Shown here: piece after piece, positions 1-46,826 of the stretch | Numbering within the stretch: position 1 is the first letter of the stretch | Layout: the number at the start of each line of letters is the position of its first letter | IMG/VR virus record: IMGVR_UViG_3300033233_000058 | Span: 1-46,826 of that record | Strand: one strand, 5' to 3' | DNA length: 46,826 bases | Source: a virus | Made by a program: the position numbers and the translations under genes | Notes under the pieces: generated by a model | Database searches by the model: none | Told to the model about the DNA's origin: nothing | What the model saw: only the letters and a program-made list of their open reading frames with translations

Positions 1-202
1 AACCGGACACCCGCGCCTCACCGTACACCCGCGCCGAACCGTACACCCGCGCCGAACCGGACACCCATGCCGAACCGTCTTGTTCTAAATTCTTTTCGGA
101 TTCAATCCATCCTCCCAATTCACCATTGGACAATCTTTCAATTCTATGAAGTTTCACATAACCTAAATCAAGTTCTAAATCCATTCGTATTTTATATTTC
201 AT
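1..202 (-). CDS. Hexapeptide-repeat (left-handed beta-helix) protein, N-terminal part, continues at the right window end
   Basis: The ATG at 202-200 follows the stop of the upstream gene directly (TAGATG). The first ~40 residues include the motif NGELGGWIES, a typical lead-in of phage and bacterial YdcK-like beta-helix proteins, followed by six-residue repeats of the type V-Y/S-G-S/E-A-R/W. The reading frame is still open at base 1 and fits the frame of 46395-46826 if bases 1-7 overlap 46820-46826, giving a protein of about 208 residues. Such repeats are known to form left-handed beta-helical prisms, often trimeric. The role in the phage is unknown. The repeat number may be wrong because an assembler can collapse the 18-bp DNA unit. 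Confidence 0.75.
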   Translation of the reverse strand, partial: MKYKIRMDLELDLGYVKLHRIERLSNGELGGWIESEKNLEQDGSAWVSGSARVYGSARVYGEARVSG

Positions 203-526
203 CTACTCTTCCTCCATCCAGGTTATCTTGCATTTTGTTCCAACTTTTGGAACTTTATCTTCAAATGAAATACCAATACAATCTTCATTGTAAATACATC
301 TGCACTCACCCTCATAACTTTTTTCAACCCTCTTTTTTGGTTTTTCTAAAAAAATATCTTCGGATAGTGCCGATGAGTTTTTAATTCCGCCATTAATATT
401 TTCATAAACTATTTTGACATTTCCTTCTGTGGTTAATTTTAAAAATAATGCCCATACACATCCCCCACTTATTCTTACAAATATTTTATCCCCAAATTGT
501 AGTTTTTTAATTTCTTCTAGTGTCAT
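203..526 (-). CDS. Hypothetical 107-residue protein
   Basis: The start ATG overlaps the stop of the upstream gene in an ATGA arrangement, so translation is probably coupled. The N-terminal half starts MTLEEIKKLQFGDKIFVR and looks like a small beta-barrel, in the style of short phage proteins on early accessory operons. The C-terminal half carries CRCIYNEDC, a three-cysteine cluster, and a further Cys near the acidic end (WMEEE). No family was recognised. It belongs to a run of overlapping small genes (1368 leftward) that leads into the hexapeptide-repeat gene. Confidence 0.7.
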   Translation of the reverse strand: MTLEEIKKLQFGDKIFVRISGGCVWALFLKLTTEGNVKIVYENINGGIKNSSALSEDIFLEKPKKRVEKSYEGECRCIYNEDCIGISFEDKVPKVGTKCKITWMEEE

Positions 527-846
527 GCATATACCTCGGTTGTTTTAATAAGCTCACATTCCACACTTTTATTAATCTCATTCCAAGGTTTATCCACTTT
601 GAATTTTTTATAAATTTTGCTTCCTTTACATAGGTCGGATGGAACCCAAACCTCATGAATATATATTCTTTCGGTTTTGTCAACTTCCCAGCTATCTGAC
701 AGAATATCCATAATGGTAAGTTGATATTCTGTGGTTTTCCCTTCATAGTTTTTATAATATATTTTACCTTTAATCTTGTGCATCCAATATGATCCTCTAT
801 CGTGCCTAAACATTCTCCCCGACTTAATTGCTTCTTGTATTAACAT
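523..846 (-). CDS. Small phage protein, possibly Tad2/DUF2829-like
   Basis: A 107-residue protein beginning MLIQEAIKSGRMFRH and containing LTIMDILSDSWEV around residue 50. The layout, an N-terminal EAI-x-x-G-x-x-x-R motif followed by a short beta-rich stretch ending in a D-x-x-x-x-D-W-E-V type motif, resembles the DUF2829 family, which includes the Thoeris anti-defence protein Tad2. The C-terminal ~50 residues are extra compared with that family. The resemblance is by eye and only partial, so the function is uncertain. The gene ends in ATGA overlap with the next one. Confidence 0.6.
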   Translation of the reverse strand: MLIQEAIKSGRMFRHDRGSYWMHKIKGKIYYKNYEGKTTEYQLTIMDILSDSWEVDKTERIYIHEVWVPSDLCKGSKIYKKFKVDKPWNEINKSVECELIKTTEVYA

Positions 847-849
847 ATA

Positions 850-948
850 TTAATCCTTGGTTATTTTTCTCACGGCCCATAAAAAAATCAAAAAAGATAC
901 TGCCCAATATAAAATCCAAAATGTCATATCCTCAGATATACTAATCAT
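850..948 (-). CDS. Tiny 32-residue membrane protein
   Basis: The ATG at 948 is preceded by AAAGGAAAATAAAA, a plausible ribosome binding site, and overlaps the end of the upstream gene by 8 bases. The product (MISISEDMTFWILYWAVSF and a Lys-ending tail) has one predicted transmembrane helix. A longer reading from 1041 would overlap the upstream gene by about 100 bases and has no ribosome binding site. The function is unknown; small single-pass proteins in this position may act in superinfection control or membrane effects, but nothing here shows that. Confidence 0.45.
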   Translation of the reverse strand: MISISEDMTFWILYWAVSFLIFLWAVRKITKD

Positions 949-1159
949 TTTTATTTTCCTTTCTGTTTGCCTTCTCCAACAAAAAACTTCTGTTACACTT
1001 ATAAATTTTTCCTTTGATATATAACGGAATATGGCTCTCAATGTCTGACATTGTTACCATACTTTTTCTTACGTCCAAATAATTCCACACGGAGAGTGAT
1101 ACTATATTGATACAAAAAATTGTTATCATGAAAGTTATGTAAGTGATTATTGGTTTCAT
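941..1159 (-). CDS. Small single-pass membrane protein
   Basis: This start (1159, MKPIITYITFM) overlaps the stop of the upstream gene as ATGA, which favours it over the upstream ATG at 1183. The 72-residue product has a hydrophobic segment at residues ~3-25 and then a charged tail rich in Lys, Arg and Asn. It probably sits in the inner membrane with a soluble C-terminus. No family was recognised. Confidence 0.55.
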   Translation of the reverse strand: MKPIITYITFMITIFCINIVSLSVWNYLDVRKSMVTMSDIESHIPLYIKGKIYKCNRSFLLEKANRKENKND

Positions 1160-1368
1160 CCTATAACCTTCACTCTCTTGCATCTAACTTTTGTTATGTT
1201 TTTAGGATAGACAACAAAATCTTTTATTTTAACTTTGCATCTTAGAACCTTGCCCCAATTATAACTTATAGTTAAAGATGATACCGCAATTCCATGATAG
1301 ACAGGCATGACAAAGGAATAACTAGACCAACAAAAAAAAACTGATAAAACAATAAATACATTTTTCAT
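1156..1368 (-). CDS. Small exported protein heading the leftward operon
   Basis: A 70-residue protein with a Sec-type signal peptide (MKNVFIVLSVFFCWSSYSF, possible cleavage near residues 18-20). The mature part is basic and contains two Cys residues (RCK and RCK contexts) that could form a disulfide in the periplasm. A strong ribosome binding site (GGAGG) lies just upstream of the ATG. It is the first gene downstream of the promoter/terminator leader at 1381-1517. The function is unknown. Confidence 0.65.
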   Translation of the reverse strand: MKNVFIVLSVFFCWSSYSFVMPVYHGIAVSSLTISYNWGKVLRCKVKIKDFVVYPKNITKVRCKRVKVIG

Positions 1369-1380
1369 ATCATCCTCCGT

Positions 1381-1430
1381 AAAAAACAGGGCCTAATCAG
1401 ACATGCTTTGCGAGAACGTCCGTAGGCCCT
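1381..1430 (-). terminator. Terminator-like hairpin in the 5' leader of the leftward operon
   Basis: On the minus strand the 8-base arms AGGGCCTA (1430-1423) and TAGGCCCT (1395-1388) are perfectly complementary and are followed by GTTTTTT. Just inside lies a second short stem (CGGAC with GTCTG, one G-U pair). The U-run ends only about 12 bases before the start codon at 1368, so the hairpin stands between any promoter further right and the small-gene operon. It may end read-through from the early genes or act as an attenuator. Confidence 0.75.
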
Positions 1431-1473
1431 ATTTCTACCCGAGTATCTTTATTTTTAGAATTTTGATTTGTTT

Positions 1474-1517
1474 GCAAAGCATGGCGTGAACGTAACGCAA
1501 CATTGAATTGTTGTCAA
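1474..1517 (-). promoter_or_regulatory. Candidate leftward promoter and leader segment complementary to the terminator
   Basis: On the minus strand a perfect TTGACA (1517-1512) is followed after 17 bases by TACGTT (1494-1489), a poor -10 box, which would fit an activator-dependent promoter. The expected RNA start is near 1482, so the transcript would begin with CATGCTTTGC (1483-1474). That segment is the exact complement of GCAAAGCATG (1411-1402) inside the terminator hairpin. The direct repeat ACGTTCNCGC also occurs in both places (1493-1484 and 1419-1410). Confidence 0.45.
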
Positions 1518-1525
1518 TTGTTTTT

Positions 1526-1563
1526 TTGTCAGCTAATTACTTTTCTGACCTATTAACTGACAA
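1526..1563. promoter_or_regulatory. Inverted repeat, operator-like
   Basis: Arms TTGTCAGCTAAT (1526-1537) and ATTAACTGACAA (1552-1563) match at 11 of 12 positions with a 14-base spacer that contains a further CTGAC. It lies just upstream of the TTGACA box for the leftward operon, a usual place for an operator. Confidence 0.4.
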
Positions 1564-1637
1564 CCAAACACATCAGTTTTGCGCTATCCGCTCGAGCATC
1601 TCATCCATCAAAAAAACTCATCTTTTTTTCATGCGCA

Positions 1638-1679
1638 CTGTGCATAAACATTGTAACATTTTTTCCCATGTATGCACAG
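1638..1679. promoter_or_regulatory. Inverted repeat CTGTGCATA flanking an iteron
   Basis: Perfect 9-base arms CTGTGCATA (1638-1646) and TATGCACAG (1671-1679) surround the first TGTAACATT copy at 1652. This could be a second protein-binding site in the putative origin or control region. Confidence 0.4.
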
Positions 1680-2014
1680 CTACCTATAGGAAAAAAAAAA
1701 AAAATTCCAAAAAAACGTATAAGTATTTGATTTCTCATTTCTCTTTTTTTTTTTTCCTATATATGTATGTATAGATAATTTAAAATGTTACAGTAATAAA
1801 AATATATAAGAGAGAGATATAAGTGTTTGATATTGTTAAACAATTTTTGTAACATTTCTAAATGTTACAGTGACGCATCGGGAATATGACTTATCTTTAT
1901 GATATCATTGAGGAAAGTGCTGTAACATTGTGTAACAAAAAAAGGCATTTTGTAACATTTTTTTTAAATAATAATTATTTATGTAAAAAAAGTGTAACAA
2001 AATACCGTGTTACA
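1652..2014. repeat. TGTAACATTT iterons, candidate replication origin or control region
   Basis: TGTAACATT(T) occurs at 1652, 1848, 1921 and 1951, its reverse complement AAATGTTACA at 1783 and 1860, and the shorter cores TGTAACA at 1931 and 1993 and TGTTACA at 2008. The copies at 1848-1857 and 1860-1869 form a perfect palindrome with a 2-base spacer. The stretch is very AT-rich and has no credible gene. Clustered repeats of this kind beside AT-rich DNA are typical of iteron origins or multi-site operators. Confidence 0.6.
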
Positions 2015-2236
2015 TTTTTATTGATTTCTATTTCACAGCGTCAATATTGTTAAAATTTTAAGATATATGCCTTATATAGGATATGCCTTCTAAAATCGAT
2101 CCTGGGGCAGATTTAGAGGTCTGGGAAGGGTTATAATATCTTACAAAAGATTTCCATTTAGACCACTTACCGTCGCTATGCACATTATGTATAACCCAGC
2201 CCGTGATGCTATCAACCTTAAAAAAAAGGAAAAATT
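2015..2236. other. Non-coding stretch with fragments of possible decayed coding sequence
   Basis: With the parts listed above this completes the gene-free stretch 1369-2236. It contains a 17-codon reading frame at 2083-2136 (MPSKIDPGADLEVWEGL) ending in TAA, more open sequence in the same frame after that stop, and a 20-codon frame ending at the ATGA of the next gene. None has a clear ribosome binding site. These may be decayed remains or chance. No RNA gene was recognised. Confidence 0.3.
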
Positions 2237-2491
2237 ATGACAATGCAAACCGGAATCGTTTTTATGGCCCATTTTGTACTATCACTTAAAAAAAATATTC
2301 AGGATGACAAGAGGGTTATTCAAATTATAGAAGACAATGTACAAATGGTAGAAAAAATGTTTTTTGAAAAAAAACAAGTTGACAATACAACAAGTAAAAG
2401 AAAGGAATATCTAAAAAGCTACGCCAAAGGATACGCCAGAGGAAAAAGAACATCTAAATTAGAAAATTCGCATGAAGAAGTTGTTCATTAA
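2237..2491 (+). CDS. Rightward lysine-rich 84-residue protein
   Basis: One of very few plus-strand genes. The ATG follows AAAAAAAGGAAAAATT, an acceptable ribosome binding site. The product is basic (Lys/Arg-rich C-terminal half, with KSYAKGYARGKR) and helical in character, with no recognised domain. It lies directly downstream of the iteron region and converges with the gene ending at 2488, sharing 4 bases. A DNA-binding or regulatory role linked to the iterons is possible but not shown. Confidence 0.5.
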   Translation: MTMQTGIVFMAHFVLSLKKNIQDDKRVIQIIEDNVQMVEKMFFEKKQVDNTTSKRKEYLKSYAKGYARGKRTSKLENSHEEVVH

Positions 2492-2721
2492 TCCGGTATA
2501 AGTTTGTATTTTAGAATAGAAGGCCGGATAACTTTGAAAGTTTCCCTGTTGTCCTTCCGAGTTTCTTTTGACGCATTAGGTAAATCCCAGAATGCGAAAA
2601 TGATAAAATTTTTATCTTGGGATACCATGCGCCCATACGCTTCTGTTGTGCAGTCATCTTCGATGCCAATCGAGTGATCCATAAACAATATGTGGTATGC
2701 TTTTCCTATTTCAAACTTCAT
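2488..2721 (-). CDS. Hypothetical 77-residue protein, last gene of the early block
   Basis: The start at 2721 (MKFEIGKAYHILFMDHS) has a good ribosome binding site (GCGGAGGAAAGCTAT) and overlaps the upstream phosphoesterase by only 11 bases. A longer form from 2859 would overlap that gene by about 150 bases. The small soluble protein probably folds as a beta-barrel, as suggested by alternating strands and FIIFAFWDL. No family was recognised. Confidence 0.65.
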   Translation of the reverse strand: MKFEIGKAYHILFMDHSIGIEDDCTTEAYGRMVSQDKNFIIFAFWDLPNASKETRKDNRETFKVIRPSILKYKLIPD

Positions 2722-3475
2722 ATAGCTTTCCTCCGCATACTGTGAAGGTTTTTCCGTCTTTGACTGCAATTGGGAGAGGTTCGATAAAATGAGCACCGTT
2801 ATTAATAACGTGACACATGCCCATGCCGAGAGAATTAGTTTGATATTTTTCATAAGCAAACACCTCTTTTAAAGCGTAATCGGCAAGCCACCCGAAGGAG
2901 TGACATTCAATTTGTTTGAAATTAGATATTCTTTGGGCCGATTGTTTTTTATGTGTATGGCCTACGATAAGAGAATGACCGCACTCAAGTAGTGTTGCTC
3001 GGGCGAAGTTCACTCCTTGCTTGTATGGTTCATGTCTGCAATAGACATCAGAGTTATCAATTTTAAAAATCTGATCATTGCTATAATTAACTAGGTGTAT
3101 ATTTAAATCACTTATTCCAAATATTTCACTGAATGATTTTACAAAACGATATATTTTAGGGGCCTGATTAATAACCATATTCTCTATACGCATACTATGA
3201 TTACCCTTCATATAAACAATCTCTCTATTGCCCATATACTCTCTGAGTTGTTTTAAGATTTCTTTCGGAAGAGTTATTTCGGCATCCAGAGTTGATGCTT
3301 CAAACTCTGGATTTTTCATGAAGCGAGACCAATTATACATATCGACGAAATCGCCATTTATAATAAGTCGATGTGGTTTGATGTCTTTTATAATTTTGAG
3401 AATAAGTTTGTACGCGCCGGAATGGTGAAATGGGACATGTAGGTCAGAGATAATCAAAGAACTCTTGATCGACAT
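2711..3475 (-). CDS. Calcineurin-like metallophosphoesterase
   Basis: A 254-residue protein with the metallophosphoesterase motifs in order: DLHVPFHH (D11, H13), NGDFVD (D42), GNHS (N92, H93), CRHE (H148) and GHTH (172-175). Together these bind two metal ions and cleave phosphoester bonds. In phages such enzymes are annotated as phosphoesterases or DNA-repair-type nucleases; the substrate cannot be told from sequence. It sits at the end of the replication block, about 50 bases after the primase gene. Its own ribosome binding site is weak. Confidence 0.88.
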   Translation of the reverse strand: MSIKSSLIISDLHVPFHHSGAYKLILKIIKDIKPHRLIINGDFVDMYNWSRFMKNPEFEASTLDAEITLPKEILKQLREYMGNREIVYMKGNHSMRIENMVINQAPKIYRFVKSFSEIFGISDLNIHLVNYSNDQIFKIDNSDVYCRHEPYKQGVNFARATLLECGHSLIVGHTHKKQSAQRISNFKQIECHSFGWLADYALKEVFAYEKYQTNSLGMGMCHVINNGAHFIEPLPIAVKDGKTFTVCGGKLYEV

Positions 3476-3528
3476 TCTTTTAGTATCACAGAAATATACC
3501 GGATGTCACTATGTTATTATTTTGACAC

Positions 3529-5964
3529 TTACCACTTAAGATCAATAACCATCCCATCTTTAACTTTCTGAAAAATTCTTTCTTTCCTTCCGGGATATTT
3601 TATTCGAAGGAGTTTCCCATATTTTTTAAAATCATCAGGAAGAAGTTTTGAAAGCTCTTCATTTTTTGAAGCTATAAATATTTTATCTCTTGAAAAAACC
3701 TTTATACCAAGATGGGATAAATCCTGTCCAAAATATATAGAATTCTCTATAGTTTTGCATGCGGCCCTATCCCATATTACTGACATGATTGCCTCTAAGC
3801 ATGAATCTGCTTCCGATTCAGATGACTGTTCAATATACATATCTAAATTGAGTTGATCTAAAAATGAGTCAACTGCATCTACTCCTAAAAATCCATCAGA
3901 CAGTAGAGAAAAATATCCTGCCAATAATGGAGCGATTTGATCACATTGCCTTGGATCATATCTTCCTCGCATAATACCTTTAATTATTTCTATATTTTTT
4001 AAGATATAAGGAAGCCTTTTTAGAGATTGCATCATTAAAGATGAAGGACATACAGATGAAAACCCATTTAATATTGTCTGGTATTCTTCATTTGTTTGTC
4101 CTTTAATTTCATCTAAATCTACAGTTAAAAATCTTGACACGTCAGATTTTTTATCCAGAGAATTTGCAATTGATCCCAGCATAAAAATACTGTTTATTGT
4201 AAGCTCGTATGCTTCGCCAGACGATGTTCCTCTTACTGAGTTAGATTCTCCATTGGTTGATGAATGTCGTATCATTTCAAGAATTGCACTTATTCTTCCT
4301 TTACCTTCATATGAATCAGGTTCGGCCTCATCAATTAGTATGGGGTAAGAATCATATTTCATGCTTTGGCGTATTCCGGCGGCGGTTGAATCTATGAATA
4401 TTTTAGATCCCCAGACTATCTTAGATATCAATTGCATGACGGTGGATTTTCCAGATCCTCTAGGGCCGTTGATCCAGACATGTGGCCTCCACTCAAGAAC
4501 ATTAAAAAATGGAGCTATCGCGCACCAACCAGCAAGGATTATATGATCACCTGGACGTTTATATTTAAGAAGTCTAAGTGGAGTTATAATATCACATTTT
4601 TTATCTGTATTAAGGTGAATAGCTACAGTGGATTGATATTTAAATTTTGATCTAAATTTTCCAATATCAACATAATTTCCATTATCATAGATTCTATCTC
4701 CAAGATTTATTACTGCACGTCCATCATCTTCCTTCCATATACCAACACCTCTAACATTTTTCCAAGAAAAGTTTCCTTTTCTCCTTGCCAGTTGAGCTAT
4801 GGAATCAATAATTTTAGGCCAGTCAGGAATATCAGTTTGATTACCTTCGGCATCTTTTCTGTATCCATATTTTTCGGCCCAAAATTTTGATGAGGCAATT
4901 GCAACTAAATGAGTTTGAGATAGTTCTCCAGTGGAGAGTGAAATTGTTTTCAAACTCTCCGTGGAGAAGAAAAAGAATTTTTTATGATCTTCATGTCCTA
5001 AAATATCTATGTCACAAAATTCAGAATATGAGAATGATAACTGATCTGCTACAGCTTCCTTACCTTCAAGTATCATAAGATCATTGAAATCTGTTTCAGT
5101 TATTCTTACTTTGAATTTTGGAATTTTTATCAAGGAATTAGAGAAGCATTTTTTGGCGTGGTAGGCAGCGTCGATTCCAGGATTTTTACCAATCTTGCGT
5201 TTTGTTTCAAAATCATCATCGGCACAGATAATAAGTTTCAATCCTGGATTCGCCTGGCGAAGAGATGCTATACATGCCTGCATATTTCCAGAGTCGATAC
5301 AAGAGATCGTAGGCATTCCTGTGGCCTCGTGGACAGAACATGCAGTGGCGAATCCTTCGCATAGATAGGCGTAGTCTGTATTTAGTATATCAAATTTAAC
5401 TGGCATCATAAAAGATCCACGTTTTCTTATTCCGGTGGAGAACACCTTTACATACTTTCCTGGATCTCCTTTGAATATTTTCTGGCATCCTGCCAGTATA
5501 GTTTCTTGATTCTCATTGAGATAATATACAGGAATCATCAGTGTTGATCGGTCTATTCTGGCAGAATAATTTTGAGTGAATCCCTTTAGGGACATATATG
5601 GATGACATTCTGACTGCTCGGGTAATTGAGAAAATATCTCATTATATTTTTCTTCGCATTCTTTATTTTTAGATTCTCTCTCTTGATTTATTGACTCTTC
5701 AACTTTTTTAACATGAGATGAAAGCTTAGATCTAAACTGTGATGTTTCAGATTCAGGATTTACGCTGCAATATTTAAACGACTCTCCGGTTCTCCAGTTT
5801 CCATAATTGGCGTATTGTATTTTTTTCTTAGAGTGTTCGAACTCAACCCCGCTGGCCCACAAAGGAAATTTTGTACTATCTCCAGAAGAGAATCGATGTA
5901 TAGTTCCGTCTAGAGGAAATTCTTGGATGGGATGTCCAAGGTCTTTTGAAATTTTATCAAACAT
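3529..5964 (-). CDS. TOPRIM primase / superfamily-3-like helicase fusion
   Basis: An 811-residue replication protein. The N-terminus (DGTIHRF near 20-25, YGNWRTG near 54-60) matches the lead-in of P4-type phage primases. A TOPRIM domain follows, with YLCEG (E203) and the acidic triad ADDD (248-251). The C-terminal half is an ATPase, with Walker A GPRGSGKST (500-508) and Walker B PILIDEAE (541-548), related to DUF927-like helicases. It probably primes and unwinds at the origin, leaving synthesis to a host polymerase since no phage polymerase is visible. The ribosome binding site GATGGAGAGAT precedes the ATG. Confidence 0.88.
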   Translation of the reverse strand: MFDKISKDLGHPIQEFPLDGTIHRFSSGDSTKFPLWASGVEFEHSKKKIQYANYGNWRTGESFKYCSVNPESETSQFRSKLSSHVKKVEESINQERESKNKECEEKYNEIFSQLPEQSECHPYMSLKGFTQNYSARIDRSTLMIPVYYLNENQETILAGCQKIFKGDPGKYVKVFSTGIRKRGSFMMPVKFDILNTDYAYLCEGFATACSVHEATGMPTISCIDSGNMQACIASLRQANPGLKLIICADDDFETKRKIGKNPGIDAAYHAKKCFSNSLIKIPKFKVRITETDFNDLMILEGKEAVADQLSFSYSEFCDIDILGHEDHKKFFFFSTESLKTISLSTGELSQTHLVAIASSKFWAEKYGYRKDAEGNQTDIPDWPKIIDSIAQLARRKGNFSWKNVRGVGIWKEDDGRAVINLGDRIYDNGNYVDIGKFRSKFKYQSTVAIHLNTDKKCDIITPLRLLKYKRPGDHIILAGWCAIAPFFNVLEWRPHVWINGPRGSGKSTVMQLISKIVWGSKIFIDSTAAGIRQSMKYDSYPILIDEAEPDSYEGKGRISAILEMIRHSSTNGESNSVRGTSSGEAYELTINSIFMLGSIANSLDKKSDVSRFLTVDLDEIKGQTNEEYQTILNGFSSVCPSSLMMQSLKRLPYILKNIEIIKGIMRGRYDPRQCDQIAPLLAGYFSLLSDGFLGVDAVDSFLDQLNLDMYIEQSSESEADSCLEAIMSVIWDRAACKTIENSIYFGQDLSHLGIKVFSRDKIFIASKNEELSKLLPDDFKKYGKLLRIKYPGRKERIFQKVKDGMVIDLKW

Positions 5965-5980
5965 ATCTCTCCATCAACAC

Positions 5981-6010
5981 CGGGTGAAGTTACCCGAAAA
6001 ACTCCACCCG
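5981..6010 (-). promoter_or_regulatory. Hairpin in the 5' leader of the primase gene
   Basis: On the minus strand CGGGTGGAG (6010-6002) can pair with CTTCACCCG (5989-5981) over 9 base pairs, including one G-U. The stem stands in the 69-base gap between the helicase stop and the primase start. It lacks a following U-run, so it is not a standard terminator. It may affect mRNA stability or primase translation. Confidence 0.4.
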
Positions 6011-6033
6011 ATATCAATGTCCCATCATTGGGA

Positions 6034-7461
6034 TTAAGATTTTTGTTCGTTCGGGTTTTTAGATACTAATATATTTAACATGTAATTGGGAATTTTTAAT
6101 TTCATAGAATATTTAAAAACATCATCTCCAAACATTTCAAATAGTTTGAAATATTTTGCCACAGGTTTCCAACCCTTCCACTTGCCAACCTCTTCCAGGT
6201 CGCGTAAGGCATTTTTCATCTTTAAATATTTGTTATCAATATAGTCAACTGTTGTTAACTCTCCTTCAATATGTTCTATTTCACGAGATTGTGTTGGATT
6301 ACTATATCCGCAGTAAGGACATTCTCTCTGTCCTGAAGGCCTAACGGCATAGCACATCTCGCAAGTTGTAACTCTGATTATTTTTTCAAGGTTTTTGTCT
6401 TTTGGATTTGTTGCTAGTTTTGCTTGTCGGGTTTCATATACGGCCCCGTGCCGCATGATGTTTCCGGCATGGTCAAGTATTATTGAATCTTGCTTATTTT
6501 TACATGTTCTGAGTATTCTTCCTGCTTGTTGAATATATAAAACTTCTGACATTGTAGGCCTAGCAAGAATACCACATGATATTTCTGGAACATCGATTCC
6601 AATTGAAAAAATATTTACATTGCAAATAATTTTTATCTCTCCAGATTTTATTTTAGAGAGTGCATCCTCTCTCTGATATTTATTGTCGGATTCATCGAGA
6701 TGAATTGCCTTGATTCCTTTTTTGTTAAACTCATCAGCAATCATTTGGGAATGATTTTTGTTAACTCCGAAACAAACCGTTGGACGGCCATCAGCAAACT
6801 TTTTCCATGTTTCTGGTATGTCTCCAATTATCTTACTTGACTGTTCTTCAAGTTGAGTTTGATTAAATTCTCCTGCTGATATTTTAACTTGTGAAACATC
6901 TATTTGATCTTTAGGCGCATAGTGAATAACTGGAGATAAAAATCCATGATCTCTTGCTTCAACTGGGTTTATGGGACATATTACATCTTCCCAGAATTTT
7001 AAATAATTATAAGGAGTGGCGGTAAATCCTATATAGTATGCATCTGGGGCCATAGAAGAAAAAAAGTTTTGATACCTATCTGCATTTGTCATATGACATT
7101 CATCTACAATGATATATTTTATTTTTTTAACAAACTCGATATCTCTGGCGCGAAGAGTGTCGATTGAACATATCTGAGAGAGTGAATCCTTATAAAATCC
7201 AGGCTCATTTCCCATAATCATCGAGGAAATTATGTTAAAATATTTATGGTAGTTGTTTCTTGTTTGAAAAATTAAATCTCTCCCTGCCATAACCGAGATG
7301 ATAGGAATTCCTTTATCTGTTATTGTTTTAACAATGTGACTCATGGCCAGACCCTTGCCCGTACCACAAGGCATGTGAATTATGATTTTTCGTTTACCTT
7401 GTTGGAATTTTTCTCGGAGTTTATCTATGGCAGATATCTGATAAGGTCTAAGGCTTATCAT
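6034..7461 (-). CDS. Superfamily 2 DEAD/DEAH-type helicase with zinc ribbon
   Basis: A 475-residue protein with the SF2 motifs: RPYQ at 5-8, Walker A MPCGTGKG (30-37), DECH (120-123), TATP (147-150), and motif VI QQAGRILR (311-318). After the helicase core come CEMC (367-370) and CPYC (381-384), a four-Cys zinc ribbon. The domain order fits the ResIII/UvsW-like helicases of phages, which unwind or remodel branched DNA in replication and recombination. The gene overlaps its upstream neighbour by 14 bases and has a GAGGA ribosome binding site. Confidence 0.9.
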   Translation of the reverse strand: MISLRPYQISAIDKLREKFQQGKRKIIIHMPCGTGKGLAMSHIVKTITDKGIPIISVMAGRDLIFQTRNNYHKYFNIISSMIMGNEPGFYKDSLSQICSIDTLRARDIEFVKKIKYIIVDECHMTNADRYQNFFSSMAPDAYYIGFTATPYNYLKFWEDVICPINPVEARDHGFLSPVIHYAPKDQIDVSQVKISAGEFNQTQLEEQSSKIIGDIPETWKKFADGRPTVCFGVNKNHSQMIADEFNKKGIKAIHLDESDNKYQREDALSKIKSGEIKIICNVNIFSIGIDVPEISCGILARPTMSEVLYIQQAGRILRTCKNKQDSIILDHAGNIMRHGAVYETRQAKLATNPKDKNLEKIIRVTTCEMCYAVRPSGQRECPYCGYSNPTQSREIEHIEGELTTVDYIDNKYLKMKNALRDLEEVGKWKGWKPVAKYFKLFEMFGDDVFKYSMKLKIPNYMLNILVSKNPNEQKS

Positions 7462-7663
7462 TTATTATCCTCACACACTCAAGAAAATCACTCTCTACTT
7501 TTAAATTAAACCAATCTTTCTGTTTCAATCTATGGAACAGATAAAGATCATCCATTTTGGAAAGATGTATTTTAAAAGACGAACCTCTATAAACACCTCC
7601 GTGATATGTTAGATATTTAGGCCCTATCTTCCAGTCACCTATTTGTTTGGATATTGGTTTCAT
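7448..7663 (-). CDS. Hypothetical 71-residue protein
   Basis: The ATG at 7663 (MKPISKQIGDWKIGPKY) overlaps the stop of the preceding gene as ATGA, so it is preferred to the upstream start at 7711. The short basic protein is rich in aromatic residues and has a mixed alpha/beta look. It sits between nuclease and helicase genes of the early operon. No family was recognised. Confidence 0.6.
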   Translation of the reverse strand: MKPISKQIGDWKIGPKYLTYHGGVYRGSSFKIHLSKMDDLYLFHRLKQKDWFNLKVESDFLECVRIINDKP

Positions 7664-7845
7664 AAACAGTTTTCTCTCTTCCAAATTATTTTGCATGAAC
7701 CGCAAGTGCAATCTTTTATAGATTCTGACTTTGGAGGTTTTCTATCTTTCCAGTAGAAAGAAAAAACTCCACATATTGTTTTACCTGTACATGGATCTGT
7801 TAGGTGTTTTTTTTCTGGTTGAAGTTTGTCTTTGGGTTGTTTCAT
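7660..7845 (-). CDS. Small cysteine-rich protein, possible zinc finger
   Basis: This 61-residue protein has five or six Cys residues, including CTCGSC near the C-terminus and DPCTGKTIC in the middle, an arrangement that could bind one zinc ion. It overlaps the VRR-NUC gene by ATGA and its successor by ATGA, so all three are probably translated together. It could assist DNA processing, but no family was recognised. Confidence 0.6.
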   Translation of the reverse strand: MKQPKDKLQPEKKHLTDPCTGKTICGVFSFYWKDRKPPKSESIKDCTCGSCKIIWKRENCL

Positions 7846-8192
7846 AATCTCAAACTCTCCTGTTTTATAAATCTATCACATGAAATAATAACATCCTTAA
7901 AATTTTCAGGTGTAACAATTATATAATAGCATCCTTTTCTTTGTACTATAACCTGAAAATTTTTTTGCCCTTCACTCTGTTTATCTGGAGGAATTTTAAC
8001 CTCTATAAAAAGAGCGCGTCCAGTAGGATGAACGAAAGCAATAATGTCAGAGTGATCTGTGCGTCCATAGTGAATAACCCTTTTACCATCAAGGGATCTG
8101 GCCGTTCCTGTAGGAGTAGGCCAGGCCAGAATTCCCTTTTTGGATAATTCAATCAAAACTTTTTTTACAAGATTTTCATGTGGTCTTGCCAT
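7842..8192 (-). CDS. VRR-NUC domain nuclease
   Basis: A compact 116-residue protein with the PD-(D/E)xK pattern of stand-alone VRR-NUC nucleases: SDI (D49), FIEVK (E64, K66) and a following EGQ (Q76). These phage proteins are thought to cut branched DNA such as Holliday junctions. The start lies inside the 3' end of the exonuclease gene (17-base overlap), so the two are probably translationally coupled. It belongs to the recombination module. Confidence 0.82.
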   Translation of the reverse strand: MARPHENLVKKVLIELSKKGILAWPTPTGTARSLDGKRVIHYGRTDHSDIIAFVHPTGRALFIEVKIPPDKQSEGQKNFQVIVQRKGCYYIIVTPENFKDVIISCDRFIKQESLRL

Positions 8193-9018
8193 CTTTTAAA
8201 ACCTTTATCGCATGTGATCCAGTTGTTGGTTTTCTGTACGGTTCTAAGTTAACACCTTCAAGTTCTTTTACCTTGGAATAATCAACCGAACCTATTCTTT
8301 CAGAATAGGTTATCTTGAGATTTCCGTGCTGATAAGATGTTTTTTCTAATCCGGCAAGGATCTGTTTTTTACAAACTTCCATTTCCTCTTCAATCTTGTC
8401 TGCCTTTTTTTTCAATGCTGCATATTTCCTCAATGCCTTTTTCTTGTATCCATCATTGATAGGAAGGATATCGTCCTTAGACATTGGAGGTGAAATTTTA
8501 TTTTGTACTTTTTCCCAGAAATCAAGAACAGTCTTTTTTATGTCCTTGATCATCATATCATCTGGAACAACCTCTGTGAATTTTATATCGGTAGAATCCT
8601 TGATCTGAACATACCAGCATTTTATGGCATCCGATACCAAGAGTTGATATTGCATCTGAAGCATGTGGCCCTCAGGAATTTCATCTCTGAAATTTTTACC
8701 ACAATATTTTATCTCGATGATATCATCACCGTCTATGCCATCTAGGGAAACTCTAAACGGGCCTCCACGACGCTGGACAAGCTTTGGTTTGAAGTCTTTA
8801 TTCATAAAGATATTAAACTTCTCTCTAGCTATAGGTTCCATGTCGTGACCTTTCTGGGCAATAAATGACGGCTTATTGTCTTCTATCCCTCTCATAGTTT
8901 TTTCTTGGAAGAGTTGAAAAGGTGTTTTATATTCACTGATTCCAAAAATCACAGGGACATCGGAACCTCCGATGCCCTGTTTTCGCCATTGTAACCATTT
9001 TTTAGTATTTTGTTCCAT
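8176..9018 (-). CDS. YqaJ-type (lambda exonuclease-like) recombination exonuclease
   Basis: A 280-residue protein with the YqaJ/lambda Exo signature: WRKQGIGGSD near 11-20, GHDMEPIAREKF (58-68), LDGI (D93), IEIKY (E102, K104) and QMQYQL (121-126). Such enzymes degrade one strand from duplex ends to give single strands for annealing. It is encoded next to an SSB-like protein and a Sak4-like ATPase, the usual partners. The C-terminal third (from about 195) is Lys-rich with a probable coiled coil. The ribosome binding site is GGAGA. Confidence 0.88.
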   Translation of the reverse strand: MEQNTKKWLQWRKQGIGGSDVPVIFGISEYKTPFQLFQEKTMRGIEDNKPSFIAQKGHDMEPIAREKFNIFMNKDFKPKLVQRRGGPFRVSLDGIDGDDIIEIKYCGKNFRDEIPEGHMLQMQYQLLVSDAIKCWYVQIKDSTDIKFTEVVPDDMMIKDIKKTVLDFWEKVQNKISPPMSKDDILPINDGYKKKALRKYAALKKKADKIEEEMEVCKKQILAGLEKTSYQHGNLKITYSERIGSVDYSKVKELEGVNLEPYRKPTTGSHAIKVLKDGKTT

Positions 9019-9030
9019 GTGTGTTCTCCA

Positions 9031-9480
9031 TTAAAAAGGAATTTCACTGTCTGCCGTCTTGCCTTTTTTTGTCAATCCCAGGGTATTTAGCCTCATCAGC
9101 GCAGAGTTGACATCCATAATTTGGGCCTTACTCCCACCCTTCTCATTGATCCATTTAACCTTTGGATAAATCTTTCCGCTCGTTGGATCAACATCTTCCT
9201 CAATATCAACCTGAAATTCCTTGGTGAAATCCAATCCCTTTCCTTCAGCAAGTGGAGCAAAGTCATCAGATACAAATCCCATTACTCCCAATGCTTTTTT
9301 TGTCGTATCAATTGCTTTTTCCGAAAGCCATCCATTCCAAGTCAAAAATCCCTCAGTTACTTTTGTTTCTTGAGATGGATTAAAAATTTGAATATTGACT
9401 GCAACGCTCAATGTTTTTTTCTCTTTTGATTCTGAAATTCCTACTGATAAAGCTTTTCCATAATAAATTCCTGCCTTCAT
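9031..9480 (-). CDS. Single-stranded-DNA-binding-like protein
   Basis: A 149-residue beta-rich protein ending ADSEIPF, which resembles the acidic aromatic tip of bacterial SSB proteins (DDIPF). Position between the Sak4-like ATPase and the exonuclease supports a role in coating or handing over single strands. The N-terminal fold was not recognised as a classical OB-fold by eye and could belong to a phage-specific family such as those labelled DUF669. It overlaps the ATPase gene as ATGA and has its own AGGAG site. Confidence 0.7.
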   Translation of the reverse strand: MKAGIYYGKALSVGISESKEKKTLSVAVNIQIFNPSQETKVTEGFLTWNGWLSEKAIDTTKKALGVMGFVSDDFAPLAEGKGLDFTKEFQVDIEEDVDPTSGKIYPKVKWINEKGGSKAQIMDVNSALMRLNTLGLTKKGKTADSEIPF

Positions 9481-10370
9481 TTTCGACTCCTAATTGTTAA
9501 AATTCTGTTTTTAATTACAACTAATTTTTGGGCATCTGCACCAACCATTGATTCATTTATCTTTTTCAATAACTCTTGATCTGTTATTTCGTCACAAAGA
9601 GACTGTATTTCCTTTTTTATTATCTCAACATCTGAAACCGTGGATGCCTCTATGGCGTTGACGAGTGATTGATAATCTAATGGTAACTCTACTGGTAGGC
9701 CAAATCTATTACCAGCATCATGCGATGGTCTTCGCTCTGTATATGCTACCCTAATCCCATCTCCAGTGGCCCTACCTTTTTTATCATTTGCCCTATCGGT
9801 TTTGACTGATACCTCAAAGGTTGCGAAAAGCATTGTGTCCACAAACTCTCTGAATATTGCCCCTGCCTTATCATTCAACTTCATAATATATCGATCATAA
9901 CCAGCATTAGTGATCGGATCATTAAAAGTTTTTATTTGATAATGAGCAATGAATATGATGTTTTTACCCGACTCTCTAAGTCTGGATGTTACATCAATAA
10001 GCTTTTTCCATTCTTGGAGAGTGATCGAAACCCATTTTCCATATCCACCGCCAACGTCTTCTATGGCCGGAACCTTGAATCTTTCCGTTAGATCTTTAAA
10101 AAGAAGCTGCTCAATCCAATCCAGAGAGTCATAGACTACAGTTTGAATGTCTTCTGAAGTCATCTTTAATAGTGATTCAGATTGATCTAGTATTTCCTGG
10201 AATGTTTTTGGAGTTTCAAATCTAGCAACATCCATGTTGTTATTTCCCGCTTCTGGCCCTATAAAAACAGGGTTTGGCGATTGGGAGGCGAACGTTGTTT
10301 TTCCAACCTTGTCAACTCCATAGATCAAAGCAAGGATGGGTTTTTTTACTTTTCCTCGGGTAATTTTCAT
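9477..10370 (-). CDS. RecA-like phage ATPase, Sak4-type
   Basis: A 297-residue protein with Walker A GVDKVGKTT (18-26) and Walker B TVVYDSLDW (77-85). The central IIFIAHYQIK and later basic segments fit the AAA_24/Sak4 family, single-strand annealing or exchange ATPases of phages. Its linkage to an SSB-like protein and a YqaJ exonuclease is typical. The C-terminal ~60 residues look helical. It is the first enzyme of the early operon and shares one base with the upstream HTH gene (TAATG). Confidence 0.85.
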   Translation of the reverse strand: MKITRGKVKKPILALIYGVDKVGKTTFASQSPNPVFIGPEAGNNNMDVARFETPKTFQEILDQSESLLKMTSEDIQTVVYDSLDWIEQLLFKDLTERFKVPAIEDVGGGYGKWVSITLQEWKKLIDVTSRLRESGKNIIFIAHYQIKTFNDPITNAGYDRYIMKLNDKAGAIFREFVDTMLFATFEVSVKTDRANDKKGRATGDGIRVAYTERRPSHDAGNRFGLPVELPLDYQSLVNAIEASTVSDVEIIKKEIQSLCDEITDQELLKKINESMVGADAQKLVVIKNRILTIRSRK

Positions 10371-10534
10371 TATTTCTTCTCCTTTATATAGGCCGTAATT
10401 GAATTTTTACGGCAGTTAGGTATCTTTCCTTTCTGAATCCACTTAGCGATAGTGGATGTGGACATGTAATTCAAGTCCTGTGTAACTTTCACGATGCCCT
10501 TTTTGGCAACTATTTTTTTTAGTTTACTAATCAT
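10370..10534 (-). CDS. Small HTH-like (Cro-type) protein, first gene of the early operon
   Basis: A 54-residue reading frame with a ribosome binding site (AAAGGAAAGTAGAA) and a one-base TAATG overlap with the ATPase gene. The segment QDLNYMSTSTIAKWIQKGK reads as a helix-turn-helix: the small residues M-S-T-S-T form the turn before a recognition helix ending in IPNC. Cro-like regulators of this size often repress their own promoter. Only about 30 bases separate it from the candidate promoter at 10564-10592. Confidence 0.65.
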   Translation of the reverse strand: MISKLKKIVAKKGIVKVTQDLNYMSTSTIAKWIQKGKIPNCRKNSITAYIKEKK

Positions 10535-10563
10535 TTCTACTTTCCTTTTAATTTATTTTGTTT

Positions 10564-10592
10564 TTTATAGTAAAATTGGTGTAAAAAAGCAA
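10564..10592 (-). promoter_or_regulatory. Candidate leftward early promoter
   Basis: On the minus strand TTGCTT (10592-10587), a 17-base spacer and TATAAA (10569-10564) form a sigma-70-like promoter. The expected start near 10557 leaves a short leader before the HTH gene at 10534. It drives the replication/recombination operon. Confidence 0.55.
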
Positions 10593-10621
10593 GGGAAAAA
10601 ATCATTCAGGAGGAAAATTAT

Positions 10622-10750
10622 ATGATGTTGGCCACTCCCATCAGGGATATGATGTTGATTAATCTAAAATCTATCGAAATGGAACTTGACAAGTATGTTC
10701 CACGCGGAACAAGAAAATTACCAGAAGGTATTTTTAAAAAACTGGTATAG
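10622..10750 (+). CDS. Small rightward protein, 42 residues
   Basis: A plus-strand frame with a perfect AGGAGG eight bases before the ATG. The product (MMLATPIRDMMLINLKSIEM and a basic C-terminal half with VPRGTRKL) has one amphipathic helix and no known domain. It diverges from the HTH gene across the promoter region, the place where phages keep switch genes. The strong ribosome binding site is the main evidence that it is real. Confidence 0.5.
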   Translation: MMLATPIRDMMLINLKSIEMELDKYVPRGTRKLPEGIFKKLV

Positions 10751-10778
10751 TTGAGTGTTCTCAGTCTATAATACTTAT

Positions 10779-11057
10779 ATGATTAGATTATGGCACGGAG
10801 ATTGTTTAGAGAGGATGAAGGATATACCAGATAGGTCAGGTGAGTATCAGTCATACTATAAATGTCTCGATGGAAATAATTTCTCCGCCGACAAGGCGTC
10901 TAGCATATTTAAGCGATATTTTTTTACTGCCGAAATGCCGAAATGTGCTGGTGACAAAGGAATTATAATATTTGCTCCATGTCGAGTAAGTTATGATGTT
11001 AAGTATGTTTTTCATTTCATCGCCTCCTTTCATTCAATTTTTGTCGTTCGGCCGTAA
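10779..11057 (+). pseudogene. Fragment starting like a DNA methyltransferase
   Basis: The first 16 residues from the ATG at 10779 (MIRLWHGDCLERMKDIPD) match the conserved start of phage N6/N4 DNA methyltransferases (x-G-D-C-L-E-x-M-K-x-I-P-D). The rest of the frame, to 11057, has no DPPY motif or other methyltransferase feature and overlaps a better supported minus-strand gene. It is probably the cut-off 5' end of a methyltransferase gene. The functional end of the fragment is near 10832; the end given is the open frame. Confidence 0.45.
10851..11015 (-). CDS. Small minus-strand protein, 54 residues
   Basis: The ATG at 11015 is preceded by AAAGGAGGCG, a strong but very close ribosome binding site, and by a promoter with extended -10 at 11062-11070. 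The product (MKNILNIITYSTWSKYYNS, basic, no cysteine) is not recognised. It runs antisense to the methyltransferase fragment, and one of the two is probably non-functional. The promoter and Shine-Dalgarno favour this one. Confidence 0.45.
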   Translation of the reverse strand: MKNILNIITYSTWSKYYNSFVTSTFRHFGSKKISLKYARRLVGGEIISIETFIV

Positions 11058-11061
11058 ATCT

Positions 11062-11070
11062 ATTGTATCA
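11062..11070 (-). promoter_or_regulatory. Extended -10 leftward promoter
   Basis: The minus strand reads TGATACAAT (11070-11062), a TG-N-TACAAT extended -10 box, about 47 bases before the small gene at 11015. No good -35 box is seen, which is common for extended -10 promoters. It could feed both the small gene and the early operon. Confidence 0.4.
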
Positions 11071-11353
11071 CAATTTATGGTAAAAGTATACATAATTCGC
11101 CGCAAAATGCGATACATTTTGGGCATAAGTACTTGTTTTTATAATCGTTTAAAAAGTGGTTTATCGTGAAATCAGCCTCTTATAAACTTAATAACCCGAT
11201 CTTTATATAAGCGCTGATCTTCCAAAAGCATTCTAATGGCTTTTAAACGCTTCGGTCTAAGTATTTGATTTCAAAAATGTCTACCAACATTCAGCAAATT
11301 TTTATCTCAAAAAAAGTTGAATGTTGGAATTTTCACATTTTTTATTTTTAAAG
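11071..11353. other. Gene-free control region with inverted repeats
   Basis: Together with the terminator and the leader of the lipoprotein gene this fills 11058-11495, where no gene is seen. Inverted repeats are CCAACATTCA (11284-11293) with TGAATGTTGG (11318-11327), and nested AAAAGC/GCTTTT inside AAGCG/CGCTT near 11210-11255. The 15-base word TAAGTATTTGATTTC (11258-11272) occurs identically at 1720-1734. No tRNA was seen. Confidence 0.4.
11284..11327 (+). terminator. Possible rightward terminator
   Basis: Perfect 10-base arms (CCAACATTCA and TGAATGTTGG, loop 24 bases) are followed on the plus strand by AATTTTCACATTTTTT. The T-run is interrupted, so this may be a weak terminator for the rightward small genes, or an operator. 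Confidence 0.3.
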
Positions 11354-11376
11354 AAAAAGGCCCCATCCTTGGGGCC
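11354..11376 (-). terminator. Intrinsic terminator ending the leftward late block
   Basis: On the minus strand GGCCCC-AAGGAT-GGGGCC (11376-11359) is followed by TTTTTC. A six GC-pair stem with a T-run is a classical rho-independent terminator. It stands about 120 bases after the last gene of the lysis region and separates the late block from the early promoters. Confidence 0.85.
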
Positions 11377-11495
11377 GTAAAATCAACTACTACAGAGAAA
11401 GACATCTCACCTAATATTATTTTGCCCGCTTAAATATTGATTTACAAGAAGATAGATTCGAATATACACCTTTCTCAATTTGAGAAAGATGTGTT

Positions 11496-11849
11496 TCATC
11501 TTTTGGTTCCGTTGTAATCATTCCAGAAATCGTGTCCATCTTTTAGTTTTGGTTTTATTTTAGTAAGCCAGCTTTCAAGCGAAAAACACACCGAGTCGGG
11601 CATTTCTTCTAATGGCATAGGTTCACTAACGGAACCACTTACCCACTCTCCGACTAATTCTCTGCTTTGCTTATAATCAAGTGTTCTATTTCCAGATTTA
11701 TAAACTTGAAATTTATTGCTTGTAACAAAAGATTCCACTGGTTCTTTAACAGTAGGAGAGTTACACGCCGTTAGTGTTATGATCCCACTCATTAACATCG
11801 GCAGAATTTTCAATCTTTTTAAGAAGGTGTTTACCGTCCAATACTTCAT
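11496..11849 (-). CDS. Lipoprotein, possible outer-membrane spanin component
   Basis: A 117-residue protein with a long signal region (hydrophobic around residues 12-26) and a lipobox LTAC just before NS, so it would be lipid-anchored at Cys28 or nearby. The start at 11849 has AGGTAGG eight bases before it. The mature part is short, charged and lacks an obvious Pro-rich stretch. Being at the end of the lysis cassette and embedded in the end of the previous gene recalls Rz/Rz1 spanin pairs, but the match is only positional. Confidence 0.6.
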   Translation of the reverse strand: MKYWTVNTFLKRLKILPMLMSGIITLTACNSPTVKEPVESFVTSNKFQVYKSGNRTLDYKQSRELVGEWVSGSVSEPMPLEEMPDSVCFSLESWLTKIKPKLKDGHDFWNDYNGTKR

Positions 11850-12078
11850 ATTCATAACCTACCTTTCTAAAAAACAGATCTATCACTGGCTTTGCTATGT
11901 GTTCAGCAAGATAATCCACAACAAACGATATAATCCATAATCTAACATCTGACATCCATGCAAGTTTTAATGTAGCAGCTAGGGCCAATTGGACACCTTC
12001 TCTTTTTAAAATATTAAGAATTGGTGCTTTTGCTGCCTGTAAAATTGCTATGATTATATCTTTTGTTTTTTGTTGCAT
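11761..12078 (-). CDS. Hypothetical 105-residue protein with hydrophobic segments
   Basis: The first 40 residues include a hydrophobic stretch (QLALAATLKLAW) and a second follows at about 47-68 (LWIISFVVDYLAEH). It may be a holin-like or membrane-associated protein. The ATG comes straight after the T-run of the terminator at 12079-12101 and has no Shine-Dalgarno, so the start is doubtful. The 3' end overlaps the lipoprotein gene by about 90 bases in another frame, as spanin pairs do. Confidence 0.45.
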   Translation of the reverse strand: MQQKTKDIIIAILQAAKAPILNILKREGVQLALAATLKLAWMSDVRLWIISFVVDYLAEHIAKPVIDLFFRKVGYEYEVLDGKHLLKKIENSADVNEWDHNTNGV

Positions 12079-12101
12079 AAAAAAAAGGGGCCTAAGCCCC
12101 T
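12079..12101 (-). terminator. Intrinsic terminator inside the lysis region
   Basis: On the minus strand AGGGGC-TTAG-GCCCCT (12101-12086) is followed by eight T (12086-12079). Stem and T-run are those of a strong rho-independent terminator. It lies between the stop at 12107 and the next start at 12078, so the last two genes should depend on read-through or on another promoter. Confidence 0.85.
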
Positions 12102-12106
12102 CATTA

Positions 12107-12346
12107 TTAATTACCTTGAACGCCGTCTATTTTATCTTCTGCTGCTAATATCATTGGTTCGATGGATGACAAAAGAATTGCTGCCCCTGTTGCTACAACT
12201 TTAACCGTAGCATTTGAACTTTCTGATGCAATTCTTGGTATTGCTTTTTCAATTAACATCTTTGTTAAAACTTTTACGTCCTGTTCCAGAAGTGGAAGTC
12301 CGCATTTTACAACTTCTTCTTCGATAATTTTCAATACTTCATTCAT
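12107..12346 (-). CDS. Small helical protein of the lysis region
   Basis: This 79-residue protein has a good ribosome binding site (GGGAGAAAATT) and an ATGA overlap with the upstream gene. It begins acidic (MNEVLKIIEEEVVKCGLP) and has a hydrophobic stretch KVVATGAAILLSSIEPMIL at about 49-67, which may be one transmembrane helix. Holins and antiholins are of this size, but no family was recognised. Confidence 0.5.
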   Translation of the reverse strand: MNEVLKIIEEEVVKCGLPLLEQDVKVLTKMLIEKAIPRIASESSNATVKVVATGAAILLSSIEPMILAAEDKIDGVQGN

Positions 12347-12540
12347 AATTTTCTCCCTAGTAGTAAGTTTATAAGTAGGTCAATCGTTGAATTGGCCTCT
12401 GTTTTTTTTGTTTTTGATAACCAGTGTTCCCATATAAAAATTGCAGCAATGCCGAGTATCTTTCCAGCAATGAGTATCATAAAATCCTTTTTATCTAACG
12501 GTGATATTGCCGCCCACATTGCTAATATGGTATCCTTCAT
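12343..12540 (-). CDS. Small membrane protein, holin candidate
   Basis: A 65-residue product with one clear transmembrane helix (MILIAGKILGIAAIFIWEHWL) followed by a basic, then Leu-rich tail. This is the layout of a class III-like single-span holin, and it sits two genes after the endolysin. The start is uncertain: 12540 lies inside the upstream gene without a Shine-Dalgarno, while the ATG at 12480 has AAAGGA and would give a 45-residue protein. No direct sequence match to a named holin was recognised. Confidence 0.5.
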   Translation of the reverse strand: MKDTILAMWAAISPLDKKDFMILIAGKILGIAAIFIWEHWLSKTKKTEANSTIDLLINLLLGRKL

Positions 12541-12859
12541 CAGACACATTATCAATATTGTCATGCGTTAGCTTATTTTTTATTAATTTTTTGAGCGTAT
12601 CCATCTGATCTCTACAGTCTAAAATCTTCTGTCCGGCAAATGAAATATCTGCCTCGAAGCTTTTTATCTGATTTTCGAATTTTTTAATCGAATGGGCCAG
12701 TTCGTGATATGGGGCCTTATGGATAGTTTCTTCAAGCATTTTTTTTATGGGTTCAATCTTTGGAGATATTTCTTCAGGCTTCATTTTTTTGGACATTCCT
12801 AGATCATAAAGTAATGCCGCCTGACCTCTTAGCTTTTGGATTATATCATATAGTTTCAT
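12491..12859 (-). CDS. Coiled-coil protein of the lysis region
   Basis: This start (12859, MKLYDIIQKLRG) overlaps the endolysin stop as ATGA. The 122-residue product is strongly charged and helical from ~5 to 100, with heptad-like spacing (IKKFENQIKSFEADI), and ends in a short beta-like tail (HISNVGGNITV). It could be a periplasmic spanin-like or tail-associated coiled coil, although no signal or membrane segment is visible. No family was recognised. Confidence 0.55.
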   Translation of the reverse strand: MKLYDIIQKLRGQAALLYDLGMSKKMKPEEISPKIEPIKKMLEETIHKAPYHELAHSIKKFENQIKSFEADISFAGQKILDCRDQMDTLKKLIKNKLTHDNIDNVSDEGYHISNVGGNITVR

Positions 12860-13272
12860 GGGAGGAACCACCTGTGGCCTGATGAAGGGCTTGAAGTTTG
12901 AACATGAAGTCTGGGTTGAGATATATCATCTTCGCACCATAGACCTATATTGATTAATGCCTGTTCATTATTTTTGCACCAATTGTAAAGTTCATGGTTA
13001 TTATCCAGGATATCTGCCGCCTCTCCAGTTAGATGTTTTGAATGCATTGGGACTTCACCTAGTGAAAAAACTTTTCCCATCTTGGCCGCATTTATTTTAT
13101 AGACATCAATTTGATGTTCCATTGATCTTAGTCCAGATGTAATGGTAAGTCGTTTTCCCCACACGGCCTCAAGTTGTTTCAGTCTGAAATATAAAATTCT
13201 TATATTGGATTTTATCAAATCAGAGAGTGAATCAAAATCTTGTCCACCTAAAAGTTGGGATATATCGTTCAT
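12856..13272 (-). CDS. Endolysin, M15 family D-Ala-D-Ala-type peptidase
   Basis: A 138-residue protein with the zinc peptidase motifs of the M15/VanY-DacA-like group: TSGLRS (45-50), SKHLTGEAADILD with H80 and D87, and RLHVQ with H123. These residues hold the zinc and cut peptide crosslinks in peptidoglycan. The protein lacks a signal peptide or binding domain, as usual for a globular Gram-negative phage endolysin that needs a holin. It lies between small membrane proteins. The N-terminal 35 residues are helical. Confidence 0.85.
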   Translation of the reverse strand: MNDISQLLGGQDFDSLSDLIKSNIRILYFRLKQLEAVWGKRLTITSGLRSMEHQIDVYKINAAKMGKVFSLGEVPMHSKHLTGEAADILDNNHELYNWCKNNEQALINIGLWCEDDISQPRLHVQTSSPSSGHRWFLP

Positions 13273-13274
13273 TG

Positions 13275-13466
13275 TTATTTAATCCTAAGAAGTATCTCTT
13301 TAACATCTGTCTTGATTTCTTTAATGTTATCTTTCATTTCTACCATAGAATCTTTTTGGGCAGAAACCTTTTCCTCTAGTCTGGCCACATCAATCATTGA
13401 TTTTCCAGCTGCCCCTATTCCTGATATAAACAGAGATGCAACAACTATGATAATAAATTTTTTCAT
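13275..13466 (-). CDS. Small membrane-anchored coiled-coil protein, inner-membrane spanin candidate
   Basis: A 63-residue protein with an N-terminal hydrophobic segment (FIIIVVASLFISGIGAA) and then a charged helix with repeated E/K spacing (LEEKVSAQKDSMVEMKDNI). That is the layout of a short i-spanin: an inner-membrane anchor with a periplasmic coiled coil. It stands immediately before the endolysin gene. A small signal-anchored accessory protein is an alternative. Confidence 0.5.
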   Translation of the reverse strand: MKKFIIIVVASLFISGIGAAGKSMIDVARLEEKVSAQKDSMVEMKDNIKEIKTDVKEILLRIK

Positions 13467-13531
13467 CTATTCCCCGCTAAAAAAATCAATGATGTTATTA
13501 AAAGTGTGGCGTAAATAAATGCCTTAATCAT
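13463..13531 (-). CDS. Tiny 22-residue hydrophobic protein
   Basis: A 23-codon frame (MIKAFIYATLLITSLIFLAG) whose ATG overlaps the Wzy-like stop (ATGA) and whose TGA overlaps the next ATG. It would form one membrane helix. The double overlap and the position are the only support. It could also just be a translation-coupling linker. Confidence 0.35.
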   Translation of the reverse strand: MIKAFIYATLLITSLIFLAGNR

Positions 13532-14679
13532 GCTTCCCTCATTATCAAAGCGTAGCAGACAATTCCGACAATTGCCATAAGCGACAAGTGAAAAGGAAAA
13601 TTTCCAAGAGCATTAGAACACACTGCGATAAAAAGTCCAGCAGTAATTATGTTGCATTTTTTATCCAGGATTCGTTGTAAAGCAATGTAAAGGAGGATGC
13701 CTATTATGAACAAGCCTAATGCTCCAAAAGCTATATACGCATCGATTATCTCGTTATGGGCCTGATTAAATATAGGGGCAGGAACACCGTTCTCAGTATT
13801 GAATCTATCGGCAAGAAATCCAAGACCATTCCCAAATAGGATGGAACCAATATCAGTTTTCCATTCCAACATTTTAGGCCATACATCCAGGCGGCGGTTT
13901 GAGAAAAAGAAGTTTCCACCCTTATTGCAAAAAAATAACACCGTCAAAGATATGACACTCAGTGCTGAATATACAGCTATAATTGATTTTTTAGAAAGGC
14001 ATCTCAAAGACAAAATAGTGACTGCCCCACAGAATGCCGAAAACCACGCCATCGAGCTATCACAAATCCACATCCCGTATAGTGCAAAAGGAATCATCCA
14101 CAGTGTTTTTTTTCTTAAAATTGCTGGAAAGGTTATTCCTATCACACACGCGGATAGTGATATGTTGGCCAGAGGCCCCCAAATATCATTCATGTTTTTT
14201 GAAATAAGATGTGTCCCATGGGCATCATTTATTTTTGCCTGGCCGTTTGTCATAATGTAAACAATATAATTAAAAATATTCACCACATGTAAATCAAAAA
14301 TAACCCATAAGGAACTTACCAGACACACAACCGAGAAAGCATTATGCATGAACCGATCTGAATCTTCACTGAATCGGGTTATCATCTGACAGCAAATAAT
14401 CATCCCTATATTGAAAAGCATCCACTGTAGAAAAACATTTGGAGAGAATTGGTTGTACTGATTCACAAATGAAAAAACCGAAAGGAATGAAAAACCCAAA
14501 ATAACACTTAAGTTTTTAACTCTACCAATTCCAAAAAACATAACTGAAAAAAAGCATGATGCCATTAAGAGCATGTCTTTTGAATATCTGACATCAAAAA
14601 AATGGTTAAATTTTACGAAAAAAAGGAGCAGTATTATTACCGCTCCCCAAAAAAAGTTAAATGAAAGTTTCATATTCAT
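13528..14679 (-). CDS. Wzy/O-antigen-ligase-like polytopic membrane protein
   Basis: The ATG at 14679 overlaps the previous stop as ATGA and gives a 383-residue protein with about ten hydrophobic segments. The C-terminal part carries the Wzy_C/WaaL-like features NRRLDVW (261-267), LFGNGLGFL (281-289) and QAHNE (306-310) followed by an AFGALGL segment. In bacteria such proteins polymerise or transfer O-antigen or other surface polysaccharide in the inner membrane. In a phage the obvious role is changing the host surface and blocking superinfection, as known for O-antigen polymerases of P22-, epsilon15- and D3-like phages. The substrate cannot be told. Confidence 0.75.
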   Translation of the reverse strand: MNMKLSFNFFWGAVIILLLFFVKFNHFFDVRYSKDMLLMASCFFSVMFFGIGRVKNLSVILGFSFLSVFSFVNQYNQFSPNVFLQWMLFNIGMIICCQMITRFSEDSDRFMHNAFSVVCLVSSLWVIFDLHVVNIFNYIVYIMTNGQAKINDAHGTHLISKNMNDIWGPLANISLSACVIGITFPAILRKKTLWMIPFALYGMWICDSSMAWFSAFCGAVTILSLRCLSKKSIIAVYSALSVISLTVLFFCNKGGNFFFSNRRLDVWPKMLEWKTDIGSILFGNGLGFLADRFNTENGVPAPIFNQAHNEIIDAYIAFGALGLFIIGILLYIALQRILDKKCNIITAGLFIAVCSNALGNFPFHLSLMAIVGIVCYALIMREA

Positions 14680-14960
14680 ACTGGAGGCGTAGGCTTTGGA
14701 AGTGATGTTTTTACAGACAAGCAATCACTATAATATTTTGCCAATTGAGTTTGTCCTTCAGCCGCTAATTCTTCAATGCCTGAATTTATTTTAACTTGAG
14801 CATCGGCAAAATCCTCTATTGGAGGGTATCTCTTAATTCTTCTGCTATAACAAGAAGCCAATTGAGCACTATACGCATCTTGCTCATTTTCAAAATCCAT
14901 CATGACTGGAATAAAATCATCTACATCTGCATTATATTTATAAATTTCTATTTGAATCAT
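14676..14960 (-). CDS. Small fibre-associated protein, possible assembly or XkdW-like protein
   Basis: A 94-residue protein with the layout of a widespread phage family next to tail-fibre genes: an aromatic acidic N-terminus, RYPPIEDFADAQ in the middle and VKTSLPKP at the end (Y-P-P-I then K-x-x-x-P-K-P). The family resembles XkdW-like proteins; its job is not well known but is linked to fibre assembly or host range. The ribosome binding site GGGAGTAATTT is good. Confidence 0.6.
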   Translation of the reverse strand: MIQIEIYKYNADVDDFIPVMMDFENEQDAYSAQLASCYSRRIKRYPPIEDFADAQVKINSGIEELAAEGQTQLAKYYSDCLSVKTSLPKPTPPV

Positions 14961-14963
14961 AAA

Positions 14964-16136
14964 TTACTCCCACCAGCCCACGACTGGAAATTCTATATTT
15001 ATCGTAATTTGACTATTTGCTGGAAAATTAAAAGGTGATGTTTTTGTTACAGTCGCGGCTGGGGAAACACTAGCCTGATATATATAAGTTGAAGTAGAGG
15101 TTCTATATAATGCCATAGCCGCATATACGTCTCCTGTTGTGCCATTATATAAATTTCCCATTCCCATAGGTTCACTTCCATCTGTAGCATTAGTCATTTT
15201 TGCTGTGTTCATTGTATCAGGAAATGTTAAAAACGAAAAACCTCCCGTTGTGGTTGGGTTCGTTGAAAATTTAGCATTTAATCTATATTTTACTTTATCC
15301 CCGTGCCTACTTTTAAATCCAGTAACGGTGCAATTATCAAATGCCGCCGTAACTCCTGTAAACGATACCTCCGTATTTGGAATGTGATGATTTAAAAGAA
15401 CCCAAACCGAACCTGTGCAAAGAAGTTTTACACTCTCTTGGTATGTATAAAGAACAATTCCAGTAGAACCAGAAATTCCATTAACAGTTTCGCCCGACGC
15501 CGCACCTTTTATTGTTAAGGTTGAATCTCCAGAAATAGAATCTATTATTTCAATTATTCTATTTGTATTATTTGCAGCGGTAGGTAATGTTATTGTTTTA
15601 CCCGTAACCGTCATTGATATATTGGTGTATCCGTCATTATCCAGAACTGTGTAATCATTAGACTTTGAAGTATAACTATATGCCGCCGCTGGAGGTGCTA
15701 TCCATGAAGTCACCGCTGAACCGTTAGTAGATAAAACATATCCTGCACTTCCATCAGTTATTGGAAGAGTATATGTTTTACTTGCCGTTGCGCTGGCACT
15801 TCCTTGAATACCAGTCGTAAAACTTCCACTGGATAATTTTAAAACTCCTGAAAAATAACCATCTTTAAATTTTTGAGATGAAGACCCCAAATCAAGAGAC
15901 GATTGAGGAAGGAATATTTTACCATCTGTGATCGATGCTGAAAGCTGTTCGTTTATACTTCCAGACGAAACAAAAACTTTTGTGTCATTAAGAAGGGCAG
16001 ATGCTGTTGCCCCGGCGGAGGTAAGCTCGGACAACGTTTTGAAATCTTGATCTTGAAGCCTTCCTCTCGCATCAACTTGAAATGAAATCAGAAGAGTGAT
16101 AAGTGAAACCAAGAAAACAATAAAAATCTTTTTCAT
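14964..16136 (-). CDS. Secreted fibre-like protein with Sec signal peptide
   Basis: A 390-residue protein with an N-terminal signal (KKIFIVFLVSLITLLISF, possible cleavage after VDA near residue 23). The mature part has tail-fibre style repeats rich in Ser, Gly and Thr, with KTYTLPITDG, a beta-strand trunk and VTGKTITLPTAA plus a STLTIKGAA stem that recurs in fibre proteins. The C-terminal 150 residues form a globular domain with KVKYRLNAKF. Phage fibres are normally made without a signal peptide, so export would be unusual. The ribosome binding site AAGAGGAAGAT precedes the ATG. Confidence 0.7.
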   Translation of the reverse strand: MKKIFIVFLVSLITLLISFQVDARGRLQDQDFKTLSELTSAGATASALLNDTKVFVSSGSINEQLSASITDGKIFLPQSSLDLGSSSQKFKDGYFSGVLKLSSGSFTTGIQGSASATASKTYTLPITDGSAGYVLSTNGSAVTSWIAPPAAAYSYTSKSNDYTVLDNDGYTNISMTVTGKTITLPTAANNTNRIIEIIDSISGDSTLTIKGAASGETVNGISGSTGIVLYTYQESVKLLCTGSVWVLLNHHIPNTEVSFTGVTAAFDNCTVTGFKSRHGDKVKYRLNAKFSTNPTTTGGFSFLTFPDTMNTAKMTNATDGSEPMGMGNLYNGTTGDVYAAMALYRTSTSTYIYQASVSPAATVTKTSPFNFPANSQITINIEFPVVGWWE

Positions 16137-16145
16137 ATCTTCCTC

Positions 16146-16520
16146 TTATTTTAGATAAGTCGCATATAGTGTCTGTCCCAATGCTGGTGCAGTATTCATA
16201 TTAATTGTTGTTCCTGAAATTGTATAGTCGTAAATTGAACCTTGATATAAAAAACCACCGTCTAAAAACAATTTAACTGAGTCGGTTGCCGTGGGAGTAT
16301 TGCTTAAAGAAAATGAAGTATTTGAACCATTTATGGAACCACTTGGTATTTGTTGAACAGGTGTTCCAGATGATAACGCAAGAGTTCCAGATGACGATGG
16401 AAGCGTATATGTCTTACTATGATCTGAAGACTTTAAAAAATCCGCATCGACCGTTCTGCCTGTAGAGGCAAAAGAAAAAGTTGCCCAACTTAGAATTATA
16501 AGAATTAAAAATCTATTCAT
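16146..16520 (-). CDS. Small secreted fibre-like protein with Sec signal peptide
   Basis: This start (16520, MNRFLILIILSWATFSFA) gives a 124-residue protein with a signal and cleavage near SFA/ST. The mature part carries KTYTLPSSSG and a module SGSINGSNTSFSLSNTP-x-x-x-LFLDG ending in TAPALGQTLYATYL. The same module appears twice in the 506-residue fibre gene (17553-19073). It is probably a small adhesion or collar subunit made of a single copy of the repeat. Confidence 0.65.
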   Translation of the reverse strand: MNRFLILIILSWATFSFASTGRTVDADFLKSSDHSKTYTLPSSSGTLALSSGTPVQQIPSGSINGSNTSFSLSNTPTATDSVKLFLDGGFLYQGSIYDYTISGTTINMNTAPALGQTLYATYLK

Positions 16521-16546
16521 AAATCCACCATTGGGCAACATCAAAA

Positions 16547-17551
16547 TTATCTCCTGTAACTCTCAACCCATAATGACTGTGCGAAATCACAATGTAAACC
16601 TAAAGTGCTATCTTTTGCACCAATCCAATCACCATTAAGCGACAAACCGCTTCCGACAAGATTTGCTTGATCTTGAAGTTTTACAGTGTTTGTATCGCTT
16701 GTCCCATATATTTCTAAAAATTGTCCGTCTGCTGCGCAAGCCGTAACTGAAGGTGTTGCTGTAATAATTACTGCTCCTGCGTTACCCACAACCCAAACGT
16801 CATTATCAAACGAAACGCTTGTAAGGGATATGCCCGATCCTGCCGTGACTGATTCTGGAGAAGCTGATCCACCATTGAGTGAAGGTGATACGCTAGGAAC
16901 TGGTGACCATTGAAGGCCTGAAGCTTGTCCGGAAGCTGCTGTAAGAACATATCCGTTTGCGCCAACTCCCAATGCTGTATAAGATGCCGAACCAGTAGCG
17001 ACAAGAATTTCACCTTTAACTGCATAATCAGAAACCTTTACTTGGGCATCATTTGTAACTGCGCTTAGACCAACATCACTTTTTGTAACCGTGACATCGG
17101 ATGTAAGAGCATGACCGTTAACCTGTCTTGTATCTGGAACTGCCGTGAATCCCAAAGCTGGTTGTTTAGAATTGAATGTGCTCCAATCTGCTGCACTAAG
17201 AGCACCAGCAGCGCTTGAGCTTGCAATCCCTAATGAAAGCTGTTGACCTATAAGAGATAAGCCATTAGCTGTTCCAAGAGTTACATCTCCAGTATTAGTT
17301 CCACTCAGTGCGCTTCCCGCGATTGCCCCTGTTGGAATATTTGAAAATGTGTTATCAGCACCGCTCATTGTTTTGTTTTTGAGCACATCGCTTGTTTCTT
17401 TGCCAACTAAAGTATCAGTGGCCAGAGGAACAGTTAACGTGTAGGCACCGTTCGTGATAAACTTACCGTTGAGATACCTGTCCGCAGATGCGTGTACTGG
17501 CAACATTGCCAACATAAAAATAGTCACTAAAATAACATACATAAATTTCAT
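16547..17551 (-). CDS. Secreted fibre-like protein with Sec signal peptide
   Basis: The ATG at 17551 (MKFMYVILVTIFMLAMLPVH) follows AAGGAGG and is preferred to an upstream ATG. The signal ends near VHA/SA. The 334-residue product contains classical tail-fibre text: SGTNTGDVTLGTANG, LSAADWSTFNSKQ, VNGHALTSDVTV. The last ~100 residues form a beta domain ending in WVESYRR, similar in layout to the C-terminal domain of the neighbouring fibre. It lies in an operon of fibre genes. Confidence 0.7.
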   Translation of the reverse strand: MKFMYVILVTIFMLAMLPVHASADRYLNGKFITNGAYTLTVPLATDTLVGKETSDVLKNKTMSGADNTFSNIPTGAIAGSALSGTNTGDVTLGTANGLSLIGQQLSLGIASSSAAGALSAADWSTFNSKQPALGFTAVPDTRQVNGHALTSDVTVTKSDVGLSAVTNDAQVKVSDYAVKGEILVATGSASYTALGVGANGYVLTAASGQASGLQWSPVPSVSPSLNGGSASPESVTAGSGISLTSVSFDNDVWVVGNAGAVIITATPSVTACAADGQFLEIYGTSDTNTVKLQDQANLVGSGLSLNGDWIGAKDSTLGLHCDFAQSLWVESYRR

Positions 17552-17552
17552 A

Positions 17553-19073
17553 CTAATTCCTCCTTGATATTTCAAACCAACTTATTCCATTCCAGGAATA
17601 AATTATGGCTTGATTATTATTTAATAAAACAGAACCGTTTTGTGAAGTTCCAGAACCGTCATCTATTGTAATTGTGTCCACTAAATCTGTCCCGCATAAA
17701 ATCAACTCTTGTCCAACAACCGTTCCTGCCGATATGGACACATTTATATTTCCACCGTTTGATTTTAGATATCTTATTTGCCTTTGATCTGCGCTGGGAG
17801 TTATTAAACCTGACATTACTACAGGTGCAGAAGGAGATCCATATTGTGTAAGGCCACCAGCAACACCAGGTGCGGAAATCTGTATTTCCGTAGCGGTTTC
17901 AATTATATTTATTCCAGATGCAGCTTTTATGCTTTTAAATTGTGCTACTCCAGAAACTAGACTTTCAAAAACTCCATGTCCTGTTCCTAAATTTAAAAAT
18001 GAATTTACAGAGCTTGGAGGTGTTGCAACTGTATATGGATTATAAAGATAAAAAACATAAATTGATTGTCCCAATTGTGGAATAGATCCGGGTTCAAATT
18101 TGATTGAATCTCCTGCTATATTTTGAATCAAACTCCACTCGGTAGCTTCTACCATTACGCCGTCGATAAAAACCAATGTTGAATCTTGATCTGCTGGAAG
18201 TCCTACAAGGTTGAAAGTGTCGTTAATTCCATTAATAGTACCTGTAGGAGTTTCTTGTTTCCCAGAAATTGGATTTATGCTTGATAATGCTTTTACAACA
18301 TACCAAGTGTAAGGCCTTTGCCCTAATGCCGGAGCAGTAGTAAACGTAACTGTCTGGCCAACCATTGTGTAATCTGTTGATAGCTCACTGTCTATTCCAT
18401 CTTGAAAAATTAAAACGCTTTGGTTATCAACTGGAACTAATGAAACAGTGAAAACTTTATTTGATCCATCAACTGTTCCTATTAGTGCTTCTTGTTTTAT
18501 TTTTGGATATTTAACCGTATCTGGTGTTCCAAGTTCTCTTATAGATAAATCAAGAGTACATTGTGTTCCAAGTGTTTCCAATGCCGGAACCTGTATGCCT
18601 GAAAGTATTATATCTTGAGGATTTTTTGCCGGATACGATGGAGCAGGACTTGCCGTTCCTGGGATTATAAGGAGGTCATAATCATCATGTAAGTTTAAAT
18701 TTATTGTGGTAATTGGATCTGAAGGCTTTGGAACTGGAGTGTCTCCAGTTTGTTTGTATCTCAAAACTAAAAGATCCCATCTTGGATTCGTATTATCTGA
18801 TGTTGGAATTGTAAAATTTGCAGGGCCGTTTTCTATGGCCGTAAACATCCCATGATAATCATAAGCAATACCATTTCCAACTGTTCCACCTAAAGATGAT
18901 CCACTTAACGTTATTGGAAATGGATTTGGATATGTGGTTGTAGAAAGAACGCCTTCTCCGAAAAAAGAAAGAGCGTATTCTCCTAAAATAGTAGACATGC
19001 CTTGAAGCGTGTAATCAAGGTCGTATTTATCAACCAGCTTTCTGGATAATTCTAACCAATTTCGTTGAAGCAT
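17553..19073 (-). CDS. Large fibre/baseplate protein with repeated domains
   Basis: A 506-residue protein right after the gp48-type gene, the place of a tail fibre or baseplate appendage. It lacks a signal peptide. The N-terminal ~190 residues resemble phage proteins that link fibre to baseplate. Two related modules follow (near 203-262, with GTVDGSNKVFTV and LIFQDG, and near 275-345, with GTINGINDTFNL and VFIDG), then a C-terminal beta domain ending in ISWFEISRRN. The module is shared with the gene at 16146-16520. Confidence 0.7.
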   Translation of the reverse strand: MLQRNWLELSRKLVDKYDLDYTLQGMSTILGEYALSFFGEGVLSTTTYPNPFPITLSGSSLGGTVGNGIAYDYHGMFTAIENGPANFTIPTSDNTNPRWDLLVLRYKQTGDTPVPKPSDPITTINLNLHDDYDLLIIPGTASPAPSYPAKNPQDIILSGIQVPALETLGTQCTLDLSIRELGTPDTVKYPKIKQEALIGTVDGSNKVFTVSLVPVDNQSVLIFQDGIDSELSTDYTMVGQTVTFTTAPALGQRPYTWYVVKALSSINPISGKQETPTGTINGINDTFNLVGLPADQDSTLVFIDGVMVEATEWSLIQNIAGDSIKFEPGSIPQLGQSIYVFYLYNPYTVATPPSSVNSFLNLGTGHGVFESLVSGVAQFKSIKAASGINIIETATEIQISAPGVAGGLTQYGSPSAPVVMSGLITPSADQRQIRYLKSNGGNINVSISAGTVVGQELILCGTDLVDTITIDDGSGTSQNGSVLLNNNQAIIYSWNGISWFEISRRN

Positions 19074-19122
19074 TAATTCCTCACATTAGAATTCTAAGTA
19101 TTAAATCTCAAATTAACAACAC

Positions 19123-19863
19123 TTAAATTGGAGGCCTAACCATATTATTTCTGACAATATGAGTGCTTCTAGCTGGTTCAAGTGATGTCAATTGTTTATC
19201 TAAAATGGCCAATGTTTGAGCATCTGCAACACCGTAAATCCAAACTTCGTAAGTATATGCGGTTTTTTCTATTTCATGCATCTGATCTTCAGTTATACCC
19301 GCCGCAACATAATCTCTACTGCAACTTAATGGTGTTATTCCAATACCTCTTCCCGATCCAAGAAGAGGATCTATAAAAGCTAAAAACGTATCTAGGCCCA
19401 ATTGTGAATAATCAAGAACCCAAGATCCAAATGTTACCCCGTTAAATTGTCCGATATATGGAAAGATATCAAATTCTAATCCAACCGCATCAAGTATTCC
19501 GTGAATGACATTGGATATGGCAGGAAGACTTATCCCTCCTATGGCCCTCCACTTAGATAAAAGATTCTGCTGCCTTTGATTATATGTTAAAGATGAATCC
19601 TGAACTGATGCAAATAACTCTTTTTCCCATTTTGCAAGGCCATCTGGAGTTACGGTTGATATAAATTTATCTCTATAAATATTTTGCAAACTCAAACATA
19701 TATCAGAGAAAATTTTAGCGTGTGCCCTAAGCTCTGATGATGAATAACTTCTTTTTTCATAGTCTGAATTATCTGCTCTGTCGGTTGAATATAATCCATC
19801 AGGTAATTCTGCAAAAATTAAATCAAGAAATTCTTCGGTATTTAAAAACTTTGGACTTGTCAT
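19123..19863 (-). CDS. Mu gp48-like tail protein (DUF2313 type)
   Basis: The 246-residue protein occupies the gp48 position after the gp47-type gene, with a TAATG overlap. It has the family features of DUF2313: a helical N-terminal half with EKRSYSSSELRAHAK, and a C-terminal half with LFASVQDSSLTYNQRQQ followed by a domain ending in IVRNNMVRPP. It connects the baseplate to the fibres. The assignment rests on both order and sequence. Confidence 0.75.
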   Translation of the reverse strand: MTSPKFLNTEEFLDLIFAELPDGLYSTDRADNSDYEKRSYSSSELRAHAKIFSDICLSLQNIYRDKFISTVTPDGLAKWEKELFASVQDSSLTYNQRQQNLLSKWRAIGGISLPAISNVIHGILDAVGLEFDIFPYIGQFNGVTFGSWVLDYSQLGLDTFLAFIDPLLGSGRGIGITPLSCSRDYVAAGITEDQMHEIEKTAYTYEVWIYGVADAQTLAILDKQLTSLEPARSTHIVRNNMVRPPI

Positions 19864-21089
19864 TATAAACCCAATACCACGGTCAGTGTTCCTGGTGCTG
19901 CCAATTGACTCTCTGTTAATGCCTTATTCCAATTCGGTGAATCTAATTTTTGACATTGCCTATCTGCCAAAATTGGAATCTTTCCCTCATATGTTCCAGA
20001 AATAGGATCTCTAACGGAACTTAACCATACATCCAAACCTTCCTCTATGTCTCCTGCTGTAACAAAACCATTTGTAAAACCAGGAACATCTCTACCACCT
20101 ACTGGAAGCTTGTAAAGAACTCTTGAAATTTCTCTTTCAATTAATTGTTGAACTGTAAGATTTAATGGATTGTTTACAGGATCAGAAGGAACACTTGTTA
20201 GTAATAATCCTTGGGCCAGAACCACATTAACGGCAATATCGACATTTACCTCAGTTGGTGCAAATACCCCAGGGCAATCAGTAAGAGGAACATGTTGATT
20301 ATAATATTGCTGAACAATATTTAATATAGTTGGACTTGGAATCCTAATTATTGGTTCACCGTTTGTTATTGCTGTGTCTATATCCGTTGTGCCTGTTGTA
20401 ATATAAACATCAACCGTTCCAAGGCCTCTTCCAAATCTTCTTATTAGTGCTGACCTTACCGATGGATTTGCTTCAAATGCAAATCTAGGATAATCAATTT
20501 CATTTCCACCCGATGGAGGGTTTTGTTTTTTTGAAAGTATTCTTGCCCTATATGAATCATCTGATTCAATGTCAGATCCATCTGTAATATCCTTTTTTAT
20601 ATCAGCAATGGTTGTTACGTTTGCCGGAGGTGAAACAATTGTCAAAACATCAGGAGATGCTACGTTTCCAATCTGTCCAGCAACATCGCATAAAACTTCT
20701 ACATCTAAAAATCCACCTGATATTGTTCCACCAGTAGTGTTTGTGTACATAATATTCGTTGCTGTATATAAGAATGTAAGACTTCCAACTCCAATGGCTA
20801 TTCCATTGGTTCCATATATTCTAACCTGAACACCTATCGATTGTGTTGCTGGTTGTTTGTTTATTCCTAGATCAGATCCCGCAAGTGCCAAAGATTCAGG
20901 CCTCATAGAGGAGACAAAACTATCTTTATCAACCTTGTCTTGATCTCCATATAAACCTGAAACTATTCCAGAAAAAGTTTTTCCTCTAATAACAAAATCA
21001 GAATTCTGATCATTGGTATTTATGGAAGGTTTTATCGATTTTAATATTTTCTGGTATTGATCATTAATTTGAGAAGGTGTTGGAAACAT
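19863..21089 (-). CDS. Baseplate J-like protein, Mu gp47 type
   Basis: A ~408-residue protein with baseplate J features: FVIRGKTFSGIVSGLYG near the N-terminus, VDVYITTGT, then VNVDIAVNVVLAQG and EREISRVLYKLPVGG in the C-terminal half. gp47 proteins form the outer baseplate wedge. The start at 21089 (ATG) is preferred; a GTG at 21098 in the same frame lies inside the end of the gp46-type gene. Order matches Mu (gp46, gp47, gp48). Confidence 0.85.
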   Translation of the reverse strand: MFPTPSQINDQYQKILKSIKPSINTNDQNSDFVIRGKTFSGIVSGLYGDQDKVDKDSFVSSMRPESLALAGSDLGINKQPATQSIGVQVRIYGTNGIAIGVGSLTFLYTATNIMYTNTTGGTISGGFLDVEVLCDVAGQIGNVASPDVLTIVSPPANVTTIADIKKDITDGSDIESDDSYRARILSKKQNPPSGGNEIDYPRFAFEANPSVRSALIRRFGRGLGTVDVYITTGTTDIDTAITNGEPIIRIPSPTILNIVQQYYNQHVPLTDCPGVFAPTEVNVDIAVNVVLAQGLLLTSVPSDPVNNPLNLTVQQLIEREISRVLYKLPVGGRDVPGFTNGFVTAGDIEEGLDVWLSSVRDPISGTYEGKIPILADRQCQKLDSPNWNKALTESQLAAPGTLTVVLGL

Positions 21090-21090
21090 G

Positions 21091-21465
21091 TTATACACTC
21101 ACAAAGTTTAAATTATTAGATAACTGATTTTCCGATTCCACAACGCTTATATTATTATTTGTCCCGGTGGGAGTTGTTTCTATATTTGTTATCGAAACAG
21201 ATTTTGCTTTTCCCGTCTGAACAACTTGTCGATTAATCGCATCTCTCGCGTATGCTGCAAAGTTTTGATCTATGGATGAATTTCTTTTTAAACCTTCCAT
21301 TGTATAAATCAGAGATCCTTGGCCAATGCTTCCATAAAGATATTTTCCCATAGGAATAAGGAGGGCATAATAACTTGCCTCAAGAACCCTATCGCTACCT
21401 AGTGGAGATCCGTTTTTAAAAACGTAATCTTTTTTAACAGGATCAATTTGCAAATTTTGCGACAT
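21091..21465 (-). CDS. Baseplate W/gp25-like protein, Mu gp46 type
   Basis: A 124-residue protein with the gp46/gpW layout: DPVKKDYVFKNGSP near the N-terminus, LLIPMGKYLYGSI, IDQNFAAYARDAI in the middle and a beta-rich tail. Proteins of this family form the inner wedge of the baseplate, next to gp47. It shares bases with its neighbours by TAATG, and has an AAAGGA ribosome binding site. Confidence 0.8.
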   Translation of the reverse strand: MSQNLQIDPVKKDYVFKNGSPLGSDRVLEASYYALLIPMGKYLYGSIGQGSLIYTMEGLKRNSSIDQNFAAYARDAINRQVVQTGKAKSVSITNIETTPTGTNNNISVVESENQLSNNLNFVSV

Positions 21466-21731
21466 TATTGAATCCTTTGAGTTAGCGTGGCCGCCTCAGT
21501 CACCGTTGATCCATAAACAGGATTTACAACATTCCATGTAAGGCCTCCTGCTAAAACTTCAATATCTCCATGTTGCAAATCAATTTCAGCATTTAATTGA
21601 ACATATTCCACTACGGCCTTACCTATTGCATCCGAAAATTTTTGAAGCCATACAGGATCAGATGAAGTTCCGAACATGTTTTCAAGTTCGGTCTTTATCT
21701 TTGCACTCAATCCTGCATTAGTCATGGCCAT
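21465..21731 (-). CDS. Hypothetical small baseplate-region protein
   Basis: The ATG at 21731 (MAMTNAGLSAKIKTELENMF) follows GGAGAAGTAAC and is chosen over the upstream start at 21779. The 88-residue product has a helical first half and a short beta-rich second half with DIEVLAGGLTW. It lies between gp45- and gp46-type genes, a position where Mu has nothing extra. No family was recognised, but small proteins of this kind are common between spike and wedge genes. Confidence 0.55.
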   Translation of the reverse strand: MAMTNAGLSAKIKTELENMFGTSSDPVWLQKFSDAIGKAVVEYVQLNAEIDLQHGDIEVLAGGLTWNVVNPVYGSTVTEAATLTQRIQ

Positions 21732-21732
21732 G

Positions 21733-22296
21733 TTACTTCTCCACAAAACACTTATCTGAAATAATTTTATCATCCTCAACCGGACTTGTCTTTAAAAGTT
21801 GAAATTGTGTTGCTGTAAATGGTGGAGCAGATAGATATCCAGGAACGCTGCTTATATGCTGATGATCTATAATTAGCTGCAATAAATCACTAAATAGTTT
21901 TTTTACAATATCACCCAACATCATGGGATTTGCAGAGGTCTTTGATCCAAATTGCATTTTTGACTGTGATAAATAAATAACGTGTCCGTATGCGTCATAT
22001 AACATTGACTCTCCATCTTCGCATGTAGGCTTTGATTTATCAAAGTGTCCTACCATGTTGAGATGGGTTGGATCACCATTGACGGGAACGATAAGGCATT
22101 CTGTTTCCGGCATGGCCCTAGAAGATAATCCAAAAGGTTGAATGCTTCTTGTGTTTTTTATGGGTGATTCCGTAGGAACTCTTTTTATAGTCGATCTTAA
22201 ATTATCTTGATTAGAAACATCTATACCCATCAATATGGATGAAATTGCATATTTTATTTCTCTCCTTATAAATTCTTTTGTCTCATTTTCTGTCAT
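21733..22296 (-). CDS. Baseplate spike protein, Mu gp45 type
   Basis: A 187-residue protein with QPFGLSSRAMPETECLIVPV (55-74), the signature of Mu gp45, the OB-fold-plus-spike that pierces the outer membrane. The region AYGHVIYLSQSKMQFGSK fits the start of the beta-helical stem and IDHQHISSVPG the HxH-like metal/tip area. It shares four bases with the gpP-type gene (ATGA). Confidence 0.82.
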   Translation of the reverse strand: MTENETKEFIRREIKYAISSILMGIDVSNQDNLRSTIKRVPTESPIKNTRSIQPFGLSSRAMPETECLIVPVNGDPTHLNMVGHFDKSKPTCEDGESMLYDAYGHVIYLSQSKMQFGSKTSANPMMLGDIVKKLFSDLLQLIIDHQHISSVPGYLSAPPFTATQFQLLKTSPVEDDKIISDKCFVEK

Positions 22297-23486
22297 GCTA
22301 TATTCCCAAAAGTTCCACCGCCAAAATTTTCAGCGGTTCTTTGTAATACATCCGCGTATGCGCATATTGTTCCAAGTCTACAAAGTTTTAATCTAGTAAT
22401 CATTCCATGATCCATAGTTAAATCATAGGTGCAAGCATAAACGTACATATCTTCAAATAAGTCATCATCATCAATTTGAACATTATAAATCTGATCTATG
22501 TTGTAGACATCTCCAAACTCATTAAGATGTCCTTCCACTACGGCTTCGACATCTAAAATTTTCATGTTATCCCTAGCAATATATCTAAGTGATAATTCAT
22601 CTCCGATTTTTCTAGGAATTGCGCTTTGATTACCAACTCCGGTTACGGTGTTAACCATATCTTGACCTTGGCCATACGAAAAATGATTATAGACAGATCT
22701 TCCAATTAGCGATGACAAAAATGGTTTTATGTCTTTATCGTCATTATTTTTAGTGTATGTCCCAGCATAAACCTGATCCATGGTCTGAAGCTGAGTAACA
22801 ATCTGCCTTATGGCCTGATTAATATTTCTCCTGACTCTTGCCTCAAGAAGATTATTATTTATTCCATCTGAAAGTAATCTTAGAGATCCTTTTTTTATCT
22901 GAGTAAAATTAGGCTTACCAATAGTTATCCTTCCGTCAGGTAGAGTCCATACAAGACAGTTTGTAAATTCCATATATCTCTGAAGGGCATTTATTTTTGA
23001 CTCTCCAGGATTGGTTTGAAAAAGAAATTGTCCATTGGGTGTTTGTGATGGAACTACTCCTTCAGGTATCCTTGTATTTTTTATAAGAGTTCCCAATATC
23101 ATTAACATGTCTGCTTTTTCCACATTGATAATATTGTTTTTGTCATCCACTGAAGCATTATCTACCAATTGACCTAACGTATCCCTTCCGGTTAAAACAT
23201 ATTCCACATTGTTTGGCATGATATGTGTATCAGTCTCGTCAATAAATCCTGTTCCTATAGGGGCCTTAATCCCTTTGGAATTTGTAGCATATAGGGAAAC
23301 AGTATCTCCTGATCTAATTGATGTCCTTAAAGATTTTTCTACACCTGGAGCGGTGAATCTAAAGGCACTTGCTGGGACTAAAATATTTCTATCAAATGTG
23401 TATGAATTGAATGTTGATATATTAGGAGGAACCACACTAGAAGGGTTCGCACTTTTGAAATCCATTTTTATTGGAGAAATAATCAT
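22293..23486 (-). CDS. Baseplate hub, Mu gpP (gp44)-like
   Basis: A 397-residue protein with the T4 gp27-like hub layout: ISTFNSYTFDRNILVPAS then FRFTAPG near the N-terminus, EYVLTGRDTLGQLVDNAS in the middle and WTLPDGRITIGKP. In Mu the gpP trimer joins the tube to the spike. Order and sequence agree. It lies between the gpN-type and gp45-type genes. Confidence 0.85.
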   Translation of the reverse strand: MIISPIKMDFKSANPSSVVPPNISTFNSYTFDRNILVPASAFRFTAPGVEKSLRTSIRSGDTVSLYATNSKGIKAPIGTGFIDETDTHIMPNNVEYVLTGRDTLGQLVDNASVDDKNNIINVEKADMLMILGTLIKNTRIPEGVVPSQTPNGQFLFQTNPGESKINALQRYMEFTNCLVWTLPDGRITIGKPNFTQIKKGSLRLLSDGINNNLLEARVRRNINQAIRQIVTQLQTMDQVYAGTYTKNNDDKDIKPFLSSLIGRSVYNHFSYGQGQDMVNTVTGVGNQSAIPRKIGDELSLRYIARDNMKILDVEAVVEGHLNEFGDVYNIDQIYNVQIDDDDLFEDMYVYACTYDLTMDHGMITRLKLCRLGTICAYADVLQRTAENFGGGTFGNIA

Positions 23487-23493
23487 TTATCAC

Positions 23494-24750
23494 CTATGCC
23501 GCTGGAACAATTATTTCCGTTCCTCTTGGTATATAATTAATCGATCCTATATATGGATTCAACGACTCAATATCATTCTGTCTATCTGGATTAAGTCCGT
23601 TTTTCTGAGCAATAACCCTTAAACTCATAGGACTTGGAACGACGTAAATTTTAACATTTGATTGGGCCAAGGCTATGCAACTCTCCACTACTTCCTGAAT
23701 TGATATAGCAAGAGTTCGATAATTTAAAACCACATCGTATCCCGAGTTTCCAAAGTTGGTGTTTACTTCAACTATTGCGTCGGAAATAAGTTTTCTGACT
23801 TGGTTAGCTGCAAACACCGCTTGCTGAGTAGTGACTTGATTTGAGTTTATAAAATTCTGTATTTGACTTGTAATCAAGCTTTGAGTGGCAGGATCAAATC
23901 CAACTTGATAAACAGGAGGAAGTTGAGCATTCTGACTCACACCATTCGATACTGTTCCTGAGTTTAAATTTGCAACATTTCCGTTTCCTGTGCTTGCCGT
24001 TTGGGAAAGAATATTCTGGGCAGTAGCATTTGATGAAAACGTAGACGCAAGCTGTCCTAGTAGTCTTGTTATAGAACTGGTGATGCTTTCCAATCTAAGC
24101 TTCATTGCATTTATCATTGATTTTGGAAGAAGCAATAATGCCCCAACTTGAAAAATAGTTCCACCAATAAATGATTGAACATTAGTAAGAGTTTGAAGTG
24201 CCGATCTTAATGTTGAATCTTGACTTGGTAAATAATTTCTTCTGCTGATCTCTCCAGTATTGTCTTCAATGAATGTAACCTTTAAAGTGACAGCATTGAA
24301 TTCATCATATCTATGAACAATTTCTGAATCTAAATATCTTGCTGGAATTGATCCTCTAATCCCTGAATATGTAGGATGTAGGAGAGTTCCTGGCCCTTTA
24401 TCATTTACAACTACTCTGATGAACTCTTGATATTTAAACTGATAATCTTGGCCCCAAAATTTTATATTAAAACTAAATTTTTCGCCCTTGCGCCCAAGGT
24501 CTTTAGTTCTCTGGCCATCAATATAAGGGTATTCATAAATTGCAATTCTTCTTCCTGTTGAATCAGATATCTGATCGATAGCAGTTTTTTGTTTTGGGTT
24601 TTCACCCTTAGATTGTTCAACAAAAAATACTAATTGCTGTCCAACACTGTTGGTATATATGCCCTTGCTGATATTCCATTGTCCATTAGAAGGTGCTCCA
24701 TATGGATTGGAAAAAGCAGAAATATCAGAAAAAACATCTGTAAAAGGCAT
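23494..24750 (-). CDS. DNA-circularisation N-domain protein, Mu gpN-like
   Basis: A 418-residue protein with the N-terminal DNA_circ_N family features (GRRIAIYEYPYIDGQ, KFSFNIKFWG). In Mu gpN is a tail or baseplate protein despite the name. The C-terminal ~60 residues (PMSLRVIAQKNGLNPDRQ and YIPRGTEIIVP) read as a LysM-like domain. It follows the tape measure and has an AAGGAG site. Confidence 0.82.
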   Translation of the reverse strand: MPFTDVFSDISAFSNPYGAPSNGQWNISKGIYTNSVGQQLVFFVEQSKGENPKQKTAIDQISDSTGRRIAIYEYPYIDGQRTKDLGRKGEKFSFNIKFWGQDYQFKYQEFIRVVVNDKGPGTLLHPTYSGIRGSIPARYLDSEIVHRYDEFNAVTLKVTFIEDNTGEISRRNYLPSQDSTLRSALQTLTNVQSFIGGTIFQVGALLLLPKSMINAMKLRLESITSSITRLLGQLASTFSSNATAQNILSQTASTGNGNVANLNSGTVSNGVSQNAQLPPVYQVGFDPATQSLITSQIQNFINSNQVTTQQAVFAANQVRKLISDAIVEVNTNFGNSGYDVVLNYRTLAISIQEVVESCIALAQSNVKIYVVPSPMSLRVIAQKNGLNPDRQNDIESLNPYIGSINYIPRGTEIIVPAA

Positions 24751-24753
24751 ATT

Positions 24754-26577
24754 TTAACTCCTTTTTCCACTAAGATCAGATGGAGTAGTATAAATAGTTT
24801 TTTTGTCTTTATTCACTTCTTGATGTCCCCTAACCATTCCTTTTAATATTGCTTCTTCTATTTTATTCGGTTCCATAGAAGAATTATCCTGTTTTTTAAT
24901 GGAAGGATTTTCAGACGTATTTGGTCTTGAATATCTTGCCTCCCACATGGCCCCCATTGCTTCTTCGGTTTTTGTTCTTGGCCTATTTTTTTCATAATCC
25001 GCTATTGCGACAGTGGCCCCTACTCCTGCCAATATTGTTCCTGCCACTGCCGCCGTTGCAGCAACTCCGGCCCCGGACGCTACCGATGATATTGCATTTC
25101 CAATTCCAGATCCTTCGGCAGCATTTCCTATTTCTTGGGCATTGACCACAAATACAGGAGTCACACCAACCTGTTTTAGTGCTGATCCTATACCAACATC
25201 TTTGGCCAGTGCTGCTTTTTCACCCATTCCACCGCCAATTCCCTTAAAAAGCCTTCCTAAACTTCCACCAACTATAGCACCAACACCTGTTGTTATGGCC
25301 GTAGCAGCAGCAACAGTTCCTATGTTATCTGAAAGATTTTTACCTACATCTTTTAAATCTTCTCCTAATTTTCCAAAATCTCCCTTAATTACATCGTTCC
25401 CCATCTTGGAGAGTGATCCACCAATCTCACGTCCTGCCTCCATTACCTTCTGTCTGAACTGATCAAAAGCAGATGCCATGTTATTAGTGGCCATCTTAAA
25501 CTGCGATGTTGTTTCATCAGCACCAGATGTCACCTTTTTAAAATCTGCCATGTTATCTTTCATGGCATCGATCCATCTGGCCAGATCCGCTTGAGGTATT
25601 CCCAAAGTCTGAGCTTGAACAAACTCTGTATATTTTCCAAGACCTTTTTTACTTATTTTTGAAAACTCATTAACATTTAATTTACCACTTGGACTGAATA
25701 CTTCTGCTCCAAGAATAGAATTTAAAAGCTTTGTTTGATCAGGCTTATTCGCTGCTGTCTCTAAAATTGTTTTCAAAACATCTTGTCCGCCCGCTCCGGC
25801 CCTTGTAGCAGAAGCAGCAAGTCCACCCATCTTTCTAGTATCAAGTCCCATTCTTTTTTGTGCTTCTGGACTTATTTCTCTTGTTATTGATTCAATAGCT
25901 GTTGCAGCTTCTCCAGCAGTTTTAAATGCACCTTGAATACGAGTTCCTTGTAAGGCATCTAATGTCTGTTTGAAACTTTGTGCAGTTATCTTTTCACCTT
26001 GATTTTTTAATATCTCAACCACTGCATCGGCAAGGCCTCCGGTTTCTTCTCCGGTTGTTGCCTTTATTTGGGCCAGCATCTCACCTATTGCCGTCAACTC
26101 TTCAGGTTTTTTAACTCCACCTCTGGCCGCTGCAACTTCAACTCCTGGAATGATATCTTCTATTTTTTGCCCTGCTCCAGCAGCCTTTCTTCCAAGCCCT
26201 GTTTTAAATTTTTCCATTTGCCTGGTAGTAAGTCCTAACCTGGTATTCAATCGGTCGAACGCTCTTTCCATGTCAAAAACTTGTAAAACGCCTTCATGAA
26301 TACCTTTGGCGAATTTTGCACCTTCAAGAACAGCGGCAAAATCAAACGCTGTTTTTAAATTTTTAATTATTCCATACGATAGATTTCTAAATGCAGTCCC
26401 AATCTTAGTTGCACCTTTTTCTGAAGTTTCAACCAATTTATTGACTGCCTGAACCGATTCTTTACCTAACGATTTTTCTATGTCAGAAGAAAGCTCTTTA
26501 GCACCTTTTGACATATCCTGCATCGCCGTCAAAGAACTTTTTAAATCTAAATTTAATTTAAGTGTTTCATCGGCCAC
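24754..26577 (-). CDS. Tail tape measure protein
   Basis: A 607-residue protein starting with GTG at 26577 after CAGGAGAGATAGACC. It is helical throughout, with coiled-coil N- and C-terminal parts and hydrophobic Ala/Gly stretches near residues 410-440 and 490-535. These features and the place after the tail chaperone identify the tape measure. At 0.15 nm per residue this would measure a tail of about 90 nm. Confidence 0.85.
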   Translation of the reverse strand: MADETLKLNLDLKSSLTAMQDMSKGAKELSSDIEKSLGKESVQAVNKLVETSEKGATKIGTAFRNLSYGIIKNLKTAFDFAAVLEGAKFAKGIHEGVLQVFDMERAFDRLNTRLGLTTRQMEKFKTGLGRKAAGAGQKIEDIIPGVEVAAARGGVKKPEELTAIGEMLAQIKATTGEETGGLADAVVEILKNQGEKITAQSFKQTLDALQGTRIQGAFKTAGEAATAIESITREISPEAQKRMGLDTRKMGGLAASATRAGAGGQDVLKTILETAANKPDQTKLLNSILGAEVFSPSGKLNVNEFSKISKKGLGKYTEFVQAQTLGIPQADLARWIDAMKDNMADFKKVTSGADETTSQFKMATNNMASAFDQFRQKVMEAGREIGGSLSKMGNDVIKGDFGKLGEDLKDVGKNLSDNIGTVAAATAITTGVGAIVGGSLGRLFKGIGGGMGEKAALAKDVGIGSALKQVGVTPVFVVNAQEIGNAAEGSGIGNAISSVASGAGVAATAAVAGTILAGVGATVAIADYEKNRPRTKTEEAMGAMWEARYSRPNTSENPSIKKQDNSSMEPNKIEEAILKGMVRGHQEVNKDKKTIYTTPSDLSGKRS

Positions 26578-26580
26578 GGT

Positions 26581-26766
26581 CTATCTCTCCTGTGCTTTGG
26601 CATTTCTAATTTCCTTTTCTTCTTCTGCCTCTGCAATTCTGACTGCCGCGAACCAGACTAATTGGCCTTGTGTGAGCTTGTAGTTTCCTGTCTCTGGATC
26701 AAATCCGCATAAGCGGTACAAATCGCCTTGAGCTGAGGCAAAGAACAATCTTTCGATGACATTATG
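26581..26766 (-). CDS. Frameshift extension of the tail assembly chaperone
   Basis: Reading in the -1 frame from the slippery site gives ~61 further residues (HNVIERLFFASAQG, then LCGFDPETGNYKLTQGQ and WFAAVRIAEAEEE) to a TAG at 26583-26581. This continuous frame ends a few bases before the tape measure start and is richer in coding character than chance. Together with the N-terminal part it makes a product of about 192 residues, as lambda gpGT and Mu gp41/gp41' type chaperones do. Confidence 0.85.
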   Translation of the reverse strand, partial: HNVIERLFFASAQGDLYRLCGFDPETGNYKLTQGQLVWFAAVRIAEAEEEKEIRNAKAQER

Positions 26767-27158
26767 TTTTTTTTTAAGGCATCAACCAATGCTCTAAATT
26801 GTTCATTCGATATTGTCTCAACTGATGGATTCACACTTTCAACAACCGTTATATATTCATTGTAAAGATAATTTATCTCATCGACAGTCAGCATTTTTAG
26901 AAGCTTTTCGCTCAAAAAAGGAATTTTGTCTTTTCCCGTAGTTGATGCCAACACCAACACTGAACGCTGTTTAAAGACATCAACATCTGTCTGATCACCC
27001 TGTTCTGCCATTGCTTTTTTTAAAGTATCTCTTCTAATAAGGTTCATTTCATCTATGGAAAGAACGCGAACCGGAATCGTCAACTCACGCATCTTAATTT
27101 CGTGAATCTCTTTAACTCCGGCCCTCATCTTAGCAAGAAGATCTTCAACTGTTATCAT
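26658..27158 (-). CDS. Tail assembly chaperone, upstream form
   Basis: A 166-residue protein in the tail-chaperone position between tube and tape measure. It has MITVEDLLAKMRAGVKE at the start and DEINYLYNEYITVVE in the middle, like Mu gp41-type chaperones. Residues 128-131 (L-K-K-N) are encoded by the slippery sequence, so part of the ribosomes should shift to the -1 frame and make the long form. Both forms are thought to coat the tape measure during tail assembly. Confidence 0.85.
   Translation of the reverse strand: MITVEDLLAKMRAGVKEIHEIKMRELTIPVRVLSIDEMNLIRRDTLKKAMAEQGDQTDVDVFKQRSVLVLASTTGKDKIPFLSEKLLKMLTVDEINYLYNEYITVVESVNPSVETISNEQFRALVDALKKNIMSSKDCSLPQLKAICTAYADLIQRQETTSSHKAN
26766..26772 (-). 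promoter_or_regulatory. Slippery heptamer A AAA AAC
   Basis: The minus strand reads TTA AAA AAA AAC in the chaperone frame. Positions 26772-26766 are the canonical -1 heptamer A AAA AAC. A shift leads into the 61-codon extension that ends at 26581. Confidence 0.85.
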
Positions 27159-27161
27159 TTT

Positions 27162-27590
27162 TTATCCTGCAATTGATGGAAGTGATGTACTAAACAAAGA
27201 TGAATTTCCAACTTGATCGATGATATCCATCGCTACGAAGTTCCATCCTTTTTCACCTTCAGTTCCAACACTAGGAGCATTTTGATCTGCATCCACAAAA
27301 TCTAATCCAGTAAGAGTGTATCGATCTCCACCATGTTCAAACGTCAGAGCAACATCACTGTTTATGTAATCAATATTTTCAAGCTTTGGAGTTCCAAGTC
27401 CACTTTGAACAGCTATTCCAACATGGGCATTGATTTCCCTGTTTCCCTTAACGGTACCCTTGTTTCTGCGATTTCTTGTCATTGTAGGAACAACCTTAGT
27501 TCCATCTGCAACTCTCAATGTGATATTTTTAATGTCGAGAATTTCAACTCCGTTTACCGAAATGAATGCGCGATCAATATATAAAACCAT
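27162..27590 (-). CDS. Tail tube protein
   Basis: The 142-residue protein lies straight after the sheath gene with an AAGGAGG ribosome binding site. It is beta-rich, with RAFISVNGVEILD near the N-terminus and GGDRYTLTGLDFVD, as in Mu gpM-like tubes. Order sheath-tube-chaperone-tape measure is the standard one for contractile tails. Confidence 0.85.
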   Translation of the reverse strand: MVLYIDRAFISVNGVEILDIKNITLRVADGTKVVPTMTRNRRNKGTVKGNREINAHVGIAVQSGLGTPKLENIDYINSDVALTFEHGGDRYTLTGLDFVDADQNAPSVGTEGEKGWNFVAMDIIDQVGNSSLFSTSLPSIAG

Positions 27591-27599
27591 AATTCCTCC

Positions 27600-29030
27600 T
27601 TATACGCTAAAGGCAAGGAAGCTTTGAAGATCAGCCACCGCCTGAATATTACCCGCTATTACTGTCAATCCTGGAAGAACTTCAACCGGAATTTTAAAAT
27701 CAAATCTTCCACGACTTGTTTGGGAAGGTTCAACAATAAACAATGGAGCAAGTTCTTTTACGTTTTCAAAGCATCCAAGATCTTCAAAGAGTTTTGCATT
27801 TCTCAAAACTTCATCTTTGAATTTCCTTGCTATCTGTCGTGATGCCTTTGTTCCACCTGGATTGTTATTAAATGGAGGATTTTGAGAAACGCTATAAATA
27901 ACTTCTCTAAAATCATATAGAGCAACAAGCTCTTGCCAATCAAAATATGCCGTGACCGGAACATTGCCAGGAAGAGTTGTGTATGTCGTTCGTGTTCGGA
28001 TCAATCCAACTGTATTTCCTGGTTGAATATACAACGGTGATAATCCTGCCGCTAATGCACTTTCACTCTCACCATTAGGATCAATTTCAATCCAATCGGA
28101 TTGTTTTCTTGGAGGTATAAGGCCACCAACTGTAACACTTTGGAGCGGGTTATATGGGAAGGCAGATGCCATTACGGCAGCAGCATGGGCAGATGCAATT
28201 ATTTCTGATGCCTGAGAAACTACGTTTTGACATGCAACTGCTTCAGCAACATGAGTTCCTGTTGCGTTTGCACTCATAGTGATTGAATTCGCTGTAACTT
28301 CTTCAACTACTGTTGATGTTGGAACTCCAATTGCCGTTATTACTGCACCAATATTTACACCAACTGTGCTTGGCATATTTATAATTTTGTTGCTGCCTGT
28401 TGCAACGTCACCACTTAGACCTGCTATGTTTGCAGTGTTTGTATCTGGAAGACATGCCGACAATAGGCCTCTGTCATTGGCAGCGTATGCAACTTGAGTC
28501 GCAAGTTCTTCAATCGATGCTACCTGGATGAATGATCCAAACTGACCTTGTAGATCTCTGTCAATTCCTGAAATCAAATTTTTCAGAGCTTGGAGAGTTG
28601 CCAGGTTAGTCGTATCGCTTGCAGGATAACAGCTAACCAACATATCTGATCTTAAAGTTTTAACTGCGTCTATCGCTTCGCCTAATGGCCCAAAATGCAA
28701 TTCTGCATTTGGAATCAAAACAACTCTGAATGCAGGAAAATTTCTTGGACTTGCTACATCGGAATTTGCTTTTACAAAAGCTTCTGCCATCAAAGAAATC
28801 TGTGATGCTGTTCCTGCCATAGCTTCTACTTCTGCCTTACATGCAGCAGGATCTCCAACATTGACTATATTGTAAGCAGCATAATCAATTCCGTTTCCAC
28901 CCGTTGCAGACCTATGTCCGAAAAGTGTTGTAATTTTTCTTCCAGTAGATGCTGGTTGAGCAGCAAATGTAATTTCCATCGGCACACTAGGTGTCAATCT
29001 ATTTGCAATGCTGTTTAGATTATTTGACAT
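27600..29030 (-). CDS. Contractile tail sheath protein, Mu gpL-like
   Basis: A 476-residue protein with the gpL layout: PSVPMEITFAAQPAS near the N-terminus, TGRKITTLFGHRSATG, and in the C-terminal half LQSVTVGGLIPP, LIRTRTTYTTLPG and ALYDFREVIYSVSQNPP. A sheath implies a myovirus with a contractile tail. A GGAGGGAAAAT site precedes the start. The central ~100 residues (NIAGLSGDVATGSNK to VSQASEII) look like an inserted beta domain, which varies between sheaths. Confidence 0.88.
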   Translation of the reverse strand: MSNNLNSIANRLTPSVPMEITFAAQPASTGRKITTLFGHRSATGGNGIDYAAYNIVNVGDPAACKAEVEAMAGTASQISLMAEAFVKANSDVASPRNFPAFRVVLIPNAELHFGPLGEAIDAVKTLRSDMLVSCYPASDTTNLATLQALKNLISGIDRDLQGQFGSFIQVASIEELATQVAYAANDRGLLSACLPDTNTANIAGLSGDVATGSNKIINMPSTVGVNIGAVITAIGVPTSTVVEEVTANSITMSANATGTHVAEAVACQNVVSQASEIIASAHAAAVMASAFPYNPLQSVTVGGLIPPRKQSDWIEIDPNGESESALAAGLSPLYIQPGNTVGLIRTRTTYTTLPGNVPVTAYFDWQELVALYDFREVIYSVSQNPPFNNNPGGTKASRQIARKFKDEVLRNAKLFEDLGCFENVKELAPLFIVEPSQTSRGRFDFKIPVEVLPGLTVIAGNIQAVADLQSFLAFSV

Positions 29031-29042
29031 ATTTTCCCTCCA

Positions 29043-29729
29043 TTAAGGATTTGTTACTTTTATCTCGTCTGGAACCTCAATGTGAATTGTTCCAGGTTCA
29101 TCTCTTCCTTGATATATTCCACCAATAACTTCAAGAGGCGCAAGAGATTTTTCAAACGGATTATCTTTTGTTCTATCTTGAAACTCAAGTGCTCTATACC
29201 AAGCTCTTAAATCTATTCTATATTGCACATTTAGTATTGTCACAGGAATTAATTCATCTCCAATAAGGCCCTCAACATTTGGTGACCATGACATGGTTTT
29301 TCCATATTCATTCAATCCATCTACCTTTTCAGGCCTTTGGATAAAATAGAGTTCATCAAGCATATTCTCGACATATTTACTTGCAAAAAAGTTTTGCAGT
29401 GCGCCCTTGTATGCCACTTCAACTCTTCTTGAATCTGACCTTCTAAAGTTTGGAGGCCAGTAGGTTTGAATGCTTATGGTTCCATTTAAAAAAGCATTGT
29501 CTGATTCTTTGTTCTCGTCTTGTGCTTCAAAAATAGATATTGCGGGAAGAACCCGAGTTGACCAATCAAATCTCTGATAATCGGCCCAACGCTGATCATC
29601 TGACCCTGGTGTATATTTTCCGAATAAATCCGTAAATCCCTTTATCTTCGCCAATTGCATAAGTGTCTTGGAAACAAGATCCTCACCAGGCCCAGCTAAA
29701 AAACTGTTATCAATATTAACCTGTTTCAT
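29043..29729 (-). CDS. Probable tail terminator or connector, Mu gp37-like
   Basis: A 228-residue protein encoded just before the sheath gene, the place of Mu gp37-38. It has DDQRWADYQRFDWSTRVLP near the N-terminus and TILNVQYRIDLRAWYR in the second half, and is beta-rich. The function as tail completion is inferred from position. It overlaps its upstream neighbour as ATGA. Confidence 0.65.
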   Translation of the reverse strand: MKQVNIDNSFLAGPGEDLVSKTLMQLAKIKGFTDLFGKYTPGSDDQRWADYQRFDWSTRVLPAISIFEAQDENKESDNAFLNGTISIQTYWPPNFRRSDSRRVEVAYKGALQNFFASKYVENMLDELYFIQRPEKVDGLNEYGKTMSWSPNVEGLIGDELIPVTILNVQYRIDLRAWYRALEFQDRTKDNPFEKSLAPLEVIGGIYQGRDEPGTIHIEVPDEIKVTNP

Positions 29730-30310
29730 TTCACACCAATCTTACTTCTAATCAAACCTCTGTATTTCCCAAGTATAAAGGAATAAATCTGACTCATCCA
29801 TTGTTTTCTTATAACTAAAAATTCTCTTTTTGGAATATGATTTCCACCCTTATTATGAATCGCAGCATAAATAAGATCAGTTCCCCATATCAAATTAGTA
29901 CCTTCAACCTTAAAAATGTTTCTTCCACTTATCCCATCCTTATTTGATCCGCTATATCCTGGGACGGTTACAGATTTTTTCAAAAGACCTGTTTTCTGTA
30001 AAATCATCCTGAATCTATTATCAAGATTGTGTTCTCTGGCCTGTTTTTCGTGATTTAAAATTTCCTTATCAGTCATCTGAGATAGTGACTTCTTTAGTTT
30101 TTTAGCAACTGATCTTCTTATTGTCTGAGCTTGTAAACGTTTCCACCCAGGCCCTTCCTGGTCGAAGTTATCAGCTATCGCATGTCCCACTATTCCCGCG
30201 ATGGCCTTCTCTTGTGGAATACGATTTATAGCTGCTTTCAATGCAGGATTTTCAAACTTCATTATGAAAATTTTAAGAGCGGTAAGATTTACCTTGAAGA
30301 AGGAACCCAT
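29726..30310 (-). CDS. Phage virion morphogenesis protein, Mu gpG-like
   Basis: The ATG at 30310 (MGSFFKVNLTALKIFIMKF) follows GGGGAGGCCTATAATA and is chosen over 30328. The 194-residue product contains the gpG signature: DQEGPGWKRLQAQTI, and IHNKGGNHIPKREFLVI near the C-terminus (I-P-x-R-E-F). gpG proteins complete the tail for joining to the head. It is basic overall, as expected. Confidence 0.82.
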   Translation of the reverse strand: MGSFFKVNLTALKIFIMKFENPALKAAINRIPQEKAIAGIVGHAIADNFDQEGPGWKRLQAQTIRRSVAKKLKKSLSQMTDKEILNHEKQAREHNLDNRFRMILQKTGLLKKSVTVPGYSGSNKDGISGRNIFKVEGTNLIWGTDLIYAAIHNKGGNHIPKREFLVIRKQWMSQIYSFILGKYRGLIRSKIGVK

Positions 30311-30312
30311 TA

Positions 30313-30912
30313 TTATAGGCCTCCCCAACCTCGCTTACGAATATAACTTTTTGAAGGATCGTTTATTTCATTTCCAGCATATGAAGATGGATCTCTAACG
30401 CTTGTATCTGTATTGATTATAGTGCCCCGATATCCATCATCTGCCTCTCTATTACTAAGAGCGAGCAATAAATCATCCAATGGAGGTGAAACTTTAAATC
30501 TATCAATCTTATCATTTTGTCCGATCTGATCCCTTCCAAGAAGTCTCATGATATTTTCTTCATAATGCTTTTTAGAAGTTTCCATATAATCTTCAGCATT
30601 AATATGTGTTCCACGTCCAAAATCTGTTTCAAGAATTTTTATAACCGCCTTGAGATCAACCACGACTCTAATAGCACGTTTAGTGTGATCTGGAAGGCGG
30701 TTATAATCACCATATTTTTTCGATTGGAATGGTATAGAATATCTGGAGCGAAGATCTTGTTCGACCTCCGTTTCTGCATCAACTATTAACTGGCCTAGAA
30801 GATCATTAGGAAGTTCACCCTGTTCTATTACATTTGAATCTTTTTGAAACTGTACTTTATTTACAAGTCTTATTTTTACACTATTATAAGTTGTATATAA
30901 AGGTGTGAACAT
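30313..30912 (-). CDS. Head-tail connector, Mu gp36-like (DUF1320 type)
   Basis: A 199-residue protein with the DUF1320 features: VDAETEVEQDLRSRYSIPF near residue 45-65 and LPDHTKRAIRVVVDLKAV. These small helical proteins join head and tail. It shares one base with the upstream gene (TAATG), has an AAAGGAAAATA site, and ends in GYRGTIINTD plus a basic tail. Confidence 0.8.
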   Translation of the reverse strand: MFTPLYTTYNSVKIRLVNKVQFQKDSNVIEQGELPNDLLGQLIVDAETEVEQDLRSRYSIPFQSKKYGDYNRLPDHTKRAIRVVVDLKAVIKILETDFGRGTHINAEDYMETSKKHYEENIMRLLGRDQIGQNDKIDRFKVSPPLDDLLLALSNREADDGYRGTIINTDTSVRDPSSYAGNEINDPSKSYIRKRGWGGL

Positions 30913-31196
30913 TATTTTCCTTTAACTATATTCTTGATGCCTTTTTTATCAGCTTCCATAGCAGTCATGTTCTCAATTTTTTCTTCTACTGCTTCTAGTT
31001 TTTCTGCATCTTCTAAAAGCATAGCTCTAACATGATCAACTTCTTTTACGCCATTGTGAAGTTTCCCAACAATACAAAGTTGATGGGCCATCTCTTTTGA
31101 TACCTCAATCACTTGTCCAGGAACCCAATGGTTAACATGTTTCATTATTTTTACTTTTACTAGAATTTCTTTTTTTTCTTCTTTAGGTGCTGCCAT
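30912..31196 (-). CDS. Small head-region protein, possible capsid-associated or connector protein
   Basis: A 94-residue, charged protein with a beta-like first half (EILVKVKIMKHVNHWVPGQ then VIEVSKEMAHQLC) and a helical second half. Proteins of this kind between capsid and gp36 genes are common; Mu gp35 is one (FluMu-type). The match is by position and general layout. It has its own GGAGAGAGATT ribosome binding site. Confidence 0.6.
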   Translation of the reverse strand: MAAPKEEKKEILVKVKIMKHVNHWVPGQVIEVSKEMAHQLCIVGKLHNGVKEVDHVRAMLLEDAEKLEAVEEKIENMTAMEADKKGIKNIVKGK

Positions 31197-31208
31197 AATC
31201 TCTCTCCG

Positions 31209-31238
31209 AAAAAAAAGAGGTGGATTACTCCACCTCTT
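31209..31238 (-). terminator. Intrinsic terminator after the major capsid gene
   Basis: On the minus strand the arms AAGAGGTGGA (31238-31229) and TCCACCTCTT (31224-31215) form a perfect 10-pair stem with a 4-base loop and are followed by eight T (31216-31209). It lies between the capsid gene and the small gene at 31196. It probably gives capsid protein a higher RNA share than the genes downstream. Confidence 0.9.
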
Positions 31239-31249
31239 GTAAAACTTAA

Positions 31250-32326
31250 TTAGATAACCGTAGCTGTTAAAACGTCAAATGCTCTTTTAAGTCTTGGGCC
31301 GCCGTAAAATCCACCAAGAACATCTATGTATGGATTCCCCGGACGATCTTGGATATGTTCATCAACTAGGATGAATTTTCCAGGTGCAGGAGAATCAACC
31401 GAACCGTTGGCCAGAGATATTGTCATAACAACATCACCAACTTTATTCATGTCTGGAAGTTTACATTCGAAAAAGATTTTTCCATCTGGAATGAAAAAGA
31501 TACCGTCACTAATTGTTATAAGTCCGGTCGTAGCATCAATTGTTTCCGACTGATACCAACCTTTATAAACTTCAACTGGAGGCATACCAGGAATCAAGAA
31601 GCTCAACATTTCGTTGATATCATGCATCTTGTATGCATCAGATGCAAATCTTGACTGGATCAAAGATTGAACTGATGGGTTGTCAAGGATAACCCTTGCC
31701 GTGTTAGGGTTCATTATCATTTTGCTAATCTTGTATTTTCTGAAAGGAGCATAACCGCCCATGATCCAATTTCTCAAATCTTGAATAGGTGTTGATGCTG
31801 GATTAGCTGTAAAAATACCGCCAACTACTGTTCCCCATGGTGCTACTGGAGCAACGTCATGGTTCGCTGGTTTTCCAAAATCAACATCTTTTCCATCGTA
31901 ATTATATTTTCCTGTAAAAATTGCTTGCCAACGGAGAAGCTCCATTCTTGATTCAATCCTGTTATTGAGAACCAATGCGTTCTCGTTGAGGTGCTGTCGA
32001 ATGCCTCTTTTGGATTGATCATTAAGGCCCAATTCTCTCAATCGGAGAATATCAGCTTCGTTAAAACGGATGAACTCTTTGTATGCACCAGGTGCGTACT
32101 GTTGAGTTCTGAACTGCCTACGAGGTGCTGCCTGAGGATCTGAACCTAGCGTATGTTCTTTAATTAGACCGCCTCTGGCTTCCAAAACATCAACAAAAAC
32201 CGATGTTGATGGAATCTCAATCGAAGGCATATACTTTGCCCCGAGATATTCCGTTGGATCTGTTTCAATCTCACGGATGACCTCTTGTAAAACTCTTGTG
32301 TGCTCTTCTGCAAATACTCTCGACAT
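31250..32326 (-). CDS. Major capsid protein, lambda gpE-like
   Basis: A 358-residue HK97-fold protein with the gpE family features: TEYLGAKYMPSIEI near residue 25-38, DPQAAPRRQFRTQQY, KEFIRFNEADILRL, and an E-loop-like LNNRIESRMELLRWQAIF. The C-terminal half has a typical FILVDEHIQDRPGNPYIDV. It is followed by a strong terminator. An AGGAGGATATT site supports high translation. Confidence 0.9.
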   Translation of the reverse strand: MSRVFAEEHTRVLQEVIREIETDPTEYLGAKYMPSIEIPSTSVFVDVLEARGGLIKEHTLGSDPQAAPRRQFRTQQYAPGAYKEFIRFNEADILRLRELGLNDQSKRGIRQHLNENALVLNNRIESRMELLRWQAIFTGKYNYDGKDVDFGKPANHDVAPVAPWGTVVGGIFTANPASTPIQDLRNWIMGGYAPFRKYKISKMIMNPNTARVILDNPSVQSLIQSRFASDAYKMHDINEMLSFLIPGMPPVEVYKGWYQSETIDATTGLITISDGIFFIPDGKIFFECKLPDMNKVGDVVMTISLANGSVDSPAPGKFILVDEHIQDRPGNPYIDVLGGFYGGPRLKRAFDVLTATVI

Positions 32327-32339
32327 AATATCCTCCTAC

Positions 32340-32756
32340 TTAAAAGCTCAAAAGGTTCACGCCGTGTTCAACGGATGACTTTGCGCCAAGGTTAGTAATA
32401 GCTCCTGAATCCAAACCAATGAGAAGATCCTTAAAGAGGATACCGCCCTTGATTACGACACACTCGCTGCCATTATAGAATTCATCTGTAACAACTTTTT
32501 CCGAGAGAACACCAACTGCAACTTGAGATCCATCTGTGTTTCCACTTGCGTATGGTTTATAATGTCCGGCATCTGCACCTGTAGAAGCATAACCCATTAC
32601 GGTTCCAGCTTCCAGTGTAAGCAGTGTGCTCGGTGCTGCATTAATCGTTCTTCCACCGTCAAATTTAACGAGGTCTGAACGTTTTGCAATGACTTGTTTA
32701 AAATTCGCTCTAAAGTCTGCTGAGATAAAGAGCGCATCCCTAGCTTCTTGTGACAT
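32340..32756 (-). CDS. Head decoration protein, lambda gpD-like
   Basis: A 138-residue protein with the gpD family features: LTLEAGTVMGYAS near 47-60, GVLSEKVVTDEF and LIGLDSGAITNLGAK. gpD-type trimers fix the expanded capsid. It lies between the protease/scaffold gene and the capsid gene, as in lambda. The ribosome binding site AAAGGAGTGAACA is good. Confidence 0.85.
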   Translation of the reverse strand: MSQEARDALFISADFRANFKQVIAKRSDLVKFDGGRTINAAPSTLLTLEAGTVMGYASTGADAGHYKPYASGNTDGSQVAVGVLSEKVVTDEFYNGSECVVIKGGILFKDLLIGLDSGAITNLGAKSSVEHGVNLLSF

Positions 32757-32778
32757 TGTTCACTCCTTTATATAAGGC

Positions 32779-33720
32779 CTACGCCTTTGGTTTATCTTCT
32801 TCTTTTTCGCTGGAAACTTGTGCTTCCAACTCTTTTTTAATTTTTTCTTCTTCGCTAACATCTGCTTCAAGCTGGTGTCCTTCTTCTTTTTCAACTGTCA
32901 TGAGTTCATCAACCATTCCAGCTATTCTTGCCATCTGAGTGTTTAGTTCATCAACTTGTTTTTGTAGCTCTTCATTAGACTTTTTATAGTCTTCTGATTT
33001 AACATCTCCCATCTCCATATGTTTTTCGCCATGACATCCTAATTTTTTAGCATGTTCTTCCATGGAAAGGTGATGTGCTTCCATAACTTTGTGATGCTCT
33101 TTTGCAGCATCATGTTCGCCAGCTTCAAGATGTGATTTCATCTTTGCAAGATGTTCTTTATGTATAGCAAGATGGCCTAAATGTGTTTTAATATGTTCTT
33201 CTAACCCACCTTCTTTAGGAGAAGCATGTTGTTCTCCAACTTTATCAGATGCCATCTGATGACCAAAACCATGATCTTTATTCTGTTCTTCTTCTTCTCC
33301 TGCCTCAAGTTTTTTTCCTGAAGCTCTGGCCATATCTTTTTTGATTTCTGATTTCAATCTTTTGATATCAGTTTTTTTCATTCCATTGACCATATCCATT
33401 ACTGGAGTTGCATCAGAAGATCCCATCTGTCCTGCCATAATCTTTGGTTCCATTGCTTCAAATGTCGAAAGAACTGTATTGAGTGATTCTTCAGTTAGTG
33501 CTGAAAGTTTTTTTATATCAATCTTTTTAAATTCAGCAGGAGTCAGTTTTGCTGATCTAACAAGACCTGTAAGCCTTGAAGTGATTTCGCCTTGCTTTTT
33601 TGTTAGTTTTAAAGTTGCATTTGCTTCTGAAACTTTTCCAACCAATTTAGAAATAGATTCTTTGACCGAAGAAAGCTTTGCCATCTTCGATTTGTGCGCA
33701 TTCAGTTTTTTCTGTGACAT
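32779..33720 (-). CDS. Nested scaffold protein (internal start of the protease gene)
   Basis: An in-frame ATG at 33720 (MSQKKLNAHKSKMAKL) is preceded by AATAAGGGAGATAAAATC, a good ribosome binding site. It would give a 313-residue helical, acidic protein. The second half has an unusual His-rich coiled-coil region (about 33000-33250, with HLGHLAIHKEHLAKM) and a Glu/Lys-rich C-terminus. Mu gpI/gpZ and lambda C/Nu3 do the same: the C-terminal half of the protease is also made alone as scaffold. Confidence 0.7.
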   Translation of the reverse strand: MSQKKLNAHKSKMAKLSSVKESISKLVGKVSEANATLKLTKKQGEITSRLTGLVRSAKLTPAEFKKIDIKKLSALTEESLNTVLSTFEAMEPKIMAGQMGSSDATPVMDMVNGMKKTDIKRLKSEIKKDMARASGKKLEAGEEEEQNKDHGFGHQMASDKVGEQHASPKEGGLEEHIKTHLGHLAIHKEHLAKMKSHLEAGEHDAAKEHHKVMEAHHLSMEEHAKKLGCHGEKHMEMGDVKSEDYKKSNEELQKQVDELNTQMARIAGMVDELMTVEKEEGHQLEADVSEEEKIKKELEAQVSSEKEEDKPKA

Positions 33721-34296
33721 GATTTTATCTCCCTTATTAATTTTATTTTTAGACAGAAGCATTGCTCCAGGTGCCGCGGGAGTTATCACCGTGCTTACCT
33801 CGCTCAACGTATCTGTTGATTCATCAATACCAATACTGAGATGATATATTCTTCCATCTTTTACTTTTTTGACATTATCTTCGCCCAGGAATGTTATGTC
33901 TGCCATCGCGCAGGCCACATTCTCTCCAACACCTGGAACATTTCGTTTTTCAAATCTCAAAGCGGAAGCAAGTCTTCCACTAATTCTATTATTTGAATCA
34001 TTTTCATGCTGATCGAGAATTGGAGGGAACGCGCCCGAAGGCATCTTGTCAACTCCCCCATATCCTTCAGCAAGTTTTGTTAATTTTTCATTTTGATTTT
34101 TAACGATGTTTTTGATTCTCTCTTCATCAAAAGAAATCTCACCGTCACCAGATAGAAATGTGACCTTATCACCATTAGGGCCTGAATGAACCAAAATCGC
34201 AGGCCTAACAATCTTATCATTTGAATCATCTTGATTCACCTTCTGATCAGATATCTGTCCTGTTGGTTGTGCCAGTCTTTTCAAAATTATCTCCAC
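32779..34296 (-). CDS. Prohead protease-scaffold fusion, Mu gpI-like
   Basis: A 505-residue protein. Residues ~25-175 carry a Mu I-like protease domain: AILVHSGPNGDKVTF near 33-47, HENDSNNRISGRLAS (93-107) and SIGIDESTDTLS. The remaining part is scaffold-like. The start is GTG at 34296, inside the end of the upstream gene; a TTG at 34284 with GGAGATAATT before it is possible. It is expected to cleave itself and the scaffold while the capsid matures. The nested start at 33720 makes free scaffold. Confidence 0.8.
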   Translation of the reverse strand: MEIILKRLAQPTGQISDQKVNQDDSNDKIVRPAILVHSGPNGDKVTFLSGDGEISFDEERIKNIVKNQNEKLTKLAEGYGGVDKMPSGAFPPILDQHENDSNNRISGRLASALRFEKRNVPGVGENVACAMADITFLGEDNVKKVKDGRIYHLSIGIDESTDTLSEVSTVITPAAPGAMLLSKNKINKGDKIMSQKKLNAHKSKMAKLSSVKESISKLVGKVSEANATLKLTKKQGEITSRLTGLVRSAKLTPAEFKKIDIKKLSALTEESLNTVLSTFEAMEPKIMAGQMGSSDATPVMDMVNGMKKTDIKRLKSEIKKDMARASGKKLEAGEEEEQNKDHGFGHQMASDKVGEQHASPKEGGLEEHIKTHLGHLAIHKEHLAKMKSHLEAGEHDAAKEHHKVMEAHHLSMEEHAKKLGCHGEKHMEMGDVKSEDYKKSNEELQKQVDELNTQMARIAGMVDELMTVEKEEGHQLEADVSEEEKIKKELEAQVSSEKEEDKPKA

Positions 34297-35135
34297 TTCG
34301 GATCAAGCGGTTTTATTTTTCCTCTATTCTTTGCCGGATCTCTTGAAGTCTCTTTTAATAGTTTAACATTCTCGGGCGTGTTGGCAAGAGCAATTAAATG
34401 ACTCCTGCAATTGTAGTGCAGCGCAGGAGTGTTGTAACTCAAACTGTCATGACCAACATGATCTTGAGTATAAATCATTCCGTGCCTTGATCTACAAATA
34501 TCAGTTCGAGATGAATCTCTTACTGAATCGAACATAAAACCTATTATTTCTGGATCGTCTTTAAAATATTTAACCTGAGTTTTTTCGAAATAGTTTGTTG
34601 TCTCGGTTCTAAATATTGTTTCAACTCTTGGTTTCGTAGCTCCCCAAACTTCTCGCATCTGTTTTTTTGCATCAGCAGGAGACATCTGGCCATCACGAAT
34701 CAACGGAAGAAGCTCGTTGAATCTTTTATTTAGTTTTCTTAGATATCCTTTTAGAAGTTTTTCGGTCAACTTTCTGGATCTCTTCATCATAGCTTGCCAA
34801 TATCTTTTGTTTTTAAAAATATCATCAATGCTCTTTATGTTCTTTGTAATTCCTGTAGGCCCCTTGGCCAGACGTTTTTTACCCTTCTGTGATTCCTTCT
34901 CGTCATCGCATGACTCAACTGCATTTTCTACAACACTTCGATAAAATCTTTCTGAAATATTATATAGACTGTTAATTACAGGAGGTGTATGGCCGTTAGA
35001 ATCAACTATGTGATCTGCCAAACTCTCCATGACAACTTCCATATCGGAAACTACACGATGAACCACTTTGGATTTTCGTTGATACTTTCTGTCAATCTGT
35101 TTTTTTCGCCATGGTGGAATTTTGAATGGAATCAT
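34287..35135 (-). CDS. Minor head protein, Mu F-like
   Basis: A 282-residue protein with the Mu F family features in the C-terminal half: FRTETTNYFEKTQVKYF, DSSRTDICRSRHGMIY and YNTPALHYNCRSHLI. Mu F-type proteins join the portal to the prohead interior and take part in head assembly. The N-terminal half is basic and coiled-coil-like. It overlaps its upstream neighbour as ATGA. Confidence 0.85.
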   Translation of the reverse strand: MIPFKIPPWRKKQIDRKYQRKSKVVHRVVSDMEVVMESLADHIVDSNGHTPPVINSLYNISERFYRSVVENAVESCDDEKESQKGKKRLAKGPTGITKNIKSIDDIFKNKRYWQAMMKRSRKLTEKLLKGYLRKLNKRFNELLPLIRDGQMSPADAKKQMREVWGATKPRVETIFRTETTNYFEKTQVKYFKDDPEIIGFMFDSVRDSSRTDICRSRHGMIYTQDHVGHDSLSYNTPALHYNCRSHLIALANTPENVKLLKETSRDPAKNRGKIKPLDPKWR

Positions 35136-35329
35136 TTTTCCTCATAAAGAATAGTGTTTTTATATTTGTGATAACCATTCAAACATACCTCTATACTTCC
35201 AGCCTCTATATTAAAAGGATTTTTGAGCATAAGCTTTGATGGATAATATAATTCACCTTTATTATTCTGCAATAAGTCAGCGGGCATCATTCCTATGTTC
35301 CCATCTTTAAATTTTATCAGATATCTCAT
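35132..35329 (-). CDS. Hypothetical 65-residue protein between portal and Mu F
   Basis: A small beta-rich protein (MRYLIKFKDGNIGMMPAD) linked to both neighbours by ATGA overlaps. It has a KDGNIGMMPAD start and no known domain. Position suggests a small head-related or regulatory role. The support is the double overlap and coding character. Confidence 0.6.
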   Translation of the reverse strand: MRYLIKFKDGNIGMMPADLLQNNKGELYYPSKLMLKNPFNIEAGSIEVCLNGYHKYKNTILYEEK

Positions 35330-37959
35330 ACTCTATAATTTGGTGGAAGTTTATCTTCCTGATCTTCTGGAATATTTTTTTCTACTGATGGGGCACTGGC
35401 ATCATTGGGATCTGTGGAATTTTCTTCACCGAATCCCTGTATGGCCTGAGTTTTTTTCATTCCCATTTTTTCTCTGACGTGATCCAAATCAATCTGGCTA
35501 TCTGGAGACATATATCCTGTTTCTGTAAGACCTCTGTAAATGTTAGTAAGCTTCTCCATTATTTCTGGATCATACTCTTCTAGAACAAACTCTCCGAATC
35601 CGTGTTTTTCCCAAACGTGTTTTGGGAAATTGTATGAAACAACTTTAGAAATAAACTGATCAAGTAGCTCTTGCTTGTATGTTTTTAATTTACCATCTAT
35701 AAGACTATTAAATATTTTGTGGTGCTCTTGTCCTAACGCGTATGATCCGACTCCATCTCCCGAACTCATGGCCAGAGGTGGAATCAAAAGTGACCTCATT
35801 TCTGCACCATTAAAATAATCAATGGCCTCTTTAAAAATATTCATGTCACCTTGGACTTGAACAGCTTCTATATCGTATGTCTCACCTTTTCTTCCAGGGA
35901 AAACTATGAATGAAGAGTTATGAATAGTCTTCATAGTTTCTGCCATTGCAACATCGGCACGTCCTAAACCTTCTTCGGTTCTACCGTCTCCATTCTGCAT
36001 TGTTCGAACTGTATCGTTAGGAGCAGCATAGCCTACAATTAGAGGTGTTCCTTTTCTATCCGCTGCCACAACCCACATTTTTAGGAATGCATCTTTTAAC
36101 ACCCAATTTTTATAAGCACGACGTAAAATACTATTATGAGTTGGTATCAATGATTTTCCTGCTAAAAACAAATGGCTAGGAGAATTGACTTCAATACAAA
36201 CAGTTTCTCCCTTAGGCCTTTTTTCTATATTTCTAATATAATGATATGCCTTGTGATTTTTATCATTTATCAAAAGTCTTTCTGCCTTCCTCTTTAATTT
36301 AAAAGCTTTTAATTTGTATGGAGTAAATCGAACAGTCCAAGTATCTTTTAATCTTCTATCTCCCCAATATCTCTTTTTTTCTTTCACTGTGCAATAATTT
36401 CCCAATGATCTTATTAAAAAAGAAACTCCATCAACTAAATTTTTATTTGTGTTTACAAATTCTGCATTTCCACCTTTTCCCACATATCCATCTTTCCATT
36501 TGTAACCACTAGGGGTTATATATCCATCTGAATCCATTAAACCTTGAAGTAATTCTGTTCTTTGATCTTCTGATGCCAGAAGATATTCTTCTGGAATATG
36601 CTTATTATTTATAAGACCTAAAATTCTTAATTGTTTTTGATAATTTGACAATATACCAAAATATCTACCCTTGTTATCCTTGGAACCGTTCTGTCTAGTT
36701 TCCGTTGTTTCATACCCACTATTATTTAACTCTTTTTTTAATTCTTCAACATCATCCATATGTGTGGATATTCTAGCTCCTGAACTGTTTCCATCTCCTA
36801 ACCATTGGCCTAAAAGATATGGAGGTATTAATAATCCTCTTTTTGGAAGTTTTAAATTATCAGACAACTTTATAGCTAGAACTTCATTAACCTTTTTATC
36901 TAAAGATATCATATGATTATATATTTCTTTAGTAGTTAAAAGTTTTCCTTTGCGTTTTTTTTGTCTTTCATAACTTGTTTTTGTTACCGGCCATTGGTGA
37001 TTTTCATCTGCATCAATATAACTTCCATCAGAAAAATGAACTCTATAAATATCTCTGTTTTTCCATATTTCAGATTTTCCGGTTATTTGACATAATTTTC
37101 CATTATCATCAAAAACATAATCATTTATGGTTAAATTTCCCATTGTTGACCAACCATTTAATGTCAACATTGGAGTATCAAGAGACAAAGCACGGCCATA
37201 AGCATTACCAAACTTGCCAGTAGAACTAGATCGCAAGTGTATAACTTTGTCTTTAGGTATTTTGACCGTGAGGTATGTGAGGTCGGCAGCGATACGCACA
37301 GGATAAGGATAATCACCAATAGAAGCAAAAAGATCTGGTCGAAATCCGTCAAGATCACCGTTGGAGATTCCGTACATATAAGAGTTGAAAAAGGTATTGT
37401 GAAAACGTTGATATTGATAAACTCCATCAGGTAATACCTCTCCATGTCTATTAACTGCAAAAACAACAGTCAGTGGTGGATAAGTTACAAGTTTTTGAGG
37501 AACGAATGCAGGAGCACCGTCAAAATTACTTTTATATGTCCAAACTTGTTCAGTCACAGAAAACCCAGACCATTCCGCCGAAAGCATCTCATCTAAATTT
37601 TCGTGCCAAGATCCTTCCATCTGCATTAATGCCCTTCGGACGAATTTTTGAACTTCAGGAACCTCATGCTTATAATCACCAAACCTGGCAATCATAGCGA
37701 GATTTAAAAAATCAATTCCCGCTCCAATTGTCTCATCTGTATCTAGCATCCGTTTATAAGTTTCGACCGAAACCGTGGATGGGTTAGCTATAAATCTAGA
37801 TAGTGATCCATATAGTTGAGGAACTGTGGTTCCCTCTTGAACTTGTTCGGTTTGAAGCCTTGTAAGCTCATCGTATCTATTTCTAAGTTCTTCTTTTATG
37901 TTAGGAGGAACGTCATCGATCCAATCCAATAGAGATCCACTTCCTTTTATAGCACCCAT
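35326..37959 (-). CDS. Portal protein (Mu gp29-like, DUF935 type) interrupted by an intein
   Basis: The ATG at 37959 has AAGGA six bases before it; an ATG at 37965 is too close to the site. The N-terminal extein (residues 1-256) and C-terminal extein (610 on) together fit a DUF935 portal: NPSTVSVETYKRMLDTDETIG near 60-80 and AYGRSILRRAYKNWVLKDAF across the splice. The intein covers residues 257-609. The mature portal would have 524 residues and form the dodecameric DNA channel at one capsid vertex. The C-terminal ~40 residues are Asp/Glu/Pro-rich. It must be spliced to work. Confidence 0.85.
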   Translation of the reverse strand: MGAIKGSGSLLDWIDDVPPNIKEELRNRYDELTRLQTEQVQEGTTVPQLYGSLSRFIANPSTVSVETYKRMLDTDETIGAGIDFLNLAMIARFGDYKHEVPEVQKFVRRALMQMEGSWHENLDEMLSAEWSGFSVTEQVWTYKSNFDGAPAFVPQKLVTYPPLTVVFAVNRHGEVLPDGVYQYQRFHNTFFNSYMYGISNGDLDGFRPDLFASIGDYPYPVRIAADLTYLTVKIPKDKVIHLRSSSTGKFGNAYGRALSLDTPMLTLNGWSTMGNLTINDYVFDDNGKLCQITGKSEIWKNRDIYRVHFSDGSYIDADENHQWPVTKTSYERQKKRKGKLLTTKEIYNHMISLDKKVNEVLAIKLSDNLKLPKRGLLIPPYLLGQWLGDGNSSGARISTHMDDVEELKKELNNSGYETTETRQNGSKDNKGRYFGILSNYQKQLRILGLINNKHIPEEYLLASEDQRTELLQGLMDSDGYITPSGYKWKDGYVGKGGNAEFVNTNKNLVDGVSFLIRSLGNYCTVKEKKRYWGDRRLKDTWTVRFTPYKLKAFKLKRKAERLLINDKNHKAYHYIRNIEKRPKGETVCIEVNSPSHLFLAGKSLIPTHNSILRRAYKNWVLKDAFLKMWVVAADRKGTPLIVGYAAPNDTVRTMQNGDGRTEEGLGRADVAMAETMKTIHNSSFIVFPGRKGETYDIEAVQVQGDMNIFKEAIDYFNGAEMRSLLIPPLAMSSGDGVGSYALGQEHHKIFNSLIDGKLKTYKQELLDQFISKVVSYNFPKHVWEKHGFGEFVLEEYDPEIMEKLTNIYRGLTETGYMSPDSQIDLDHVREKMGMKKTQAIQGFGEENSTDPNDASAPSVEKNIPEDQEDKLPPNYRV
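36133..37191 (-). mobile_element. Intein with LAGLIDADG endonuclease inside the portal gene
   Basis: A 353-residue in-frame insertion. It begins with A-L-S-L-D-T-P (Ala first residue) and contains the N-terminal splicing block GWSTMGNLTIND, block B VHFSDGSYIDADENHQW, then two LAGLIDADG-like motifs (YLLGQWLGDGN and LLQGLMDSDGY), and ends SPSHLFLAGKSLIPTHN before Ser. Ala as first residue and final Asn with Ser as +1 fit class 2 or 3-type splicing, in which the N-terminal junction is attacked directly. The LAGLIDADG motifs indicate a homing endonuclease that could still cut intein-free portal genes. The insertion lies at a conserved YGR-S motif. Confidence 0.88.
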
Positions 37960-37968
37960 CACCATTCC

Positions 37969-38490
37969 TTAATAAAGATCATTCCAAGCTGTCCCGTTAT
38001 AGCCTTGATGCTTAGAAGTTGTTGTATTGTAAATTAACATCCCAACCGCTGAATCTGTAGCAATCGCATCACGCTGAGTTGATGTTAATGCTGGAGGAAA
38101 AAATGCTGCACTAACTGACAGTGTTGTTACCACTCCGATGCTAGATGAAACAAACTGACTTGCGAATGGTGCTGGTGTTCTTGAAACAGGATCTATTGAA
38201 ACTAACCCAAAAACAGGAACCACTGATCCAGATGCAAGAGTATATGTTCCAACATCTTCAAGTCCTGTAACTGAAGAATAGCTAGGAGTTGCATAATAAC
38301 TTGGATTCAAATTTGTAACTCCAGAAGAATCAGGAAGAACTACTCCCAACATCGGAACTCGTTTTGATCCATCTTGAACGAATGAAAAACCGTAATGGTT
38401 AATTGATGGACTTTTCTTTGCGGAGTCAACCGATATGGTTGCAAACGCGAAAGTGGAAAACAAAAAAACTAACAGCACTAAAAATTTCAT
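37969..38490 (-). CDS. Small secreted fibre-like protein with Sec signal peptide
   Basis: A 173-residue protein with signal MKFLVLLVFLFSTFAFA (cleavage likely after AFA). The C-terminal motif SAVGMLIYNTTTSKHQGYNG then W-x-D-L-Y is the typical ending of many phage tail-fibre-like proteins. It lies between the portal gene and a small structural gene rather than with the tail genes. The ribosome binding site AAGGAGTTGTAAG is good. It may be exported and later join the virion or host surface. Confidence 0.65.
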   Translation of the reverse strand: MKFLVLLVFLFSTFAFATISVDSAKKSPSINHYGFSFVQDGSKRVPMLGVVLPDSSGVTNLNPSYYATPSYSSVTGLEDVGTYTLASGSVVPVFGLVSIDPVSRTPAPFASQFVSSSIGVVTTLSVSAAFFPPALTSTQRDAIATDSAVGMLIYNTTTSKHQGYNGTAWNDLY

Positions 38491-38501
38491 CTTACAACTC
38501 C

Positions 38502-38933
38502 TTATGGTAAGTTTAAACTTATTGGTTTGGATGGGAAATCCCGCTCCATAATGTCTATTTCTTCATATAAATAATATGATTCCTTCTTTCCACTTTGTCT
38601 AGTTATCTCTGCTCTAACTGTTAACGCCTGGCCAGACAAAAATGTCTTCGTTCCCATCTCCGGTGACGTGTTGGGAACAGCAGGAATATCTCCGGCAATA
38701 TTGACGTTAAATTCTGATGCAGGATAAGATCCAATAACAACTCCAGCGTATCCTATCAAATCAATACTTCCATCTTGAAGAGGATAAAAGAATTTTACCG
38801 TGTCAACTGAGGTTACTAGGACTGGTGCCCTGGAGAGTTCGGCATCATAAGCAACATCCTTCATGATCTGATGTTTCAATACTACATCATCACCCTTAAT
38901 TATACTTTGAACCCTTGCTGATTGTACTGTCAT
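38502..38933 (-). CDS. Hypothetical beta-rich structural protein
   Basis: A 143-residue protein without signal peptide, with MTVQSARVQSIIKGDDVVL, DTVKFFYPLQDGSIDLIG and LTVRAEITRQSGKKESYYL. This layout, short strand-rich N-terminal domain with I-x-x-G-D motif, resembles the baseplate-upper-protein (BppU) N-domain of siphophages, but only loosely. Flanked on both sides by signal-bearing fibre-like genes, it may be their anchor or partner. Confidence 0.55.
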   Translation of the reverse strand: MTVQSARVQSIIKGDDVVLKHQIMKDVAYDAELSRAPVLVTSVDTVKFFYPLQDGSIDLIGYAGVVIGSYPASEFNVNIAGDIPAVPNTSPEMGTKTFLSGQALTVRAEITRQSGKKESYYLYEEIDIMERDFPSKPISLNLP

Positions 38934-38942
38934 TGTATTCTC

Positions 38943-40979
38943 CTAGTAACTCAATGTTGCAAGACCTATTTGCTTCTTAGCTCCACCCGCTGTACTTAAG
39001 GCTGAATAGTACATAAAGATTGTATGGTTGTTATCATCAACAACGGTTGGTGTGTATGTCCTTGCATTACGATATGAAGGTGCTCCGGTGATTGTGAATA
39101 TAGGATTAGATGCCCATTTCGTAAAATTTAAACTATCTAGCGATGTTGCATATCCAATCCCTTCATTCGCTCCGTTAATACCTCCCGAATACCATGCGTG
39201 AACTCCAGAAGCATCTTTTAACAACCCGACGTATGTTGCATATTTTTGATCCCACCCGCTCCCACTGTATGGAATAACCGGAGCAGAACCGTAAACATGC
39301 CAAAATTTTCCATCAATGGAATAAGCAGCGGCGGTTGCCTCTTGGGTTCCCGTACTTACATCGTAATACATTGCATAGGTGTAATCGAATGGATATGTAC
39401 CTATGTTTTTTGCAAAAGGCTGAAAAAATATTTTTGATGGCCCATTGCTTGCACCATTCCATTGGCCTCCAACACATGTTATAAGCTGAGCAGATGGATC
39501 TTGGGTAATTGTTTGATCATTCACCCAAGTCAAACCGTCTGCTGATTCAGCATATCCAAATCCAGAAATACAAGTTCCCGAACCTGATTTCCAATAATAA
39601 ATTTTGTATCTAATATCCGAAACGGTGCAAGACGGTGATCCGAAACAACCAGAATCATAAACAACCTGATTGTGATAACCATCCGAAGAAATTCCAGAAA
39701 TAGCAATAGGAGTTGTCCATGTGTAGCCATCTACCGATGTTGAATTATATTCTGCTGTTCCGCCATTTCCAAACCACATTTTAAACTTAGGCCCACCAGG
39801 AGTTCCGAAAGAAAATTGATCGTATATAACTGAAGGATAATAAGCATTGTACGAACTAGTTGCTATGACTATTCCTTGATCTACAAAGTTTGTATAGTTA
39901 GATCTGGCCTGAGGTAAAGATGTTAGGGCATAAATTTGGTTTGAACCATTAATTGCCAGAGTTGAATTATCAACATTGACATTCATTACATATCCGTTAA
40001 GTGATAATCCTTGGCCTACATTAGGAATAGCAGGCCCACCAAATTGAACCCATTGAGATAGATCATTTGAATATGTATAACTTTGTCCAGAATGATCAGA
40101 GTTTGAATTTTCAGTAGAAAATACTGCCCAATTATTTTGTGGTGATAAAAATGTATAAGTGTATGAACCAGAAGCACCGCCGTTAACGATTGCTATTTTG
40201 TCACCTTGTCCAATAATTGAACCTCCAAGAGGTGCATCTTTATCCTGCAATTCAACTCCAAAGCTATCGCCGGATGCTACAGGTCTACCGTATAGATCTT
40301 TCCAGGAACCTCCATGTAGTTGAACCGCTGCTCCTTGATAAAAAGGTGCCCAATCTCCAGTTGGAGATGCGCATTGTATGATAAACACCACACTATGATA
40401 ATCTCCAAGTGGTGGAGCACAGAGGCTATCATCTGCTAAATCCGGGTCACTTATGGGATTTTGCCAAATAAGTCCAGTCAGAAGTGAATCTAGTTGTGTT
40501 TTAGTTACAACATCATTTGGAGATGCTCCAGGGCCTACATTTGAAATTAAATTTCCACCCATACTAATAGCACCGGACATGACTCCACCGGACGTATTAA
40601 GCTTTGAATTTAACTCCGACTGAAGATCGGCCTGAGCAGATAAGGTTCCGCTTATCACTCCCCATGAAGGTGGAAGTATTGGAGATACATTTCCATTTCC
40701 ATCTGTAGAATAAAGAACTGATGCAGGATAAAGTTTATTATCAGCACCCTGAAGATACATCTTTCCTGTATTAGGTGGAACAATGATTGTGTCATCAACG
40801 GGATTGTTTGAGTTTATAATTTTAAGATTACCAGATCCGTCTGTTGAATAAGCAACGGTCAAAGGCATTAGGTTCCCACCATTGTCTTTGAAATATGCAC
40901 TTCCCGATTGACTTGCAACAATGATGTTATCTGAAGCGATAGCGGAAAATGCTATGAGAAATAGAATTAGGTATTTCAT
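38943..40979 (-). CDS. Large secreted fibre-like protein with beta-propeller domain
   Basis: A 678-residue protein with signal MKYLILFLIAFSAIA. After it come two related ~35-residue repeats (AYSTDGSGNLK and LYSTDGNGNVS), a fibre linker (SMGGNLISNVGPGASPNDVV), a beta domain (KDLYGRPVASGDSFGVEL), and from about residue 355 repeated blades with Y-x-x-S-x-D-G-x-x-W motifs (SVDGYTWTTPIA, ESADGLTWVND, SIDGKFWHVYG, TSLDSLNFTKW). The blades match GH43/sialidase-like five-bladed propellers, which bind or cut glycans. No catalytic residues can be assigned by eye. It starts in an ATGA overlap. Confidence 0.7.
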   Translation of the reverse strand: MKYLILFLIAFSAIASDNIIVASQSGSAYFKDNGGNLMPLTVAYSTDGSGNLKIINSNNPVDDTIIVPPNTGKMYLQGADNKLYPASVLYSTDGNGNVSPILPPSWGVISGTLSAQADLQSELNSKLNTSGGVMSGAISMGGNLISNVGPGASPNDVVTKTQLDSLLTGLIWQNPISDPDLADDSLCAPPLGDYHSVVFIIQCASPTGDWAPFYQGAAVQLHGGSWKDLYGRPVASGDSFGVELQDKDAPLGGSIIGQGDKIAIVNGGASGSYTYTFLSPQNNWAVFSTENSNSDHSGQSYTYSNDLSQWVQFGGPAIPNVGQGLSLNGYVMNVNVDNSTLAINGSNQIYALTSLPQARSNYTNFVDQGIVIATSSYNAYYPSVIYDQFSFGTPGGPKFKMWFGNGGTAEYNSTSVDGYTWTTPIAISGISSDGYHNQVVYDSGCFGSPSCTVSDIRYKIYYWKSGSGTCISGFGYAESADGLTWVNDQTITQDPSAQLITCVGGQWNGASNGPSKIFFQPFAKNIGTYPFDYTYAMYYDVSTGTQEATAAAYSIDGKFWHVYGSAPVIPYSGSGWDQKYATYVGLLKDASGVHAWYSGGINGANEGIGYATSLDSLNFTKWASNPIFTITGAPSYRNARTYTPTVVDDNNHTIFMYYSALSTAGGAKKQIGLATLSY

Positions 40980-41758
40980 TTATTGATCTCCTTCATGTAT
41001 TTATCTTTAGCACTTTGGATTCCCATCACCGGATCAGGTTTACCAGTGAATATTTTTTTCACTTCAGATTTAAGTCTGGCCGGATCTGTAGCATGAACAT
41101 CTACGGTTGGATTGTCTGAAGCTGGTTTATCTTTGTGTGAATCTATGTCAATATGGATTCCGCCGGATTGTTCGCCTTCTAGGTGATAACCGTCAATGTC
41201 TGAAAATTCTCCATGAACTTTTCCTTCTGACACTCTTATATTTTTAAAACAAGAATCATTTTCTAATGATTTTCCAAGCCTATCAGCATCCTGAGTAGAG
41301 CATGTCACTACAAATCGTTTACCATTTACGCCCGTTGCAGCTCCTGATATATGGGATTCTTGAATATGATTTTTTAATTTCTGTGCATATTCTGTTGATG
41401 AAAGTTTTTTCTCTATTTCACCCTCTAGTTTTTTCTCAACCTTATCACTAAAATTTTCCATATGACTCCCCGGAAACTGTTCATTATATTTTTTTATCCC
41501 ATGATCTTCAGAATCAAAATCGTCTATGTCTTCAGCACGTCCAGAGGCGGCCAGAGTAAAATCCCTTCTCGCCTCCGGTCTATAATCTGCGTGCTTGTCT
41601 TGATAATTATTATCCGACTTCGAGAAATCACTTCCAGGAAATTTTTCTGAAACACCTGGAGGCGAAAAATCTTCCGTAAAAACGTCTAAGCGTTTTTCAA
41701 CCTCGCGTTCAAATTTTCCCATCGATCTTGTATCAGATCCCGTAAATCCTGTTGACAT
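40976..41758 (-). CDS. Hypothetical 260-residue acidic protein after terL
   Basis: The N-terminal ~130 residues are strongly charged and probably disordered or helical (GKFEREVEKRLDVFTEDF). The C-terminal half has KRFVVTCSTQDADRLGKSL and a His/Asp-rich strand GGIHIDIDSHKDK. No family was recognised. It lies between terL and the fibre-like gene block. It could be an internal head or scaffold-like protein; this is a guess. The Shine-Dalgarno is weak. Confidence 0.5.
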   Translation of the reverse strand: MSTGFTGSDTRSMGKFEREVEKRLDVFTEDFSPPGVSEKFPGSDFSKSDNNYQDKHADYRPEARRDFTLAASGRAEDIDDFDSEDHGIKKYNEQFPGSHMENFSDKVEKKLEGEIEKKLSSTEYAQKLKNHIQESHISGAATGVNGKRFVVTCSTQDADRLGKSLENDSCFKNIRVSEGKVHGEFSDIDGYHLEGEQSGGIHIDIDSHKDKPASDNPTVDVHATDPARLKSEVKKIFTGKPDPVMGIQSAKDKYMKEINK

Positions 41759-41782
41759 AAAATAAGTGTTACAGACAAAAAA

Positions 41783-43021
41783 CTAAAAGACAACACCAGA
41801 ATGTCCTGCCATAGGTTTATAGTTATGCATCGATTTTCTCATTTCCATAAGTACAGCGTAGCGCGTCGCGTCCCAGAAGTGGTTGAAATTATCAATCGGA
41901 ACATTGGTTGACTCTCCAGATGAATTTTCTTTCCATTTATAATTGTTTTTTTCTTTCACCGCGTTCAAAGATGAATCAAGCAAAAAACATGGATATCGTA
42001 AAATAGTATCTATACCGGACTTTATAGAATCAGGCCCTTTATCCGCTGCTCTAAGATTATACCATCCACAATTATTAAGCTCTTTGATCGACTTCGGTTC
42101 AGCAGCATCCGACCATATCGATTCCTGAAATCCAATCCCGAGATTTTTTAGCTCCGATTGAATAGAATCCCTTGCCCCTATATTTGTCAAACCTCGCTTA
42201 TAAAACAACTCTTTCATATAGAGATTTCCATGAGCATAAACTATCTCAGATAGACAAGATGGATCGTTTGTAAATCCGAAATCCAATCCATAAAAACGTC
42301 TTTTCCATTCATCCTTTGGAGGAAATTCTTTACACAACTGCACCTTGCTAAATATCAGTCCCTTGTGTGCCGCGCGCTCGCCTAGACCATAGATCTTCCA
42401 AGAAGTTGAATCAGCGGTTCCTTGAGCTATATTCTCTGCCGTTGGTTCCAACCTCTCAATCTCTTTTACAATCTCAGGTTCTAAAAATGGATTGTCTTTA
42501 TATGTTGACTTTATAAAATCACAGTCATCTCTTGGAATAACTTTGTCATATATCCAATGCTGCTCGAACGATGGATTATAATCAAGAATAGCTCTTCTTG
42601 TTGTTCTGATAACAAGCTGCTCGAAATCTTTATAGTCTGCCTCGACCGCTTCATTGATCCAAAATATATCCTGCTTCCTTCCGTGAACTTTTTGGACTTC
42701 ATCCAATCCAATAAATGAAACCTCTCCACCATTTAACTTATAGATTGACTCTGACTTGTTCCAATCATTAGGATTATAGATTTTAAAATACTTATCCAAG
42801 ATATCTAAAAAATCCACCATGACCGAACTCTTCGCCCAGGTAAGGCGCGCCCTGGAAATTGTAGTTCTCAGTCCAGGATTATTTAAATGCTCAATGATGA
42901 TATATTGAATTATTGAATAGGTTTTAGTGGATCTTGCAGATCCCTCATTTACTATAATTCTTTTTTTGGAATCAAATATTTTCTCGAAAACTGTAGACGC
43001 TTCAACTGTTCTCTCTTCCAC
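41783..43021 (-). CDS. terL: Terminase large subunit
   Basis: The start is GTG at 43021, inside the end of terS (20-base overlap). The 412-residue protein has an ATPase domain with Walker A-like EGSARSTKT (26-34) and Walker B DIFWINEA (118-125), and a C-terminal RNase H-fold nuclease with FYGLDFGFTNDPS (D247), SDAAEPKS (D305) and FWDATRYA near 392-398. These fit the PBSX/terminase_3 group, many of which package by headful, in accord with permuted ends. It cuts and pumps DNA into the prohead. Confidence 0.92.
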   Translation of the reverse strand: MEERTVEASTVFEKIFDSKKRIIVNEGSARSTKTYSIIQYIIIEHLNNPGLRTTISRARLTWAKSSVMVDFLDILDKYFKIYNPNDWNKSESIYKLNGGEVSFIGLDEVQKVHGRKQDIFWINEAVEADYKDFEQLVIRTTRRAILDYNPSFEQHWIYDKVIPRDDCDFIKSTYKDNPFLEPEIVKEIERLEPTAENIAQGTADSTSWKIYGLGERAAHKGLIFSKVQLCKEFPPKDEWKRRFYGLDFGFTNDPSCLSEIVYAHGNLYMKELFYKRGLTNIGARDSIQSELKNLGIGFQESIWSDAAEPKSIKELNNCGWYNLRAADKGPDSIKSGIDTILRYPCFLLDSSLNAVKEKNNYKWKENSSGESTNVPIDNFNHFWDATRYAVLMEMRKSMHNYKPMAGHSGVVF

Positions 43022-43343
43022 GTTTTATCTCAATATTGAATTTTGGAGTCATACTACCATCAGAAGATCTATGGTCTAATTCTTGTCTTGGTTCGTGCTG
43101 ATTTAGTCTTTGCTTACCCAGCCATATCAACATTGTTCTATCTCCCGCCATGGCAAGTTCGAACTGCTTTTTAAGCAAAGTTTTGTTTCCATTCTCTCTG
43201 CCTTCTTTTATACATGCCGCAAAACGTCGTTCCAGCGTGTCTTTAGAACATTTCAATATTACACCTATCTGCTCGACTGTACATCCAATCGCAGAAAGAC
43301 TGGTTATCATTTCAGGATCTAGTTTTTTTCTTGGCCTTGCCAT
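43002..43343 (-). CDS. terS: Terminase small subunit
   Basis: A 113-residue basic protein with an N-terminal helix-turn-helix-like segment (AIGCTVEQIGVILKCSKDTL) and a helical middle (EGRENGNKTLLKKQFEL). It lies just upstream of terL and overlaps it. TerS proteins recognise the packaging site and bring the large subunit. The assignment combines position and layout. Confidence 0.88.
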   Translation of the reverse strand: MARPRKKLDPEMITSLSAIGCTVEQIGVILKCSKDTLERRFAACIKEGRENGNKTLLKKQFELAMAGDRTMLIWLGKQRLNQHEPRQELDHRSSDGSMTPKFNIEIKRGRENS

Positions 43344-43345
43344 TT

Positions 43346-44542
43346 TTACGCTTCCTTGGTTTTGGTATGTAGATTGGAAAGAACATTATATTTTTCTCCT
43401 GTTCCTTCGAGTATCGCCTCTTTGCCTGTAAAATCTTTCCAGCGGTTTATTATTACATCGCAGTATTTAGGGTCGATCTCCATTCCGTAGCATTTTCGTC
43501 CTGTTTTTTCGCATGAAATGATTGTTGTTCCACTTCCTAAAAAAAGATCAAGCACGATTTCTTTTGTGTTGATAGCGCTAATTATCCACTCGACTAACTC
43601 AACAGGCTTCGGGCATGAGTGCAAATCCCTTAAATTTGCTTCACCGACAAAAATTTTTTTATTTGTGTTTTCAAAAGTATCAAAGTTAAATGTGTTCTTT
43701 GACTTTCCCCATATTAATATCTGCTCTGTTAGTCTAAAATAACAGTCTACGCCTCTCGAGTGCTTGCCCTTCATTGTCCAGTAGAAAGTATTATTCGGGT
43801 TTTTATTGTACCAAAAAGGTAAGTATTTCCAACCTGTAGTTATAAAAATAATATCGGAGTTCTCTTTTAATATCTCGAACCACTTGTTACAAAAACACAA
43901 ATACTCTTCACCTTTTTCGTCAATGTGCTTGTTATACTCATAACCGATTCCATAAGGTGGGTCAGTAAAAACCATATCCGCCTTCTCTCCATTCATCAAC
44001 CTATCCACATTATCTTTTACCGTACAATCTCCGCACAAAAGTCTATGATCTCCGAGTATCCACAAGTCACCCGATTTACATATTGGGTTTTCTTTTACTT
44101 CCGGGACTGCATCCTCATCGGTTAATCCTTTCGCGCTAACGTCGAGTTGGAAATCTTTCAATCCTAATAAATCAATATCAAAATCAGGCCCTAGATCCCC
44201 TATATCGGTATTTATTTGACTGATATCCAATGTTGCCCATGCATCCTTACCGATGGCATTATCTGATACGATATAGGCGTATATTTGGGCCTCAGATTCG
44301 AACTCTTGGTATATGACTGGCAATTGCTTGAACCCCATCTTCTTTGCCGCCATAAGCCTTCCATTGCCCGCAACTACAAATTGGGTTCCTTTTTGAACAA
44401 TAAGTGGATTTCTGAAGCCTTGATATTCAATAAGCTTCACTAATCGATCAATTTGCTCATCGGAATGTTTATGACAATTTTTAGGATGATGCTGCAACAA
44501 CCCTATATCTACGAGTTCTATTTCTTTACTTTTAATTTCCAT
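43346..44542 (-). CDS. ParB-like / DNA methyltransferase (class beta) fusion
   Basis: A 398-residue protein. Residues ~5-95 form a ParB/Srx-like domain (GNGRLMAAKKMG at 59-70), and the rest is an N4/N6 methyltransferase with DPPY (194-197) before FLGSGTT (334-340), so the motif order is beta class. CPKPVELVEWI lies between them. Such fusions are common in phages just upstream of terS and may protect DNA from restriction or mark it for packaging. The target sequence cannot be told. Confidence 0.9.
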   Translation of the reverse strand: MEIKSKEIELVDIGLLQHHPKNCHKHSDEQIDRLVKLIEYQGFRNPLIVQKGTQFVVAGNGRLMAAKKMGFKQLPVIYQEFESEAQIYAYIVSDNAIGKDAWATLDISQINTDIGDLGPDFDIDLLGLKDFQLDVSAKGLTDEDAVPEVKENPICKSGDLWILGDHRLLCGDCTVKDNVDRLMNGEKADMVFTDPPYGIGYEYNKHIDEKGEEYLCFCNKWFEILKENSDIIFITTGWKYLPFWYNKNPNNTFYWTMKGKHSRGVDCYFRLTEQILIWGKSKNTFNFDTFENTNKKIFVGEANLRDLHSCPKPVELVEWIISAINTKEIVLDLFLGSGTTIISCEKTGRKCYGMEIDPKYCDVIINRWKDFTGKEAILEGTGEKYNVLSNLHTKTKEA

Positions 44543-44551
44543 TCAAAAATT

Positions 44552-44791
44552 CTACTTGACAATAGCGGGTTTGTCCACAAGCTCGAATGTTATTTCTTTG
44601 TCAGTAGCTCTAATCGACGCAAGGTTAATGTCTTTAGGTAGTTGGGATAGGATATTACCCCATGCCGCCTGTCTTCTTTGAGCGGTCTTGGTTAACATCC
44701 TGGAACATTCATCTTGAACCAGATCGCAATTTTTAACCTTGAGAAGGTTTTCTTTTAAAATTCTGTTTGTTTTAATTTGTACTGTTTGCAT
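44552..44791 (-). CDS. Hypothetical 79-residue protein
   Basis: A small helical protein with MQTVQIKTNRILKENLLKV at the start and AQRRQAAWGNILSQLPKDI in the middle. A good AGGAGTTACAA site lies before the ATG; the start overlaps the end of the upstream gene by 20 bases. No domain was recognised. It precedes the methyltransferase-terminase group. Confidence 0.65.
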   Translation of the reverse strand: MQTVQIKTNRILKENLLKVKNCDLVQDECSRMLTKTAQRRQAAWGNILSQLPKDINLASIRATDKEITFELVDKPAIVK

Positions 44792-45056
44792 TTGTAACTC
44801 CTATTTTTAATTTTTTAAGACATGATCTAGCAACTCTCCCAACGTCCATGTCAATTTTACCATATCCATTACTATCACATTTGTAATTATTTTCATCAGC
44901 ATAATAGCTTAAAGAATCAACTAGTGCTATCACTTCGTCTTCCAAAAAGACTAAGTTGATTTTTGTCGCCCTGGTCTGGTTTGCCGACTGATTCTTTTCC
45001 TCTAAAATATGCTTCTTGAAGTATTTCTTTAGATTTAACCACAGTTTGAATATCAT
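44772..45056 (-). CDS. Hypothetical 94-residue protein overlapping its upstream gene
   Basis: The ATG at 45056 (MIFKLWLNLKKYFKKHI) follows AGAAGGGGGAAAT, a good ribosome binding site, and is preferred to 45077. It overlaps the previous gene by about 140 bases in another frame. The C-terminal part (FLEDEVIALVDSLSYYAD, MDVGRVARSCLKKL) is the more convincing. Function unknown. Confidence 0.55.
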   Translation of the reverse strand: MIFKLWLNLKKYFKKHILEEKNQSANQTRATKINLVFLEDEVIALVDSLSYYADENNYKCDSNGYGKIDMDVGRVARSCLKKLKIGVTNANSTN

Positions 45057-45111
45057 ATTTCCCCCTTCTGGCTTCATTTTTTAACCTTTCATAAAATTGA
45101 TCGAATGTCAT
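44917..45111 (-). CDS. Hypothetical 64-residue protein
   Basis: A small charged helical protein with MTFDQFYERLKNEARRG and QLSLFGRRSD at the end, which recalls phage proteins that end in an SLF-like motif. A weak AAGAGGTAAAAA site precedes the ATG. It shares 140 bases with the next gene in another frame, which is unusual. A frameshift joining both is another reading. Confidence 0.5.
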   Translation of the reverse strand: MTFDQFYERLKNEARRGKYDIQTVVKSKEILQEAYFRGKESVGKPDQGDKNQLSLFGRRSDSTS

Positions 45112-45206
45112 TTTTTACCTCTTACTAATTGCCATAAAGGAATTTTCTGTATCATTCATTTTTATCCTCTTTGTTTTCTTCTTGGTTTTTAACTTCTTAC
45201 ATAATT

Positions 45207-45511
<305 letters not shown>

Positions 45512-45524
<13 letters not shown>

Positions 45525-45883
45525 GGTTTCACCGATTGAATATCAATTTTTGCTTTTTCAGTACATGGGGTAATTTCGATTGCCTCTGTAATATATTTAA
45601 CAGTTTCTACCATCCCAAATTTGCAGTTGGACTTATTTGGGCAGCCCTCCTGGGATACTTGGGATAGAGACGCCCCTGACCACTGCCATAAGCGTATCGA
45701 GTTAATTAAAGTTAACTCTTTTCCAATTCTGTCTTTAACATATCCGGCAAAAACGCCAGCGGAGTAGGTTCTGACTATGCAAAACTCTAACCCAGCTACC
45801 TTCTCTGCCATATTTTGAGTTTGGTCTTTTCGCACATACTCAACATTGTTAATCATAAGTGTTTCAATTTTTTCCTGTGTCAT
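45512..45883 (-). CDS. DUF6948-like protein
   Basis: A 123-residue protein with the family features: VRTYSAGVFAGYV near the N-terminus, SIRLWQWSGASLSQVS, and EAIEITPCTEKAK followed by the terminal W-K-V. A good AAAGGAGAATTTAA site precedes the ATG. Its relatives are common phage proteins of unknown role. Usually a Gly-rich tail is fused; here the stop at 45512 falls just before that tail, which is in another frame. Confidence 0.75.
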
Positions 45884-45908
45884 TTAAATTCTCCTTTGTT
45901 ATTAATTG

Positions 45909-46037
45909 CTATAAGTTCACGTAATGATGTCCACTTATTTCTGTCGGAAGTAAATCACACGACCACGCATCATGCCCTAGTTTTATAAATGCTTCTCGCA
46001 CTATTCCAGAAAATTCACACGCTATTAAAACATTCAT
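45909..46037 (-). pseudogene. Truncated methyltransferase-like protein
   Basis: A 42-residue frame starting in an ATGA overlap with the upstream gene and containing MNVLIACEFSGIVREAF and DAWSCDLLPTE. This is the highly conserved N-terminus of a phage family of putative methyltransferases (about 150-250 residues), which continue with a glycine/proline-rich catalytic part. Here the frame stops after GHHYVNL. The remainder is missing, so it is probably a deletion remnant, or a short protein with another function. Confidence 0.55.
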
Positions 46038-46393
46038 TCATCACTCCAAGGCGCATCGATCTCTTCTCCAATCTTTACGCGCGAAAAATATGATTCGTTG
46101 AAATAAGAATGTTCTATATTTTCTTTTCTATAATTACCCGTTTCTGAATAAAATGTAGTGTCTTCAAATGTTTGATTTGATTCTAAATTTGTAAACCTGT
46201 ACCTAGAGAGTTTGGTTTTTGGTTTGGGGATCATTGAAAAAACATCCAAAAAAATAGTAATGAGTATATTTCTTTCATCGCCCCTTTCATAAAAAAATAA
46301 TAGATATTTTTCACCAATACACCTTATTTCAGCCTCATTTCTATCTGGATGAATATACTTTCCACCAACCTTCAATTGATCTCTTGTTAGCAT
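46034..46393 (-). CDS. Hypothetical 119-residue protein
   Basis: A small protein with MLTRDQLKVGGKYIHPDRN near the N-terminus and a middle rich in Phe/Tyr (KYLLFFYERGDERNI). A G-G-K-Y start of this kind occurs in small beta-barrel phage proteins. It lies downstream of the hexapeptide-repeat gene, with which it is nearly contiguous, and overlaps the next frame by ATGA. No family was recognised. Confidence 0.65.
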   Translation of the reverse strand: MLTRDQLKVGGKYIHPDRNEAEIRCIGEKYLLFFYERGDERNILITIFLDVFSMIPKPKTKLSRYRFTNLESNQTFEDTTFYSETGNYRKENIEHSYFNESYFSRVKIGEEIDAPWSDE

Positions 46394-46394
46394 G

Positions 46395-46826
46395 TTATTC
46401 TCCTTTAACCAAATTCATTCCAGTTTTAATTAATGTCATATAGTCTTTGTAATATTTTTCATTTAACCCCATTTCATTGGCCTGTTTTTTTGTTATTTTC
46501 AAAACTTCCTTTCTTGTGAAAAGTTTGCATCCAACTGAAACATTTTGTGGAGTTATTGTTATATTAAATTTAAATGATAATACATAATTAACAATAGAAT
46601 AAATATCTTTCACCCGCGCCTCACCGGACACCCGCGCCGAACCGGACACCCATGCCGAATCGGACACCCATGCCTCACCGTACACCCATGCCTCACCGTA
46701 CACCCATGCCTCACCGTACACCCGCGCCGAACCGGACACCCGCGCCGAACCGTACACCCGCGCCGAACCGTACACCCGCGCCTCACCGTACACCCATGCC
46801 TCACCGAACACCAATGCCGAACCGGA
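46395..46826 (-). CDS. Hexapeptide-repeat protein, C-terminal part (continues from base 1)
   Basis: The frame is open at base 46826 and runs to a stop at 46397-46395. It begins with about twelve six-residue repeats (pattern V-Y-G-E/S-A-R/W) that form a left-handed beta-helix, and ends with a ~70-residue domain containing TITPQNVSVGCKLFTRKEVL, typical for the end of YdcK-like proteins. The ATG is on the other side of the junction, at 202. See the first entry for the joined frame. Confidence 0.75.
   Translation of the reverse strand, partial: SGSALVFGEAWVYGEARVYGSARVYGSARVSGSARVYGEAWVYGEAWVYGEAWVSDSAWVSGSARVSGEARVKDIYSIVNYVLSFKFNITITPQNVSVGCKLFTRKEVLKITKKQANEMGLNEKYYKDYMTLIKTGMNLVKGE
46612..46826. 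repeat. 18-bp repeat array encoding the hexapeptide repeats
   Basis: Imperfect copies of an 18-base unit (GGTGAGGCGCGGGTGTAC-like on the minus strand) fill this stretch and also bases 1-80. Both window ends lie in it. Short-read assembly can break or shorten such arrays. Confidence 0.85.

Follow-up and report, generated by a model that had tools for sequence, protein, structure and literature searches.

In the usual view, the particles of tailed phages are finished inside the cytoplasm. The mosaic adhesive trimer (MAT) fibres of Bdellovibrio bacteriovorus are host-encoded trimeric fibres that carry a signal peptide and are displayed on the cell; they have a conserved ~130-aa beta-rich N-terminal domain, and 13 of 21 have an S74 chaperone (PMC10769870). 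Bdellovibrio phage phi1422 (JQ177062) is a cultured lytic phage (PMC3391216); we found no virion proteomics for it in that paper. In its genome, we noted that a plain tail fibre (gp67) is directly followed by gp68, a fibre-like protein with a signal peptide. The gp68 protein (614 aa, annotated as hypothetical) begins with the signal MKFMIAFIIALFSVTMATA, has 8 cysteines after this signal, and was not matched in sequence by any other phage record. Beyond phi1422, we found no other named phage with signal-peptide fibres and, with incomplete coverage of the literature, no report of secreted tail-fibre subunits. Automatic annotation, either as a plain tail fibre or as a hypothetical protein, conceals the secretion signal.

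Here, we describe three fibre-like genes with predicted Sec signal peptides (SP1, SP2, and SP3) in an uncultured virus with a G+C content of 0.37 (IMG/VR record IMGVR_UViG_3300033233_000058). The whole stretch of 46,826 nucleotides was analyzed and is referred to as the window. As in phi1422, a fibre-like protein with a signal peptide comes after a plain tail fibre in the window phage, and the two phages have a related primase, helicase, and recombinase. By contrast, phi1422 has a single exported fibre gene instead of three, and its tail genes are not closely related to those of the window.

Signal-peptide fibre genes in the tail operon

The window phage is contractile-tailed, encoding a portal, a major head protein, a tail sheath, baseplate wedge and hub proteins, and a Mu gp48-like protein; its main structural genes lie on the minus strand. 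The adjoining Mu gp48-like gene puts the SP cassette in the tail operon, and the gene order after gp48 is X1, SP1, SP2, and SP3 (Table 1). SP1–SP3 share with virion tail fibres a position in the tail operon downstream of the baseplate genes, and homology and synteny with the fibre proteins of other phages. However, they have a Sec signal, which is absent from virion fibres that are made and assembled in the cytoplasm.

Table 1. Positions of the fibre cassette and associated genes in the window.
Feature	Coordinates	Strand	Properties and matches
Second locus gene a, signal peptide, fibre-like	37969..38490	-	PHROG tail fiber 3e-7
Second locus gene b, signal peptide, 678 aa	38943..40979	-	PHROG tail protein 8e-9
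Baseplate J-like wedge protein	19863..21098	-	PHROG baseplate wedge 6e-38; 60% identical to L110
Mu gp48-like baseplate protein	19123..19863	-	Pfam PF10076 4.3e-10
X1, proximal fibre without signal peptide	17553..19073	-	C-terminal beta-sandwich, Phage_depo_C 7.3e-5
SP1	16547..17551	-	Signal peptide 1-23; docking-tag-like mature N-terminus; fibre repeat; C-terminal beta-sandwich
SP2	16146..16538 (alternative start 16520)	-	Signal peptide + ~100 aa; PHROG tail fiber
SP3	14964..16136	-	Signal peptide 1-23, then module RGRLQDQDFKTLSEL..LLNDTKVFV
Small protein without signal peptide, 3' of SP3	14676..14960	-	tblastn 39%, 7e-8

The minus-strand starts are at 17551 (SP1), 16538 or 16520 (SP2), and 16136 (SP3); the coordinates in a preliminary description of this locus were correct except for the SP2 start. 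The tail-fibre-like content reported there holds for SP1 and SP2, which match PHROG tail fiber (2.6e-7 for SP1). SP3 had no library match, and its fibre-like status comes from its homologues at the fibre position in other phages. The fibre repeat of SP1 is GTNTGDVTLGTANGL..DWSTFNSK, its C-terminal beta-sandwich is homologous to that of X1, and SP3 is presumed to be the fibre tip.

Shine-Dalgarno-like sites were found 5' of each signal-peptide methionine: AAGGAGG for SP1, AGGAG for SP2 (start at 16538), and AGAGGAAG for SP3. The N-termini, with the predicted cleavage site marked by a caret, are MKFMYVILVTIFMLAMLPVHASA^DRYLNG (SP1), MNRFLILIILSWATFSFA^STGRTVDADF (SP2), and MKKIFIVFLVSLITLLISFQVDA^RGRLQDQDF (SP3). 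Signal peptides were called by an in-house heuristic (not SignalP) that requires a basic n-region, a hydrophobic core, and an A-x-A-like cleavage site. All three N-termini were positive, with scores of 13.2 (SP1), 11.8 (SP2), and 14.5 (SP3); the same heuristic gave 9.6–11.9 for OmpA, PelB, MalE, PhoA, DsbA, and Bla. As a control, 41 E. coli K-12 proteins encoded in one stretch were scored, and four reached at least 10: YacH, YacC, and YadE, which have signal-like N-termini, and the inner-membrane protein Gcd. None of the cytosolic proteins among the 41 did so, and among 64 related fibre proteins without signals, none was positive. Alternative cytoplasmic starts right after the cleavage sites were searched for by eye in the sequence, and none was seen. 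The N-termini, SD-like sites, and heuristic scores, together with conservation in relatives (see below), bear out the earlier claim that all three genes carry signal peptides.

Elsewhere in this fibre class, signal peptides are seldom seen (3 of 139 full-length homologues), in agreement with the earlier remark that they are unexpected in fibres. Of the 66 5'-complete viral ORFs that the SP1 fibre motif retrieved (L008 being counted apart), 64 had no signal peptide, and neither did 72 of 73 ORFs in a second scan.

Other features of the window were noted by the way. Just 3' of the fibre cassette, 13528–14724 encodes a polytopic membrane protein with a weak match, under the Pfam cut-off, to Wzy_C (6.4e-5), which is of the O-antigen ligase/polymerase type. 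The ORF at 45207–45524 consists almost entirely of GSGSGYGDGSG-type repeats, and that at 46395–46814, near the window end, has hexapeptide-like repeats (VYGSARVSGSA) N-terminally.

Counterparts, relatives, and host

An X1-X2-X3-X4 series without signals was found downstream of the tape-measure gene in 13 phages (L094, L095, L099, L100, L102–L105, L113, L114, L116, L119, and L121), in the same order as X1-SP1-SP2-SP3. This series shares gene order, position, and the N-terminal tag with the cassette, but has no signal peptides on X1–X4 and fewer cysteines. The SP2 set matched the X3 set with an hhalign probability of 99.8 (E 1e-28); judged by this profile comparison, SP2 is an orthologue of the X3 fibre protein (~82 aa). 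X4 begins with MAGKLQNEDFKT or MGRLQDQDFKS, which is the segment right behind the predicted SP3 cleavage site, and the SP3 N-module is 72% identical to an L095 protein that starts with MGRLQDQDFK and has no signal. The module RGRLQDQDFKTLSEL..LLNDTKVFV of SP3 is likewise the extreme N-terminus of signal-less phage fibres. In both classes, the N-terminal segment is at the extreme N-terminus, either behind the methionine or behind the predicted cleavage site. Given the orthology of SP2 and X3 and the start of X4, the signal peptide looks like an addition before an otherwise ordinary N-terminus. By sequence comparison, its cleavage would expose a segment equivalent to the post-methionine one of signal-less fibre proteins. 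The probable correspondence of SP1 to X2 is based on weaker evidence, namely position and a similar short N-terminal motif. A homologue of the small protein 3' of SP3 is located after X4 in the signal-less phage L102/L115, and this protein is possibly a fibre helper.

The distribution of signals is polar: each upstream fibre gene that could be seen is without a signal, and the exported genes come downstream of it. Beyond the cassette, examples are phi1422 gp67/gp68, L062, L100, L106, and L120. The switch falls after X1 in the window, L008, L097, L098, and L107–L110, after X3 in L120 and, with X4 alone of the series exported, in L106, after X4 in L100, and after gp67 in phi1422. The signal-peptide protein of L100 (L100:10649-12133) lies directly 3' of a signal-less X4, and the export boundary can therefore fall beyond X4. 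A tree of the SP3/X4 module required at least six signal changes, as did trees with shuffled labels, and since its support is poor, gains and losses of signals cannot be counted from it.

Secretion signals on the outer part of a fibre-gene series were found in the window phage and in a dozen distantly related phages, phi1422 among them. Five of these (L008, L097, L108, L109, and L110) have SP1-SP2-SP3 in full and retain the signal on each of the three, and the G+C content of cassette carriers spans 0.37 to 0.65. On L008 (50.8 kb contig, G+C 0.65), gp48, X1, SP1, SP2, and SP3 are in the identical order, with signals on the last three, and its SP1 is 48% identical to that of the window (tblastn). 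L110 (48.8 kb contig) has baseplate genes that are up to 60% identical to those of the window. Longer exported-fibre arrays are found on L098 (160 kb contig) and L107 (175 kb contig), and single or partial cases on L062, L096, L100, L106, L120, and L129. L129 also has a second, more complex array. In L062, a viral contig unlike the others, a signal-peptide fibre (L062:2963-5578) follows signal-less tail genes and is possibly an independent case. After the lysis region of L008 (L008:8442-10764), we noted by eye glycosyltransferase-, methyltransferase-, and dioxygenase-like ORFs.

Searches of named phages and plasmids with SP1, SP3, and a concatenated module query returned no homologue. Viral-contig scans with the baseplate J protein and with 38943–40979 returned no relatives, and a scan with the terminase returned one distant locus. 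We also considered a Myxococcota host as a reason for the high G+C content of L008. The SP3 module was not found in 195 Myxococcota genomes, which speaks against this explanation, although weakly, as the scan had no positive genome.

The window primase and helicase were both top-ranked against phi1422 among 50,697 phage records, at about 27–32% identity, although other phages are close to phi1422 in this ranking and the primase bit score of one of them is higher. Three more early genes of the window match phi1422. The two top ranks of primase and helicase favour, but do not prove, a Bdellovibrio-like host for the window phage. The Bdellovibrio connection drawn in the preliminary description thus gains independent backing from these two rankings, the three early genes, and phi1422 gp68.

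Cysteines, docking tags, and portal-side genes

Exported proteins have 9.4 cysteines per 1000 aa after the signal (n = 30), compared to 1.9 in the fibre proteins without signals from these phages (n = 12) and 4.4 in X2–X4 of signal-less phages. An even number of cysteines was found in 21 of the 25 cysteine-containing exported proteins (binomial p 0.0005, indicative only, since the sequences are related), compared to 9 of 17 X2–X4 proteins from signal-less phages. In the C-terminal domain of SP1, Cys272 and Cys321 are both present in five phages, both absent in three, and never single; the pair is missing from the paralogous X1 domain in 8/8 phages. The cysteine pattern fits disulphides that would be made in an oxidizing compartment.

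Within-phage matching of the SP1 and SP2 tags was 0.42 versus 0.22 (permutation p 5e-5), largely owing to two tag clades. Both this and the cysteine statistics were drawn from related phages and partly reflect the two clades. Such matching would be expected if both tags dock on one kind of domain, common to X1 and SP1. The pairing of X1 and SP1 C-domains within phages was weakly above chance (p 0.026). A domain similar to the C-terminal beta-sandwich of phage depolymerases (PF25692; tailspike Solidus gp83, PDB 24qj) was found at the X1 C-terminus, with a weak likeness at the C-termini of SP1 and SP3 (SP3 versus 24qj, E 0.021). Unlike SP1 and SP3, tailspikes normally have no signal peptide. Structure prediction had been proposed in the preliminary description; the AlphaFold model of SP1 was poor (mean pLDDT 44), and Foldseek with this model found weak matches, none at E <0.001.

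Signal-peptide genes are also found between the portal and the terminase (37969–38490 and 38943–40979). The product of 38943..40979 has six cysteines after the signal and is possibly a head fibre. Portal-adjacent signal-peptide genes are also present in L110 (L205:13633-16593, 986 aa) and L008 (L090:16712-17767, 351 aa), which points to a second exported locus that is conserved. We noted that the Mu-type portal gene of the window (35326–37965) has an insert with a LAGLIDADG-like domain, intein-like in look, which is absent from the L110 portal (L205:10846-12399).

Possible roles of the exported fibres

Conserved fibre genes with Sec signals imply either that the virion is partly assembled beyond the cytoplasm or that the host surface is re-dressed by phage fibres; the cassette carriers share little else. 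We favour, with a probability of roughly 0.45, the explanation that SP1–SP3 are distal tail-fibre subunits that are exported, oxidized outside the cytoplasm, and joined to virions at or after lysis. The signals and their conservation, the shared gene order, the equivalent N-termini, the polarity, and the cysteines are sequence observations that speak for it, as does the failure to recognize a surface anchor; export, oxidation, docking, and incorporation into virions are inferred. Against it stands the small protein at 14676–14960, the possible fibre helper, which has no signal peptide. The Sec system would carry SP1–SP3 into the periplasm, where their disulphides would form. The N-terminal tag of each subunit would then bind the C-terminal domain of the one before it (SP3 to SP2, SP2 to SP1), and the SP1 tag would dock, at or after lysis, on the C-terminal domain of baseplate-borne X1, completing the fibre outside the cytoplasm. 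The products of the portal-side genes (37969 and 38943) may be head fibres that are handled like the exported tail-fibre subunits. Late joining of an exported fibre is plausible since some tail fibres and tailspikes are attachable to particles in vitro; nevertheless, we know of no mechanism that would bring exported tips to virions ahead of their dilution at lysis. A broader version is slightly more tentative: a recurrent route in tailed phages whereby the distal part of the tail fibre, and perhaps also a head fibre, is Sec-exported, oxidized in the periplasm, and attached extracellularly to virions that are otherwise complete, the exported proteins being a possible source of MATs.

The preliminary description proposed that the phage alters the surface of its host, and this stands as the main rival reading, a serious one, albeit less probable than joining to virions. 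Fibres displayed on an infected or lysogenic host in the manner of MATs might mask receptors (superinfection exclusion), prevent progeny-debris sticking, or alter adhesion. The signal peptides are consistent with such a role, as are C-termini like those of phage depolymerases (PF25692 in X1, 24qj with SP3), the host-encoded fibres of Bdellovibrio, the Wzy_C-like membrane protein just downstream of the cassette, and the glycosyltransferase-like genes after the cassette in L008. However, SP1–SP3 lack the lipobox that would be expected of lipoprotein receptor-blocking exclusion proteins of the T5 Llp type; no match to a YadA-type C-terminal anchor, the mark of trimeric autotransporter adhesins, was found in window proteins; and Pfam scans of the exported fibres found no surface domain. 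The retained N-terminal segment and the strict distal polarity also argue against display, and receptor masking leaves the portal-side second exported gene unexplained. Given the place of the cassette in the tail operon and its synteny with fibre genes that lack signals, we regard a role in the virion as no less likely than surface conversion.

The virion and surface routes are compatible, and exported fibres that coat the host first and join virions later would agree with all the sequence evidence; we consider this dual use improbable, as nothing speaks for it positively past the evidence for each part. It is more improbable still that SP1–SP3 are soluble decoys that bind free host receptor or rival phages and have no role on the virion or the surface: signal peptides without anchors would suit decoys, but the conserved N-terminal tag, the tag matching, and the distal polarity would be left unexplained. 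Lastly, although the predictor used is a heuristic, we reject non-functional hydrophobic N-termini, arising from mis-chosen starts or by chance, as very unlikely because the signals are retained in 30 proteins across G+C contents of 0.37–0.65, SD sites precede the signal methionines, and the cysteine pattern accompanies them.

Whether distal fibre subunits join the virion or the surface, the answer touches receptor binding, superinfection, and the origin of the prey-recognition fibres of Bdellovibrio, and phi1422, being cultured, makes the question testable. If the extracellular route is true, assembly of a tailed-phage virion ends outside the cell. Compared to MAT fibres, no S74 chaperone domain was found in the exported fibres by Pfam scans, as is also the case for the NS74 MAT members, and SP1–SP3 had no sequence match to solved MAT chains. 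The region after the signal in SP1–SP3 is a phage N-terminal tag or module. MAT fibres are host-encoded and have an adhesive tip, whereas SP1–SP3 are phage-encoded in a tail operon. Nonetheless, SP1–SP3 have the Sec signal of MAT fibres, and both consist of a signal peptide followed by a phage-fibre-like protein; exported phage fibres, if true, could be a source of host surface fibres such as the MATs of Bdellovibrio.
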